NCBI RefSeq assembly: GCF_025698545.1
Contig: NC_068569.1
Span: forward strand, 16,802,001-16,866,000
DNA length: 64,000 nucleotides
Reading direction: 5' to 3'
DNA from: Gossypium raimondii
Lineage: Eukaryota > Streptophyta > Magnoliopsida > Malvales > Malvaceae
Of this stretch, positions 1 through 64,000 are shown piece by piece (the first letter of the stretch is position 1; every line of letters starts with the position of its first letter). Both the position numbers and the translations under genes were made by a program. The notes beneath the pieces are model-generated. The model was given only the letters and a program-made list of their open reading frames with translations, did no database searches and was not told the DNA's origin.

Positions 1-473
1 GTGAGGTTGTTGTAGGATAAATCAAGGGTTCTTAATCTGTGAAAGGAAAGAGTCGAAACAGGGAAGGAACCAGTGAAGAAATTATGATCGAGAAAGAGGG
101 TTTTGAGATTGACGAGGGCTGAAAGATCAGGAATCGGACCAGTGAGAGAGTTGTTTTGGAGACTCAAAACCCGGAGCTGGCCAAGTTGGGACAATGTGTT
201 GGGAGCAAAAACGCCACCGAGACTTAGATCTTCCAGAATGAGACGTACCACTTTTTGCTGGTAACATGTGACTCCCTGCCAATCACAAAAGGGAATGCTT
301 GCATTCCGTGAGAACCCGAGATGGTTTCTCAGATCGGCTTTAGACTGAAAACCCAGAAGAGCAGTAGCCTCAGGTGATGTCAATAGCTTTGCAGCTTCAC
401 CGCATAATACCAACAACAAAATGGAGAAGAGCCTTTGAAGAAGAAGAAGAAGACGAAGTCTTTCGTTCAGCAT
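1..473 (-). CDS. LRR receptor-like kinase, N-terminal part (runs off the window)
   Basis: The minus strand encodes about 157 residues from an ATG at 473-471 to the window edge. A Leu-rich signal peptide (MLNERLRLLLLLQRLF..) is followed by a plant LRR N-terminal cap with the motif CDWQGVTC, then leucine-rich repeats (LRVLSLQNNSLTGPIP, LKTLFLDHNFFTGSFP, LRTLDLSYNNL). The order and wording of these motifs match the probable inactive receptor kinases of the At5g67200 type, which are plasma-membrane proteins with few extracellular LRRs and a degenerate cytoplasmic kinase domain. The transmembrane and kinase parts would lie left of the window, so kinase activity cannot be judged. The run of Leu codons in the signal peptide is a short CTT microsatellite. 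The family call is firm; the exact orthologue is inferred. Confidence 0.85.
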   Translation of the reverse strand, partial: MLNERLRLLLLLQRLFSILLLVLCGEAAKLLTSPEATALLGFQSKADLRNHLGFSRNASIPFCDWQGVTCYQQKVVRLILEDLSLGGVFAPNTLSQLGQLRVLSLQNNSLTGPIPDLSALVNLKTLFLDHNFFTGSFPVSTLSFHRLRTLDLSYNNL

Positions 474-1554
474 TTCTTGGGATACTTGTTAGCGCTCTCT
501 CGGTGGTTTCTACCCTTGGTGAATCTCACTATGTCTTTTCCAAAAGCAATAAGCTTTGTTTGATTAAACTGTCTCATTCCCCTGAATCTGATAGGGCAAA
601 GGGGGCGGAGAGAGATAGAGAAGAGTACTTTGAGATGGCAATAGGAGCAAGCAGAACGTGACAAAAGCATGTAATATAGGTAGCGGGGCAGCTGTCCGAC
701 TGCAAGCTCAGAATCACGTGAAGGCAGGGGAAAGAATAGAGAGACATGGGCTATAAAAATATTAATAAATGAAAGCTATCTAGGCATCTCTAATTTCATA
801 TTGTGTCAGTAATATATATTTCTGTACGGTTGAAAACTGGCTCTTTATTTGCGCTCTTAACGAACCACTTCCACTCTTTCGATCAAAAAACAAAACAAAC
901 CACTTCCACTCCAACTAAACAAGTAAACTATAACTTTCCATACAAGTCTTCCCAGTGAGTTCATTAACATTCAAATGTCTGTAATTGTGCATTTAATATC
1001 GGGTTTAACTTTTTTTTACATGTTGTGGTGCCATACAGCTGCCACGTGAATTCACAGTTCTGTAATCTTTGTGATGGCCGACGGGGGATTTGATCGAGCT
1101 TTTTAAGGTCAAAAAGAATGTGGTGTGTGATCTTGGGGTTATATAAAGTTATTTTGTCACATTCTTAACACAGGCCTTCGCCTTACTGGATTGCCTCTCA
1201 TGGAAGAAAGGTACTTTTTACTGTCATCGGGGATTATGATTTATGGGGAAACATTTCCTTTTTTTTCGCATAAGAAACATTTCTTAGCAAAAAAAACAAA
1301 ATCATTTAAGGTTGTGGATTTTTTTAGTCTTAATCAAGATCATGTTTCAGTAATCAGCTTCGACCTCACCTGTTATTTTTTTCTTAACCACGAGTAATCC
1401 AATCGGTTTAGGATAGTTCACTTAAAAATTTAAACCCTATTAAACTAAAGCTTTAATTATTGTTTTAAATATTCTTTTAATAATTGAATTGTATAAAGTA
1501 AATTTTTATGCAAATTAGATATTATAGGAGGGCAAAATAAATTATCGAATTTGA
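474..1554. other. Upstream region of the receptor-kinase gene
   Basis: This is presumed 5' UTR and promoter of the minus-strand receptor kinase. Beyond about 1400 it becomes plain AT-rich DNA. I see no convincing gene here; short open frames lack splice context or recognisable motifs. Confidence 0.5.
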
Positions 1555-2075
1555 TTTTAAGTTTAAGAGTGTAAAAAATTCTCAAATTTTTCAAAAAAAT
1601 TAATTAAGTCTTTTTTTTTCATTCAATTGGATACTTGAACTTTCAAAATGTATTAAAAAGGCCGGGTAGATTTTTATAATTTTTTTATAATGTTTAATCA
1701 ATTTTAAATATTTTTATATATTTTATTAAAATTTAATATTTTTTATAACTTTTATTGATTTTTATCCTTTATAAATTTTTTTTGCCACATGCCACGCCGT
1801 GGTTGTGACACGGGGTGGTTTTAACTGAAAAAAATTAGAGGCAATTAACTTTAATGGTCAATTGTTAAAATTAACGATCGAAGGGCTTTTTTGATGCATT
1901 TTGACCGTTTAAGTACACAATTGAGTGTAAAAAAAAGAAGTAGAGGCTTAATTGCTTTTTCTGAAAAATTTTAAGAGCCTTTTTAATTTATTTTTGAAAG
2001 TTCAAGCACTCAATGAAAAAGAAAACAGTGACTTAATTATTTTTTTGAAAAAGTTTGACCCTTAAGCGTTAGTTT
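1555..2075. mobile_element. Foldback MITE-like element, about 520 bp
   Basis: The left arm (about 1559-1680) reappears as its reverse complement at about 1945-2072: both read roughly AATTAAGTC, then CATT, then TTGAACTTTCAAAA, then TTAAAAAGGC. The centre holds a short GC-richer stretch. No protein is encoded. Long imperfect terminal inverted repeats fit a non-autonomous Mutator-like or foldback element. The exact ends and target duplication are not resolved. Confidence 0.6.
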
Positions 2076-5000
2076 TATTAAAAATCATGATTATATAAAA
2101 CTCACCGGACGGGTTTAGCCTAATTATAATTTGGGCTAACACGTTAACTCGAAAGTTAAAAGCCTTTTATGGGTTCTGATAAAAGTGGAAGGTACATTCA
2201 ACATGAATGCAGAGCCCAAATAACTGTAGCTGTTGAATGACCCCAATTAGCACACAATAGAACAGAGAGAGGGCCCAAGGCCCCAAGCCTTGATTAGCAT
2301 ATTTCAACCGCCATGAAAGTTCAGAAACAGTTATCTGTGACAAAATTGAGTGTTGAAAGGTACGAAAATTGTGAGATCGAGTGTTGTGTTTTCTCCTATT
2401 TTTTCATCTTTGAACAACTGTCGTCTCCTTTTGCGCATACCCCAAAGTTCATCGAAACAAAATGTGAGATGGGTTCACCTTTTTCCTACAGAATTTCAAA
2501 GCATTACTTCCCGTATCGGTCATCTCTATAGTTTTAACTAAAGTGTGGCAATGGTGTGTGTGACTCGGTACAAGTACCGCTTAAATATGATCCAACCAAG
2601 TTCTGCTGCAGTAATAAATGCATTAATTTACGAAGAAGAAAAAATAATACAAAGAGCCGATCCAACGTCACAATCTTGAATGGTAAATGCAGTGCAACGT
2701 CAAAATAATGCTTATCCAAAAGGGTAGATGAACGCTTCGTCAACATTAAAGCGTAGGTAGCTAGCTAGGGCGAGACGAAGAAGATTTATTGCAGCAATCA
2801 AAACTATTCTGCTTGTGTGAGACGAAAGAAATATATGGTCTTAAAGTAGAAAAGGACCCAAACAGGAGAATGCATGGCTAAAAGTTAATGCTGCATAAAT
2901 CATGAATGGCCATAGGCCATGGCCGGGGCAACGGTTATTTCAGCCCATAAATTCGAATGGGCTGTTAAGGTTAGTTGATGAATGTAATAAATGGAAAATA
3001 AGAAATGAGAGAAGCAACTTTAATGGAAGAATTTAAAAGCTCAACTTGTGTTACAAGCATCCTTCCAAAGGATGAACATATTTTTTCTGATACAAAGAGC
3101 AATACAGTAAACTTTATTGCCCTGTCATATTGAAACATAGTACCTAATGATGAGTGCAGATATGCAAATGATACAAGTTCAAAAGCGCACCATATCCTTT
3201 CAGAGCGGGATGTATTCATCTTTAAAGTAATTGTATCACAGTTGCATATATAAACCCATAATCAATGCGCACAAAATAGTCTAAAAAGGTCAATTAATTC
3301 AATTGAACTTACATAATTCACTAGGATTTGCCTGATATTTAAAACATTATGGGAAACCTATCTACTTGAAGCCTGGAGATCCAGTGAAATACTCTAGTAA
3401 TTCATAGCTATCATCGTAAATTTGTAGATAGACTTTAATTTTATCTGTTGATGTAATTTAAACTGTACCATTAGATGTAGAAAAACTCAACTATAAATAG
3501 AAGTATTCCTTTCATTTGTATTCATTCATTCAGTTTTGTTTAATCAAATTGAGAGAACATTTACTTTAAAATTTTCTTGAGCCTTGGAAACAAAGTGATA
3601 AATTGTATGGTAGATGATAAGCACGTAACTAGGAAACAAAGCTAGTGGACGGGTGACAGGCTCCGAATGGTGTGGTGGTGCTGAAGTTGGAGGAAGGCGA
3701 CAAGTTTAGATAAAGAGGAAGAGAGCCGCTAGCTTTATTCCATCCTTCTATTATTGAAACAATTAAGGTTTGAAGTTCATGTGAACACTGTACCTTAGCT
3801 ACAACGTCTCTTCACTTTTACAATTTGGTTTGAAAACGCGATGCTGCTAGCTTTAGGGATAAGGAATAGTTTACGTACAAGTGATACCCTAACAAAAAGA
3901 AATCAAAGTGCTCTGTTTGCAGCGCTTTACTCTTTCTTTATTTCCTTGGTTTCAAAGTAATGTTTTTGTCTTTGACATTCTAATTACTTGGTAGACCAAA
4001 TTTCTAAGGTTGTTTGCAAAATCATAACCCAACCTAGAACAAGAATAACTTCAAATTGATATTGTGCGCATCATTTTTCTGACAAAACTGGTGTTTGAAT
4101 TGCAATTGTAATGTCAAAGTTTTAAACGTTGAACAACTCTACTTTGAGTTTTCAAAATGAACCCTTTCACCATAATCGTAATTGACAGCTTAACTGCTCA
4201 AATCATAATGGCAAACCTAAGCCTCAAGAATTTTACTTGTGAACTTATCTTCTTTGGCTTTTAGCTTGTGACAGATTAACACAATTTCCACTTAAGGTTG
4301 TGTTGTTGGTGAGTGGAGATTTTTGTGTTGTTGGTGAGTGGAGATTTTCATTTCAGTAGGAATAATGAAGGAAAAAAAGGGGGGAAAGTTGACTTAAAAC
4401 CAATTAAATCAATGATTCAATCGTACCAAATGGAGAAAATAGTACAAGGAAAGCTCTTATTAGAAGTGAAAATAGGCCAACTTTGAGGAAATGTTCCTTG
4501 TATGGTTTAAAAAGATAGCAATGGCAAAGAAGTACCCTTAGTCAAGCAATCTAAATATGGTAAAATTACGTTCAAAAAGAATATCGTAAAATAATTTGAT
4601 ACAGCTATAAATGAAGAAATTCAACATCCCATTTCTAATTTTGACTAAATGCCAACGTAAATTTCAAAAGATTAGTTGTAACATTAAAACTTAGATCCCT
4701 CCTTGAAGCATAGGTAAGCAAAGGGCAGTTTTGTGAATAAATAGTAGAAGTTTGACCTAAATAGTTTAAAGCATGTAATAACAAGAACAAAAGAAATGCT
4801 ATCTGAATTTTCTCATCTGAAAAACTTGGAAAAGCAAAGAATTTAGACACTAGCTGATGATAACTGAGAGCAAAAAGAGGGTGGGTGGGGGGAGGGGGGG
4901 GGGGGAACAATAATCAACATGCCAGACCAGCTAGTTTGACTTATTATTATTCTCCAAATTGAAAATGGACATATCTCCCAAACAATAATCAACAATATAG

Positions 5001-5637
5001 ATTCTCTACCACTACCAAATCTGACTATAAAATCCCATGATTGCAACTTGAGTCTACAAAACGAACCGAAATGTAGCTTGGGGAACAATCACAAGCTAAC
5101 AAAAGAACCACCCACACCATTCTCTTTTTTATTTTCCTCATCAAATCAAACTCCACTCAACACTAATTAAAATCAGCATCACCATCCATTGTTAATAAAG
5201 TAATGAAAGACTCTTTATTTGTTTATTGACTGCAACACTCATTTGCCTTCAAATATAAAAATAAAGTTATCAGAATTCAGAGCTTTGGTGGTCATTGGAG
5301 CAAATTAAAGTGATACTATCCTCGACAAGATCCACCACCATATTTGTATAATATTATATATGAAATGAACAAAAATTCTGGTAATCGAGTATAACAACTT
5401 TAATAAGTAGAACGATGAAAAGAACCCACCCCCTACTAGTCCTACTTAACATTGTCTTTTGGCAAAACCAAGAATGGGGAATCCTATATTGTCCTTTTAA
5501 ACAACTAATATTCCCACTAATCAATCTAATTGTCTTGTTGGACAGTTGACTATCTGAACAACCCTACTTGAGGGGCTGGCTCGATTTAGATGACCATTGA
5601 AAGGGGGGGGGGGTGCGTCCGATGGATCGTGACGGGA
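2076..5637. other. Intergenic DNA between receptor kinase and WRKY gene
   Basis: There is no supported gene. The span holds a 25-bp direct duplication at 4299-4347 (unit TGTGTTGTTGGTGAGTGGAG plus ATTT), a pure G run at 4894-4905 and another at 5603-5613. At about 3490-3530 a TATAAATAG motif is followed by a CATTCATTC-type stretch, which resembles a promoter from a decayed LTR or gene, but no partner sequence was found to confirm it. The part nearest 5638 should include the WRKY gene's 3' UTR. Confidence 0.4.
4299..4347. repeat. Two-copy direct repeat, 25-bp period
   Basis: The unit TGTGTTGTTGGTGAGTGGAG plus ATTT occurs at 4299-4322 and again at 4324-4347 with no differences, consistent with a recent slippage duplication. 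Confidence 0.85.
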
Positions 5638-7177
<1,540 letters not shown>

Positions 7178-8291
7178 CTCTGTTCATCCAAGCAGAAAAC
7201 AAAATTCCCAGCACCCCACAATTTCGACAAACTCAAAAGCTAACACAGTTTTATAGATAGAAAGAAGGGAATAATACTTGATAGAGAAGAAGAGGGAAAC
7301 TGAATTGAAATAACGATGAAAAAGAACTGAAAAGGCAAACAAAAGAACGTGAAAGATGATAATGTTGCATAAAAAGGAAGGGAATGAAGTCAAACAGATG
7401 CCCTCCCTAATGCAAGGGCATTGGTTGGGTCACTGACCTGTTGCCTCTGTTACGTATTGCCCGTCAACCTTACCCTCCAATCAGATACTCCCGCGTATAC
7501 AAAAATTTGTCAGCACGTTGACAAGCAGTTTTTAAAAGTGGGGTCCACTAACAACGGGCTAAAACCGGTTTGGAAGACCGTGTCGAAATGATGAAAAGAA
7601 AAAAGAGAAAGAGAGGGGACATAAGGTCAAAAGGTTGTGATTAGCCGTTGGATTAAAATCGTGAGTTGGAGACAGTGAGGTAGAGTTGACCTTTTGCAGG
7701 TTTTTCAAAAATAAATATAAGAAAGTCAGTATGGGCTCCAGTAGGAACGGCCCCACCTTCTTTTACCTGAAACCGAAAGCAACGTCAAACTCTCGTCCCA
7801 CAAGTCACATTGGATTCTTTTATTCTTTTCAATAATCAAACAGTTTTTAATTCTATTATTAAAATGATTGTAATTTTAGTACCTACGATTCTAATACAAA
7901 ATATCCAACCTAATTGATATCCGCCCTGTTGGGTCACATCACTATAAAATCTAAGAAACAAAGGCCCAAGCAGCCCAAGACAATTACCTTAGAGTATACC
8001 CAATAAATGGCAACCAACCATGAATTGCCAACAAGCCGAGGACAGGTATCAGAAAGAAAAAATGAAGCAGAAAGGCCTCCAAGAATCTTCACAGAGTAAA
8101 TTTTTTCACTATTCATCATCTTCTTTTATACCTACAAGATGACTTTGGTTTAACTTAAACATCGAACAATAATTGGAGTGTTAACTCTTACGCCTTATAA
8201 TTTACTCTTTCTTTCATTTTGCAGGATCTCTCATTTTATAACCCCAAACTCAAATCTATATCCATATCGAATAGAGCATGCATTTTTTTTT
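7178..8291. other. WRKY promoter side and intergenic DNA
   Basis: The first few hundred bases are the presumed 5' UTR and promoter of the WRKY gene, with the W-boxes listed separately. From about 7800 the sequence is AT-rich. A short open stretch at 7934-8119 on the minus strand has no recognisable domain and is not called. Confidence 0.4.
7463..7691. promoter_or_regulatory. W-box cluster upstream of the WRKY gene
   Basis: Within about 520 bp upstream of the WRKY start codon there are two full W-boxes (GGTCAA at 7625-7630, TTGACC at 7686-7691) and two TTGAC cores (7463-7467 as reverse complement, 7518-7522). Group IId WRKY genes are often auto- or cross-regulated through such sites. Function here is inferred from position only. 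Confidence 0.45.
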
Positions 8292-9706
8292 CCACTAAAA
8301 TGTTAATTGTCACTAAACTATTAATTATCGTTAATGGTATAACGGTAAGCTGATGTGGCACGTTAAATCCTCATTCCAAACAAATATTTTAGGTTATATT
8401 ATACAATTGGTCCCTATATTCTCCCATTTTGAACAATTTAATTTTTCTTTTTTTTATGTTCTTTTAACTTTTTTCATTCTCTTTTACTTCTCCTCTGTTT
8501 TCCTCGCTTCTTCATTTATTTTAACGTAGTTTTCTCAATTTTCGATTTGTTAAAAATAGTCCTTATACTTTTTTTGAACAATTTGGTTTTTCTTTATTTT
8601 CCTTTTTTCTTTCCCTTTATTTTTCTTTCTTCACATATTCTTCGTCAAAAAATATAATTTTGCCCATCAAATAAACCAAGTTATTGTTTCATTCACATGA
8701 TTTCTAAATTGAATTTCACTCAAAATCGAATACCAATAATTTTTAATCAAGTATCGATTTGAATATAACCTAATCAAATATATAAAAAAACACATCCTTA
8801 ATCAAATCTAAACATAAATTGAATTATTTATATTTTTAAAAAAATATGTTACCAAATTTTACAAAATCGTGTAAATTATTCCTTTCCATTTCTTTTATTT
8901 TCTGACGAATAAAATTAAACAAATGATAAAATTGATTCAAGCCTTTTTAGATATTCTCAAGCAAACTTGATTGGAAGCCAAACATGGATGAATCGAATAG
9001 AGAAAGGAAGCATGGAACCAAACTGGTTTGAGTAAAGTTGAGGGTAAGTTTCATATAGTGGTCGTTTTACTCATTGAGAGTGTAGAGCTCGTTTGAAGAA
9101 CCCGTGAAACAACATAGTTTCAAGAGGGCGAGAATGTTGTAGGTAAGGTAGATAAGGTGGGCGTAGGGGTTGCTTAGGAGGTTGAGGGAACAGGTTCAAT
9201 AAACTTTGTTGATGGTGGACTGCCATAAGTCACGACTAGCGAGGTCTTCGAGTGAGGCGAGCTTATAGACTAGGTCATTGAGAAATCCAATTTGATTTGT
9301 TAAAGCAGTGATAGACAATTAGAATTTGTAATTATGGGGTGAGAATATGCAAAACAAGTTTTGTTTTGGTTTCAGCTTTTGTCTTTTGTTTTTCATAAAC
9401 ATAAAAAAGTTTTAACAAATGGAAAATATAAAAAAAATTATGTTAAAAGAGATGGAAAAAGGAGGAAAACAGATGAAGAAGCAGAAGAGAATGGAAAAAA
9501 AAAGTTAAAAGAACATAAATGAAAAAAAATTAAATTACTTAAAACAAAAAAATATAGGAACCAATTTTATAACTTAGCCTAAAAATTTTGTTTGAAATGA
9601 TGATTTAACATGCCATGTCAGCTTACTGTTACATTGTTAACGACACAATTAGAGGCTCGATGACTAAAATGTTACAACACGATAACATAAGTGACTAAAA
9701 TGTAAC
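8292..9706. mobile_element. Mutator-like/foldback element, about 1.4 kb, long inverted arms
   Basis: The left arm (about 8292-8580) and the reverse complement of the right arm (about 9395-9706) share a long series of blocks: CTAAAATGTTA, GGTAAGCTGATGTGGCA (right: AGTAAGCTGACATGGCA), TTAAATC-TCATT-CAAAC, ATTGGT-CCTATAT, TTATGTTCTTTTAACTTTTTT and CTCTGTTTTCCTC. The arms are about 300 bp, with divergence well above 10% by eye. No transposase is visible, so it is non-autonomous. The middle is partly GC-richer and coding-like; see the separate entry. The Mutator assignment rests on arm length only, since a clean 9-bp target duplication was not found. Confidence 0.65.
9040..9350 (-). pseudogene. 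Possible captured gene fragment inside the foldback element
   Basis: Between the AT-rich arms lies a stretch of clearly higher GC. Its minus strand reads as protein-like text (NQIGFLNDLVYKLASLEDLA, then RDLWQSTINKVY), then an in-frame stop, then more coding-like sequence (NLLSNPYAHLIYLTYNILAL). The source gene is not recognised. A host exon captured by a Mutator-like element (Pack-MULE) would explain the composition and the stop. It could also be a decayed transposon gene. Confidence 0.35.
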
Positions 9707-12600
9707 TTGAGAAAAAAATAATTATTTTAGTAGTTAACCCAATTTAAAATTAGTATGCATAGTTAAAAATGGAATGCATAACGGTTTTTCTTCTTTACAA
9801 ACATTTTTAGAACGATAGATGTAGTTTCTCAACACCTGAAAAACAAAGAAAAGGAAGGACAATGGAAAGAGGCTAAGCCAAAGTGGCCCATTCAGAAACA
9901 GAATTTGTATCCAAAATGAACAAAGAAATAACACGAAAAACCAAATGCCAAGCCCCAACCCTAAGTGCTGCGAATTCGAGGGACTAGAGAAAAATATTTA
10001 AAAAATGTTAAATTTTTCTATTAATCATTATACTAATAATATGCATAAGTTATTCTATTTTAATTTAATCACTTTATGTACTTGTAACTTTTAAATTTTA
10101 AAATTACAACCCTTATCAAACTTGTAGTTATTAAATTTTTAAGTTCAATTATGCTATTTTCAAATTTCGATGCAAGAAATATATTACTATATGTGCAATG
10201 CCATGTCAAATTATTATTTCTACATATTATTTATAAAAAATTCAGTTAATGTATGTAAATGTTATCATTTGCATAAGGATTGAAATTTCAAATTAAAAAG
10301 CATAAAGACTAAGAACGATCCAATTGAAAAACATGAAGTAAAACTTTAATTTTATACATAGCATAAGATTAATGGTAGAATTTAACTAATTAGATTTAAT
10401 TGCTACCATGTGGATCAGGACTAAAGTTTTAAATTTTTAAAAATATAGGAACTAAATTTGACTAATTTAAAAAGTATATAGACTAAAAATGGTCAAATTA
10501 AAGTATATGAATTAAATCCATGACTAACACAAGGTATAAGGACTAGTAGCAAATTTTAACCAAAAACCCATATAGAAAAACAACAATGCCCAAATGTAGT
10601 TTCCCTTTTAAGTCAAAATATTGGTCCGAGAAATCCACTTAGGCTCTACATGAGTACTACACATTTGAATGATGATAAAAGTAATTGAGTAGATCTTAAC
10701 TCCCATTTGGGCAGGCGATGAAATTGAATCTGGCGGGATTCGTTATTATAGTTATGAGTTTGAATACTGTAGTGGGAAGATTAAAATAATTATCACATAT
10801 GCATTTGGATGCAAACATAACGATGGCAATAAAATGATAAATAATAATGAAAAAGTAAAATAACTATTAAATGCGTTAAATTTAATATATATTAAAATAT
10901 AATATTAACATAAGAAATTAAGTACATAGATTATTTTTTTGTAATTAATATTATTTATAAGTATTTTATTTATATATTTTATATAAGAAATTAATATTAT
11001 TTATATATTTGTAATTAATATTAGCAATGTATTTCAACCAAAAGATAAAAACATATAAATTTTTGCTAATTCGATTAACTGATCGAATTAATTGAAATAT
11101 TTCGGTTTGATCAATGATTAAAATTTTTACATTTTGAGTATTTCGATTTAGATATTGACCAAACCGACCATTCTAAGTGACGGGAACGAGAACGAATATA
11201 TAAACTGTGTTTTATTTCTTATGTTTCTATAAATTAAATAAATACTAAACATGTTTTCATTATTGAAAATATTTTTTTATTCTTATTTATCAATGGTGTT
11301 TTTAATTTTAAAATAAAAATGAAAATTGTTTTTGAAACAAAAGATATATATATTTGATGGTTTTTGAGCATTGAAAATCTGTTAAAGAGTGCTTTCCAAA
11401 ACTGAACTCAACTTAATTTAATCGTTTTACCCGATCTCTTTGATGCAGACATGTAAGGAACAGTATCCATGTTATACGCACCACCAACTTGCATTGAATT
11501 TCCCAAAATCTTGAATGCCATTCAAAGAATAACTAGCAGGGAAACCCACGTTTGAGAACCATCTAGGAACAGCTGAACCAAACAATGATACGCAGACCAA
11601 ATCTCAATTGCAATAGAGCACTCAACTGACTTCCGCGTGAAGACTGGGTTCAGATCATAGATGACCTAACAAATTCAAAAGTGTCACCCATCCATTTTTA
11701 TCCAAAGAGATTCGATTCAACCCCACATTTAGTTAACCCCGTCTCTTAACCAATGCAATTAAAATCGTTTTAATTGATATGATTCGACTTTTGCACCCCT
11801 AGTTGCGTAAGTCAATAATTTCAAGTTTTTTTGACTGACAAATTATTCCCAAGGATATTGGTATGAGCAAATGGGAAATTTGAGAGGCTGGTTGGATGGA
11901 CATTTTGTTTCTTTAATTGGGTTCACGCCATTACTAATTTCAACATGCCTTATGCAATGAACTAGGATGTGGTAGGGAAGTAAAGTTTGTATAATTAGTT
12001 AATTTTTCTTTAAATGTGAAATGGAATCAACAAGTTTCTCATTTTAGGACTTAAAAAGTCCGAGGGGCAACAAAACTCCGTAACGATGTTGAAACATAAA
12101 CAACAACGGAAAAAAAATCAAAGTCCAAACAAACAAAAAAGAAAAGGGATCTTGCAAAAGACATAAAGAGCTCCCTGGGGAGATCCTTGCCCATATATGT
12201 CAGCACATGGGCCAACTGGCTGGAAGTATGGAGGTTGAACTCAGAAAATATCCTCTCCTTGATTGCATCAGATTCACTTCTCTATTATTATTATCATCAG
12301 CTTTACGAAATCCCTTTATCCAATTGGACTACCATGCATTGCATTTGGATCTGGTTGGGGAATCTCCTCTTTCTTATTATCTTATCTTTCACTATATCAT
12401 GTTCTCTGATTTGTCCCAAAATAATAATAAACGGATTCTGTGAAAAAACAAATTAATGTAATTTAATATGTTTAATTTTAAAGTAATGAGATAAATTTTA
12501 AAAAGGAAGGGGGTGATAAGTAAATTCATTTATATGATGATGTGAAAGCAAATTATTAAATACCGAGCAACATCCTTGGGTTATTTGTCTGATGTGGTTA
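9707..12600. other. AT-rich intergenic DNA
   Basis: No gene is supported. The stretch from about 10700 to 11200 starts with CCCATTTGGGCAGGCGATG and has the look of a decayed MITE, but its second end was not found. A less AT-rich patch at 11440-11680 shows no open coding pattern that I recognise. Confidence 0.35.
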
Positions 12601-13000
12601 GGACAGTTCTTTATTGCTTTTGAAAAGTGTTTTTTAAAAATTTGAGTGTTTGGTATTACTGTTAAAAAGTGCTTTTGAAGAATAAAATGTCCATTTTAGA
12701 CATGATATTATAAAATAACAAATATGTATTTAAATAATGTTCAAATTAGTTAATATTATGATATTTTAGCAAAAATATAAAAAATAATTTATTATAACTT
12801 ATTGTTAATATTTTAATATATAATATTAATTTTAAATATTTCTAAGTAACTAATATTAATTATTTATAAATTTAATTAGAATATATAAACTATATTTAAA
12901 TATTTAAATATAAAAATTAAATATTTGTAATTAGATATTGACACAATTGTATTATTATAAAATTATTTTTATTTTTAATTAATGCTTTTAACACATTTGT
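12601..13000 (-). mobile_element. Partial copy of a MITE (same family as 20697-21365)
   Basis: Read left to right, this sequence matches the reverse complement of the right two-thirds of the element at 20697-21365. It begins GGACAGTTCTTTATTGCTTT, against GGGCCGGTTCTTCATTACTT in the other copy. Both then share TTTTGAAAAGTG, CTGTTAAAAAGTGCTTTTGA and CATTTTAGACATG, and finally GCTTTTAACACATTTGTA (ATTTTAACACATTTGTA in the other copy). After about 13000 the similarity stops, so the copy is truncated or rearranged. Confidence 0.75.
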
Positions 13001-14483
13001 ATTATTTTATTTTAAAATGTATTTGAATATATAACTCATATTATATATTAACATAACATAGAAAACATAAACCTAACAAATTAAAATATTACATATATTT
13101 GGATTAAAGTTTTAAAAAGGGATAATATTTATATACCAAATATAAATACTAAAAATTTTACAATAGCATTTACAATTTAAAGTGAATTCATTAAACTAGA
13201 AGCTATACCATCTCTTGTTAATTCCATTTCAAAACCACTTGAATTGTTTGATTCACCGTCATCATCACCATCATCGTCGTCGTCGTCGTCAGCATCACTT
13301 TAAACTTGCAAAAAAAGAAGAACAAAATCACCAAGGGTTGCAAAAAAATAAACTGTCATTGAAACTTACTTTGAAGAAAGTTGCCTCACTGTAAAGCAAT
13401 CAGTAAAGAATTTATTATGACCATGAAAAGAGTTTCCCCAGCATATCTCACCCAAAATATTGAATCCACAAATAGAAAAAGGGATAGAAATGACATCCAT
13501 ATTTAGACACAAGTAAAAGTGTACAAGCTGCAGTGTTTGCAAAAGCCAATCATGAAAATATTGGTCAACAGATTGTTGCAGCACATCAAAATCTTGTTGC
13601 AAATGTTTTAGTCGTTCACATCTGAGCCTAAGAACCAAAAGAAGTTTATAAGAAGAAACTCATTAATAGACATTACAAACAATAGGCTAAAAACAAACAG
13701 ATCTAATAATATGGGTCAAACCATCTAGCCAATGGAACTGATTGGTCAAGAAATTTACATTAGAAGTTTCTAACCTTATGAACTTTGAACAATGGATGAG
13801 GACTAGCATTTGCAACTCCATGACACCATGATATTTTACCATTATAATAGGGTTTAAAATTTTAATCAACATCTTGTGAAGTGCATTGATTCAATTATGT
13901 TAACCATTGTATCAAATATCTACTACATGAATGAACTAATCCACCCAATACTAACAAATTCAAGAACAAAACAAACATTTTCAAGCCCAGTCCAAATACA
14001 AGAAGAAATGATTACTTCAGATCTCATCATATGAAATAGGGATCAAATAATCAAAGAGCTGAGTTTTAGTTAAAATTCGTTTTCTTTCCCTAAATGAACG
14101 AGAAAAACAAGAACCCAAAAAATCTTTAGTAACAAACAATCCCACATTTCTTAAGAAAAAAGAAGAAGCAAGAAATGGAATTGATTGGGGAATTTCAACA
14201 AACAGAAGGATGGCAAAATAAGACAAGGAGAGAAAGGAAGATTGAAACAAGAAAGCAAGAAAGGAAGATTGAAACAAGAAAAAAAGCCATAGTTGAAATT
14301 ATTTGTCTCAAGAAATACTAGCTTAAATCAACAACTTCAAAATCTTAATAAGATCATAGATGAGCAGAGGAAATTAAGAAGATGCTACCCTACACATTAT
14401 ATGCCTGTTTAGGACCTTTATTCCAGTTCTTCCATAAACACATTCCTCAAAACTGAGAAATTTGTGAACCCATGATATATTAT
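13001..14483. other. Intergenic DNA with an unresolved gene-like patch
   Basis: The minus strand has a stretch of Asp/Gly codons (about 13260-13300) ending in SSGFEMELTRDGIASSLMNSL and a stop near 13190. It is preceded by a pyrimidine-rich tract and a CAAG acceptor-like site. Higher up, at 13366-13638, lies an open stretch (LKHLQQDFDVLQQSVDQY..) with no known domain. These may be exons of a decayed or unknown gene. I could not link them into a model, so no CDS is called. Confidence 0.25.
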
Positions 14484-17107
14484 TGTGATAGCCCGAAATA
14501 GGGCCTAATCGGAATAGTGGTTTCGTAACCATAAATCCGAAGTGAAATAGTTTAATTTTATAAATTTTTATTAGTTACTGATTGATTGAAATATTGTGTG
14601 AAAATATGGATAGAAAATTTTAATGATTTAGTGCCTAATTGAATTTTTAGGACTAAATCGAGAAAAATGCAAAGTGTGTCTAATTAGTGATTAAATGACT
14701 TAATTGAATTATTGCATGAAATTGGAAGTGTTTATGTGGCAATTAGACCATAAATTAGTGTTATGGACACAAAAGGGTATTTCTAGAAAAATATCTAAGT
14801 AATGGGTCAAGGGCATTTTTGTCCAAATTGGGAAAAAGACAAAATAAAGAGAAAATAAGTGTCCATCTTCTTCAAAATCAGAAGCTTGCTGCCGAAAGTT
14901 TCATGTTACCATAGCTAAGGTTCTTGATTTTTCTAAGCTCAATTGTAAGTGATTTCTTGCCCCGTTTTTAACTATTTTCGTATTTTTATGCTTATTGATG
15001 CTTGAATTTCATGTTTCTACTATTTAATTTAAATGAAATTAAAGTTTAAAAATTGACCCATTCATGATATAATTGTAAATTGATTAGTGATGTTAGATAA
15101 TGAATGTTTGAAGTGTTAATTACAAGTTTTACTAGATGAATTTTGATGAAAATGTTGAAAAAGGGCTAAATTGTGAAAGATGGTAAAGTGTGCATAAAGT
15201 TGTGATTTTGTGAAATTGAGGGCTGTTATGAGCATGAAATATGATTTAGTGAATTTTATTTTTACGAGCTTAGGGACAAAAGTGGAATTTTTGAAAAGTT
15301 TTGGGGAAAAATGTAAATTTGCCAAAATGTTGTGTATGAATTGTATTTGAATGAAATGTTGATAAAATGTATTAAATTGTGTTAATATAGATCAAGAAAG
15401 AAGAAATAGTGGAAGTGATCGGGGAAAAGAGAAAGTTATCGACTAAATTACAAAAATAGTCATTTTGCATCCGAGGTAAGTTACGTGTAAATAATAGTTA
15501 TATTTTTATAAATTGTGAATTATATTTGATATGTGAATTAATATTCAATGTGGAAGGAAAATTATTCATGAATTATTCAAGTGTTAAAGTGTTGAAAATA
15601 AAGTGTTAAGTGTAAATTCCGGTTGAACTTAGGAATAGAAGTGGATACAAGTGACATGTCACTAGAGATCGATGTTACAGATGTTACAGATGAGTCCCGG
15701 TCTTGGGTGATCTAGCATGTGTTGTAGACACTGACGACTTGTGTGAGCAGGCCCGTGGACATTTCGGTGTTATTGATCGGTGGTAGATTCGGCTACGTTT
15801 GGTGGTAGCTTGGCTACATAACATGGTAGCCGGCTACATTTCGATGGTAGCCGGCTACATAATAGTGGTAGCTTCGCTACATATCGTTGTTGCACTTATG
15901 TGCTAAATCTCTACGATCTCTGTATATTCCGAGTGTTCAACGGGATTAATAATGAGTTAAAGTGAATATGAAATGAAGTGTGTATGCAGGTACATTTGAA
16001 AAGAATGGGCATAGTGATAAAGATTAAGTGTGAAAATGTATATGCAAGTGAATTGGTAAGATTGTGCATGTATAAGTGATTGAAATTGCTAAGAAATGTT
16101 TTGATTAGTTATATGTTAAAAGTGTTAATTATTAAATGAGTAATTATTATTTACATGTAACTTACTAAGCTATTAGTAGTTTACGCCTTTCTTCTTTTCC
16201 TTTGTTTTATAGTGATTTGAACTTGGTCGAATTGGAGATCGTCGGAGCTCATATCACACTATCATAATCATCTCGGTATTATGTGCTTTTCAGAATGTTT
16301 AAAACTATGGCATGTATAGAGTCTTAATCATTTTGAGCATGTTCAAATGATATGGCTAAGATTAGCTATTGAAATAGTTAGTAAAAATTATGTTTTGGGT
16401 GTTATGTATGTTAAATAGTAACTAATTCAAAGAAGCAGTTTCTTTGACAGCAGTAGTGACGTGAATGTTAAAATTCACCATAAATAGTAGAAATGGAATT
16501 AGAGAGTGAATTATATATGGAATTAAATCTTATCAAGTCTATTTTTATATGAAAGAAACGGTGTAGGCAAAGGAATTCTGTATTTTGATATATTTTAATT
16601 TTAGTGAGACAGGGTCAGAATGGTTTTTGAAGTCCCCTGTTCTGACTTTGGAAAATCATTATAAATTGTACAGGAATAATTATGGGTAATAATTTATATT
16701 TCTAGATTCCTTAGTGAGTCTATTTTCAAAAGAAATAAACGGTAACCTTATATGAATTCTGTACAATGAGATAATTGATTTTTAGTGGCAAGAGGTCAGA
16801 TCTGTCGAGCTGTGAAACAGGGGATACTTTAATGAATAAACTTTACTAATTGGATAAGTAAAAAATTCTGAAAATTATATGGTAAGTAGGAATATGAGTC
16901 TAGTTTCAGGGAAAATTTACGGATTTAAATTTTGAGTTTCGTAACTTGAGTTATAAGTAAATTAGTGACAGTCGCGCAGGTGGACAGTTTTGTTGTAAAC
17001 AGTGAATTTAATTTTAAAAGCAAATTTTTATGCTCTGAATTGGTAGTTTAAATTGGATAACATCTCGTACTCGATTCCGGCGACGGTCTCGGGTAAGGGG
17101 TGTTACA
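14484..17107 (+). mobile_element. Solo LTR of a retrotransposon, 2624 bp (fossil)
   Basis: The element starts TGTGATAGCCCG and ends GGGGTGTTACA, giving TG...CA termini. It is flanked on both sides by the 5-bp target duplication ATTAT (14479-14483 and 17108-17112). No gag or pol coding sequence and no second LTR are present, so it is a solo LTR left by recombination between two LTRs. End motifs and size suggest a Ty3/gypsy element of the kind abundant in Malvaceae. Orientation is given relative to the other LTRs in this window. It holds the hairpin array at 15783-15880. Confidence 0.8.
15783..15880. repeat. Five-unit hairpin array in the LTR, 21-22 bp period
   Basis: Units begin at 15783, 15805, 15826, 15847 and 15868. 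Each contains GTAG...CTAC dyads: GTAGATTCGGCTAC, GTAGCTTGGCTAC, GTAGCCGGCTAC (twice) and GTAGCTTCGCTAC. The stems are kept while the loop bases vary. The array sits at the midpoint of the LTR. Confidence 0.9.
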
Positions 17108-17112
17108 ATTAT

Positions 17113-17830
17113 TTTGTCAAAATGGGATGGTAATGGCATAGACAAATTATGCACTATGCTTTCCACTTTCAACTATTATTGAAACCAAATGTGTTTATTT
17201 AATTATTTTATCACACATTCAATCAATACAACAATTTATTATTATGGTTTTTTTTTTCTGGTTCTTACGAAATAGAGTGTGTGCTGGGGTCATCTCTTTG
17301 ATCCCAGCTACTGTATAAGTACGATAACACAAATAAAATAAATCCTAAAGCCAAACACGTGTATGCCTTGTGAAAGCTACGACTGTTATTTTATTATTAG
17401 GTGATGAAAGAATAGAGTATTTAGCTACTATCATAACAGAATCTAATTCACAGATGAGACATATAAATGGTCATAAATTCACATATTTGAAGCAATTTAT
17501 GCCCAACCTAGGTATCATCCCTAAGAGTATTTTATAATAATGAAGCATAAGATGGCAATCAAATTCATGGGAAGGACATATTAAACACCTGCACTAACTG
17601 ATTGGTGGGGATCTAGCAATCGCTAAAGCAGAGCAAAGTAGCAAAGGCACAAAGCAGAGCAAAGCAGTAAAGCAAAATAGGCATAGCAGAAAAAAGGAAC
17701 ACTAATTCTGAAAGAATTACAACACCATAACCTGTTTCACCTTCATTAACAACGCTCATACTATCAGCAACATGATGTGCATAAATAAACATAAATTCCA
17801 AAATCTAGTTTGATGGGGAGGGGGAGAAAC
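17113..17830. other. Intergenic DNA left of the ORP remnant
   Basis: No gene is supported. A low-complexity patch at about 17620-17680 repeats GCAGAGCAAAG-like words. The exon expected to follow in a full ORP gene (basic, Glu/Arg-rich segment) was not found here. Confidence 0.4.
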
Positions 17831-18717
17831 CTACTCTTTTCAAAGTTTGCCTTAGAGAGGTCACCCTGCTCTAGTGCATATCTGTCGGGACGTAGGTGAG
17901 AATCATATGCCAATAACTTCTTCGGAGCAGTATCAAAGCTGTTAATCTTATGCACAAAATGTGTGTACTGGAATTTATCATTTTTTAGAGCATCAGCAAG
18001 TTTCCATGCCCGCATAATGACAACAGTAATGACAAGCACTTCAAGATCGGGGCATAATCTTTTTTGTACTTCTTAAAGCGTCACAAATTATTAGCAAATG
18101 TAAGCATATTAGTCCTCGACTGCTTCAATTTTGAAATCAAAACACTCATCATGTCAATAGACAAAATGTTATAATATGTAAACAAAACTTTCAACATCGC
18201 AAATAAAATACTACTGAAACCAGGCACCAGGGCTCTCTTGTTCATTGTTAGAAGCAACACCGTTTATTTAGCATATCTGAAGCTATTGAGAAAAGTAATA
18301 CGTATGATACTTGGAAAACAAATTTGTTTTCACCATTCTGACAGGAAATCTTGTCTCAAAAGTCCAAAGTTAATAACTACGGGGGAAGGCTCAACATGAA
18401 TAAATTGCTTTCTGATTAAGAATCCCATGTAAAGAAACATCATTCTTTGTACTGGTAATTTTTTGACAGGAAAAAAAGAATATTCCAGAATACAAGCATC
18501 AAAAGAACTAAGAGAGTGTTTCCGAGAAGAATAAAAGATGAAAACAACTCAGAGATGCTGAAAAAGACTAACCTCCTTTAGTTCAGTGCCGAGAAGTGGT
18601 TCCCCTTCACTATCACAAGGTTGATAACTCATTGACTCATTCCATTTCCCGGTCATCAATATCTTTGGCTCCTCAGCGGAATTATACACATATCCATCAA
18701 TCTCATACCGGCCAGCT
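17831..18717 (-). pseudogene. Remnant of an oxysterol-binding-protein-related gene (ORP3-like)
   Basis: Two exon-like blocks are preserved on the minus strand. The first, 18717-18573, reads [20 protein letters not shown], then [20 protein letters not shown] and ends in LKE before a GTTAGT donor. The second, 18009-17831, reads [20 protein letters not shown] and [12 protein letters not shown], then [16 protein letters not shown]. In order these match the C-terminal half of the lipid-transfer domain of plant ORP3-type proteins, which move sterols and phosphoinositides at membrane contact sites. The acceptor before the second block reads GG (18011-18010) where AG is expected. No upstream or downstream ORP exons were found, so this is a gene fragment, probably left by a segmental duplication. 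Confidence 0.8.
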
Positions 18718-20696
18718 CTGTGAACAACCAAGACCTAATGTTAAATTGTGAAGTGAAATCCTTTCAAGATTAGGAACAAAGAACAGGAAAGAGCTTTGAA
18801 AGCCAAAAATGTGAAAAAAAAATAGGTATACAGCTCCAAAGAACCAACAGAGGGGAAGGAACGTTTGGGGGGAGAAGACAGGTTAATTTGGTCAATTATT
18901 AGCCAAAAGCACTTCAAGCTGAAAAAAAGGAGAAATTTTTAGCTTTTTCATCTCGAGAAAAGTCATTTTCTGATGGTGGAATTTTTAGGTGAAAGGAGAC
19001 TATTCTTCATTCGTTTTAAGAGAAAAGAACTTTTTTCTGAAAAAAGTCCGTCTAAAACGTGCAGAAGAACGAACCCTTAATGTATTATACATCATCATTG
19101 TCCAAAGGCACATTAACCATAAAAAAAAAGTCTTGGTCTTATTTGTCCATATCCTTATCGACATTATTGGTAGGTCTAATTAGGAGATAAAAGCTTATAC
19201 AACATGTCATTCGTTGTTGGCATCTTGAGGATATTTTTAGATTATTTCAATTCTCACTATCGGGTTTGATTTGATTTAGTTGCTAATTTTTTCATGTTAA
19301 TTTTAAATTTTTGAATTCATTTTCATAAATAAATTTTGTTTTCAAAAATATTTTAAAAGTTTTATAGTTTTTCAAAAATCATAATTTTTATAATATTTAT
19401 ATATCAAAAAATATTTTAATATGTTTTAATTTAAAATAAATAAAAATTAAACCTTTATAATATAATTAAATAATTTAATGACACGTTAACCTCCATGTCA
19501 TCAATTTTTCATGTGAATGGCTACATTAGCTATTAATTCAATTGCCACATTGCCGCTTAATGATCTGTTATGAATTTCGAAGAAAATTATATTTCAAAGA
19601 TTAAATTAATCACTAATTTTCGATTAAAAACTCAATTAATTGATTATAATTTTTAATTAAAATTTAATTAATTTTTTATTTACTTTAGTAGGAAGATTTT
19701 TGTTGACATTTAAACATTATTTTGTTTAAAACTAAAAACAATGTTTCAACTTTTTCCTAAGCATATCTAAAAAAAGCATTTCTAGATTAGTTAATATGGT
19801 GCAGATATATATTTATGTTAGATACAATAATTGATGATAAAACTATTATTTTAAAGAATAGAGACTATATTTTTATCCATTAATTTGGCATATTATCTCA
19901 ACTTGATATTTATAGGTTTTTTTTGTCTATTCGATTTTTTATTTACCATTTTGATATTTTTTTATAACACTGTTAAATTTTGATACGTGTCACATAACAA
20001 TAATGACATCATCATCTAAAATATTTAAAGTTATCCAAAAAATGTAAGTAATAATTTTTCAAATAAATAAAATAAAAACCTAAACTTTTAAATTAATAAA
20101 ACACGAAAAATCAATTTTGGCCTTTCTTTCTAAATTAAATTTCTTCAATTTTTTATTGAAAATAAAATTCAAATATTTTTTCCTTACTGGTTTTCAAAAA
20201 TCAAACCCTAAAACAATTTTTTAGGAAAACATTTCAAAGACAAATTAAAACTGATTTTCGAAATCCCTTCTTAATCTCCCATTCAAACTAGTTTTCAAAG
20301 GACTAATTCAAAAATTTTCAAAGCCTTAATCCTCAAAATCAAAACTTAAAAATATATTGTTTTTGCCGATTGTGTCTTAACTTGATTAGTTCGATTGAGC
20401 CTTAATCCTCAAAATCAAAACTAAAAAAACTATAAATATTAAATTGAGAGAATGTATTAAATTCAGGGGCCAAATGACTATTTAAGCTTTTTTTTTTTTT
20501 TTTTAAGATGGTAACTTAAAAACTGTTTTAAAATTTGACAAAAAAAATTTGATTTCATAATAATATCAATATTCGCATGTGCTTTTGAGGAAGTAGTCGA
20601 CTACATCAGAGAAGTAAGTTGGCACGTGTGACAAATTACGTAGAGAAAAAGAAAACTAAAAGTTTTGATTTTTTTTAAAGGAATGTAGGAAATTAC
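18718..20696. other. AT-rich intergenic DNA
   Basis: No gene is supported. From about 19200 the base composition is strongly AT-rich, with inverted-repeat-like stretches typical of decayed MITEs. A phrase near CCTTAATCCTCAAAATCAAA occurs twice (about 20323 and 20400), a local duplication. Confidence 0.35.
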
Positions 20697-21365
20697 GGGC
20701 CAGTTCTTTATTGCTTAAAAAAAGTACTTCTGACTCTAAAAGTACTTTTGAAAGAATAGCTGTGAAGAACAGACTGCTTTTGGCTGAAATTTTTAACTTT
20801 TCAGAAGTGTTTTTCAAAAGCACTTCTGAAAAAGAGAAGCTAAAAATTTTAATTTTTCCTCTCCCAAAAACACTTTTGGTGCTTAATTACTTTTTCACCC
20901 TTCCAATAACATAGTATTTTCCTTTTTTTTTGTGCTTAATTACAAATGTGTTAAAATCATTAATTAAAAATAAAAAATATTTTTTAAAATACTAATTACA
21001 AATATTTAATGGTTATATTTAAATATTTAAAATATAGTTCATATATTCTAATTAAATTTTATAAATAATTAATATTTATTGCTTAAAAATATTTAAAATT
21101 TATATTTCATATATTAAAATATTAACAACAAGTTATAATAATTTTTTTATATTCTTACTAAAATATAATAATATTAACTAATTTGAATATTATTTAAATG
21201 TATATTTGTTACTTGATAATAACATGTCTAAAATGAACATTTTATTTCTCAAAAGCACTTTTTAACAGCAATGCTAAATACTCGAATTTTAAACCAAACT
21301 TTTCAAAAGCACTTCTCAAAAGTACTTTTCCACAGCACTTTTCAAAAGTAATGAAGAACCGGCCC
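20697..21365 (+). mobile_element. MITE, 669 bp, full-length, with 3-bp flanking repeat
   Basis: The ends are GGGCCAGTTCTTTATTGCTT and, as reverse complement of the right end, GGGCCGGTTCTTCATTACTT (17 of 20 identical). The trinucleotide TAC flanks both sides (20694-20696 and 21366-21368). Subterminal AAAAGCACTTTT-like words recur. There is no coding capacity. A 3-bp duplication and GGGCC ends point to a PIF/Harbinger (Tourist-like) or related family, though TAC is not the usual TWA target. A second, inverted partial copy lies at 12601-13000. Confidence 0.8.
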
Positions 21366-21469
21366 TACGTGTGAAAGTTTGATTAATCTCCTACGTCTAA
21401 ATTTAACGTTGATCAATCTCAAATTAAAAAATTGATAATTCTAATTATATTAAGGTATAATGATTAGTT

Positions 21470-21732
21470 AGTGGCGAAGTCAGAAAATTTTTTTGGGGAG
21501 CCAGAATTAAATTGCATATTTTTATGACAGTAAAAATGTAATTTCACCATTTTAATACTCTATATCTTTATAATGTTTAAAGGGTTAAATCAAATTTTTA
21601 TCATTTTGGGGGGCTAAAATACAATTTTACCATTACTAATTTAAAAGATTATAAATTATAAGGGGCCTAAATTAAAATTTTTCTATTTTAAGGGGGTTGG
21701 GCCTTGCCATCCCCTATCTCCGCCAATGGATA
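21470..21732. mobile_element. Short non-autonomous DNA element, about 260 bp
   Basis: The left end reads TGGCGAAGTCAG and the right end, as reverse complement, TGGCGGAGATAG. Inside, phrases of the form 'GGGGGGC-AAAATACAATTTTACCATT' and 'AGGGGCCTAAATTAAAATTTTTC' recur in inverted orientation. This pattern is familiar from abundant small plant MITEs. Ends are approximate and no target duplication was verified. Confidence 0.5.
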
Positions 21733-22971
21733 AGTTTAATATTTAATATTTATTTTTTTATCAATTTAATATTTATTTTAAACTAAATTTAGTTATTAAT
21801 CATTTTTAAAAAGTTATCTCTTTCTTTTAACTGAAATAATGGTTAAAATATTATTTTTAATAATATTGGCTTGGTAGCATGTGTGATAATTTATGTGTAT
21901 TTTGTGCTAACATGACACTACTTATCTTACATAACACATCAATTTAAAGCTTTTACATACTAAATGCCTGGGTCGAGGGTTTTTTCATCATGTAATTACA
22001 ATTGTTGTGAGAGTTGCGTGGCAGGGAGTACACTTGACAGAATATAAATAATATAAAAGTTATAAAAATATTCAAAAATTTAAAAAATAACATGAAGTAT
22101 ATGTAGACTTAATGCATGATATCAAGTTTAAAAATTTAATATTTTAGTCAATATTTTCATTAAAAAATAACGATCGCGTCTTTTTAAATGGTTTATTGTC
22201 AAATTCAATTGTTTTAAAAAATGAGAGCTAAAATTAGCTAAAATAAAAAAATTAAATTGGTAAAAGATATAAATGTTAAATTGATAAAAATTATTAAAGT
22301 ATAAGGATTTTTAACCTTACAAAAGTTGCTTAAACGAGAAGGAAACTTGGCAAATTAATTTTATTTTTCTTGTTAAGTTGGAAAACCAGTTGTATATTTA
22401 GAAATTGTTAATTAGGTTAAAATAGTGGATATTTAGTCGTTGACAAATATATGTCATTGTCACAAGAAGTATAAGTTATTATGAAATAAATATTAGGTAG
22501 AAATTCCAGAAAAGCACATTTTAGAAGTAACCAAAATCATGTGATAAAAGAAATGTGTTGATTTTTTCAAATGTGATTTTAATTCGAGTTACATTAATCT
22601 TAATTCTTGATATCTATGGTTTTAGACAGATTCAATGAATCTTAGCAAGAGCTTTTAGTTATTTTTAAACTTGAGAAAATTGTCTAAACGTCAATATATC
22701 ATCTTCTATATTAAATATTTTTTAGTAAAATTTCTATTAAATAATTACATATTCAGATTTTCTGATAAAGGAATTTCCACTTGACATTTGTTTAGAATAT
22801 AAAGGAAGAATCCTTGTCCTTCTGTTAAAATTTAGATTTAGTTTTTATGCTTCAAATCTTTATACTTTTTTATTTTTGAATTTAAAATTATAATTTAGTT
22901 ATTAATATTTTGCATTTTTACATTTTTTATCAAAGTTATCAATTTTACATGTTGATTAGATTGATTTAATA

Positions 22972-23013
<42 letters not shown>

Positions 23014-23654
23014 AATTTTATCCAAATATAGGTACTGGAATTATTGACGCAAATACTAAAGCCGAAACCAAAAGTCATTCATCCCTTCCAAACACTCCGA
23101 CTTTGCGTATTGGGTTATACCAACTAAGAAAAGGTCCCGCCCAAGACTCCCACCCGAACCATTTAGTTTGCCAATTACCATTTACCATGCCAAGGTTAAA
23201 AACAATATTCTTACCGCAGTTATAGCAGCAGAAGTATTATGACGAGCATTTCAAAATAAGTTTTTTTTTTTTTTAAAGTAATCACGTGAAATACTATAAT
23301 TATATGAAACATTATTCTATTACATAAATATTATACGAATCATGTAAAAACGTTTTTTTTAATTATGTTGATTATAAATTTTTGTGTTAAAAAAACAGCT
23401 GTTTTTAGAATTTTCCGTCAAAGCAGCTTTCAGGATTTTATTACAAGAGCTCCTACTTCCGTGGGCTGGTGTCTTTTTCTCAAACCCATCACGTTTCTAA
23501 CTCATCCACATGCTTCTTTGATGTGCTGTTCTACCTTGTCACTCCCCCTTCCGTTTCTCAATAAACAAATAAATAAATTAGTGCCCAACTAATCCTGTTG
23601 GGGTATTTCTTTTCTATTTAGATTTTTATATTGAGTTTACCAAGTTCATTCCTT
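21733..23654. other. AT-rich intergenic DNA before the protease gene
   Basis: No gene is supported. It holds the TA microsatellite listed separately. The last few hundred bases are the presumed protease promoter. Confidence 0.4.
22974..23012. repeat. (AT)n microsatellite, about 39 bp
   Basis: An uninterrupted AT dinucleotide run, probably length-variable between individuals. Confidence 0.95.
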
Positions 23655-23660
23655 TATAAA
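23655..23660 (+). promoter_or_regulatory. TATA box of the cysteine protease gene
   Basis: TATAAA lies 69 bp upstream of the start codon at 23729, at a distance that leaves room for a short 5' UTR. Confidence 0.6.
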
Positions 23661-23728
23661 TCCTTCATCATTGCCCTTTCTTCTCCCCACACATTCAAAA
23701 TCCTCTCTTTTACCTTTTTATCAGAGAC

Positions 23729-26297
<2,569 letters not shown>

Positions 26298-27719
26298 GGA
26301 GAAGCCTGGGATTTTATGCAGAAAATGATACTACAGGGAGAAGGGAACAGTGCTTGACCGATCTCCTCTGTTTTGTCAGACTGCAATCCTTTCTTTCATT
26401 CTCATTTCAGCAGATGGATGGTTTATAAATGTTGCGCAGATGCCAACTATGTATATAGCTTCCTAATTAATCCATGCTGCATTTCTGAAACAGACAGAAC
26501 ATTGTCAATTTCTATTGTTTTCTGTATATCATGTCATTCAGCAATAACTTGCAAGAATTGATCTGTCAATCTTATCCTGATCTTATGGTTAGTTCATTAT
26601 CATTTCAATATTTTGACAGTCCTGCATGATTTTAAATTTGAAGTGGAAGATATGACAGCATTGGAAACCCTGGTTGCAGGGCATACCTCAAAATTTGTTG
26701 AATCCTTTTATTTCAATAACATAGTAGTATAGATTGATAAGTTGGAGGACAATTAGAGGCTGAGCAGGGTATAGTGCCTCGAAACATAGAGTAGAACAAA
26801 GCTTGTTACTTTTGTTCCCAAATTGCTTGTCACATTCAATTAATTGTTTCGTATAATGCAGGTTCTTTAATGATACCGGTAGATCGCATTAGTTCTACTG
26901 GTATTCATTTGAGAAAGTAACTGATAATTGTTACAATTGAAGCATTGAATATATTTATGCAAGATCAATGTCGCCTATGTTGCAATAAGTACTGCATATT
27001 TAGGTATGCCTGTGTTTTTTCATCTTTTTAAAAGGTAATGACATTAAGAACTCAAGATCAGTCCTTCAGAAGTTGTTCAATGCAAACAATCTATCTACAA
27101 AGTTCTGCCTTCTCTCAAGTTTTCTTTGGCAAGCCTCCTCTTTTTTTTTTTTCCCCTTTCCTTTTGTTTCGTAGAAAAACTGAGGCCCCTTCTCTTTTTC
27201 CTTGTGGGCTTTTGCTGCTGGAATGGTGGGAGGCGTGGCTCCAGGCCTCCTCGTGGTCTTCCACAATTCTTCGGAGCTGGTCTCCTTTTTTCGAATAGGA
27301 ATTTCTTGGATCTTGTCTCTGTTTTCGTTGAAGCCTTTGTTCTCATGGTGGTTCGATTTCGGTGCCTCCCAGGACCTTGCCGGTCTCGCATTTCGACCAT
27401 CATTAGTGTCACTGCATCAGACGTTCTTCTGGTGGGCTATATTGCCAATGTTTGGTTTCCTTGTCAGCATTGTGGCGATTTGGACGTCTCTTTCGGGCTT
27501 CACAATGGCATGCATGCCGTTTGGCCAATTGCGGTAACCTCTCACTTTTTACCGAAGCCCTCTCCCTCTCCTCCTTATACTGTGACGGCGGCGTCGAACG
27601 GCAGCAGCTAGTGGTAATTTTTTGAGACTAGTTATTGTTGGGCCAAACCTTGGGCTTTGTTATATTTTTTGGGTTTTGTGCTTTTATACTGTATTTGGCT
27701 TTTTTTTTAGATAAATTAT
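26298..27719. other. Protease 3' flank and a GC-richer open stretch
   Basis: The first few hundred bases are the presumed 3' UTR. A clearly GC-richer patch at 27126-27611 on the plus strand is open for 161 codons (MASLLFFFFPLSFCF.. to ..PYTVTAASNGSS). It has no recognisable domain, and a second frame there is also open and hydrophobic. It is followed by TTGGGCCAAACCTTGGGCTT-type text of the kind seen at the ends of plant retroposons. I cannot tell a gene fragment from chance, so no CDS is called. Confidence 0.3.
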
Positions 27720-28250
27720 ATATAAGGTGGCTAAACTATTAGTAAATTTAATTTTGGTTATTCAAGTTATAAAATAGTCAATAAACTATCTAAAAGTTTT
27801 AATTTAAGTCATTAGGGCTGTTAAAATCGTTATTGTATGATCTCTGTTCACACAATCTGCACTAATTGAAAGTTTTCATTCCTTTTCTCTTCTATAGTTC
27901 ATTTTTTTCATAAAACAACTTTAAGCGTCAATAGTTTGCAAATCAAAATCCAAACAATTTTCTCTTCAATTTCTGGCACTGACCCTCATATTGTCTTAAA
28001 CCTAATGTATGTTCTTTTACTCTTTGATAGATATTGATCTACCATACCAATTGTCGAAATGTCGCTTGGAGCTAGTTGGTCGGACTTTAAAAAAACTTAA
28101 CAACCTAATAGTAACTTAAATAAAAACTTTCGGATAATTCAACAATTTAAATAAAAAACTTTTGAATAGTTTAGTGGCCATTTTGTAACTTTTTAAAGTC
28201 GAGTGATCAAAATATAAGCTTACTAATAGTTTTGTGACTTTAGTGTAGTG
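27720..28250. mobile_element. Foldback MITE-like element, about 530 bp
   Basis: The left arm (GTGGCTAAACTATTAGTAAA, then GTTATAAAATAG and AATAAACTATCTAAAAGTTT) matches the reverse complement of the right arm (GTCACAAAACTATTAGTAAG, then GTTACAAAATGG and ACTAAACTATTCAAAAGTTT). The arms are about 110 bp and imperfect. The centre is unrelated and non-coding. Exact ends were not set. Confidence 0.65.
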
Positions 28251-28299
28251 TACTTTTTTTAATGAATCTTCTATATCTATATATAAATATAAAAAGAAA

Positions 28300-28665
28300 G
28301 GATAAATCTTAAAACTATACATCAACTTTGGTTTATCGTGCGCTTTTATATATAAACTTTAATTTTGTGCAATTTTATATAAGAAATTTTGATTTGATCT
28401 AATTCTCACAAATTATTAACACAATTATTGATATAGCTTCATTTGATGTTTATATATTGCATACACAAATATTTATATTTATCTAGTATAAAAATAAATT
28501 GGTATATTTATTTATTGAAATGTGTGTGATTAAATCAAAATTAAAGTTTGATGTATCCATTTGAATCGTAATCAAAGTCTCATGTGTATAATTACACCAA
28601 ATTAAAGTTAATGTATCAAATTGCATATTGAATTAAAATTTATGTATAATTTTAGAGATTTATCT
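28300..28665. mobile_element. Second foldback MITE-like element, about 365 bp
   Basis: GATAAATCTTAAAACTATACAT at the left pairs with the reverse complement of the right end (GATAAATCTCTAAAATTATACAT, each quoted approximately). Further matches inside include AACTTTAATTT. It lies almost directly after the element at 27720-28250. No coding sequence. Confidence 0.55.
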
Positions 28666-30094
28666 TGGAAAAAGAATCGTTGAATGCAAATATTCCCTAG
28701 CTAATGGCTCACTGTAATCTGGGAGTAATCTTCGGTTACAGAAATTAATTTGCCAAATTGGCAACTTCATAAAACATAACAACAGAAAGAACATGACATA
28801 ACTAAAAGTTAACAGGTCAAAAAGCATTTTTTTTACAGGTAGCACCTCTAAAACATTCTGATCTTGACCTTACTGTTTTCCAGACTAAACAGTGCAAGCT
28901 TGAAGAAGCAATTATTGTAACTGATTGTTCACATTTGCTGCAGACTCAGAAAAGGTCTGAACTCTGAACGAGGACATGAACATGAACATTCCAATTTCAC
29001 AACCGTGTTGATAAAAGGACAAAAAAGGCAACCAACATAAAAAAAAAATCTAAAGCCTAGAGCACAATCAACTATAGCTAGAATCCTCACAATCAACTGT
29101 CTCCATTGTCGATGATGGTACAGCCCTTTAATCAAGCGAGGAGGTCATTTCAACTCTTCCATTTTATCACACAAATGGAAGCGAAGATTAAGAGGGCTGC
29201 TAGCAAAACCTCAAAAAATGTAGTCTGCAATTAGTGGAGGCAATCTCCGAAAGTTTTTCTCGACTCAAAATAATGGTGTTTTAAGACTAAGTTACTATCT
29301 TACCTACTAAAAAGGGACCCTTTGCAACATAAATCACAACTCATTTTCCCTAAGAGTAATATAATAAGACCCAAAATATTGAAAAAGCAAAGGGGATTGG
29401 GGACCATCCACTGTGTAAGGTGGGAGGAGGGGCCAGACACCAAATGTCGTACACAACTCAATTCCAACCCCAACTCAATTATCCGTTGTCATTTGATATT
29501 TCTAGGGGACCATTGCTGGAAGGGACAAGGATTAGACCATTGTGGCTGAACCCCACCCTTGCCCTTATTGTGAGAGGAGTTGCCTTCAGCAATTGGCATA
29601 ACCCATATAATATCTGTCTTGATTATGAAAGCACACAATCGAAAGCAATACGTTCGGAAAATTATATTAACTCCTAAGCTCGCTTTTTTAAATCTAAAAG
29701 CTCAATCTTGTTTTGTTTAACTTCTTTCATATCACTTCCTTGCTTTTCGTTCCTCTCTTTTCTTCTTCTTCTGCTTCTTAAATCTCGGTTTGCTCGGATA
29801 AACACCATTATCATCAACTTCATCACCCTGACCCTGCAACTGCACATTCGTGTGTATAAGGGTTGTTTTTAGTAGTAAACTAATGGAAAATCATACTGGG
29901 TTAGTTGGTAAGTCTATACAATATAATCAGCCAGCTTATTACATTTTATTAAGTATTTCTAATATTTTATAGACATGGGCATATGAAAGGGGTGCAAAAA
30001 CAACTAAGTGAGCAAAAAGAAGACCAATCATATCTTTTGATAATAGTATAGTTGATTGTCCTAATTACTTCAAGCTTTAGAATGTTTTTCCTCA
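28666..30094. other. Downstream flank of the bHLH-MYC-N gene
   Basis: No complete gene is supported. It contains the possible terminal exon at 29732-29838 and presumably the 3' UTR of the minus-strand gene. The stretch 28860-29600 is less AT-rich than typical intergenic DNA here but has no recognisable coding pattern. Confidence 0.35.
29732..29838 (-). other. Possible alternative 3'-terminal exon, basic C-terminus
   Basis: After an acceptor-like TGCAG, the minus strand reads GQGDEVDDNGVYPSKPRFKK, then QKKKKREERKARK and a stop at 29734-29732. The acidic-then-basic composition looks like a protein C-terminus or nuclear signal. Its upstream exons would have to lie in the bHLH-MYC-N gene region, so it may be an alternative last exon of that gene. 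Confidence 0.3.
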
Positions 30095-31842
30095 TCAGCC
30101 TTTGAGAGGTCCAAATCCTAGTTCTACTACAGCATCATCTTGTAGCACTAAATTAGCTTTTACAGTTCTTGGCTTCTCCTCATCAGCAGCTTCCAATTGA
30201 TTTGAAGCTTCTATTTTTGTCTCAGCAATGGGAACTTCACCTAACGAACCTCCATTATCGGCCTTCCCTCTTTGGTGTGTATTGTTGGTGTGGTTGATGA
30301 TGTTTATTTCAGGAGGTTCGCTAACGCTATAAGATGGGATGACAGAAGGCAGCTTGGATAACAAAGCTCCAAGACTGCAAGACACAGTAGGAAGAAGGGG
30401 TGGAATTGACCAAAAGGGTGGTCCTATAATGCCATTTTGTGGGCTGTTCCAACCTAAGTTGATGGACTTGATTGCAGAATCCTCGGGTCTTTCGTCGATC
30501 AATCTTTTTGTTCCGCCAAACTGGGGTTTGTCATCAAGACAGATAGTGGTTGTTTCATGGTGTTCTGGCATCTGGTTATTTGGTTTAAGGGCGTACGGAT
30601 GTTGTTGAATCGGCAAGTATGGTCTTTGAATGGCGAATACACCAGGTATACTCTGGAGATAGCTGAATTTCCTCTGTATGCTGATCACCAGATTAAGATC
30701 TTCCACCATCTGAAAAACCCCATCACTCATTGACTGACTTAAAAGCCAAAAATAATATATCCAAAGAAAAAAAATGGAAAAAGAGAGAGAGACCTTGTCC
30801 AATGAACCAAGTTGAATGATCCCTTCTCTGACAGAAATGATGGCAATTGTCTGTAAATCAACAGAAACTTTAATGAGCTTTTGAATGGAACTACGGAAGC
30901 GGTTCTTACAGTTAGAATTCTCCTTTCACATTGTTTACTTTCTGTAGTTACCAACCTGAATGCCTGAATTGAACTGTGATGTCCATGCCTTTGGCTGCTG
31001 CATAAAGGTTAAAAAAAGAAACTGGTAAATCAGATTACAAGAAAATGTACATTCACTTATGAGGACAAAAGAAACTAGTAGACATGTTATCTTACAGGTT
31101 CAATAGACATATTCCAGGAGGAGATGAAGCCTGGATCATTTTCATTTGGGATTTCTTTATGCACCCATTTGTGACTGTTATCTGCTGCAATTTTCCCTAC
31201 TAATCTGTAATCAAGGTGCCATTAACTTCACCATTCAGGTCTTCAAATTGCTATAAGGAATTTTAACGATAATTAAAGTAATTCTCACCCTTCTCCATAG
31301 TTATAAACTTCATGTGACATTTTGAAGAAAATATCAGCTCCGAACCTTCCCTTTACATAACCACTTCCAGCACGCTCACATTCATAGAAATCACAAAACC
31401 CATCTTCCCATACAAGAATCCTATAACACAAAGCCATTCAAGAATTTAAAATTGAACAAAAATCAAACATGGCTTGTACAACAAAAAAGAGAAAAATAAC
31501 TGAGTTGACCAGTTTCTTTTGTTTCCTTTGGAACGATCAAGTGCACTCCCTCCATAATCCCACCTGCAAGAGAGCAATTTGATTACCTAGTGAACGTTAG
31601 CCAAATTTGTTATCACTTGATTTCGACATTAAAGACTCTGCTGAAGCGATCAACCATGTTGGCACTTGACATTTACTAGTAAGTTCTTACTTTGGTGGTG
31701 GATAATTTCGAGGCAGTATCCTCCAAAACACTGCATAAACCCACTTTGATGAAGAAGAAGAAGAAGAAGAATCTGAATATGAACACAAGCTCCGTAGCGT
31801 GTGCTGCAAGAGACAGTTAAGCATTGGAAGTCCAGCTTCCAT
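30095..31842 (-). CDS. bHLH-MYC N-terminal-domain protein (RSS3-like, 'WNK-related' family)
   Basis: The seven exons are 31842-31691, 31563-31510, 31420-31289, 31204-31096, 30997-30956, 30850-30794 and 30709-30095. All introns are GT-AG and the exons join to 386 residues. The start MEAGLPMLNCLLQHTLRSLC, a poly-Ser tract (a GAA microsatellite in exon 1), KWVYAVFWRILPRNYPPPKW and the later segments GEGLVGKIAADNSHKW, EIPNENDPGFISSWN and VVxDLNLVISIQRKF-like text match the plant family named serine/threonine-protein kinase WNK-related (At5g53900, At3g15240, At1g60060). Despite that name it has no kinase motifs; it carries the N-terminal domain of bHLH-MYC transcription factors, as in RSS3, and lacks the bHLH itself. 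A role in transcription complexes is inferred from RSS3. The gene looks intact. Confidence 0.88.
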
Positions 31843-33346
31843 TGTCACTCACAAAATTAGAGAGTGAGAAGAGAAAAGAAGAGAAGAGAGTTGCCAGCGG
31901 ACAAAGAGTCTTAGTTAAAGTTGCACATATAGAAGGCAAGAACAAAATAAAAGCATAGCCACATTCCAAACGCAGGACAGTTCAGTGTAAGCAACACGCT
32001 CCAATTAAAGTGATTTTTATGGAGGGACCGGTTTCATTTATGGTTTGATTCAATACTTGAAATGTCAGAGAAAGGACAGGTTTCAACACACTCAAAACCA
32101 AATTGTTGGCGAGTTTAATACACTCTCCCTACTAAGGGTAAGGACTTGGGGATGGGATTTCTTGAGCAGACAGGTTCCCCACGGAAGCTTCTTTAATTTT
32201 GTGTCTTTCCTTAAGAGAGCATAATGGACAAATATGAAACAGCATCAAACAGTTGGTTTTAATAATTCTGTTGATTAGGAAATGATAATGTCAAGAGTCT
32301 TTTTGTGGGATTATCTCACCATGCAAACTCCGGTAGTTTGCAACTGATAATCATAATACGAGGAATGAAGGCAATATGAGAATTGGGATCTTCTTTCTTT
32401 CCATTTTCCCGGAAACCAACCACCATCTTTTATTTTCTTGTATTTAGGATCTATTTCATTAAACTGAAAGCAAGAACATTCAATCAGATGGACTGAGCCA
32501 ATGCTTTATCAGCCTCAAATTGAAGTGCCAAAAAAGTCAAAGAAAAAGATTCCCCATTTGTGTTCTCGGATAGCTTGAAATTGCTAGATGACTTGCAGTT
32601 CATTTTGAAAATGTTTCTTCCACAAATATATAAGACAAGAATATACCCCATTGTAACAAATCTTTTGATTCTGAAAAGCTTCAAATGCTTTTCACAGCTA
32701 AAAATTACAGTTCATGTTCATTTTCAAATTAACAGGTTAAAAATAAATCCACAGTCTAAATGATGTGAAGATTATGCTACTGAACAGCTAGAAAACTTTT
32801 TAACATTTCTTCTTAGAAATTTATAATTGATTTTCTATGAAAGGCACTTCATTTGGTAACAACCCCAAGGAAAATAATGTGTTTGTTTAATTATAAAAGC
32901 CTTGCTTACCCTGAAATTAGAGCTATGATGAAGTATGAATCTATTTGAAGGGTTAAAGAAAGTGATGTCGCAACAAGCATTTCGAAACATCTTTGAAGTG
33001 TCCTTTTTTTTTTCTACTTTTATTCTAACAATATTCGATATCCCTATACATGTTTGTCCATCGTTGTAGTTGGATTGATACTAAAAGGTTGATTGATGGG
33101 TCTTATGAATCAATAATGCTAATGACAGGATTATTGACCTATCAACTTTTTAACCTTATAGCTGGCTATGTTAAATGGCCATGAACCTGAACCTGGCCCA
33201 ACATCCCAGTGGATGGAAAATGATACAAGTAATAGATCTTCAAGCAATAAAAAAATATCACTGTTCTGATATATGGAATCCAGGTTCTTATATGTCATAA
33301 CTACAGTGTTTCTCTAGTTCTAAGAGCCGAAAAAGTTTCAAGCTTC
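31843..33346. other. Upstream region of the bHLH-MYC-N gene
   Basis: Presumed 5' UTR and promoter on the left, then AT-rich intergenic DNA. I see no gene. Confidence 0.4.
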
Positions 33347-33811
33347 ATCTTCAGCAAGGTCATCCAAAATGGCATCTGCAAAGACCATAATGATAAATAT
33401 TGCAGGTTTCCGATTGAAGATTTGTGTTTTACTGAAGACAAATTCCTTTAGTTAGCCATGGTGCACCATCAATATAGCTAGTAAAGCAGTCAAGAAACCA
33501 CTTCATGCATTTTCTTAAAACTCTGGCAAATTATTACAGATGATCCAAAACGCTAACAAAGGTTTCAATTTCAAAGTCCTAAAACAAAAAGAAAAAAAAA
33601 AAAAAGAAAGAACAAATCTGAATAAAATCTTATTTATTATAACTTTCTGTAAATAAAAAAAAAAAGTGGTCCTCTACCAATCCTTTTTAATTACTGAGAG
33701 TGCTACATCATGCTTCATGAACACGATGAATACGTCCCACTCACCTTTTGCAATGTCCTGGTGTAGCGCATCAACTTGTTTAACTGGACTCCATTCACAT
33801 TGCTGCGCTCC
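33347..33811 (-). other. Possible small spliced gene or decayed exons
   Basis: On the minus strand an ATG at 33811 opens MERSNVNGVQLNKLMRYTRT, then LQK, followed by a good donor (AAG|GTGAGT at 33743/33742). Downstream, after TTTGCAG at about 33383, a short stretch reads DAILDDLAEDEA and a stop. The two pieces do not share a reading phase if joined directly, so an exon may be missing or one piece may be chance. No family is recognised. Confidence 0.2.
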
Positions 33812-35693
33812 ATCAAAAAAGAAAATTTACCCACTGTAATTTACATATAGCTGCCGCGATATGTTGGTTGAAAGACGGGAGAGTGATTCAAAGTGAGACA
33901 GGAAGTTAATGGTTTTTCATTCAGAAATTGAAGTAATAATTGCAGAGGATATTGGATCAAGTTGAATAGGGGTGGTGGCATGCACGGTGGGGGCAGGTAA
34001 AAAGATTGACAGCTACAATTAGTAAGGCAAAAGAACATCCCAACTCTTTCTAAAAGGACATTTAAGGCCATGGCCCTGCCCTCTCCACTCCTACAATTAT
34101 CACTCCTTTCCTTGCCTTGCCTTTGCCTTGCCTTTCATTATCTCTTTGGATTGAACAGTCCAACAACCCACCTCTCATTGTTGCAAACCCACTGTCCTAA
34201 ATCTCATCAGAAGTATGACTCCACCAAAAAAAGATTTTTACTATTTTTTAACCTCATTCTCTATGTTCCTATGCACTGCCACACACTTTACTGAAAAATT
34301 TGTTAGTCGCTTACTATCACTAATTGACCACCACAATTTAAAGCTTCAACAGGTTTAAGGTTGCACCAGGATGTAAAGGATATGCCAAGCTTAAGTACTT
34401 ATAACAAAATAAGTAATAACCTTTCCTACTGTAGAAATGGTTGTGATTCCAGCTAAAGCGTACCTGCCCAAATCTTTTGTTGACTTTATAAAATATATAG
34501 ACCGGGACTTGGGTTTCTTTTAATTATACTCAAAATCTGCAAGTTTTTCAATGTCATGAATGCTTAATTTCCAACCTAGGTCCACCTCTGCATATGATCA
34601 AATAGAGCCAAAATAATATACTAATAAAGAAACTAAACCTCAGCAGCACCAGACAAAACTGTGTTTGTGCCCAATGCCTAAGCAGCATCTTTGGGTATCA
34701 ATAAAAGCGACCATTCATTAAAGAAAGGATGTAGAAACGTAGAATTAAATGCTGGGGAAGTTCCAAAATTTGTAGTTTTATGGTATCTACAATGCTTTAC
34801 AGAGTATTCGAATTTCATCAAATAACAAACTCCAGCTATTCATGATGGACTACAGTGCTTTATTTTCTCCTACATGCAGCAGTTTTTTCTTTTCTTTGAA
34901 AGAAATGACCTATCACATACTTAGAAAAGTTGCTTCTCTCGTGGAGAAATTCCATTGAAAGTGGTATTAAAAACTCAATAACATCTTAAAGACTTGAACA
35001 TTAAATGGTGTAACCTACCTGGGTCCTGGAGCCTCCCGTTTGGGGGGTAGATAAGACTAGAGCCACTTCCACTCCAATTTACAACAGCTCAAAACAGAGA
35101 AAGAACCGCAATGACTTGAAACTACGTACAAGGATGCAATTATAACAGCTACAAGTACTTGAAAGGAAAAAACATCTCCAAAGGCAAGATAAGGATTATT
35201 AAATGATTACTTTAGAACGATGTTGATTCGGGAACTTGCTTTCACTGGGATGAGGGGGGGGGGAGATGAGTTATACTAGTGTATCTAAAATTTATAGATG
35301 GTTCATAAATGTCACCTCATAGTAGTAAATCATTTAACAGGGGCTGCGAGATGTCAAATCGAATGAAAATTTTGTGCAGAAAAATAGGACACTGTTGTCT
35401 GGTTGACAGATCATGGAACATGGCTTATAGGTAACCGCTTAATTCTTTTTGACCTCGAAATCTAGCAGCCTAGCTTGAGCCAATGGCAATATAGGCTGAG
35501 GAGAAGTGATAGCAAAGTATTGGGCTTTTCTAGCTTTTTTTCAGCCCAGACAAGAATGGCCGAACTCCGAAAGAAACCGCACAGATATCCGATTAAACTT
35601 AGGCCCAATGGCAACTTTCAGCCCGGATTTTTTGTTGAGACTTTAACACAAGTACACAACTATGGAAATTTGTAGAGTATATGAATATATTTT
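33812..35693. other. Intergenic DNA
   Basis: No gene is supported. It holds a pure G run at 35254-35263. A donor-like site follows PPNGRLQDP-like text at about 35020-35060 on the minus strand, too little to call an exon. Confidence 0.35.
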
Positions 35694-36112
35694 GCCTTTT
35701 CAACTTGATAAAAAAAATTATTTTAGCTTTTTATTTAATTTTTTGTTTTAATTTTTAGATTTATGTTGCTTATCAATTTATTCCAAAATGGATGGAAAAA
35801 TTAATTTGTTGACATGTATTGTCACATAAGCAATTAATTAATTTTTTAAAATTAAAAAATTAATAAAAAATGTACAAATTATTTTAAAAAATAAAAATAT
35901 TAAAAATTATATAAAAAATTAAATACTTTTTAATTTTTAAAAGGTTAACATGGCATACACCTAGGCTACCACCTGGGTGCCATGTCAGTAAAGTTAACAT
36001 CCGTCAACTTTTTTCATCCATTTTGGGTGATTTAACAATTCAAGTTTAAAGGCTAAAAGAAACAAAAAATAAAATAGAGTGCTAAAATAATTTTTTTTGT
36101 AAAGTTGGAGGA
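35694..36112. mobile_element. Foldback MITE-like element, about 420 bp
   Basis: The left arm CTTTTCAACTTGATAAAAAA, then TTATTTTAGC, matches the reverse complement of the right arm (CCTCCAACTTTACAAAAAAA, then TTATTTTAGC). Both continue with a TTTTTGTTT stretch. The centre is non-coding. Confidence 0.6.
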
Positions 36113-36134
36113 CCAAATCAGTCATTATGCCTAT

Positions 36135-36605
36135 AAAATATAAGCATAATGTCAAAATTAGCCCTTAATGTTTACATATTTTATTAATTTGGTCCTTTTT
36201 TTCGATCTAAATTTGGCGCAACGTTTTTTTAAAAAAAAGTTGAATTTGGCTATTAACCTTTCGAAAAGAGTTGAATTGTTGTTTTTTTAATGAAAATGCT
36301 AACTAAAATATTAAATCTATGAACTTGACAGCCAACATGGCAATCCGTACATGTGTTTCGTACTAATTTTTTTAAAATTTTAAATTATTTGTTGACGTGA
36401 CTTATAATTTAAATAATGTCATGTCAACATGAAGTACATGTGGACTATCACGCGAGTTACCATGCCAATATCATTGAAAATTTAATGATTTAAGTAGGGT
36501 TTTCGCTAAAAAAACGAATTTACTTTATTTAAAAAGTATTAATGATCAAAGCTAAAAAAAATAATGACTAAATTAACAAAATATATAAATATTAAAAGGC
36601 GCTCC
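36135..36605. mobile_element. Foldback MITE-like element, about 470 bp, next to the previous one
   Basis: The left arm (GTTTACATATTTTATTAATTTGGTC, quoted approximately) pairs with the reverse complement of the right arm (ATTTATATATTTTGTTAATTTAGTC). Internal matches also flank a core that mentions ATTTTCAATGATATTGGCATGG. Only about 20 bp separate it from the element at 35694-36112. Confidence 0.6.
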
Positions 36606-37397
36606 GGCATATCTATCAACTAGAAATGGTATCATTTAACATATGTGGTAGTAGATTGAAAAAAAAAACATATGTGGTAGTAGTTAATTTAGAATTGATG
36701 ATAAGTGCAATAAGCTCTTCTCCAGGAATAATAATATATTTCCTTGGTCAATGATGCCAATTTTATTTGAAGATAAGGGAACTTTGGACGAGTTAATGCC
36801 TACCAACACCCCTCAATCGACAAACAAAACTGAGTTGAGTTGGCATGCTGTTTTTGACAATATGGCCATTGACTTCCCCCGTTGGAACGAGTTTACCCGA
36901 AACGCTTCATTGTCAACTTTGGAGGAGGAAGATAACAAGCAACTGCACCCTTTCACCCGTTGACTTTCCCCGCTTTGCGACTTGCAATAGGATTTAATCA
37001 TTAAATGGTTATATTTGTAATTGTGAGTTCAATGGTGTTCTTGTTTTTTTAAACTTTCCTGTTGAGGGTTTATTAATACTAAAGTTTACTACATTAGGCA
37101 TTTTTTAATCTTTCATGCAGTGGAGATGCTTCTTCTCAATTAACTCCTCATAGCACTCGTTTATCCTACACGCTTTGTTGGCTTTTCCCATGAAAAGCGC
37201 CCCTTGGTTAATATTTAATACAACTAACATGAATGACCAAAACAGTTTCGTCAACCCTTAGCCAAAGGAGGTTATTTCCTCCAACCCCTATAAATATATA
37301 TACCAGTAGTAGGAAGTCGTACATTTTATATTTTCATACTAAAACGCAGGGTTCGGTTCAGTTCAGTTCAGGATACAGTAGTTTCATACTTGCATTC
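36606..37397. promoter_or_regulatory. Upstream region and promoter of the C2-domain gene
   Basis: A TATAAATA box lies at 37289-37296, 102 bp before the start codon. An open stretch at 36751-36963 (MMPILFEDKGTLDELMPTNT..) has no recognisable domain and is not called. Confidence 0.5.
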
Positions 37398-38697
37398 ATG
37401 TCGATCTCTGGAATCCATGGCCTGCCTTTAGAGGTTACAGGTATGATGCATATGATTTACCTTGTTTCCCAATCGGCATTGCTATTAGCTTCTTATATTC
37501 TCATATCACTTTGCAGTTGTTGGATGTTACAACTTGGAAGACAAAGAATGGGTATCAAGGCAGGATCCTTATGTTTGTCTTGAATATGGGAGTGCCAGGT
37601 ACCGAACCAAAACCTGCACAGGTAAATTAATCCGTCTCTCTTTGGTGTTCGGTTTGCTAATTAAGCATATGACAGCAAAGTCAACATTTTGCTTCGAGTA
37701 ATAAAGGTCGTAAGTCAACGAATGTTGTTAGATGGAGGGAAGAACCCTACTTTCCAAGAGAAGTTCATTTTCACACTCATTGAAGGGCTAAGGGAGTTGA
37801 ATGTGGCGGTTTGGAACAGCAACACTCTGGTTGCTGATGATCTTATTGGCACTGGAAGGTAAACCTCACTCTATACTGATTTAATTCAGACCTAATACAA
37901 AGTCCCTAAACTCTTAAACCAGTTGTTGCGTACTTCACAGGATTCAACTCCACAAAGTTCTTTCCCAGGGTTTTGAAGATTGCAACTGGCCTCTTCAAAG
38001 CAAAACCGGCAGGTTAAATGGAAGCTTGTGTATAGGGTTTATAACCATGTCAAATTTACATCTCTGATAGATTTCTTTTGGTACAGGCATTCAGGAGAAG
38101 TCAGACTCATAATGCATTACCCCAATGCCCAAGTAAGTTCCATATATATTTGTAAAATCCTATTGAATAATGCAAACACAAATATAAACCTGATCAAGTA
38201 ACCATGGTTTTCAATTGTAGCAACCCCAAAAGTTCAAGACAAAAGGAGCTCCATCGTTTCCTGAATATGCACCATCAGCCCCCTTCACCCAGGTCTTACC
38301 ATACAGTCATCCACCAGCAGCACTGTATCCGAGTACGATGCCATATGCAACCCCTCCATTGTCTTACAATTCATATCCTCCGCCTAGTACAGCAACGTAT
38401 CCACCATCTCCATACGCTGGTTATCCTCCACAGGCCCCTCCTGCGAGCTATCCTCCACAAGTATACCCACCTCCCCCTCAGCCTTCAACTTATTATCCAC
38501 CAGGTACATTTTTGTTAGCTATAATACTTGCGCACTTTGTCTTTCTAAGCTGATACGAATCCCTAAAAGTAAAAATATTTTCAAGAGCTTGAAGCTTATC
38601 CCATTCTCATGTTTTTGTCTGTTGCTTTATCTGAATTCTTTTTTTATGGTTGCTTGCTGCAGCACCGACTGCAAGCTATCCTCCGCCGCCCTATTGA
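37398..38697 (+). CDS. C2-domain protein with Pro/Tyr-rich C-terminal tail
   Basis: The seven exons are 37398-37440, 37517-37621, 37732-37858, 37941-38012, 38087-38132, 38221-38503 and 38663-38697, joining in frame to 236 residues with GT-AG introns. The N-terminal half is a single C2 domain: LEDKEWVSRQDPYVCLEYGS, then NPTFQEKFIFTLIEG and LNVAVWNSNTLVADDLIGTG, with Asp residues in the loops where C2 domains bind calcium and acidic phospholipids. The C-terminal half is rich in Pro, Tyr and Ser with repeated YPP units (SYPPQVYPPPPQPSTYYPP). This architecture is like the SRC2 and C2/proline-rich proteins of plants, which are membrane-associated and linked to stress signalling. The precise role is not known. 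The gene looks intact. Confidence 0.88.
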
Positions 38698-40988
38698 GCT
38701 CTTTTTTCACTAATGTCATGCAAAGCTGAGAGAAATCATTGCGTTGAGCCACAATGGCTGTGTAATTGTACGTGCTGATTTCTGCGGAGAATTCCATTGC
38801 GTTGTATGGAAATAATTCCCCTTATTTAAATCTGTATTTCAAAAAAAATCTCTCGGTCGTTATTGAAAATTTGGTTTCTTTGAAGTCACTGCTTGTCTGC
38901 AATTCCAGATAATAAAAAGCAGTTTGAGCTTCCTGGTTTTTCTCCTACGTGAAGTTTGCTTTTTGTTATTTTTGACAAACAAAGATGGTTGCCAAAACCA
39001 AAATAAAAACTCAAACCCGACTTGATTAATTCATATTTATCCTTTTTTTTATTTAAAAATAAAATTTTTAAAAAATATAATGCACTAAAAAAGATATTTT
39101 AAAAAATAATTATATTAAAAACTACTACCATAAATATTTTATTATATTAAAACTTTAAAAGAAAATTTAAGTTATGGTTATTGGATTAAAAACTATATTT
39201 GCAAAACGCCTCACCCAGGGCTGCCCACGAGAGGTTGTAAGTACAAATAGAACTTCATTCCTTCAAAGCATAGGCTTAAAACAAGAGCTTGGAAGTTGGA
39301 AAAGCCCATGGATTGCAGCAGCTTCACTAAATATATAAATCTTCACTTATTAAGTTGGAAATCATTTATTAGTATAATAATTCATCTAAAATCATATATT
39401 AGTATGCAATTACATTTAATATTCTATTATTGTTACAGATAATATTTTAAGTAAGCACTGTTTTACATTACATGTTGTCATCAAACGATTTCCCTCAAAT
39501 TTTGCTTTTCTACATTTTAACCTCAACAATTTTAAATTTTATATTTAAATTTTAAAAATGAAGTGAATATTTTATTATTTTTAGTTTTTAAAGGATCTAC
39601 TGGACCAAGTCCAGTGACTATATTATATTCATTTTTAATTAAAACTTGAAAATGAATAATTGATTTTTTATTTAATTATAAAAGTGTATATTTAAAATTT
39701 AAAATTAAATTTAAGTTAAACATGAAAATAAAAAGGGATTTTAACGCCAAAATAATAATTTTAATGAAATCATAATAATTGTTCAAAAAGTAAAAAAATG
39801 TGAAAATATATTTTTAAAACTTGAAAAACAATATATTTTAACCAAAAAAAGCGTAGAATATATTTATTGTTCAAATAATTTAGTTTTTAAATTTTGGGAA
39901 AAAAGTGAAGTGAAGTGAATATTATATTAAATTTTAATTAAAACTTGAAAAAAAAGATAAAATATTGGAAAACAAACAAAAGATTTTAGTTAATTTTAAA
40001 ATACGTTGATTTCAAAAAAAATGTTGAACATTCTATTAGTTTTAATTAAAACTTGAAAAGAGAGAAGATTTTAATGTCAATAATAATAAAAACTCAAAAA
40101 ATGTGAAGTATATATTAATTATTTTTTCAAATATTTTATATTTTAAATTTTGAAAAAAGAAAGTTGAAGTGAAATGAATATTATATTAAATTTAATTAAA
40201 ACATGAAAATAACAAAATTAACGTCGACAACAATAATTTTCATGAAATCATACCAATAAAATTATTTGATAATTTAATTTAATAAAAATAAAAGTAATTA
40301 CATATTTAATAATTATTTCAAAGAATTATCAAGTTTGTATATGTCATTTATTATTTATAATTTCGAAGTTAATGTTTTTATAGATAAATTATATGAAAGT
40401 AATAAATTTACTTGACATCAATATACACGTGTTAATATGTTCACAACAAAACATTTTGAAATATAACGCAAGTCAACTTAACGAATATCTAAATTAAAAT
40501 TAAATTCTCGAAATTAAAATAAATCCCAAGTTAAAATATACCATTAAGTTATTGTATATTTTAAATTTTAATTTTATACTAATTTAGATGCTTTACTTTT
40601 TAGATTTTAAATTTTAGATATTACTATTAATACTGTTAAATTTGTTGGTGTGAGATTTAAAAAAAACTCACTTGGTAATCATTTGAGAAAGTAGAGGTAC
40701 TAAAGTATAGGGATTAAATTCCAAATTTTGGAAGAGTCCAGGGACTATGGCACATTTTAACAAAATCCAACTATGGATTGAATCTGAAAGTTATACATAG
40801 TACAGTGAGTAGTAGAAGAATTTAACCTTTTTATTTTCCTACTAATGAAAGGAAAAGCAAACATTGGATTTCGCACTAGATACCTACTCTGTTTCCGTAT
40901 TGATTAATTAAGGCGGCCTTCATTAAACTCAAAGAAGAAACAGAGAGGCTGAAAAAGCATAGCGAAGGAGAAGCAAAGACAAAAAGAA
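38698..40988. other. AT-rich intergenic DNA with a degenerate repeat array
   Basis: No gene is supported. The 3' UTR of the C2 gene is at the left and the presumed promoter of the MPDU1 homologue at the right; the repeat array is listed separately. Confidence 0.4.
39480..40300. repeat. Degenerate tandem repeat, roughly 200-bp units
   Basis: Similar blocks recur about four times: TTTAAATTTTG/A-AAAA, then AAGTGAAGTGAATATT, then TTAATTAAAACTTGAAAA, then AACG-C-ACAATAATTTT and ATGAAATCATA. The copies are diverged and AT-rich. They could be decayed pieces of one element duplicated locally. Confidence 0.55.
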
Positions 40989-43900
40989 ATGGATTACCTA
41001 GGAATCGATCTTAGCTGCGCCATTGGATCTCTAAAAGATGGCAATTTCCCTCCCAAGGACTGTTTGTTGCCTCTCATCTCCAAGCTCCTCGGCTACGCCA
41101 TCGTCGCCGCTTCCACCACCGTCAAACTCCCCCAGGTCTCTTTCTCTTTTTCCCTTCCTTTCTTTACCTTACTCTTCTTTTATCTGATTGCCGGTTTGGG
41201 TTTTTCCCTTTCTTTTTAAAGATCAATTTTTTAGTTAAACTTTCCGAGGTTTTTTTTATTGCTAAAAATTTATTGAGATCGTTTAGTTTTCATGTAAAGC
41301 AGTGATCTTGTATGTAGGAATGAAATCAATAAACCAATCTTATGTGCTTTCTGCACAGAGATCAGTTACTGTCTTTGCTTATAAAGCGTTGCTTGATCTT
41401 TTCAACTTGTAATAATGCTTTTATGGTTGTAACCGTTGCAGATATTGAAAATTGTGAACCATAAAAGTGTTAAAGGACTTAGTCTTATAGCCTTTGAGCT
41501 TGAAGTAGTTGGTTATACCATTGCTTTGGCGTATTGCCTTCACAACGGACTACCCTTTTCAGCTTATGGGGAATTGGTATTTCTTTTGATCCAAGGTAAA
41601 TCTAGCCTCTCTTTTTTTCTGTTGTTGTTACTGTGAACTTTGCTTGCGAGTAGAAGAATTTAAATATTCATGGTGATCTCTTTAAAAAGAAAATGGGAAC
41701 TGGAGTCATGTTTCTTATTGACTGTTAGCTTTGGATGATATGCCATTGGTGCATGCTAATGAAAACATGATTTGATTTGATTTGTTTTGTGTAACATGCA
41801 TGTTAATTTCTTGCTGTCACAAACTAGTTTCATGTTGCCTTACTCCCATTTTCCCCTGCTGCTTTGCGTCTTGTGGTACATGTGCATGCTTGTGGATAAA
41901 TTAGAAGTAGAATTTGAGAAATTAATATGCCATGCGGGCATTATAATTGAAACCAATCCGTATATTTCCCGAACTTGTTAAGCATTCTATTTCAAAGGTA
42001 TGGTAGCAAACTTCATATCTTCACATCTTAACAAACATTTTCTTTTTGGTTTGTTTGGGTTTTTTCACCTTCATGCATCCTTTTATATTCGATAAAGCCA
42101 ATATTGCATCTTGAAAATGTTTGATCTGATTTTTCTTCTGTTACAGCCCTAATCTTAGTTGCTGTTATTTACTACTATTCAAAACCCGTGGGCATCACGA
42201 CCTGGATCAGGGCACTGCTGTATCCTGCTTGTTTCTCTGTTAAATTTTCCTTTTTCCTTCTGTTTTTTATTTTTTTATTTTATCTGCAGGAAATATGTAT
42301 GTTCTCTTAACATGATGGTATTTCAGATATTGTGCTGTAGCACCAACAATCTTAGCTGGCCAAATTGATCCTATTCTTTTTGAAGCTCTATATGTGAGTA
42401 GCATCTTTCACAGTCCATTTTGTATCTTGAAAACATTGTTGAACATGTAGCGTCTTGTGTTCCTTTTTGTCCTTTACCTTGTTTCTGTCATCAACTTATG
42501 GTTATGGGTATACTATTATTAGATCATATTCATCTCTTAATATTTAGATTTTAGAAGCTTTAATATGGCTTTGCAAGGCTAACACTAATAATGTGGACAT
42601 AACCTGCTACAGGCATCCCAGCATGCAATATTCTTCTTTGCCAGGGTGCCACAAATATGGAAGAACTTTTCTGTAAGTATAACTTGAATTCCATATTGGA
42701 TTTTTTATCCCGCTCTTGAACTGTACAAATTTTTCCATAAATTTCCATATCAATTAGGCAGAAGGAATCTGTAAACCTTTATCTGATATGTATTTGACAA
42801 CCATCACTTGATATGCATAAGGCTTTGATTCTTGTCATTCCCGTTTTTGCATTTGCATGCTTTGTCTGCTCATCATGGGGCTCACTACTCAGGGTTGGTA
42901 TGAAAGATGGAAATGAGTGAGGATGAAAATTTTGTTAATCAAATGGATAAGACTTAGTTACATTCTTATTTTGTAGCTTAGCCATTAGATTAACAAATTC
43001 TCCATCCTCATTCCTTACCATCCTTCATATTGTGCAAAACCTAAATGCTGTAACAGTTATAACCTGTAAAAAGTAGTTGCTTGTTTTTGCTCAAAGTGAT
43101 CTAGTGTTTTCATTTTGAAAACATAGTGTGTAGAATGATGGGAAATCATCTATATCAGTTCCTGTTGCACAGTTGCATCACGCTAATTTGTGTCAGTTTC
43201 CACAACACTTCAGCTTACTTTCTTTTTCATATCCCTCAGCTGTAACTTTGTTCTACTTTTAAGCAATCTGTATATCCTTTTAGCTAATTCTTTAGTTTTG
43301 TTAATGAATTATTGTTTGAGCAGAACAAAAGCACTGGGGAGCTCAGTTTCTTAACATGCTTAATGAATGTTGCTGGCTCGCTTGGTAAGTACATATTGTT
43401 CTCAGAGGTAGTGTTTTTGTAACCAATGGCAAGGCAGAAGCAAAGCTCATTCGATGTGTTTCTGTTGCAGTGAGAGTATTTACCAGCCTCCAGGAAAAAG
43501 CACCAGCAATGGGTATCCTTTTTCTATTATACTCGCATATTCTTGAAAGATTTTTATACACTTAATTAAAACATTTCCATGATTTCTTGTTTCTTCTATT
43601 CTCCATTCTCCTTTGGCTAAATGAGTTATCGGTTATTAGATTTCATAACTGAACTGACTGACTTAGCATATATTATTTTTTAATTATTTTAAAAGTATTT
43701 ATAATATAAAATATAATTTTAAAAGGAATTTTAAAAAATAAATCAGTTAGGTCGGTTAAGTATAGAAACCCGATCAACTTAACTGTAGGTCATTTTAGTC
43801 TTCTGTTTTTGGGGGGCATGTGGACTCATCAGTAGACATGGTATGTTATGAGAAACTGTGAGGTTGGTTTGATGCATTTGATGCCCTTGACTCCCTTGAA

Positions 43901-44005
43901 GTTCTTTTGGGCTCTGTACTTGGTATTGCAACAAATGGCGCACTCCTGAGTCAAATTATTCTGTATTGGAATTCACAAGTCCCGAAGGAGAAGAAAGCAG
44001 AGTAA
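40989..44005 (+). CDS. Mannose-P-dolichol utilization defect 1 (MPDU1/Lec35) homologue
   Basis: The eight exons are 40989-41135, 41442-41595, 42147-42219, 42327-42393, 42613-42672, 43324-43384, 43471-43512 and 43902-44005, giving 235 residues with every junction in frame. The start [20 protein letters not shown] and most of the length agree with Arabidopsis At5g59470. Two PQ-loops are visible, [17 protein letters not shown] and [16 protein letters not shown], within a protein of several hydrophobic segments, which is typical of this ER membrane family. MPDU1 proteins are needed for use of dolichol-linked mannose and glucose in N-glycosylation and GPI-anchor synthesis. The C-terminus KEKKAE is compatible with an ER-retention di-lysine-type signal. 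The gene appears intact. Confidence 0.92.
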
Positions 44006-44808
44006 ATTGATATCATGTCAGGGTCAGAAGTAGGAGGAGGTTAAGATTGGTGCAGTCGGTGATCATCGGATTATCATCAACTTATAGTTGACACTATGAA
44101 TTGGCAAATCTTGTAGATGATTCATTTTAGATATTAGTAAATGGGATTCTTCTACTTTTATGTGCTTTCTTTAGTAGTTGATATGAATCATGCTGCATTT
44201 GCCTGTTGGTTAGTATTATTTTCATTTTATGTTGAATATTTGATATCCATTTGTTTTTAATTACTCTCTCTAACCATATTTTATATTCCCTGTAAAGCAA
44301 TAGAATAGACCAGATGGAGTGGAGAAGTATTTGAAGCGTGAATTCTATGCCTAGGGGCATGCCCTTCCCCAGGAGTCAAATGATCATCTAATAGATACTG
44401 TTAACACCTTATTATATTTGAGAGGTGATCAACCAATGAATCAGTGGGCCTCTGATTTAACATGTTCTCATTTGGCAAGTTCAATACAACACATACGAGT
44501 TGATCATCTCTGCAATATGGAATTCATACACAGCCAAAACCAGAAATTGCAAAAGTTTTCAAAAACATAATATGTGAAGTCAATATGCATAAAAAGAATC
44601 GGAAACTAAACAAATACACCGATCTAACAAATGTATTAGGGTGCTGCCGTCAAAAGAATATATAGGAAAAAAAGAACATCACTTCTGAAGATGAAGATTC
44701 AAATCAACAGCACAAATCATTGAATTTAAATTTCTTCAAACATTGGATCCCATACTACAAACGCAAAAGAATGTAAACAGTTCGATACGCCGCCTCCTCC
44801 AATCCAAA
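44006..44808. other. Intergenic DNA between two convergent genes
   Basis: This holds the 3' UTRs and terminators of the MPDU1 homologue (plus) and the F-box gene (minus). No gene is seen. Confidence 0.6.
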
Positions 44809-46412
44809 TCAACTCTGAGAACTGCCATTACTGTTTCCAAACCTTCTCAGAGTACAAGCCACTAAACTCATCCCACTCAAAAGCCCCAACAACTTATGCG
44901 ATGTGGATCGGCCAGTGCTGCTGGAAGCAATACTAGGGGCACCAATTTGACTGGCTACCATTGGAGGAAATTCGACTCCATTATCTTGTGCACCACCACC
45001 ATCACTGGCACTTGCATCCAACTGTTCCCCTGTATCCAAATTAATTACGAGTGATCCTCTATTCGTTCTTAACCATTCCACCCCCTCCGAAGTTACTCCT
45101 CTACATTTCTTCACCTTCACTTTAACCAAATTCGGGCAACCACTAGCTAGGGCTTCCATTCCTTGGTCTGATACAGGGCAACTCTTAATACAAAGCTTCT
45201 TTAAAGCTATGCATTTCAAAGCAATACAAGATATCTCTGCATCACCAACTGTATCACTACCGCATAAAGCTAACCGTTCTAGATTCTGACAATTCGAAGC
45301 TAACATTTCCAAACTTATTTTCGTCGGATTAACACCAATAAGAACTAATTCTTGTAAATTAAGGCAACATTTCGCGACAGCAATTAATCCTTGGTCACCT
45401 ATTCGATTGGCCTTCCATCCATCAATGTGAAGCTTCCTCAACAATCTACATTTCTCAGCAACAGATCCAAGTCCGACGTTCGTGCACTCTGGAGTCTTAA
45501 CGAGGTGAAGAATTTCTAGGTTTAAACAATTGGAAATTGCCGTGAGACCTATGTCGCTTACTTGGATACGTTCCATGTGAATTTCTACTATACCCGTGAC
45601 CCGATCCACTATAAGAGGAAAAAGCTTATCCCAATCACCAGAGCACCTAAAAAGTTTTAAGGATCTCAGATTCTTAGCACCAACAATAAGCGGACCAAAG
45701 CACTGTCCATTGTAAAGCTCTTTTAAGCAAATTGATTTCAACGATGCCGCCGCCACCCCTGGTCCTATCGGCTCAGCTGCAGCTCCGTCGGTGATGCCAC
45801 GAAGTCGTTTCACGGAGAGTTCCTCGAGAGCTGGACAGTAGTCGAGCACGGCGTTCATGCCTTTAGCTCCGAAAGTGCAAGATCCACACGAGAGTTTCTT
45901 TAGACACTTGCAGTTTTTAGCGAACGCCAACATCCCTGCATCGGTTAAGTCACGACATGCTCGGAGCTTAAGACGAGTCAAGTTCCTGCAGTGCTCCGAG
46001 ATTTGAGCAAGCGCTTCGTCGCCAATGCTAACAGATCTACGGTCGCATTTCAGGGCCAGTTTCGTGACAGCATCGAAGCGAGAGAAGATGGAAGGAATGT
46101 GAGGGTGCAGATCTGATTGGGCGTTGAGGAGAGTCGGTGACGGCTCTGTCCTTCAATCCTCAACCACCGCCGGCAAACAAGAGAACACCGTTTCCGGTCA
46201 CCAGGAGTAAGAGACTGGAAAATGCAAGCCAAACACTCGTCGGGTAGAACCGAGATGATATCCGATAACCCATCAATGCTATTTCGTTCAACCTCTTCCG
46301 CTTCCTCAGCCTGCATCTGACCGATCAGAGCCGTTGATTTCGACTTTGAACGTTGGCTACGGTTACAATCCCGACGGCTCGTGAGTTTGGCCGTCGAAAC
46401 TGATTGGCCCAT
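44809..46412 (-). CDS. SKIP2: F-box/LRR protein, SKIP2/VFB type (one-base frame break)
   Basis: This is a single-exon gene. Allowing for one missing base, the product is about 534 residues; Arabidopsis SKIP2 (At5g67250) has 527. It starts MGQSVSTAKL, like the family, with Gly2 suitable for N-myristoylation. An F-box (LPDECLACIFQSLTPGDRKR, then CSLVCRRWLRIEGQ) is followed by leucine-rich repeats (LTRLKLRACRDLTDAGM, LRKLHIDGWKANRIGDQGL, LQELVLIGVNP, LERLALCGSDTVGDAEI). Such proteins are substrate receptors of SCF ubiquitin ligases; the VFB group acts in auxin-related growth and light responses. Near 46126-46130 one base is missing from a GAGG(G)AGAG run, just after the F-box. The frame before it carries the F-box and the next frame the LRRs, both open and well conserved. 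This is a recent lesion or a consensus error. Confidence 0.9.
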
Positions 46413-47299
46413 CAACAACAACAACAAATAAGTAAACCCTAAAGAAGCAAAAGATTAAGAGACAGGCGGAGGGTTAGTATCCTGGGAGAAACCGTAGAGG
46501 ACCAAGGACCATGTTTCAGGCTCTGCATCTGTTTTGTTCTCCTTGGAAACGACCAGACCAACGGACTTGAAAATGGGATTTCATTTGGCTTTTTGTGTGA
46601 GCTTTGGCTGGCCTTGTCTTTCTTTTTGAACCAAATAGCCCTTCCCTATCCTATTCCTACCCTCCACTCTTAGGTTTCTATACGCCTTTCCCATCCGCAT
46701 AATAAATACTTTTCTTGAGCCCCACCCCTGATTTTGGGGTCAAACAAAATCAAAAGATGATGATCAACGGTAGAAAACAAGTTGGAAGGGTGAGGTTGGG
46801 CACGGGTGATGCTTCCTTACTCTAAAAACAATTGATCAGTGGTAATGTATTGGGATTGGGGCACAAATCTTAGTGAAGAGAAAATAATAATCTTTGAACC
46901 ACCATGCTCCTCTTTTTAATTATTGTCGTAAAGATTTCGCGAATCTTCAAAAGCTTCTATTAATCTTCTTCACGTGTACTTCATTTTGTTCACATTTTAG
47001 TATCAATAATTCATTATAGGATGATTGCTCAACCATTCATTTATTTTTGTTTAATTTTAATCCTAAATACATCTTGTTTCGAAAACTAATCAATTATTTG
47101 ATTTTCAAATTCAAATTTCCAAGTCCCAATTTTCGAGTTAAAGCCGACACATGGCCTTGCCCAAAGTTCAAATGCAATTAAATCTTTTCATCTATTAATA
47201 TTTTGCAACTCAGACACTCTATTTTTATGTTTTTTTCAGTTTGGTTATTCTAACCTTAACAATAGTTGACTATACACCTCAATTTATGTCTACACTCTT
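46413..47299. promoter_or_regulatory. Upstream region of the F-box gene
   Basis: Presumed 5' UTR and promoter. No individual element stands out strongly enough to call. Confidence 0.4.
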
Positions 47300-48160
47300 A
47301 TTTTGGTCACTTAACCTCTAGATTACTTTCATTTTGGTCACCAATTTGGCTTCAAAAGAATAATGTATTAAAACTCGTCATTTTGTACTTGTTTATCTTT
47401 TTCCAATATTGAAATTTTAAATATCAATACATCAAAATCAATTAAATAAATTATATTGTTGAATTATTATTCCTTGATAATCTCAATTGATTTGTTACTA
47501 TAATATTGAATTTTATTAATTTAATCTCCTAATTTTAATTTTATATTATGTTTTCAAATTATCTTTAACGAAATCAACGTCAATAATTGATTATATAATC
47601 TTGAACCTTTCATACTAAGTTGAAAGTTAAGAAATTATACTTACAATTAATTAAATTAATTACTTGTTCTTTTTTAGGTAAATAATTTTTCTTTGCTTTT
47701 AGCTTAGCATAGAAAATTCAATATCATATAATTAAAAAAATTTGAGTTTCAGATACAATTATTAGAGATGGGTTATTTGATCCGGCTTTAATTTGGAAAC
47801 ATAAAATAAAATTTTAAATTTTAGAAGGAGTTTAAATTAATTAATTTCAATATTATAGTAACAAATCGACTAACACAACAAAGGGATAAAAATTTCAACA
47901 ATTTATTTAATTGATTTTGATATTTTGATATTTTGAAATTTAAATTTTCACTATTAAAAAAATTAGAACTTTCAAGAATGGAATAAACAGATACAATACG
48001 ACAACATTTTCAATGCATTATTTCAGTTTCTACCTTTTTTTTCACTTTAATCTTTAATTTCTTTTTTACCTAGATCAAGACATAAAAATATATATTTTTT
48101 CGATGACCAAAATGAAAGTGACCTAAAAGTTGAGTGGCCAAAATGATAATTTAAACATGA
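47300..48160. mobile_element. Foldback element, about 860 bp, with arms of roughly 250 bp or more
   Basis: The left arm (TTATTTTGGTCACTTAACCT, then ACTTTCATTTTGGTCACC) matches the reverse complement of the right arm (CATTTTGGCCACTCAACTTT, then ACTTTCATTTTGGTCATC). Farther in, AATCAATTAAATAAATT and GATTTGTTACTATAATATTG occur on both arms. As RNA it could fold into a very long imperfect hairpin. No protein is encoded. Confidence 0.7.
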
Positions 48161-48176
48161 TGTAGTGTATGCAGTG

Positions 48177-49348
48177 TGTAACACCCCTATACCATGTTTG
48201 ACTCAATGAACCTAATATAGGAATATTACATTTGGTGCCAAATTAATTCTTGGCTAATTACTAATATATTTGAATATAAAAACAGACACTTGGAACATAC
48301 TTAATATTTTTCCTAAGTATATGTCATTCTATTCAAAATTTGAAAACATACCCTATTGTTGCTTGAAGATGTGATGAGATGAAAGCTTGCAATCTCAAAT
48401 TCAACTCTTCAAAAAAATTTATGTATCTAATCTGCGCACGGAAACAAACCCTACGCTAAGTATATACCTAGTGGTATTACTACAATTCAAATACTTAAGG
48501 TAAAAACAATATATATACACATTAAATCTTACCACTATTTTACCTTTAATAAATCATTCATGCATTTAAACTTTAATTTTATTTTAATAATATGTATTTT
48601 AAATAGCTTCTCTTCATTTTAACTTATATATCTTCTTACTATATCAATATCCATTTCATGCATTCCATCAATAACCATTTCATAAAATCATTATTTCATA
48701 TATTTCATTTTCACATCTCAATTCAATATCTCATTTCAAATCAATTTAGTTCAATTCAAATTGCTTTTAATTTCCAATTAATATACCTTCAAATATTCAC
48801 ATACTTCATAATTCAATATCATTTCTTACTTCAATTCTTTTATTTTTCCTCTATTAACATGACTCAGACTTTGGCAGATACACGAATCCAACCAAACACA
48901 TCAGTACGACACATTATGCCTAAAACGGTACATAGTGTCTGATTAGTATACGATACATAAGTGCCTGAAACGACACACAAAGTGCCTGAAATACGACACA
49001 TAAAGTGCCTAAAATATGACACATAAAGTGTTTGATCGGCAGAGTCGATAAATCTCGTACTCTTCCAAATCCTATGGCATGCCAACTATATCCGACTCAG
49101 CCTGACTAGTTAATAGTGTATTCAATATATATAGTTCTCAATTCAATTTCAATTAATGCCATTTCAATCACAATATCTCATATTTTTCATTTGATTCAAT
49201 TTCACATTTCATTCAATTTCGATAAGCAAATTCACTCCCAACATCAGTATCACGTATCAATTTCCACTTTCTCAATTCAATTCTAATAAAATCCATATCA
49301 ATCACCAATTTCAATATTTCAGTTCAATACCACAATAGTTCAAATTAT
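48177..49348 (-). mobile_element. Partial LTR of a retrotransposon (fossil)
   Basis: The left end TGTAACACCCCTATACC resembles the terminal motif of the other LTRs in the window, in reverse orientation (their 3' ends read GGGGTGTTACA). It carries a short tandem array at about 48905-49032, as the other LTRs do, and then ends where the LTR at 49349 begins, so it is probably cut by that insertion. The other part was not found to the right of 52148. Its family differs from its neighbour's. Confidence 0.5.
48905..49032. repeat. Tandem array, 21-23 bp units, in the partial LTR
   Basis: Units of the form CACATAAAGTGCCTGAAATACGA are repeated, with GTGCC/GTGTT cores at 48961, 48982, 49005 and 49028 and two weaker copies before. 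Unlike the other LTR arrays these have only 3-bp dyads (CAC...GTG). Confidence 0.8.
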
Positions 49349-50458
49349 TGTAACGCCCCTAACCCGAATCCGTCGTCGGAACAAGGTTACGGAGCACTAC
49401 CGGAGTTTACAAATTAATTATCAAACATTTCATTTCATCTAGCATTCATATTTGAAACCAATCAAAATCAAAACATTAATGAGCCATCGTTGGCCAATTT
49501 AACTTATACATGCCATTATAACCAGAATCAAATCATCCAAAATTACTGATAGAACCAATGGATAGTGTGATATATCTCCGACAAGCTTCTAACCCAATCG
49601 AGCTTCCAATAATCTAAAAAGTAAAGAAAAACAAATACGTAAGCAATAAATGCTTAGTAAGCTCGTATAAGCTTTAATCAGGTCCATTCATTTCAAATAT
49701 GAAATTCATAAATATCAATAATAATTTAATATTGATACCACAATACTCATGTGGCTATATTCATCAACTCACAAGGTAAATAAATCCACATCATCATTTG
49801 TACATATTATCCCTAGCATAATAGGATTTTAAACAACTTTATACTCTTCCAATTTCTTTATTTTCACTTGCATTTATTTACTTTCTACACTCATTCCATA
49901 TGCATTTAAACATAGTCTTTTTTCGAATTAATCATATAATAAGTCTTTTCATAAGAAACTACATAACTTTAAACTTACCACTCTTTCATGAACACAAGCA
50001 TATTTTCATTTGAGCACTTACCATTTCAACCAATAGCTTGGCATTTGCCTAAGCATCAAACAACAACACTTGTTAGCGTACTTAAACATATTTTATATAA
50101 TTTCAACATCGATAACCTTACTATCTCAACATGTTACACTTGAATTTATTACTTGTCTCCACTTACATAATTTCCATATACCAACATATCAAGATATTGA
50201 TATAAATACATATCATAATACATATCATTATCTTACCATTTCTTCATATACATATATATATATCATTCAAGACAACTCCCGATATTTTACCTTTCGAAGA
50301 ACGACTTACGGATATGAGTACATCGTTTTCAAAAGCCCGAAGGCTGAACAGAAGCTCATGAGATCTAAATAGATAGTAAACACGAAAGTCTGCAACAAAT
50401 TCTGAACCTTAGTTTACTTGGGTAATTTGCCGTCAATTAATCCTTTACATTCGTAGTG

Positions 50459-50677
50459 CCATAATCCAGTTATGGTGTTATCATCAAAATGCCATAGCCC
50501 ATCTATGGTCTTATATATAAACACTGCCATGGTCTAACCATGGTCTTACGTTCATAGTGCCATAACCCAGTTATGGTCTTATCATCAGAATGCCATAGCC
50601 CAGCTATGGTCTTACATATAAACACCGTCATGGTTCAATCATGGTCTTACGTTCATAGTGTCATAACCTAGTTATGG
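50459..50677. repeat. 101-bp higher-order hairpin array in the LTR
   Basis: Seven hairpins start at 50459, 50492, 50527, 50560, 50593, 50628 and 50661: CCATAATCCAGTTATGG, CCATAGCCCATCTATGG, CCATGGTCTAACCATGG, CCATAACCCAGTTATGG, CCATAGCCCAGCTATGG, TCATGGTTCAATCATGG, TCATAACCTAGTTATGG. Three stem types (AAC/GTT, AGC/GCT, GGT/ACC) rotate in fixed order with 33/35/33 spacing, so the order repeats every 101 bp. Spacers are also type-specific. Confidence 0.95.
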
Positions 50678-51803
50678 TCTTATCCGTCAATTTATCCTTT
50701 GGCACAGAATGATTGTACTCAATCCCGCATTCAATCTAAACTGAGTATTAAATTCGATAATATATTTCCAATAATAATTCAATTCCAACAATATAACACA
50801 CACATATATATATATAATATCCATCACCAAATAACATTCACTTTAATTAAAATTATACAGAGTATGGTTCATACGAACTTACCTGGCTAAATTGTAGCAA
50901 TACCAATATACATGGGCATTGTGGTATTTTTCTATTTTCCTCGAATTTTCACCCGATCTTGATCTAGATTAATAATTTCATTCAATTTATTAATTTAGAC
51001 AATAAAAAAATTTATTTCCTGTAATTTGGTCATTTTTGATATTTTTACTAAATTGCCCCTAAAATTTTACTTTTATTCAATTTAGTCCCTGAGCCCAAAT
51101 CATGCAAATTAACCATTTTTAATTCAAACCCATGCTAGAAGAATATTCATGGCATTCAATACAGCCCAATTTTGCAATAATTTCACAATAAACCCTTGTA
51201 TTTTTACTATTTCAACAATTTAGTCCTTAATTGGGAAATTCATCAAAATCACTTAATAAAATACTTTTAATTAACAACTAATATCTCAAATTCATCATTT
51301 AACATCAAGAATCATATATATTCATCAATGGTAACATTCAAAAATTTTAACAAAATAAAAAAAAAGGTAAAATTTGGTTGAATTTAATTGTCACAATCTC
51401 AAAACATAAAAATTATTGAAAACATAGCTAAATTTAACTTACATGTAAAGGAATAAAGCCAAAACAGAAACCTCCCCATGGCTATGGTGTTCGCTGGAAT
51501 GTTGGAGAAGAAATGAAATAAAAATGTTTTACTTTCTCTTTTATTTATGTTAATTTCCATTTAATTACAAAATTGCCATTGGTTTTATATTATTTTATCA
51601 TTTCCATTCAAGTTGCCATCCAACTATTTTATTTTAGGTATATTTACCACCTAATCCTTCTTTATTTATTAATCATGCCATTTAATCACTCAATTATTAT
51701 AATTAGCAAATTTTGTATTATTTTCAATTTAATCCTTTTAAATAATTAACTATTAAAATGTTAAAATTTTTCAACAAAATTTTACTACCACCTTATTGAC
51801 ACT

Positions 51804-51850
51804 CCGTAAATACTTATAAAAATATTTACGGCTCGATTTATAAAAACGAG
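51804..51850. repeat. Paired hairpins near the LTR end
   Basis: An 11-28 bp dyad, CCGTAAATA...TATTTACGG (51804-51831), is followed directly by CTCGATTT...AAAACGAG (51832-51850). Both have counterparts in the element at 59506. Confidence 0.85.
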
Positions 51851-52148
51851 GTCTCGATACCTCATTTTATAAAACCACTTGACATTGGATTTTACCCCTC
51901 AAACCTAGTAAATCATTATAAAATATAAATTACTAATTTGAAAAATATTTTTAAATCATATTTGACTTGTAAATATTAAATAATAAAATTTACGAGCTTA
52001 CTCGCTGATGCGGTTGTTGAAAGCACCAAAAATATCCTATCCCTAATAAATAATGAAAAAGAATACGTTATTCTAAAGTGCTATCACTCGCCGAATTTGG
52101 TGGCCTCAAACCACTGTTTCTGATATCACTGAAAATTGGGCTGTTACA

Positions 52149-55100
52149 GATTTAATGCTTAAATGACTAATATAAAAACGTTTCCTAACAGCTGAAATTA
52201 CAAAATTTCCTTTTGAAGCACCCTAAAATATCAAGTCTGCCCTCAACATTTATCTTATGGGCCATTAGGAGATAAAAGCCTCCAACCCAAAGAGTTAGTT
52301 CCATAAAAATGCTGTTTTCGCAAGGTTTTTTCCACGCTGACATGTTGGGGAGCAAGCGAAAACATCTCATTAGCTAACGCTGAAGTAGAACATGGAGAAC
52401 CCACACCCAACGGTAGCAGAACCCCATCGAGGTTATTGTTAGAGGCCAAACAATTGGGAGGATATGATGCTTCGTCGTAGTATTGAGCCATCGAGGGACT
52501 GAACAGTTTCAACTCTTGGCGGGCAGAGCGTGGAAGTCCAGGCCTGCAAGGTGTTTACACCTTTATTTTTAAGATGTAAGTAGGCATGGATATAGATGGA
52601 TTGTAGGTAGGTTTAGAGTAATTTACAAACACACGAAAATCAATCAGGAATACTTATGAATCTTTTGGGGTAAGAGCTTTTTAGAGTTCTAAAAACATAA
52701 TCATTTTATATTTTTTATATTTGCTCATTCTCTTAATTGTTTTTTTTTTGTTTTGCTAATTATGAGTTGTTTTTTTTTATATAAAAGTGTCAAGATCACC
52801 TTTGCAAGACTCTGCGTTTGTTGGTTAAAGTGACTTTGTTTAGCATGGTTGTGTCTAAAAATTATGCAATTGTTATTTTGTCATTTATTTTATCAGTTTG
52901 TAATACTTATCTTAAAGCGTTAAGTGCAGTTTTACAATAAGTAATTATTGAGTTTGGATCTTTTGGGCAATTTGCTCTTTAGGCTTTGTTGTCTATTTCG
53001 TGGATTGGGGTGACATAAAAAGTTTCTACTTTGATAAATTTTTATTTAAAAAATTACAATTATTTTTATGTATTTTTTTAATAATTTTTAATATTTTAAG
53101 AAAAGGATTGCATTTTTATGTTTTTTTTTGAATTGGTTATTTTAGATTTTAATTTTTTTCATGTAACATTGTTTGATCGGTAGCAATAATTTTTAAATCA
53201 AAATGCTAGATAGATATGAAGTAGACAAAATGATAATCCTAAGGTTAAAGTCACCAATAAGTTATTGATGTATCAAAATATAGTTAAAATATTACTTAGA
53301 AAAATATATCAAATTTTCGAAGAATTTGATTTATTAATTATTGGTCTGAAAAATCCAACCAAAATAATTAAAATTAAAGAAAATTAAAAGAACATCATCG
53401 AGGAATTTAAAATTAAGACACATATTTTAAAGTCTTAGCACTGTACAAAAGTAAAATTAAGTATATAAGATAATATCTGAAATGCAAATTCAAAACCATA
53501 TACTAAATTCACACATTACCTTCGAAAATGCAATATTCATTAAACCAAAATCACTTTATTTTAATGTTTTTACTATAAAAAAGTTTGTCGATTGGTACAG
53601 TTTTGTCTGCTTATATAGCACCTCAATTTTGATCTAGGTTTATTTTAGTTTCGTCTTCAGTTTTTTCGGATTGACGATTGGAATTTTACAATTCTTATTT
53701 TTCTTTCGGAGCTGTTTGACATGTTGATTATCCCTAATTTAGGGTTTTCAATTTCTGTTTTTCAAAATTTTAGTCACATGGAGTAAAACCTTGATCTAAG
53801 GTTTGGGTTATCGATTGCACCAATCTTTATAATCCACAACAAATTGATGCCTAAAAACTCATCATGGAAGAGGAATTAGTGGGACTCTAGATCACGAATG
53901 GGGAAGAAAAGGCCTGGTAGCTATACGGGAACTCTGGCTTGCAACAACCGGACCATGATCTATGTCTGGTCAGGTATTTTCTTACGGCTAGTGTGGTTCA
54001 CTTCCCAGCATTGCGGAATACGCTGGCAAATCCATGGCACCCTCTAGTGTTACGGGGCTAGACCTTTCGTCTCGCAATCCGTACAGCCTTAGGCGATCTG
54101 TTTGCTCCAAACTCGCCTGAGTCAGCCTTTACGCCCAAAAGTGAGGATTTTTTTAGAACTCCTCTAAGGCACCAATTTGTATAGCAGAAGCGATTATGCC
54201 AAAAGAAGCTACCAATGAACAACAGAAAGCCAAAGAAAGAATGCACACAAAGTGTTTGAGTAAATGCTCAAAGAATTCTATTACTCTTAAGAATTCAGCT
54301 TACAATGGATGAGTACAAATGATGGGGAGGCTCTCTATTTATAGTTGAGCTCCCTCAAAACCAACGGTCAAGATACATTTACATCAACGGACGAGATTAA
54401 CCATATCCCTTGATTTTAAGGATTTACAAGATACGTCATATCAAATTTAATCTAATCTTTACAAGATATGATTCCCTCAATCTTCTAAGATTAATTACCA
54501 AATTACTATTAGTTGCCATATCTTTATTATCGGGCCAACCGAGCTTCAATCTAATAGGCTTCTCCAACAATTCTTTGAATCGGGCCAGTTCTCGTGGGCA
54601 AAATGTTCCCCATCTAATTGATAAACCTCCATGGGGCGCATCTTGTGCTATAGTCACGGGCTTTACACTTTGGCCCGTGACACTAGGGGGTGTTCAATTT
54701 TCAGACATGTGTGAGAAAATATTCTTGTTCAAATTCCGATGGCAGTTGTCATCGCTCAACAAAAAGAAATCCTTTTCGCCGGAGGTAAGAATACTTTATG
54801 AAACCAAATGACAACGACAATATGAAGTTTGTTGGGTCAGTTGGCAACCAACATCAATTTACAAAAGAAATTCTTTTTTGTCGGTTGCGAAAAGTAACCA
54901 AACAAGAGAGATCTGATAGCGGCAAAAAAAGACATGGTACCACTAGAAAAAGAAGAAGAAATAAGGATCGAGCAATAGAGATAGCAAATAGGAAATCATG
55001 ATGCCACAAGAATAAAAAAAGAAAGAAAATAGGGGTTGAGTACTAGTAATAGAAAAAAGGAGGCTAATCGAATCAGGAAATGCTTAACCGAAAAAGAGTA

Positions 55101-55566
55101 CCAGAAATAGCAGAAAGGAGGCTAATCGAATCAGGAAATGCTTAACCGAAAAAGAGAGGCGATTGATCTTTCAAGAGAGGCCCATTCAACTTCTCAAAAG
55201 TAGTCTTAAAAATGAAAATGTATTAAAACATTATGAGGAGTTAAGGAAGGCCACATACCAAATTGAGATACCAATAGTCAAGGAGATTAGGTTTAGTTTA
55301 GGTTTTCATTTTCCACTTTATTTTTAAACTATTTTGTGGATTGTTGGGTCTTAAGCCCAAAACTATGCATAATTTTATTTATTTTTTGGTTTTGACCCCT
55401 TAATAAAACCCATCAAGTTTCTACTACAATATCCTAATTTAATATCTACGGAACCAATCGCGCCCAGACATCCTCAAAACGGCGCGTTTCGATTCCCTTC
55501 CAAAAAGGTGAAAAATGTGATCAGTAAAGTGATCCTCAGTTCCTCCACCACACTTCACTCCCGCGT
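52149..55566. other. Intergenic DNA with possible decayed retroelement pieces
   Basis: No intact gene is supported. At 52255-52512 the minus strand is open with protein-like text (MAQYYDEASYPPNCLASNNN..) but no known domain. The stretch 54050-54700 has a less AT-rich, LTR-like composition with a TATTTATAG motif, and may be an old LTR fossil; no paired end was found. The last few hundred bases are the promoter of the DCL-type gene. Confidence 0.3.
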
Positions 55567-57648
55567 ATGGCTGCTCCTCTGCTTCTTAAAGGCATCCCGC
55601 TCCTCCGGCTTCGGCTGCAACGGTACAACTGTCTCTCCGCCAGAATCGTTTCTTCTCCGTGCCGTCCTTGGTGCGCCGCCGCAGAGCCGACTGGGCACCA
55701 GGACGAGGTATCCTCTTCGGAGAAGAGTAGTGTGGTGCTGACCGTGAAGGATCCACCGAAGTACCATAGGTGGGATGATCCTGATTACAGGAAATGGAAG
55801 GATAAGGAGGAAGAGATGCTTCGAGACATCGAACCTATCATTTTGCTAGTTAAAGAGATTCTTCACTCTAGTAGGTCAGTCTCTTAGGTCTTAGCCCTAT
55901 TGCTTTTAATCTCTACTTTTGGACTCCATCTACGTAATTTTTTAATAATAGGATTATGCATTCGACCATTCACTAATATGATTTCATTTCTGCATGGAAT
56001 AATTACGGTTGAATTAGTTTTGCCTTCTGGTTCAGAAAGGAAAAGGTAATTAAAGTAACTTGAATTTCTGAAGTCCTAAAGTGCAGTTTATATGAATCAT
56101 TTTTATATACCGCTGACGATGGTATACGTTTAAATTAGATTATGCTTCCTGCTCCTGGTCATATTTAAGAGTTGTTTTAATAGAAACCTTGAGCTACTAG
56201 TGTCAACAAAAGAGCACTCTGATGTTACCTTATCAGTTATCATATTGTATGTCCCTTCCAAGCCCCGCTACTCCCATCAATAACCCACGTTATCCTCTAT
56301 AGTCGAGGACAGAAAAGACAAAAACTGAATTGGACATGGTATTGGTAGGATATGCAAGCATCATATCCAATTTTATATTTATGAATTTCCATAATTGTTA
56401 GATGCCCATGTATATATTAAAGAAAAAAAAATAGATGGGGTGCATGGAGTTCCTCTATTTACCAATGTTTTTATGAGGGAAAGAATAATAGAATTCTCTC
56501 TCTGGTTTTCTTGTCAATTTGCTAGAAGTGGTTAGACTGGAAAGCAACAACTCTCTAAATGTACTTGTGTTGCTAAAAGACACGAATATGTTGTAATCTA
56601 TGCTAACCATCTTCTGAGGTTCTTATGGAAAAAAATTCTCCAGAATTGTGATCAACTATTTCTTTTTTCTAAATTACTAATGAAATTATGTTTTATCTTA
56701 GAACCTGTTATTTACACCACTGGTAGAAAGAAAGCTAACTGATGATTTTGAGATACTTTTTGGAAGTAGCAGCTAATAAGTCGAGTAAATCAGTCTGTGC
56801 AGTGCGACACTATTAAATTTAAGTCAGCTTAGTCATTATGATTCTTCTATTTATTTCCTAATGTTAGGTATATGGATGGGGAACGCTTAACTGTTGCAGA
56901 CGAGGAAACTGTGGTAGAGAAGCTTCTTCGTCATCATCCACATTCTGAAGATAAAATTGGATGTGGATTTGATTGTATAATGGTGAGTTTCTGACGGCAT
57001 CGTCTTTTGCCGGGTCTTTCAGTGTTTTGGTCTTGTTGCTATATAATCAAACATGTGGTCTGGGTAAATTTCACAGTATTTCCATAGTAAGGCTTCTTTG
57101 TAGGCTACTATAGAGCCTGTATAGTGAATATCTACTTTAAACTTAAAAGAGTGAAGTTGATTATTTTGTATGTCCTACTGTCAAAAATATTTCTTAACAC
57201 TATATTAGTTAGCCTGATTCTTTATCTAAAGTTTTGGAATTTGTTCATCCAAACTTTTATTTTTCTAATGAAATGCTCATCTAAACCTTTTTAATCTGCC
57301 TGCTGGCTTTTCTTACATATGAAAGTGAATACCGTTTTATTGTTCAGTAGCTAGTGGTTGGATGCAAATAACCTGGCAGTGCTGCCTTTCATGTGTAGAT
57401 ATATTCTATGATTGTCTAGCTTAAATTGATGTTGGCTTTCTAGAACAAACTAATAATGTGCTTAATCTCCTTTGAAGGTTGATCGACATCCTCAATTTAG
57501 ACACTCAAGATGTCTCTTTGTTGTTAGAACTGATGGTGGATGGATAGATTTCTCCTACCAAAAGTGTCTCCGAGCGTACATTCGAGATAAATACCCATCT
57601 CATGCAGAAAGATTTATTAGAGAACATTTTAAGCGTGGTAGTGGCTAA
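55567..57648 (+). CDS. DCL-type protein (DUF3223), probably chloroplast-targeted
   Basis: The three exons are 55567-55874, 56868-56982 and 57478-57648, joining to 197 residues with GT-AG introns. The N-terminus (MAAPLLLKGIPLLRLRLQRY..) is rich in Arg, Leu and Ser and poor in acid residues, as expected for a transit peptide. The mature part matches the DCL family: RYMDGERLTVADEETVVEKL, then HPHSEDKIGCGFDCIMVDRH, FRHSRCLFVVRTDGGWIDFS and a basic C-terminal end (FIREHFKRGSG). Tomato DCL and Arabidopsis homologues act in plastids and are required for chloroplast rRNA maturation and leaf palisade development. Related DUF3223 domains also occur in nuclear RNA polymerase IV/V subunits, but this small single-domain form fits the plastid group. 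The gene looks intact. Confidence 0.92.
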
Positions 57649-59505
57649 AATGTGAAAACATAATGTTAATAGCGGTGTGTGAGTACGGTTTTGGTGTCAC
57701 TGGAGATGTTTTAAGATTTCATTTGAGTAGAGACATTGTGAATTTGTATTAGCGACTTATATAAGCCTTGAATTATAGTTGTCAATGTAGTAGATGATCC
57801 TTGACTGACGCCTCATGTTCGTTGTAAATGAGGACAAAGAAAATGATTATTTTGTAAGAAGCATTTCTTGAGATCCTCAGGTATTGGCTGTTATATAACG
57901 TTACTAGGATTTTCGAAGTGCTTTATTGTACGTCTGGAATTTGTCTCAAGAGCTTGTTAGACGGTTTAATCCCTTTCCAAGAACTTTGCGGTATCTTGAT
58001 TCTTGATATTAAAGACGTAGACGTAGAGTACATGTTAGAAGAAAATTGCTTCAACGTTCCTGCTAGTTTTTCTTACACTGATGTGAAATAAATCCCATCT
58101 TTGGTGGTTGATGAAAGTGATGAATTTGTTTTCATCTTCACAATGTCTGATGGATTGCATCAAATGGTAACAAGGGTCTTTTACTATCGCTGCTCAGTAT
58201 GTTTGGCATAATAGAAGAGAGTTAAAACAACCTTGAATCACCTCACTGGTGGTAGAGATAAATGACCGACTTTAGATGGGGAGCACTTAGCGCGGTTGGC
58301 CTTAAGCTTTATGGCAATGGAGGTCACTGCTTGCAACCAGAACGTTTCCACCTCCTAGGATTCGGATTTGAAGTTGGGATTTCGACAACTAGTTACCATC
58401 AACAATTAAAAGCAGGTGCAAGCTATGGTTTGAATCGTGATTAAGGGATCAAAGTGATGATTAGATTTAGACAGGCTACCCTATGGCCGCTGGATGGAGA
58501 AAATCCACATGGGTTCTTGCTTACCTATTATAGTGTTTTCATGGTACATATGGGAGCACAATCATATGTGCTAAACACTCGAGTCAAGGAAGAGAGATGA
58601 TGGAACATCTTCTTTCTATTAAAAGCCCCTGAATATTTTTGTGATCCAATTAGCTGGCTTGCGCTTACACAGAAGGTTTGGTGGTGGCCTTAAAGGCTGC
58701 AAGCTATTGGGTTTCATGAGTCCCAATAAAGGGAAGTCTTTGCTTTCTGTGGTGTATGATTTGAGTGAGATGGCAGAACAACTCAAGCCATACTTTGTGA
58801 TTCCCAAGTTGGTGCGGCCGTGTCCGACTTTGACCAGGCTTCCCTACTTACTTTAACCCTCTGTTTTTGTTTTTAGGATTTTTCAGAGGAAATTAATACT
58901 ATATGTAAAATAGACTATAAATATGAAAGAAATAAATTTCAAAACTCCACGGAATTATGAAGCTTGATTTCTCACATTTGTGAATGTGAATTCTGGATTT
59001 GATTCAATATTAACACTATTTTATGTTTACATATCTTATTCATAGATAATTATCTTTATTTAACATGAGATTATTTTTGAAATGCTGAATCAAATAAAAG
59101 TTTATGCATAATTGAGTTAAATTAAAGTTGCATGTATCACACTGAGTCTTAGTTCATAACATTTTATACTTTCCAAAGAAAAATCAAATAAAGTTTTTAT
59201 TCAAGTAAACTTGTAGATAAGTTTACAACTTATTATTTCTAGTGGGTTATTGGGATTTCATACTTTTATATAAATAGAGTATTCCTTTTAGATTTTATAT
59301 TCATCCAACTCAAGACATACGCTACTTTTTTCAGATTTCTTCTTAAACTTTTATTCAGTTTAAGTTCTACTCTCTAAGTTATGTCTAAATTTAATTTGAT
59401 TTGCGTTCAAATATATTCTAGTTTTTGATGAGTTTTCTTCAATTCTAATTTGTTTTAACCTCACATGTGTGGGCATGTTATGTTCTAATTTATTCTAACG
59501 TTCAG
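57649..59505. other. 3' flank of the DCL-type gene and intergenic DNA
   Basis: The 3' UTR is on the left. A less AT-rich patch at 58260-58860 has short open stretches but no recognisable protein. At about 59270 a TATAAATAGAGTATTCCTTTT phrase (approximate) resembles one at about 3500 (TATAAATAGAAGTATTCCTTT), suggesting two old copies of the same promoter-bearing repeat. Confidence 0.35.
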
Positions 59506-59682
59506 TGTAACAACCCAATTTTTAGTGGTGTCGGAAATAGTAGTTCGAGACCACTTGAGTTAAAAAATTTTATTATTTCGCAATTATGATTTAAATGTGA
59601 TTTTAGAAAGATTTATGAAATAGTGATTTGAGTTTAGAAGGAATTATTAAGTTAAATGGTTTTAAAAACAGGGTATCGAGAC

Positions 59683-59729
59683 CTCGATTTTATAAATCGA
59701 GCCGTAAATATTTTTATAAATATTTACGG
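59683..59729. repeat. Paired hairpins near the LTR start
   Basis: CTCGATTTTATAAATCGAG (59683-59701) is followed directly by the dyad CCGTAAATATTT...AAATATTTACGG (59702-59729), a perfect 12-bp stem. The same pair occurs in mirror order at 51804-51850. Confidence 0.9.
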
Positions 59730-60806
59730 AGTGTCATTGAGTTAGTATTAAAGTTTTTTCGGAAAATTTTAACGTTTTGATAGTTAATTAATTAAAAAGG
59801 ACTAATTTGAAAAAGGTGCAAAACTTGTTAAAGTGATTAAATAGCATAAATGGTAAATAAGGGAGGACTAAAAGGGATATTAGACACCCAAGGAATGGCT
59901 GAGGCGGCATAAGCAGAAAAAAATCTTGGAATTAGGTGATTTAAGGGTAAAATTGTAAATTTTGTGAAATTAAGCTTAAATAAAAAGAAATCTAAATATT
60001 TCTAGGCAATTCTTCTTCAATTCTCAGCCAAAAACAGCCATTAGATAGGTTCTCAAGCTGGGTTTTATATTTTTACTTCATGTAAGTTTAATTATTGTTT
60101 TTCTCTTGAAATTTTTATGTTTTTGAGACTTTCATTAGTTTTTAATTTTATGGGTAATTTTGAAAGTTACCATGGATGAGTGCTGGATGTTTATGATGAC
60201 TTAACATGGAATGGAAGCTTTAATTTTGTTATATGATGATTTTATCAAGTGATTTCAATAGAAATTGATTTTAGGACTAAATTGTGAAGAACTGAAGAAT
60301 TAGGGTTTGCTATTAAATTTCTATGTATAAAAGGCTGTAAAATAGCCTAAAATAATTAGATAAATTGTCAATTGAGAAAAATTAGCTCAATCGACAGGAT
60401 AATTGGTGAGGGACTAAATTATATAAATTATAAAAGTTGGAGTAATTGTGTAATTGCAAAATTTTAAGGGTATAAATTATGAAGTCGACTTAAATTGAAA
60501 TATATGCTAATGAATGAAAAATTTTACATTCTAGATCAAGAGCTTGTAGATCAACGAGAAGAAGGGAAATTAGCCGAGTAGTCTCTGAACTATTACCAAT
60601 TTTATAATCCAACCCAGGTAAGTTCATATGGTTAAACTTTCATGATTATGTGTTAATTTAGGAATGACATAATATATTTATTTATATTTTGTTGTTGAAA
60701 CTAAGATTATTGTAAAAGTATAAAAATTGAATTGAATGTTTAAAATGAGTAAAACGCAGGATTGAGTACGATCGTTCCGTGGCAAAGAATGAATTGATGG
60801 ATAAGA

Positions 60807-61058
60807 CCATGGTTGGACCATGGCAATGTTTAAATGTACGGCCATAGTTGGGCTATGGCATTTTAATGAAAAGATCATAACTAAGTTATGGCACCTTGAG
60901 CATAAGACCATGGTTGGACCATGACAATATATATATGTAAGACCATAGCTGAGCTATGACATTCTAATGATAAGACCATAATTAGGTTATGACACTACAA
61001 ATGTAAGACCATGACAGGGACATGGCAATGCATGTGTAAGACTATAGTTGGACTATGG
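60807..61058. repeat. 101-bp higher-order hairpin array in the LTR
   Basis: Eight hairpins start at 60807, 60842, 60875, 60908, 60943, 60976, 61009 and 61042. Examples are CCATGGTTGGACCATGG, CCATAGTTGGGCTATGG, TCATAACTAAGTTATGG and CCATAGCTGAGCTATGA. The stem types cycle GGT, AG(T/C), AA(C/T), with 35/33/33 spacing, so the first type recurs at exactly 101 bp (60807, 60908, 61009). Confidence 0.95.
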
Positions 61059-61709
61059 CACAAAAAGAACGATGTACTCATATCCCTAAGCCATTCTTCG
61101 ATTCAGAAAGAAATAGTAAAAGACTTATGTGATTGAATTGAAATATTTATAGATTATTATTGATATTGATCTGAAGGAAGTGTGTTTATTGATTATATTA
61201 TAATTGACAGGGGAAAATGTATGATTTATTTACAATTTAATTTATTATATTAAGTTCGGTAAGATCAATGTTTAACCTATTGAACTTACTAAGCTTCATT
61301 AAGCTTACTCGTGTTGTTTAATGTTTTTGTAGATTAACGTGTAATCGGGAGATCAGATCAACACATCAAGTTACACTATCCAGTTTAATCTGGTAGTTTT
61401 TGCAATGTAAATTTTGGTTTATTTGGCATGTATAGGATTGGTTTGGCAATGAAATAGTTTGAATTGTGGCTGTGAATCTAAAATGTTTGTATGTATGTAA
61501 TTAGTAGTAGAATTTGATAAATCAATGAAATGAGTTAAATGGGTAAGAATAAGTAATTGAAATATTTGTGATGTTATGTTATGTGGAGAACACGTTTTAG
61601 CTTGAATTGACTGTTTGGTTGGGATATATTGGTGTATGTGATTATTGAGTGCAGATTGATGTCAAAATAGGTGAGAAAAGTGGCATTAAAACGACCTATT
61701 TTCGTCCAC

Positions 61710-62045
61710 ACGGGCAAAGACGCGGGAGTGTGTCTTAGCCGTGTGTGACACACGGCCTAACACATGGGCATGTGACTTGGCTGTGTGTCCCCTGTACCTT
61801 AAAATTTCAAACAAAATGCCCAGGTTTTTACACACAGCCTAGCACACTGGCGTGTGACTTGGCCGTGTGACCCTTGCACCTTGCACATGGCCTAGCACAT
61901 GGGCGTGTGTTTGGCCGTGTGACCCAAGTCAAAGAGTTACACAGGTAAGGACACGAGCTAGGACACGGCCGTGTGCCTCATATCGAATGCCCACACGGCC
62001 TAAGACATCAGCGTGTCACACGGCCGGTCACACGGGCGTGTGTCC
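61710..62045. repeat. CACACGG / CCGTGTG dyad-rich array
   Basis: Words such as CACACGGCC, GGCCGTGTG and GGGCGTGTG recur about every 20-40 bp in both orientations, separated by phrases like TAGCACATGGGCGTGTG. It is much GC-richer than the rest of the LTR. It has the look of an expanded minisatellite; period is irregular. Confidence 0.8.
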
Positions 62046-62285
62046 CTTGCTTCTAAGAAAATTTTTGAGATTTTGGGAAAAATTTCCTGAGTACCTGGTT
62101 TAGTCCGATTTACTTCTAAGGTGAATATTGGGTCTCGAGGGTCTATTTAAAGGACAATATGAGTGTTATATGATTGATTCTTAATACGTGTAACAAAGGT
62201 TGTGAAACAAGCGTATTTAATTCATAAAGTTTGGTAATGCTCTATAACCCTGTTCCCGTGACGGATAAGGGTTTGGGGTGTTACA

Positions 62286-64000
62286 TTCAGTCTATTTGTA
62301 TGTTGTAATAACTTAATTCTGATTATAATTATTTAAATATGTATTATTTGTGATTATACTTTGCTTACTTTGAATTTTAGTGAATCTTTTAAGTTATTTT
62401 GGATATCTTATCATTTTTATGAAAATTTCATGGTCAATTTATAGATTTTAAAATTTTTAATATAGTATTTGGTATTTGAGTTTGGGTTCAAGGTTCAATG
62501 TTTAATTTGACACATATGCTCGATAAAAAATATTTATACTTAATTGAGACGAAAAAATAAATATAAAATTAAACATCGAAATAAAACTCAATTAGACTTC
62601 ATGTACCAAATTAAATATTAAAGCTACATTAAAGTAGGTTAAGATCGACATAAAATTTATTGAATTTTAGTATTCTCATATAAAGGTGTAACTAAGTCTG
62701 ATTAGTGAAGAAGCATAACATCGACTCACATATTTAAACAAATTAAACTGATAATCGCATTTAGTTATGAACATATATATTATTTTGATGTTAAATCATG
62801 GCATTGCCTCTGTATGATGGTTTCAGCATTATAGGTAATATCAATTTATGCGGTGGAGACCAAAGACACCCACCACTGCTATCTACCATTTCCGTTCACA
62901 TCCTCCATTGATTTTCGTAGAATGGTATAAGAATTTACCAAAAAATTACATATATAAAAGATAGACCAATTATCATAGCCTCTCCCTCTCTCTCTCTCTC
63001 TCCTGCTTGCACTAAACACACACCGATCTTTCTTTTTTGCTTGCTGTCCTCTCAATAGCTTCATTTATAGGGGATCGAGCCCGTAAAGAAGGAAAGTGAG
63101 GGTGTAGTAGGAGTAAAAGCGAAGCAAAGAAAGCAACGCATCAAGCCCCAACATCCTACACGCGTCCTCACCTATACCCCCACAGTGCGATACATTTTTT
63201 GCGATTAGCCATTTTCATTTCATTTACCGCACCTTCCATTTTGCATGGCTGAAAGGCAAGAAGTTTTTCTTTAAAAAAAGAATCTTGAAGTTGAAGACAA
63301 AAACAAAACGCAAGCAGGGTCTCTTCATTATTCTAGAATTAACCCACTGTTGGTACCCCCAAAACAAAAAACAAAAAAGGTAAAAAGGAATTGAGTTGTC
63401 GTGCTGGAGAGCAGTAAATTGCATGGGGAACTGTTCTGTGCTTTTAATTTCAAACTTTATTTTTTTTTGTGGATTTTCTCCAACCATGTATGTATGTATA
63501 TATATATACTCTGCATAGTAACTTTCACTTTACAATGGAGGCCGCATTAATCAGCCCAAAAGGAACACCCTACTTGGAGTTATATTAATTGGGTATAAAA
63601 CAGGGTACAAAATAAAAGCTCTTACACCCCTACCTAGAAAAACTTGTAGTAATGTGTAAAACAGCTAGAACCTACTTTAGAGTTTAGAGATACCCCAATT
63701 TATTTCAAGAATAAAACTGTGCTGTATGGTTAATGATAAGACAATGATTTATTTATATATTTATTTTCATGTTTGGAATTAGAAAACAACCCTTCATTCA
63801 ACCTTCAACTAGGGGACTTAATTTTTTATTCCTGAAGGAACTTTTAATCCTCCAATTGTTGATTTTTTAAAAAAATATTTTGTTCTACGGAACAAAACAG
63901 TATGACAGTGCAACCATAAATGATATTCCTCTATACATCTTTCCCAGAACCAGAGAAGTAAAGGAAGAAGATTAAGTAGTAAAAGATTGTTTAATTAATA
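62286..64000. other. Right-end intergenic DNA
   Basis: No gene is supported. A (CT)n microsatellite lies at 62986-63002. The patch 62880-63240 is less AT-rich and could be the 5' flank of a gene outside the window, but nothing in it is recognisable. Confidence 0.35.

What the first reader, a model, noticed from the sequence alone, without database searches (positions are those of the whole stretch)
60807..61058. Three-hairpin higher-order repeat with exact 101-bp period in an LTR
Seen directly: eight short dyads spaced 35/33/33 bp whose stems rotate among three types, so that the whole motif repeats at exactly 101 bp. When a stem base differs between types (GGT, AGC, AAC), the opposite arm differs to match (ACC, GCT, GTT). 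Paired change in both arms is what selection on a hairpin, or on a dyad-binding protein site, would leave. A plain minisatellite would not need it. The array lies near the middle of a 2.8 kb LTR, where promoter or transcript structure could matter.
Basis: partly seen in the sequence, partly recalled or inferred. Interest (0 to 1): 0.8.

Follow-up and report, generated by a model that had tools for sequence, protein, structure and literature searches.

The report
Hairpin array inside an LTR intron
A row of small RNA hairpins noticed in a plant jumping gene turns out to sit inside a removable segment (an intron) hidden in the element's own end repeats, and the ends of that segment can pair with each other, which suggests that the element controls how much of its RNA is spliced, somewhat as retroviruses do.

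Summary
The array is real: eight 7-bp dyads at 60807-61058, spacing 35/33/33/35/33/33/33, in a 2,780-bp solo LTR (59506-62285, TSD TTCAG) of a Ty3/gypsy, chromovirus-like family.

The main result goes beyond the finding. The array lies in an apparent spliceosomal intron inside the LTR: 60618-61332, CAG|GTAAGTT...TTTGTAG|ATTAACG. Six LTR copies (five insertions, three LTR families) lack exactly this interval at the predicted sites; two are the paired LTRs of one element with a PBS. Donor boundaries outnumber joined ones 371:2 and 203:1.

Across families the donor matches sequence just upstream of the acceptor (swap test), followed by a covarying hairpin module found 10,777 times (reversed pattern 1). 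Of 16 module loci read, 15 have a tandem array; 8 of 15 fold unusually stably.

In A and B, stem pairs 2-6 favour G-U-keeping changes (77:33), but the outermost pair goes the other way (26:104). Family C has one-arm changes against pairing, and compensation within families is almost absent. Function (control of splicing, perhaps packaging) is inferred; no RNA data.

The parts
59506..62285 (+). LTR of family A (TGTAACAACC...GTGTTACA, 2,780 bp), here a solo LTR
   Evidence: Ends and homology limits; same 5-bp TSD directly on both sides
59501..59505 (.). Target-site duplication TTCAG, left copy
62286..62290 (.). Target-site duplication TTCAG, right copy
60618..61332 (+). Intron (715 nt) inside the LTR; CAG|GTAAGTT ... 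TTTTTGTAG|ATTAACG
   Evidence: GTAAGTT donor in 8 of 8 long family-A copies; two LTR copies lack exactly this interval (L108, L109)
60618..60637 (+). P1 5' strand: donor site GTAAGTT plus family-specific extension
61270..61289 (+). P1 3' strand: complement of the donor region, ending AACTTAC, 43 nt before the acceptor
61290..61307 (+). P3 hairpin TAAGCTT CATT AAGCTTA directly after P1
   Evidence: Module pattern in 10,777 places; inner pair Watson-Crick in 43 of 51 distinct loops against 27.5 shuffled
61308..61332 (+). Pyrimidine-rich tract and acceptor TAG
60760..60776 (+). P2 5' strand, candidate stem enclosing the array
   Evidence: flank duplex z -2.1 in A, mixed over families
61068..61079 (+). 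P2 3' strand
60807..60823 (+). Dyad 1 CCATGGT TGG ACCATGG
60842..60858 (+). Dyad 2, family majority CCATAGC TGG GCTATGG
60875..60891 (+). Dyad 3, family majority CCATAAC TGG GTTATGG
60908..60924 (+). Dyad 4, family majority as dyad 1
60943..60959 (+). Dyad 5, family majority as dyad 2
60976..60992 (+). Dyad 6, family majority as dyad 3
61009..61025 (+). Dyad 7, family majority CCATGGC AGG GCCATGG
61042..61058 (+). Dyad 8, family majority CCATAGT TGG ACTATGG
49614..50882 (-). Family B: LTR intron of 1,269 nt (CAG|GTAAGTTCG ... TTTTTAG|ATTATTGG) holding the array at 50445-50684
   Evidence: one copy with the exons joined (L126)
50445..50684 (-). Family B array; majority order of types AAC, GGT, AGC, AAC, GGT, AGC, AAC, period 101
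15476..16212 (+). Family C: LTR intron of 737 nt (GAG|GTAAGTTACG ... TTTTATAG|TGATTTG)
   Evidence: L105-L107 lack exactly this interval
15476..15501 (+). Family C P1 5' strand (26 contiguous pairs, three of them wobbles, with 16140-16165)
16140..16165 (+). Family C P1 3' strand
16166..16183 (+). Family C P3 hairpin
15779..15884 (+). Family C array; stem GTAGC/GCTAC, unit about 21 bp

Best explanation
The array is part of a structured spliceosomal intron that lies wholly inside the transcribed (R-U5) part of the LTR of chromovirus-like Ty3/gypsy retrotransposons. Shown by sequence: the intron ends; base-exact loss of the interval in retrotransposed copies of three families; a family-specific complement of the donor site placed just before the acceptor (P1); a covarying hairpin (P3) right after it; tandem arrays, often of dyads, in the same interval, with unit sequences that differ between families. 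Inferred: in the RNA P1 hides the donor from U1 and brings both intron ends together, so only part of the transcripts is spliced. Unspliced RNA, which keeps the array, is what is normally reverse transcribed; spliced RNA, freed of the structured leader, would mainly serve as mRNA for Gag-Pol. The array would be the structural body of that switch: it compacts the intron and may mark unspliced RNA for packaging or dimerisation.
For: Junction-probe searches (40 best candidates scored in each) found copies in which exon 1 and exon 2 are joined exactly at the predicted GT...AG sites: A L108, L109; C L105, L106, L107; B L126. L105 and L107 are the two LTRs of one element: a PBS TGGTATCAGAGC follows the first, integrase-like sequence (read by eye) lies between them and no PBS follows the second, so a spliced RNA was reverse transcribed and the intron is in R-U5. 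Boundary counts with one mismatch allowed: C 371 unspliced, 2 joined; A 203 and 1. P1: in A, B, C and six other loci, donors taken by a rule blind to pairing, 61 of 81 extension pairs form, against 39.8 when partners are swapped (25 of 40,000 permutations reach it); with two near-duplicate loci kept, 75 of 99 against 51.1 (10 of 40,000). P3: 43 of 51 distinct loops close with a Watson-Crick pair, 27.5 by shuffling, 0 of 5,000 reach. Module CTTACTAAGC-N5-11-GCTTAC: 5,387 + 5,390 matches, 1 + 0 for the reversed pattern. Arrays: 15 of 16 module loci read have one, with unlike units; folding z is -4.2, -3.3 and -4.4 in A, B, C and -2.2 to -6.4 in 8 of 15 module loci, against -1.0 to +1.2 in 14 other arrays of the window. 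Wobble-keeping against mismatch-making changes at pairs 2-6: 77:33 in stems, 173:228 outside; pair 7 54:5, though there the sequence context is not mirror-matched.
Against: No RNA data were available: splicing is deduced from DNA copies, and its frequency in the plant is unknown. The wobble skew holds at pairs 2-7 only: pair 1, which is also mirror-matched, shows 26 wobble-keeping and 104 mismatch-making changes (all 15 sites hit), so pairs 1-6 together give 103:137 and all seven pairs 157:142. Leaving out pair 1 was decided after seeing the pair counts; one may read it as a 6-bp stem with an unimportant outer pair. The skew is not stronger in shared than in single changes, as selection on source elements would predict. 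In C a shared one-arm change breaks pairing. Seven of 15 module-locus arrays fold no better than shuffles (z -1.3 to +0.8), and several of the 15 are related to each other. P2 is clear in some families only. RNAalifold often pairs dyads of different repeats into a rod instead of eight separate hairpins, and P1 was not in the single-sequence MFE of the window's family-A intron. Seven of 15 module loci gave no usable donor under the blind rule. A subfamily with about 120-140 nt left between the exons is seen at 16 places by exon spacing; the three copies read lack array, P1 partner, P3 and acceptor, so the array is not indispensable. The scarcity of joined copies could also mean that the intron is rarely spliced.
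Confidence: 0.68

Rival explanations
1. The dyads are DNA sites for a dimeric protein or a chromatin feature, and lie in an intron by chance or as an intronic enhancer.
For: Perfect dyads; regular spacing; family C spacing of 21 bp is close to two helical turns. The wobble skew vanishes if the outermost pair is counted.
Against: At pairs 2-7 of A and B, stem changes are skewed towards G-U-keeping ones, which has no meaning for a DNA dyad. Unlike loci have unlike stem sequences in the same place, so no common binding motif. Spacings of 33 and 35 are not helical multiples (inference).
Confidence: 0.15
2. A neutral minisatellite: units spread by unequal exchange or template switching, and arms are kept complementary by hairpin-templated (quasi-palindrome) correction during reverse transcription or replication, without selection.
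For: Paired changes between units need no selection under this process. Compensation within families is almost absent, the wobble skew does not grow with allele sharing and is reversed at the outer pair, family C shows concerted one-arm change, and a lineage without the array has spread.
Against: Does not explain the wobble skew at pairs 2-7, nor why families with unlike units keep an array in this interval; cannot by itself explain P1, whose strands lie 565-1,105 nt apart in the 11 loci yet match within each family.
Confidence: 0.28
3. The array is mainly a packaging or dimerisation signal, placed in the intron so that only unspliced RNA carries it, and control of splicing is secondary.
For: Nearly all countable genomic copies come from unspliced RNA (371:2 and 203:1). 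The dyads are self-complementary, so two RNAs could pair through them.
Against: Joined and array-free copies did retrotranspose. No binding data. The ratio is explained as well by rare splicing.
Confidence: 0.25
4. The copies without the interval reflect an older LTR without intron, and the interval is an inserted sequence rather than an intron.
For: Only six such copies were found.
Against: They occur in three families. In C, the one family tested, the best intron-bearing relatives among 28 copies compared match exon 1 at 94.9-96.6% and exon 2 at 93.3-94.0%. Joins are exact at GT...AG behind a pyrimidine-rich tract, and only AG is shared between the two boundaries (read by eye), so no target duplication is seen.
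Confidence: 0.04

Closest known systems
Ogre (Ty3/gypsy, Tat) intron
   [quoted passage not shown] here the intron is wholly within the LTR, upstream of the coding region, and carries P1, P3 and a hairpin array
Retroviral leader splice donors and packaging signals (for example HTLV-1 donor in R, HIV-1 psi near the donor; recalled, no call)
   Same: Balance of unspliced genome and spliced mRNA; structured leader; donor in the LTR in some
   Different: Here donor and acceptor both lie in the LTR, so the LTR itself can lose the intron
Tandem repeats in plant LTR retrotransposons (Retand, Grande, 3' UTR repeats; titles in the reference list of PMC6317226)
   Same: Amplified tandem repeats inside the element
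   Different: By their titles and my recollection those lie in internal or UTR regions; here the units are often dyads, sit in an intron in the LTR, and recur there with unlike sequences
Plant genic introns with paired ends (recalled, no call)
   Same: Long-range pairing can bring intron ends together
   Different: Here the donor itself is matched by a family-specific partner at a nearly fixed distance (43-47 nt) from the acceptor in A, B and C

Membership tests
Spliceosomal (U2-type) intron | GT...AG ends with donor consensus and pyrimidine tract | tested here: met
Spliceosomal (U2-type) intron | Exact removal from RNA | tested here: met
   Indirectly: six DNA copies with exon joins at the predicted sites in three families; in L126 the last base of exon 1 differs from the probe; no RNA reads available
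LTR retrotransposon | TG...CA ends, target-site duplication, PBS and PPT | tested here: met
   Window copy: ends and TSD. Family-A element on C13: purine tract before the 3' LTR and PBS TGGTATCAGAGC after the 5' LTR end. PBS motif also in 5 of 30 family-C loci and in L130
Chromovirus (Ty3/gypsy) | RT and protease of retroelement type, integrase with chromodomain | tested here: inconclusive
   RVT_1 2.2e-19, RVP_2 9.4e-7 and SH3_Tf2-1 4.6e-17 found in pieces of one element; Chromo 6.5e-4, 20.0 bits, below its cut-off of 25.1
Tekay/Del clade | Place in an RT or integrase tree | not tested
   Name is recalled from LTR ends and general likeness; no tree was built
[quoted passage not shown]
   The intron lies within the LTR, before the PBS
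Plain minisatellite | Tandem repeats with no excess of secondary structure | tested here: not met
   A, B, C fold z -4.2, -3.3, -4.4 against -1.0 to +1.2 in 14 other arrays of the window; but 7 of 15 module-locus arrays do not stand out
Known structured RNA family (Rfam 15) | Covariance-model match | tested here: not met
   No match up to E = 1 in 59500-62300

The most novel reading that the evidence does not exclude
A very abundant group of plant chromovirus-like retrotransposons carries a retrovirus-like splice switch wholly inside its LTRs: the donor is masked by a helix with a U1-like partner strand next to the acceptor, and a rapidly changing hairpin array, kept only in unspliced RNA, marks that RNA as the genome to be packaged. 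The array's sequence turns over from family to family while its role is kept.
Probability: 0.3. Interest if true: 0.9.

Novelty: new variant of a known kind. Interest (0 to 1): 0.78.

Why it matters
The P1/P3 module occurs at more than ten thousand places in one plant genome. If most of them are introns in LTRs, as the few that were read suggest, these elements are a natural laboratory for how retroelements divide RNA between genome and message. It would explain a class of LTR tandem repeats, give a simple sequence signature (CTTACTAAGC-N5-11-GCTTAC) for annotating LTRs, and bear on how RNA structure controls access of U1 in plants. It also shows that LTR copies can lose the intron through spliced RNA, a built-in record of splicing in past activity.

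Tried and rejected
A promoter reading was tried: a TATA-like TATAAAAGG at about 60325 occurs in the window copy but in none of the seven other long family-A copies, so no start site is claimed. PBS and PPT motifs were sought in L001-L068; the PBS motif was found in 5 of 68, all family C; these loci reach only about 1,500 bases to each side of the array match. A compensatory-change test within families was run and is nearly empty. Shared against single changes did not separate. P2 was tested over 15 loci: z of -2.1 or lower in 5 of 15 (A, L110, L114, L115, L118), the rest -1.9 to +1.0. The first P1 swap test used donors chosen by best pairing in eight loci, which is biased; it was replaced, where the donor rule ignored pairing (7 of 15 loci gave no usable donor or array; L112 was left out as family C; L115 and L117 were dropped in one of two versions as near-duplicates). 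The 14 control arrays were picked by me from the window's list; shorter or overlapping ones were left out. Of 26 further module loci chosen for unlike P3 loops only 10 could be fetched. The short-intron subfamily was examined as a possible alternative donor; no counterpart of its left boundary was seen in the 30 family-B copies held, so that is open. Literature: searches; a phrase search for 'LTR intron' and variants found none. Passages were read in PMC7730604, PMC6317226, PMC3601003 and PMC12557855; no paper was read whole. The library is open-access only, so an earlier description elsewhere is possible.

Full report
Observation. Each has 7-nt arms and a 3-nt loop. The raw window copy forms 48 Watson-Crick pairs, 4 wobbles and 4 mismatches out of 56. 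The spacing is 35,33,33,35,33,33,33, so the period of 101 holds in four of five comparisons. In 40 genomic copies of the family (the 40 that the search scored out of 1,268 candidates of its first look) the majority state of every dyad is a perfect stem. Inner triplets are GGT/ACC, AGC/GCT, AAC/GTT, again the same three, then GGC/GCC and AGT/ACT. All 24 inner pairs match; 8 of 40,320 permutations of right triplets reach that, which is the number of swaps among identical dyads.

Setting. The window copy is a solo LTR, 59506-62285, flanked by TTCAG on both sides. A family-A element on another contig was sampled in pieces: a 5' LTR end followed by a PBS, a gag-like start read by eye, protease and RT with stop codons (L071), integrase SH3 and a sub-threshold chromodomain match ahead of a purine tract and the LTR start. 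The array is on the coding strand. The window holds two more LTR families with arrays: B at 50445-50684 on the minus strand with the same stems, and C at 15779-15884 with another stem, GTAGC/GCTAC. The genome has 750.8 Mb and 13 chromosome-size contigs among those met; that it is a cotton relative is my recollection of such numbers and not tested.

The intron. In all three families GTAAGTT stands a few hundred bases or less upstream of the array: 8 of 8 long A copies, 25 of 30 B copies, 30 of 30 C copies. Downstream a pyrimidine-rich tract ends in TAG. Probes joining the supposed exons were searched in the genome; 40 candidates were scored each time. In C three copies cover the whole probe at 89-91%; in A two span the join at 84 and 80%; in B one at 85%. 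Five of them, aligned, join without a gap at the predicted sites; L126 was read by eye, its last base of exon 1 differing from the probe. Two of the C copies are the LTRs of one element: the 5' LTR is followed by a PBS, an integrase-like stretch (by eye) lies between, and the 3' LTR end has no PBS. They differ at 15 of 408 aligned bases. A spliced RNA was therefore reverse transcribed, which puts the intron in R-U5 of the 5' LTR. Such copies are rare: with one mismatch allowed, donor boundaries number 371 in C and 203 in A, joined boundaries 2 and 1. Copies too worn for the patterns are missed on both sides; L107 and L109 are examples.

RNA architecture. P1: the donor and its following bases are complementary to a stretch ending in CTTAC, 43-47 nt before the acceptor in the window copies of A, B and C (counted). 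C has 26 contiguous pairs with three wobbles, B (L018) 17 with two wobbles, A nine, a gap of three, then eight. The extensions differ between families and, as a set, match their own partners better than swapped ones. With donors taken by a rule that ignores pairing, nine loci form 61 of 81 extension pairs against 39.8 when swapped (25 of 40,000); with two near-duplicates kept, 75 of 99 against 51.1 (10 of 40,000). L123 and L124 pair less well without gaps (5 and 3 of 9). In C the partner stands at the expected place with 11-13 of 14 bases matched in 30 of 30 copies; in A the best 14-base partner is at the expected place in 5 of 8. P3: directly after P1 comes TAAGC...GCTTA. The module pattern occurs 10,777 times against 1 for its reversal. 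Among the 100 places listed there are 51 distinct loops, 43 of which close with a Watson-Crick pair of either sense (TA 30, AT 13; shuffled 27.5, 0 of 5,000 reach); the second inner pair shows no clear excess (21 of 40, shuffled 17.1, 446 of 5,000 reach). P2: pre- and post-array flanks pair strongly in some families and not in others.

Arrays elsewhere. Sixteen module loci were read: six given by the search, ten chosen for unlike P3 loops without looking at arrays (26 were chosen, 16 could not be fetched). Fifteen have a tandem array upstream, in L119 800 nt away and in L121 637 nt away. Periods are 23-51 bp or multiples, 103 in L119. Read by eye, units carry dyads such as GTATGGT/ACCATAC, GAGC/GCTC, CCATGT/ACATGG and GATAAGTGGTAGCT/AGCTACACTTATC; not every unit has an evident one. 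Folding stands out in 8 of 15 (z -2.2 to -6.4) and not in 7 (-1.3 to +0.8); some of the 15 are related to each other. Fourteen other arrays of the window, picked by me, lie between -1.0 and +1.2.

RNA or DNA? In a dyad, C>T and A>G leave a G-U pair in RNA, while G>A and T>C leave A-C. Pairs 1-6 are mirror images, so sequence context is matched. At pairs 2-6 families A and B show 77 against 33 changes on 2,640 and 2,637 opportunities; outside the dyads (C and G limited to CHH context) 173 against 228 (odds ratio 3.1). Each of pairs 2 to 7 leans the same way (21:13, 11:0, 5:3, 15:7, 25:10, 54:5), pair 7 without matched context. Pair 1 goes strongly the other way, 26:104, so pairs 1-6 give 103:137 in cells and 55:38 in hit sites. 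Omitting pair 1 was a choice made after seeing the data. If the stem is really 6 bp the skew speaks for RNA; if not, it speaks for little. Cells are not independent, so the P value of 6e-7 is too small. The skew is not stronger among shared changes. In family C the common one-arm change GTAGC to GTAAC goes against pairing. RNAalifold offers a rod pairing arms of different repeats as a rival to separate hairpins.

Mechanism. Shown: an intron-like interval in the LTR, its exact loss through RNA, family-matched P1 and covarying P3, arrays with unlike units in the same interval. Inferred: P1 masks the donor and holds the intron ends together, leaving most RNA unspliced; unspliced RNA is the genome, spliced RNA the message; the array compacts the intron and may serve packaging or dimerisation. 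The scarcity of joined copies fits both selective use of unspliced RNA and simply rare splicing. A subfamily with 120-140 nt left between the exons is seen at 16 places by exon spacing; the three read lack array, P1 partner, P3 and acceptor, so none of these is strictly needed.

Against the literature. Plant LTR elements with introns are known, above all Ogre, where the intron is internal (passage of PMC6317226); spliced isoforms of sunflower elements were seen by nanopore (passages of PMC7730604). In the listings of eight searches and the passages read in four papers I saw no description of an intron inside an LTR of this group; the library is open access only. I therefore rate it a new variant of a known kind.

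Noticed in passing
L127, L128, L129 (family-B relatives): LTR copies in which only about 140 nt of the intron's donor side remain; the right boundary coincides with the first base of exon 2. Sixteen places show such exon spacing (120-140 nt). Possibly an alternatively spliced RNA that was retrotransposed and then multiplied.
   Followed up: partly
15779-15884 and L039-L068: In family C the change GTAGC to GTAAC on one arm is common in four of five dyads, perhaps by concerted evolution, and breaks pairing; spacing of 21 bp is close to two helical turns.
   Followed up: partly
60823, 60858, 60891 and equivalents (outermost stem pair): The outermost right-arm G is A in many copies of A and B (104 of 529 cells, all 15 sites), as if the outer pair were free or an alternative ending ATGA had its own use.
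   Followed up: partly
61284-61289 and equivalents: The P1 3' strand ends ACUUAC, the same letters as the donor-binding 5' end of U1 snRNA (recalled), so the intron carries a U1 mimic next to its acceptor.
   Followed up: no
60801-61063: Because dyads of one type recur at 101 nt, arms of different repeats can pair into a long rod; the same property would allow two RNAs to pair.
   Followed up: partly
G000:C5:22533202-22534006: Several overlapping family-B array matches in a row suggest an expanded array.
   Followed up: no
25265-25564: A 163-bp unit repeated 1.8 times at 99% identity, a recent duplication.
   Followed up: no
44809-46454 (-): F-box and FBD-type LRR coding pieces in overlapping frames, probably one host gene with an intron or a frameshift.
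   Followed up: no
L132: A further LTR with the same P1/P3 module lies beside the intron-less element on C2; its supposed acceptor reads TTTTGTAA, so it looks damaged.
   Followed up: no
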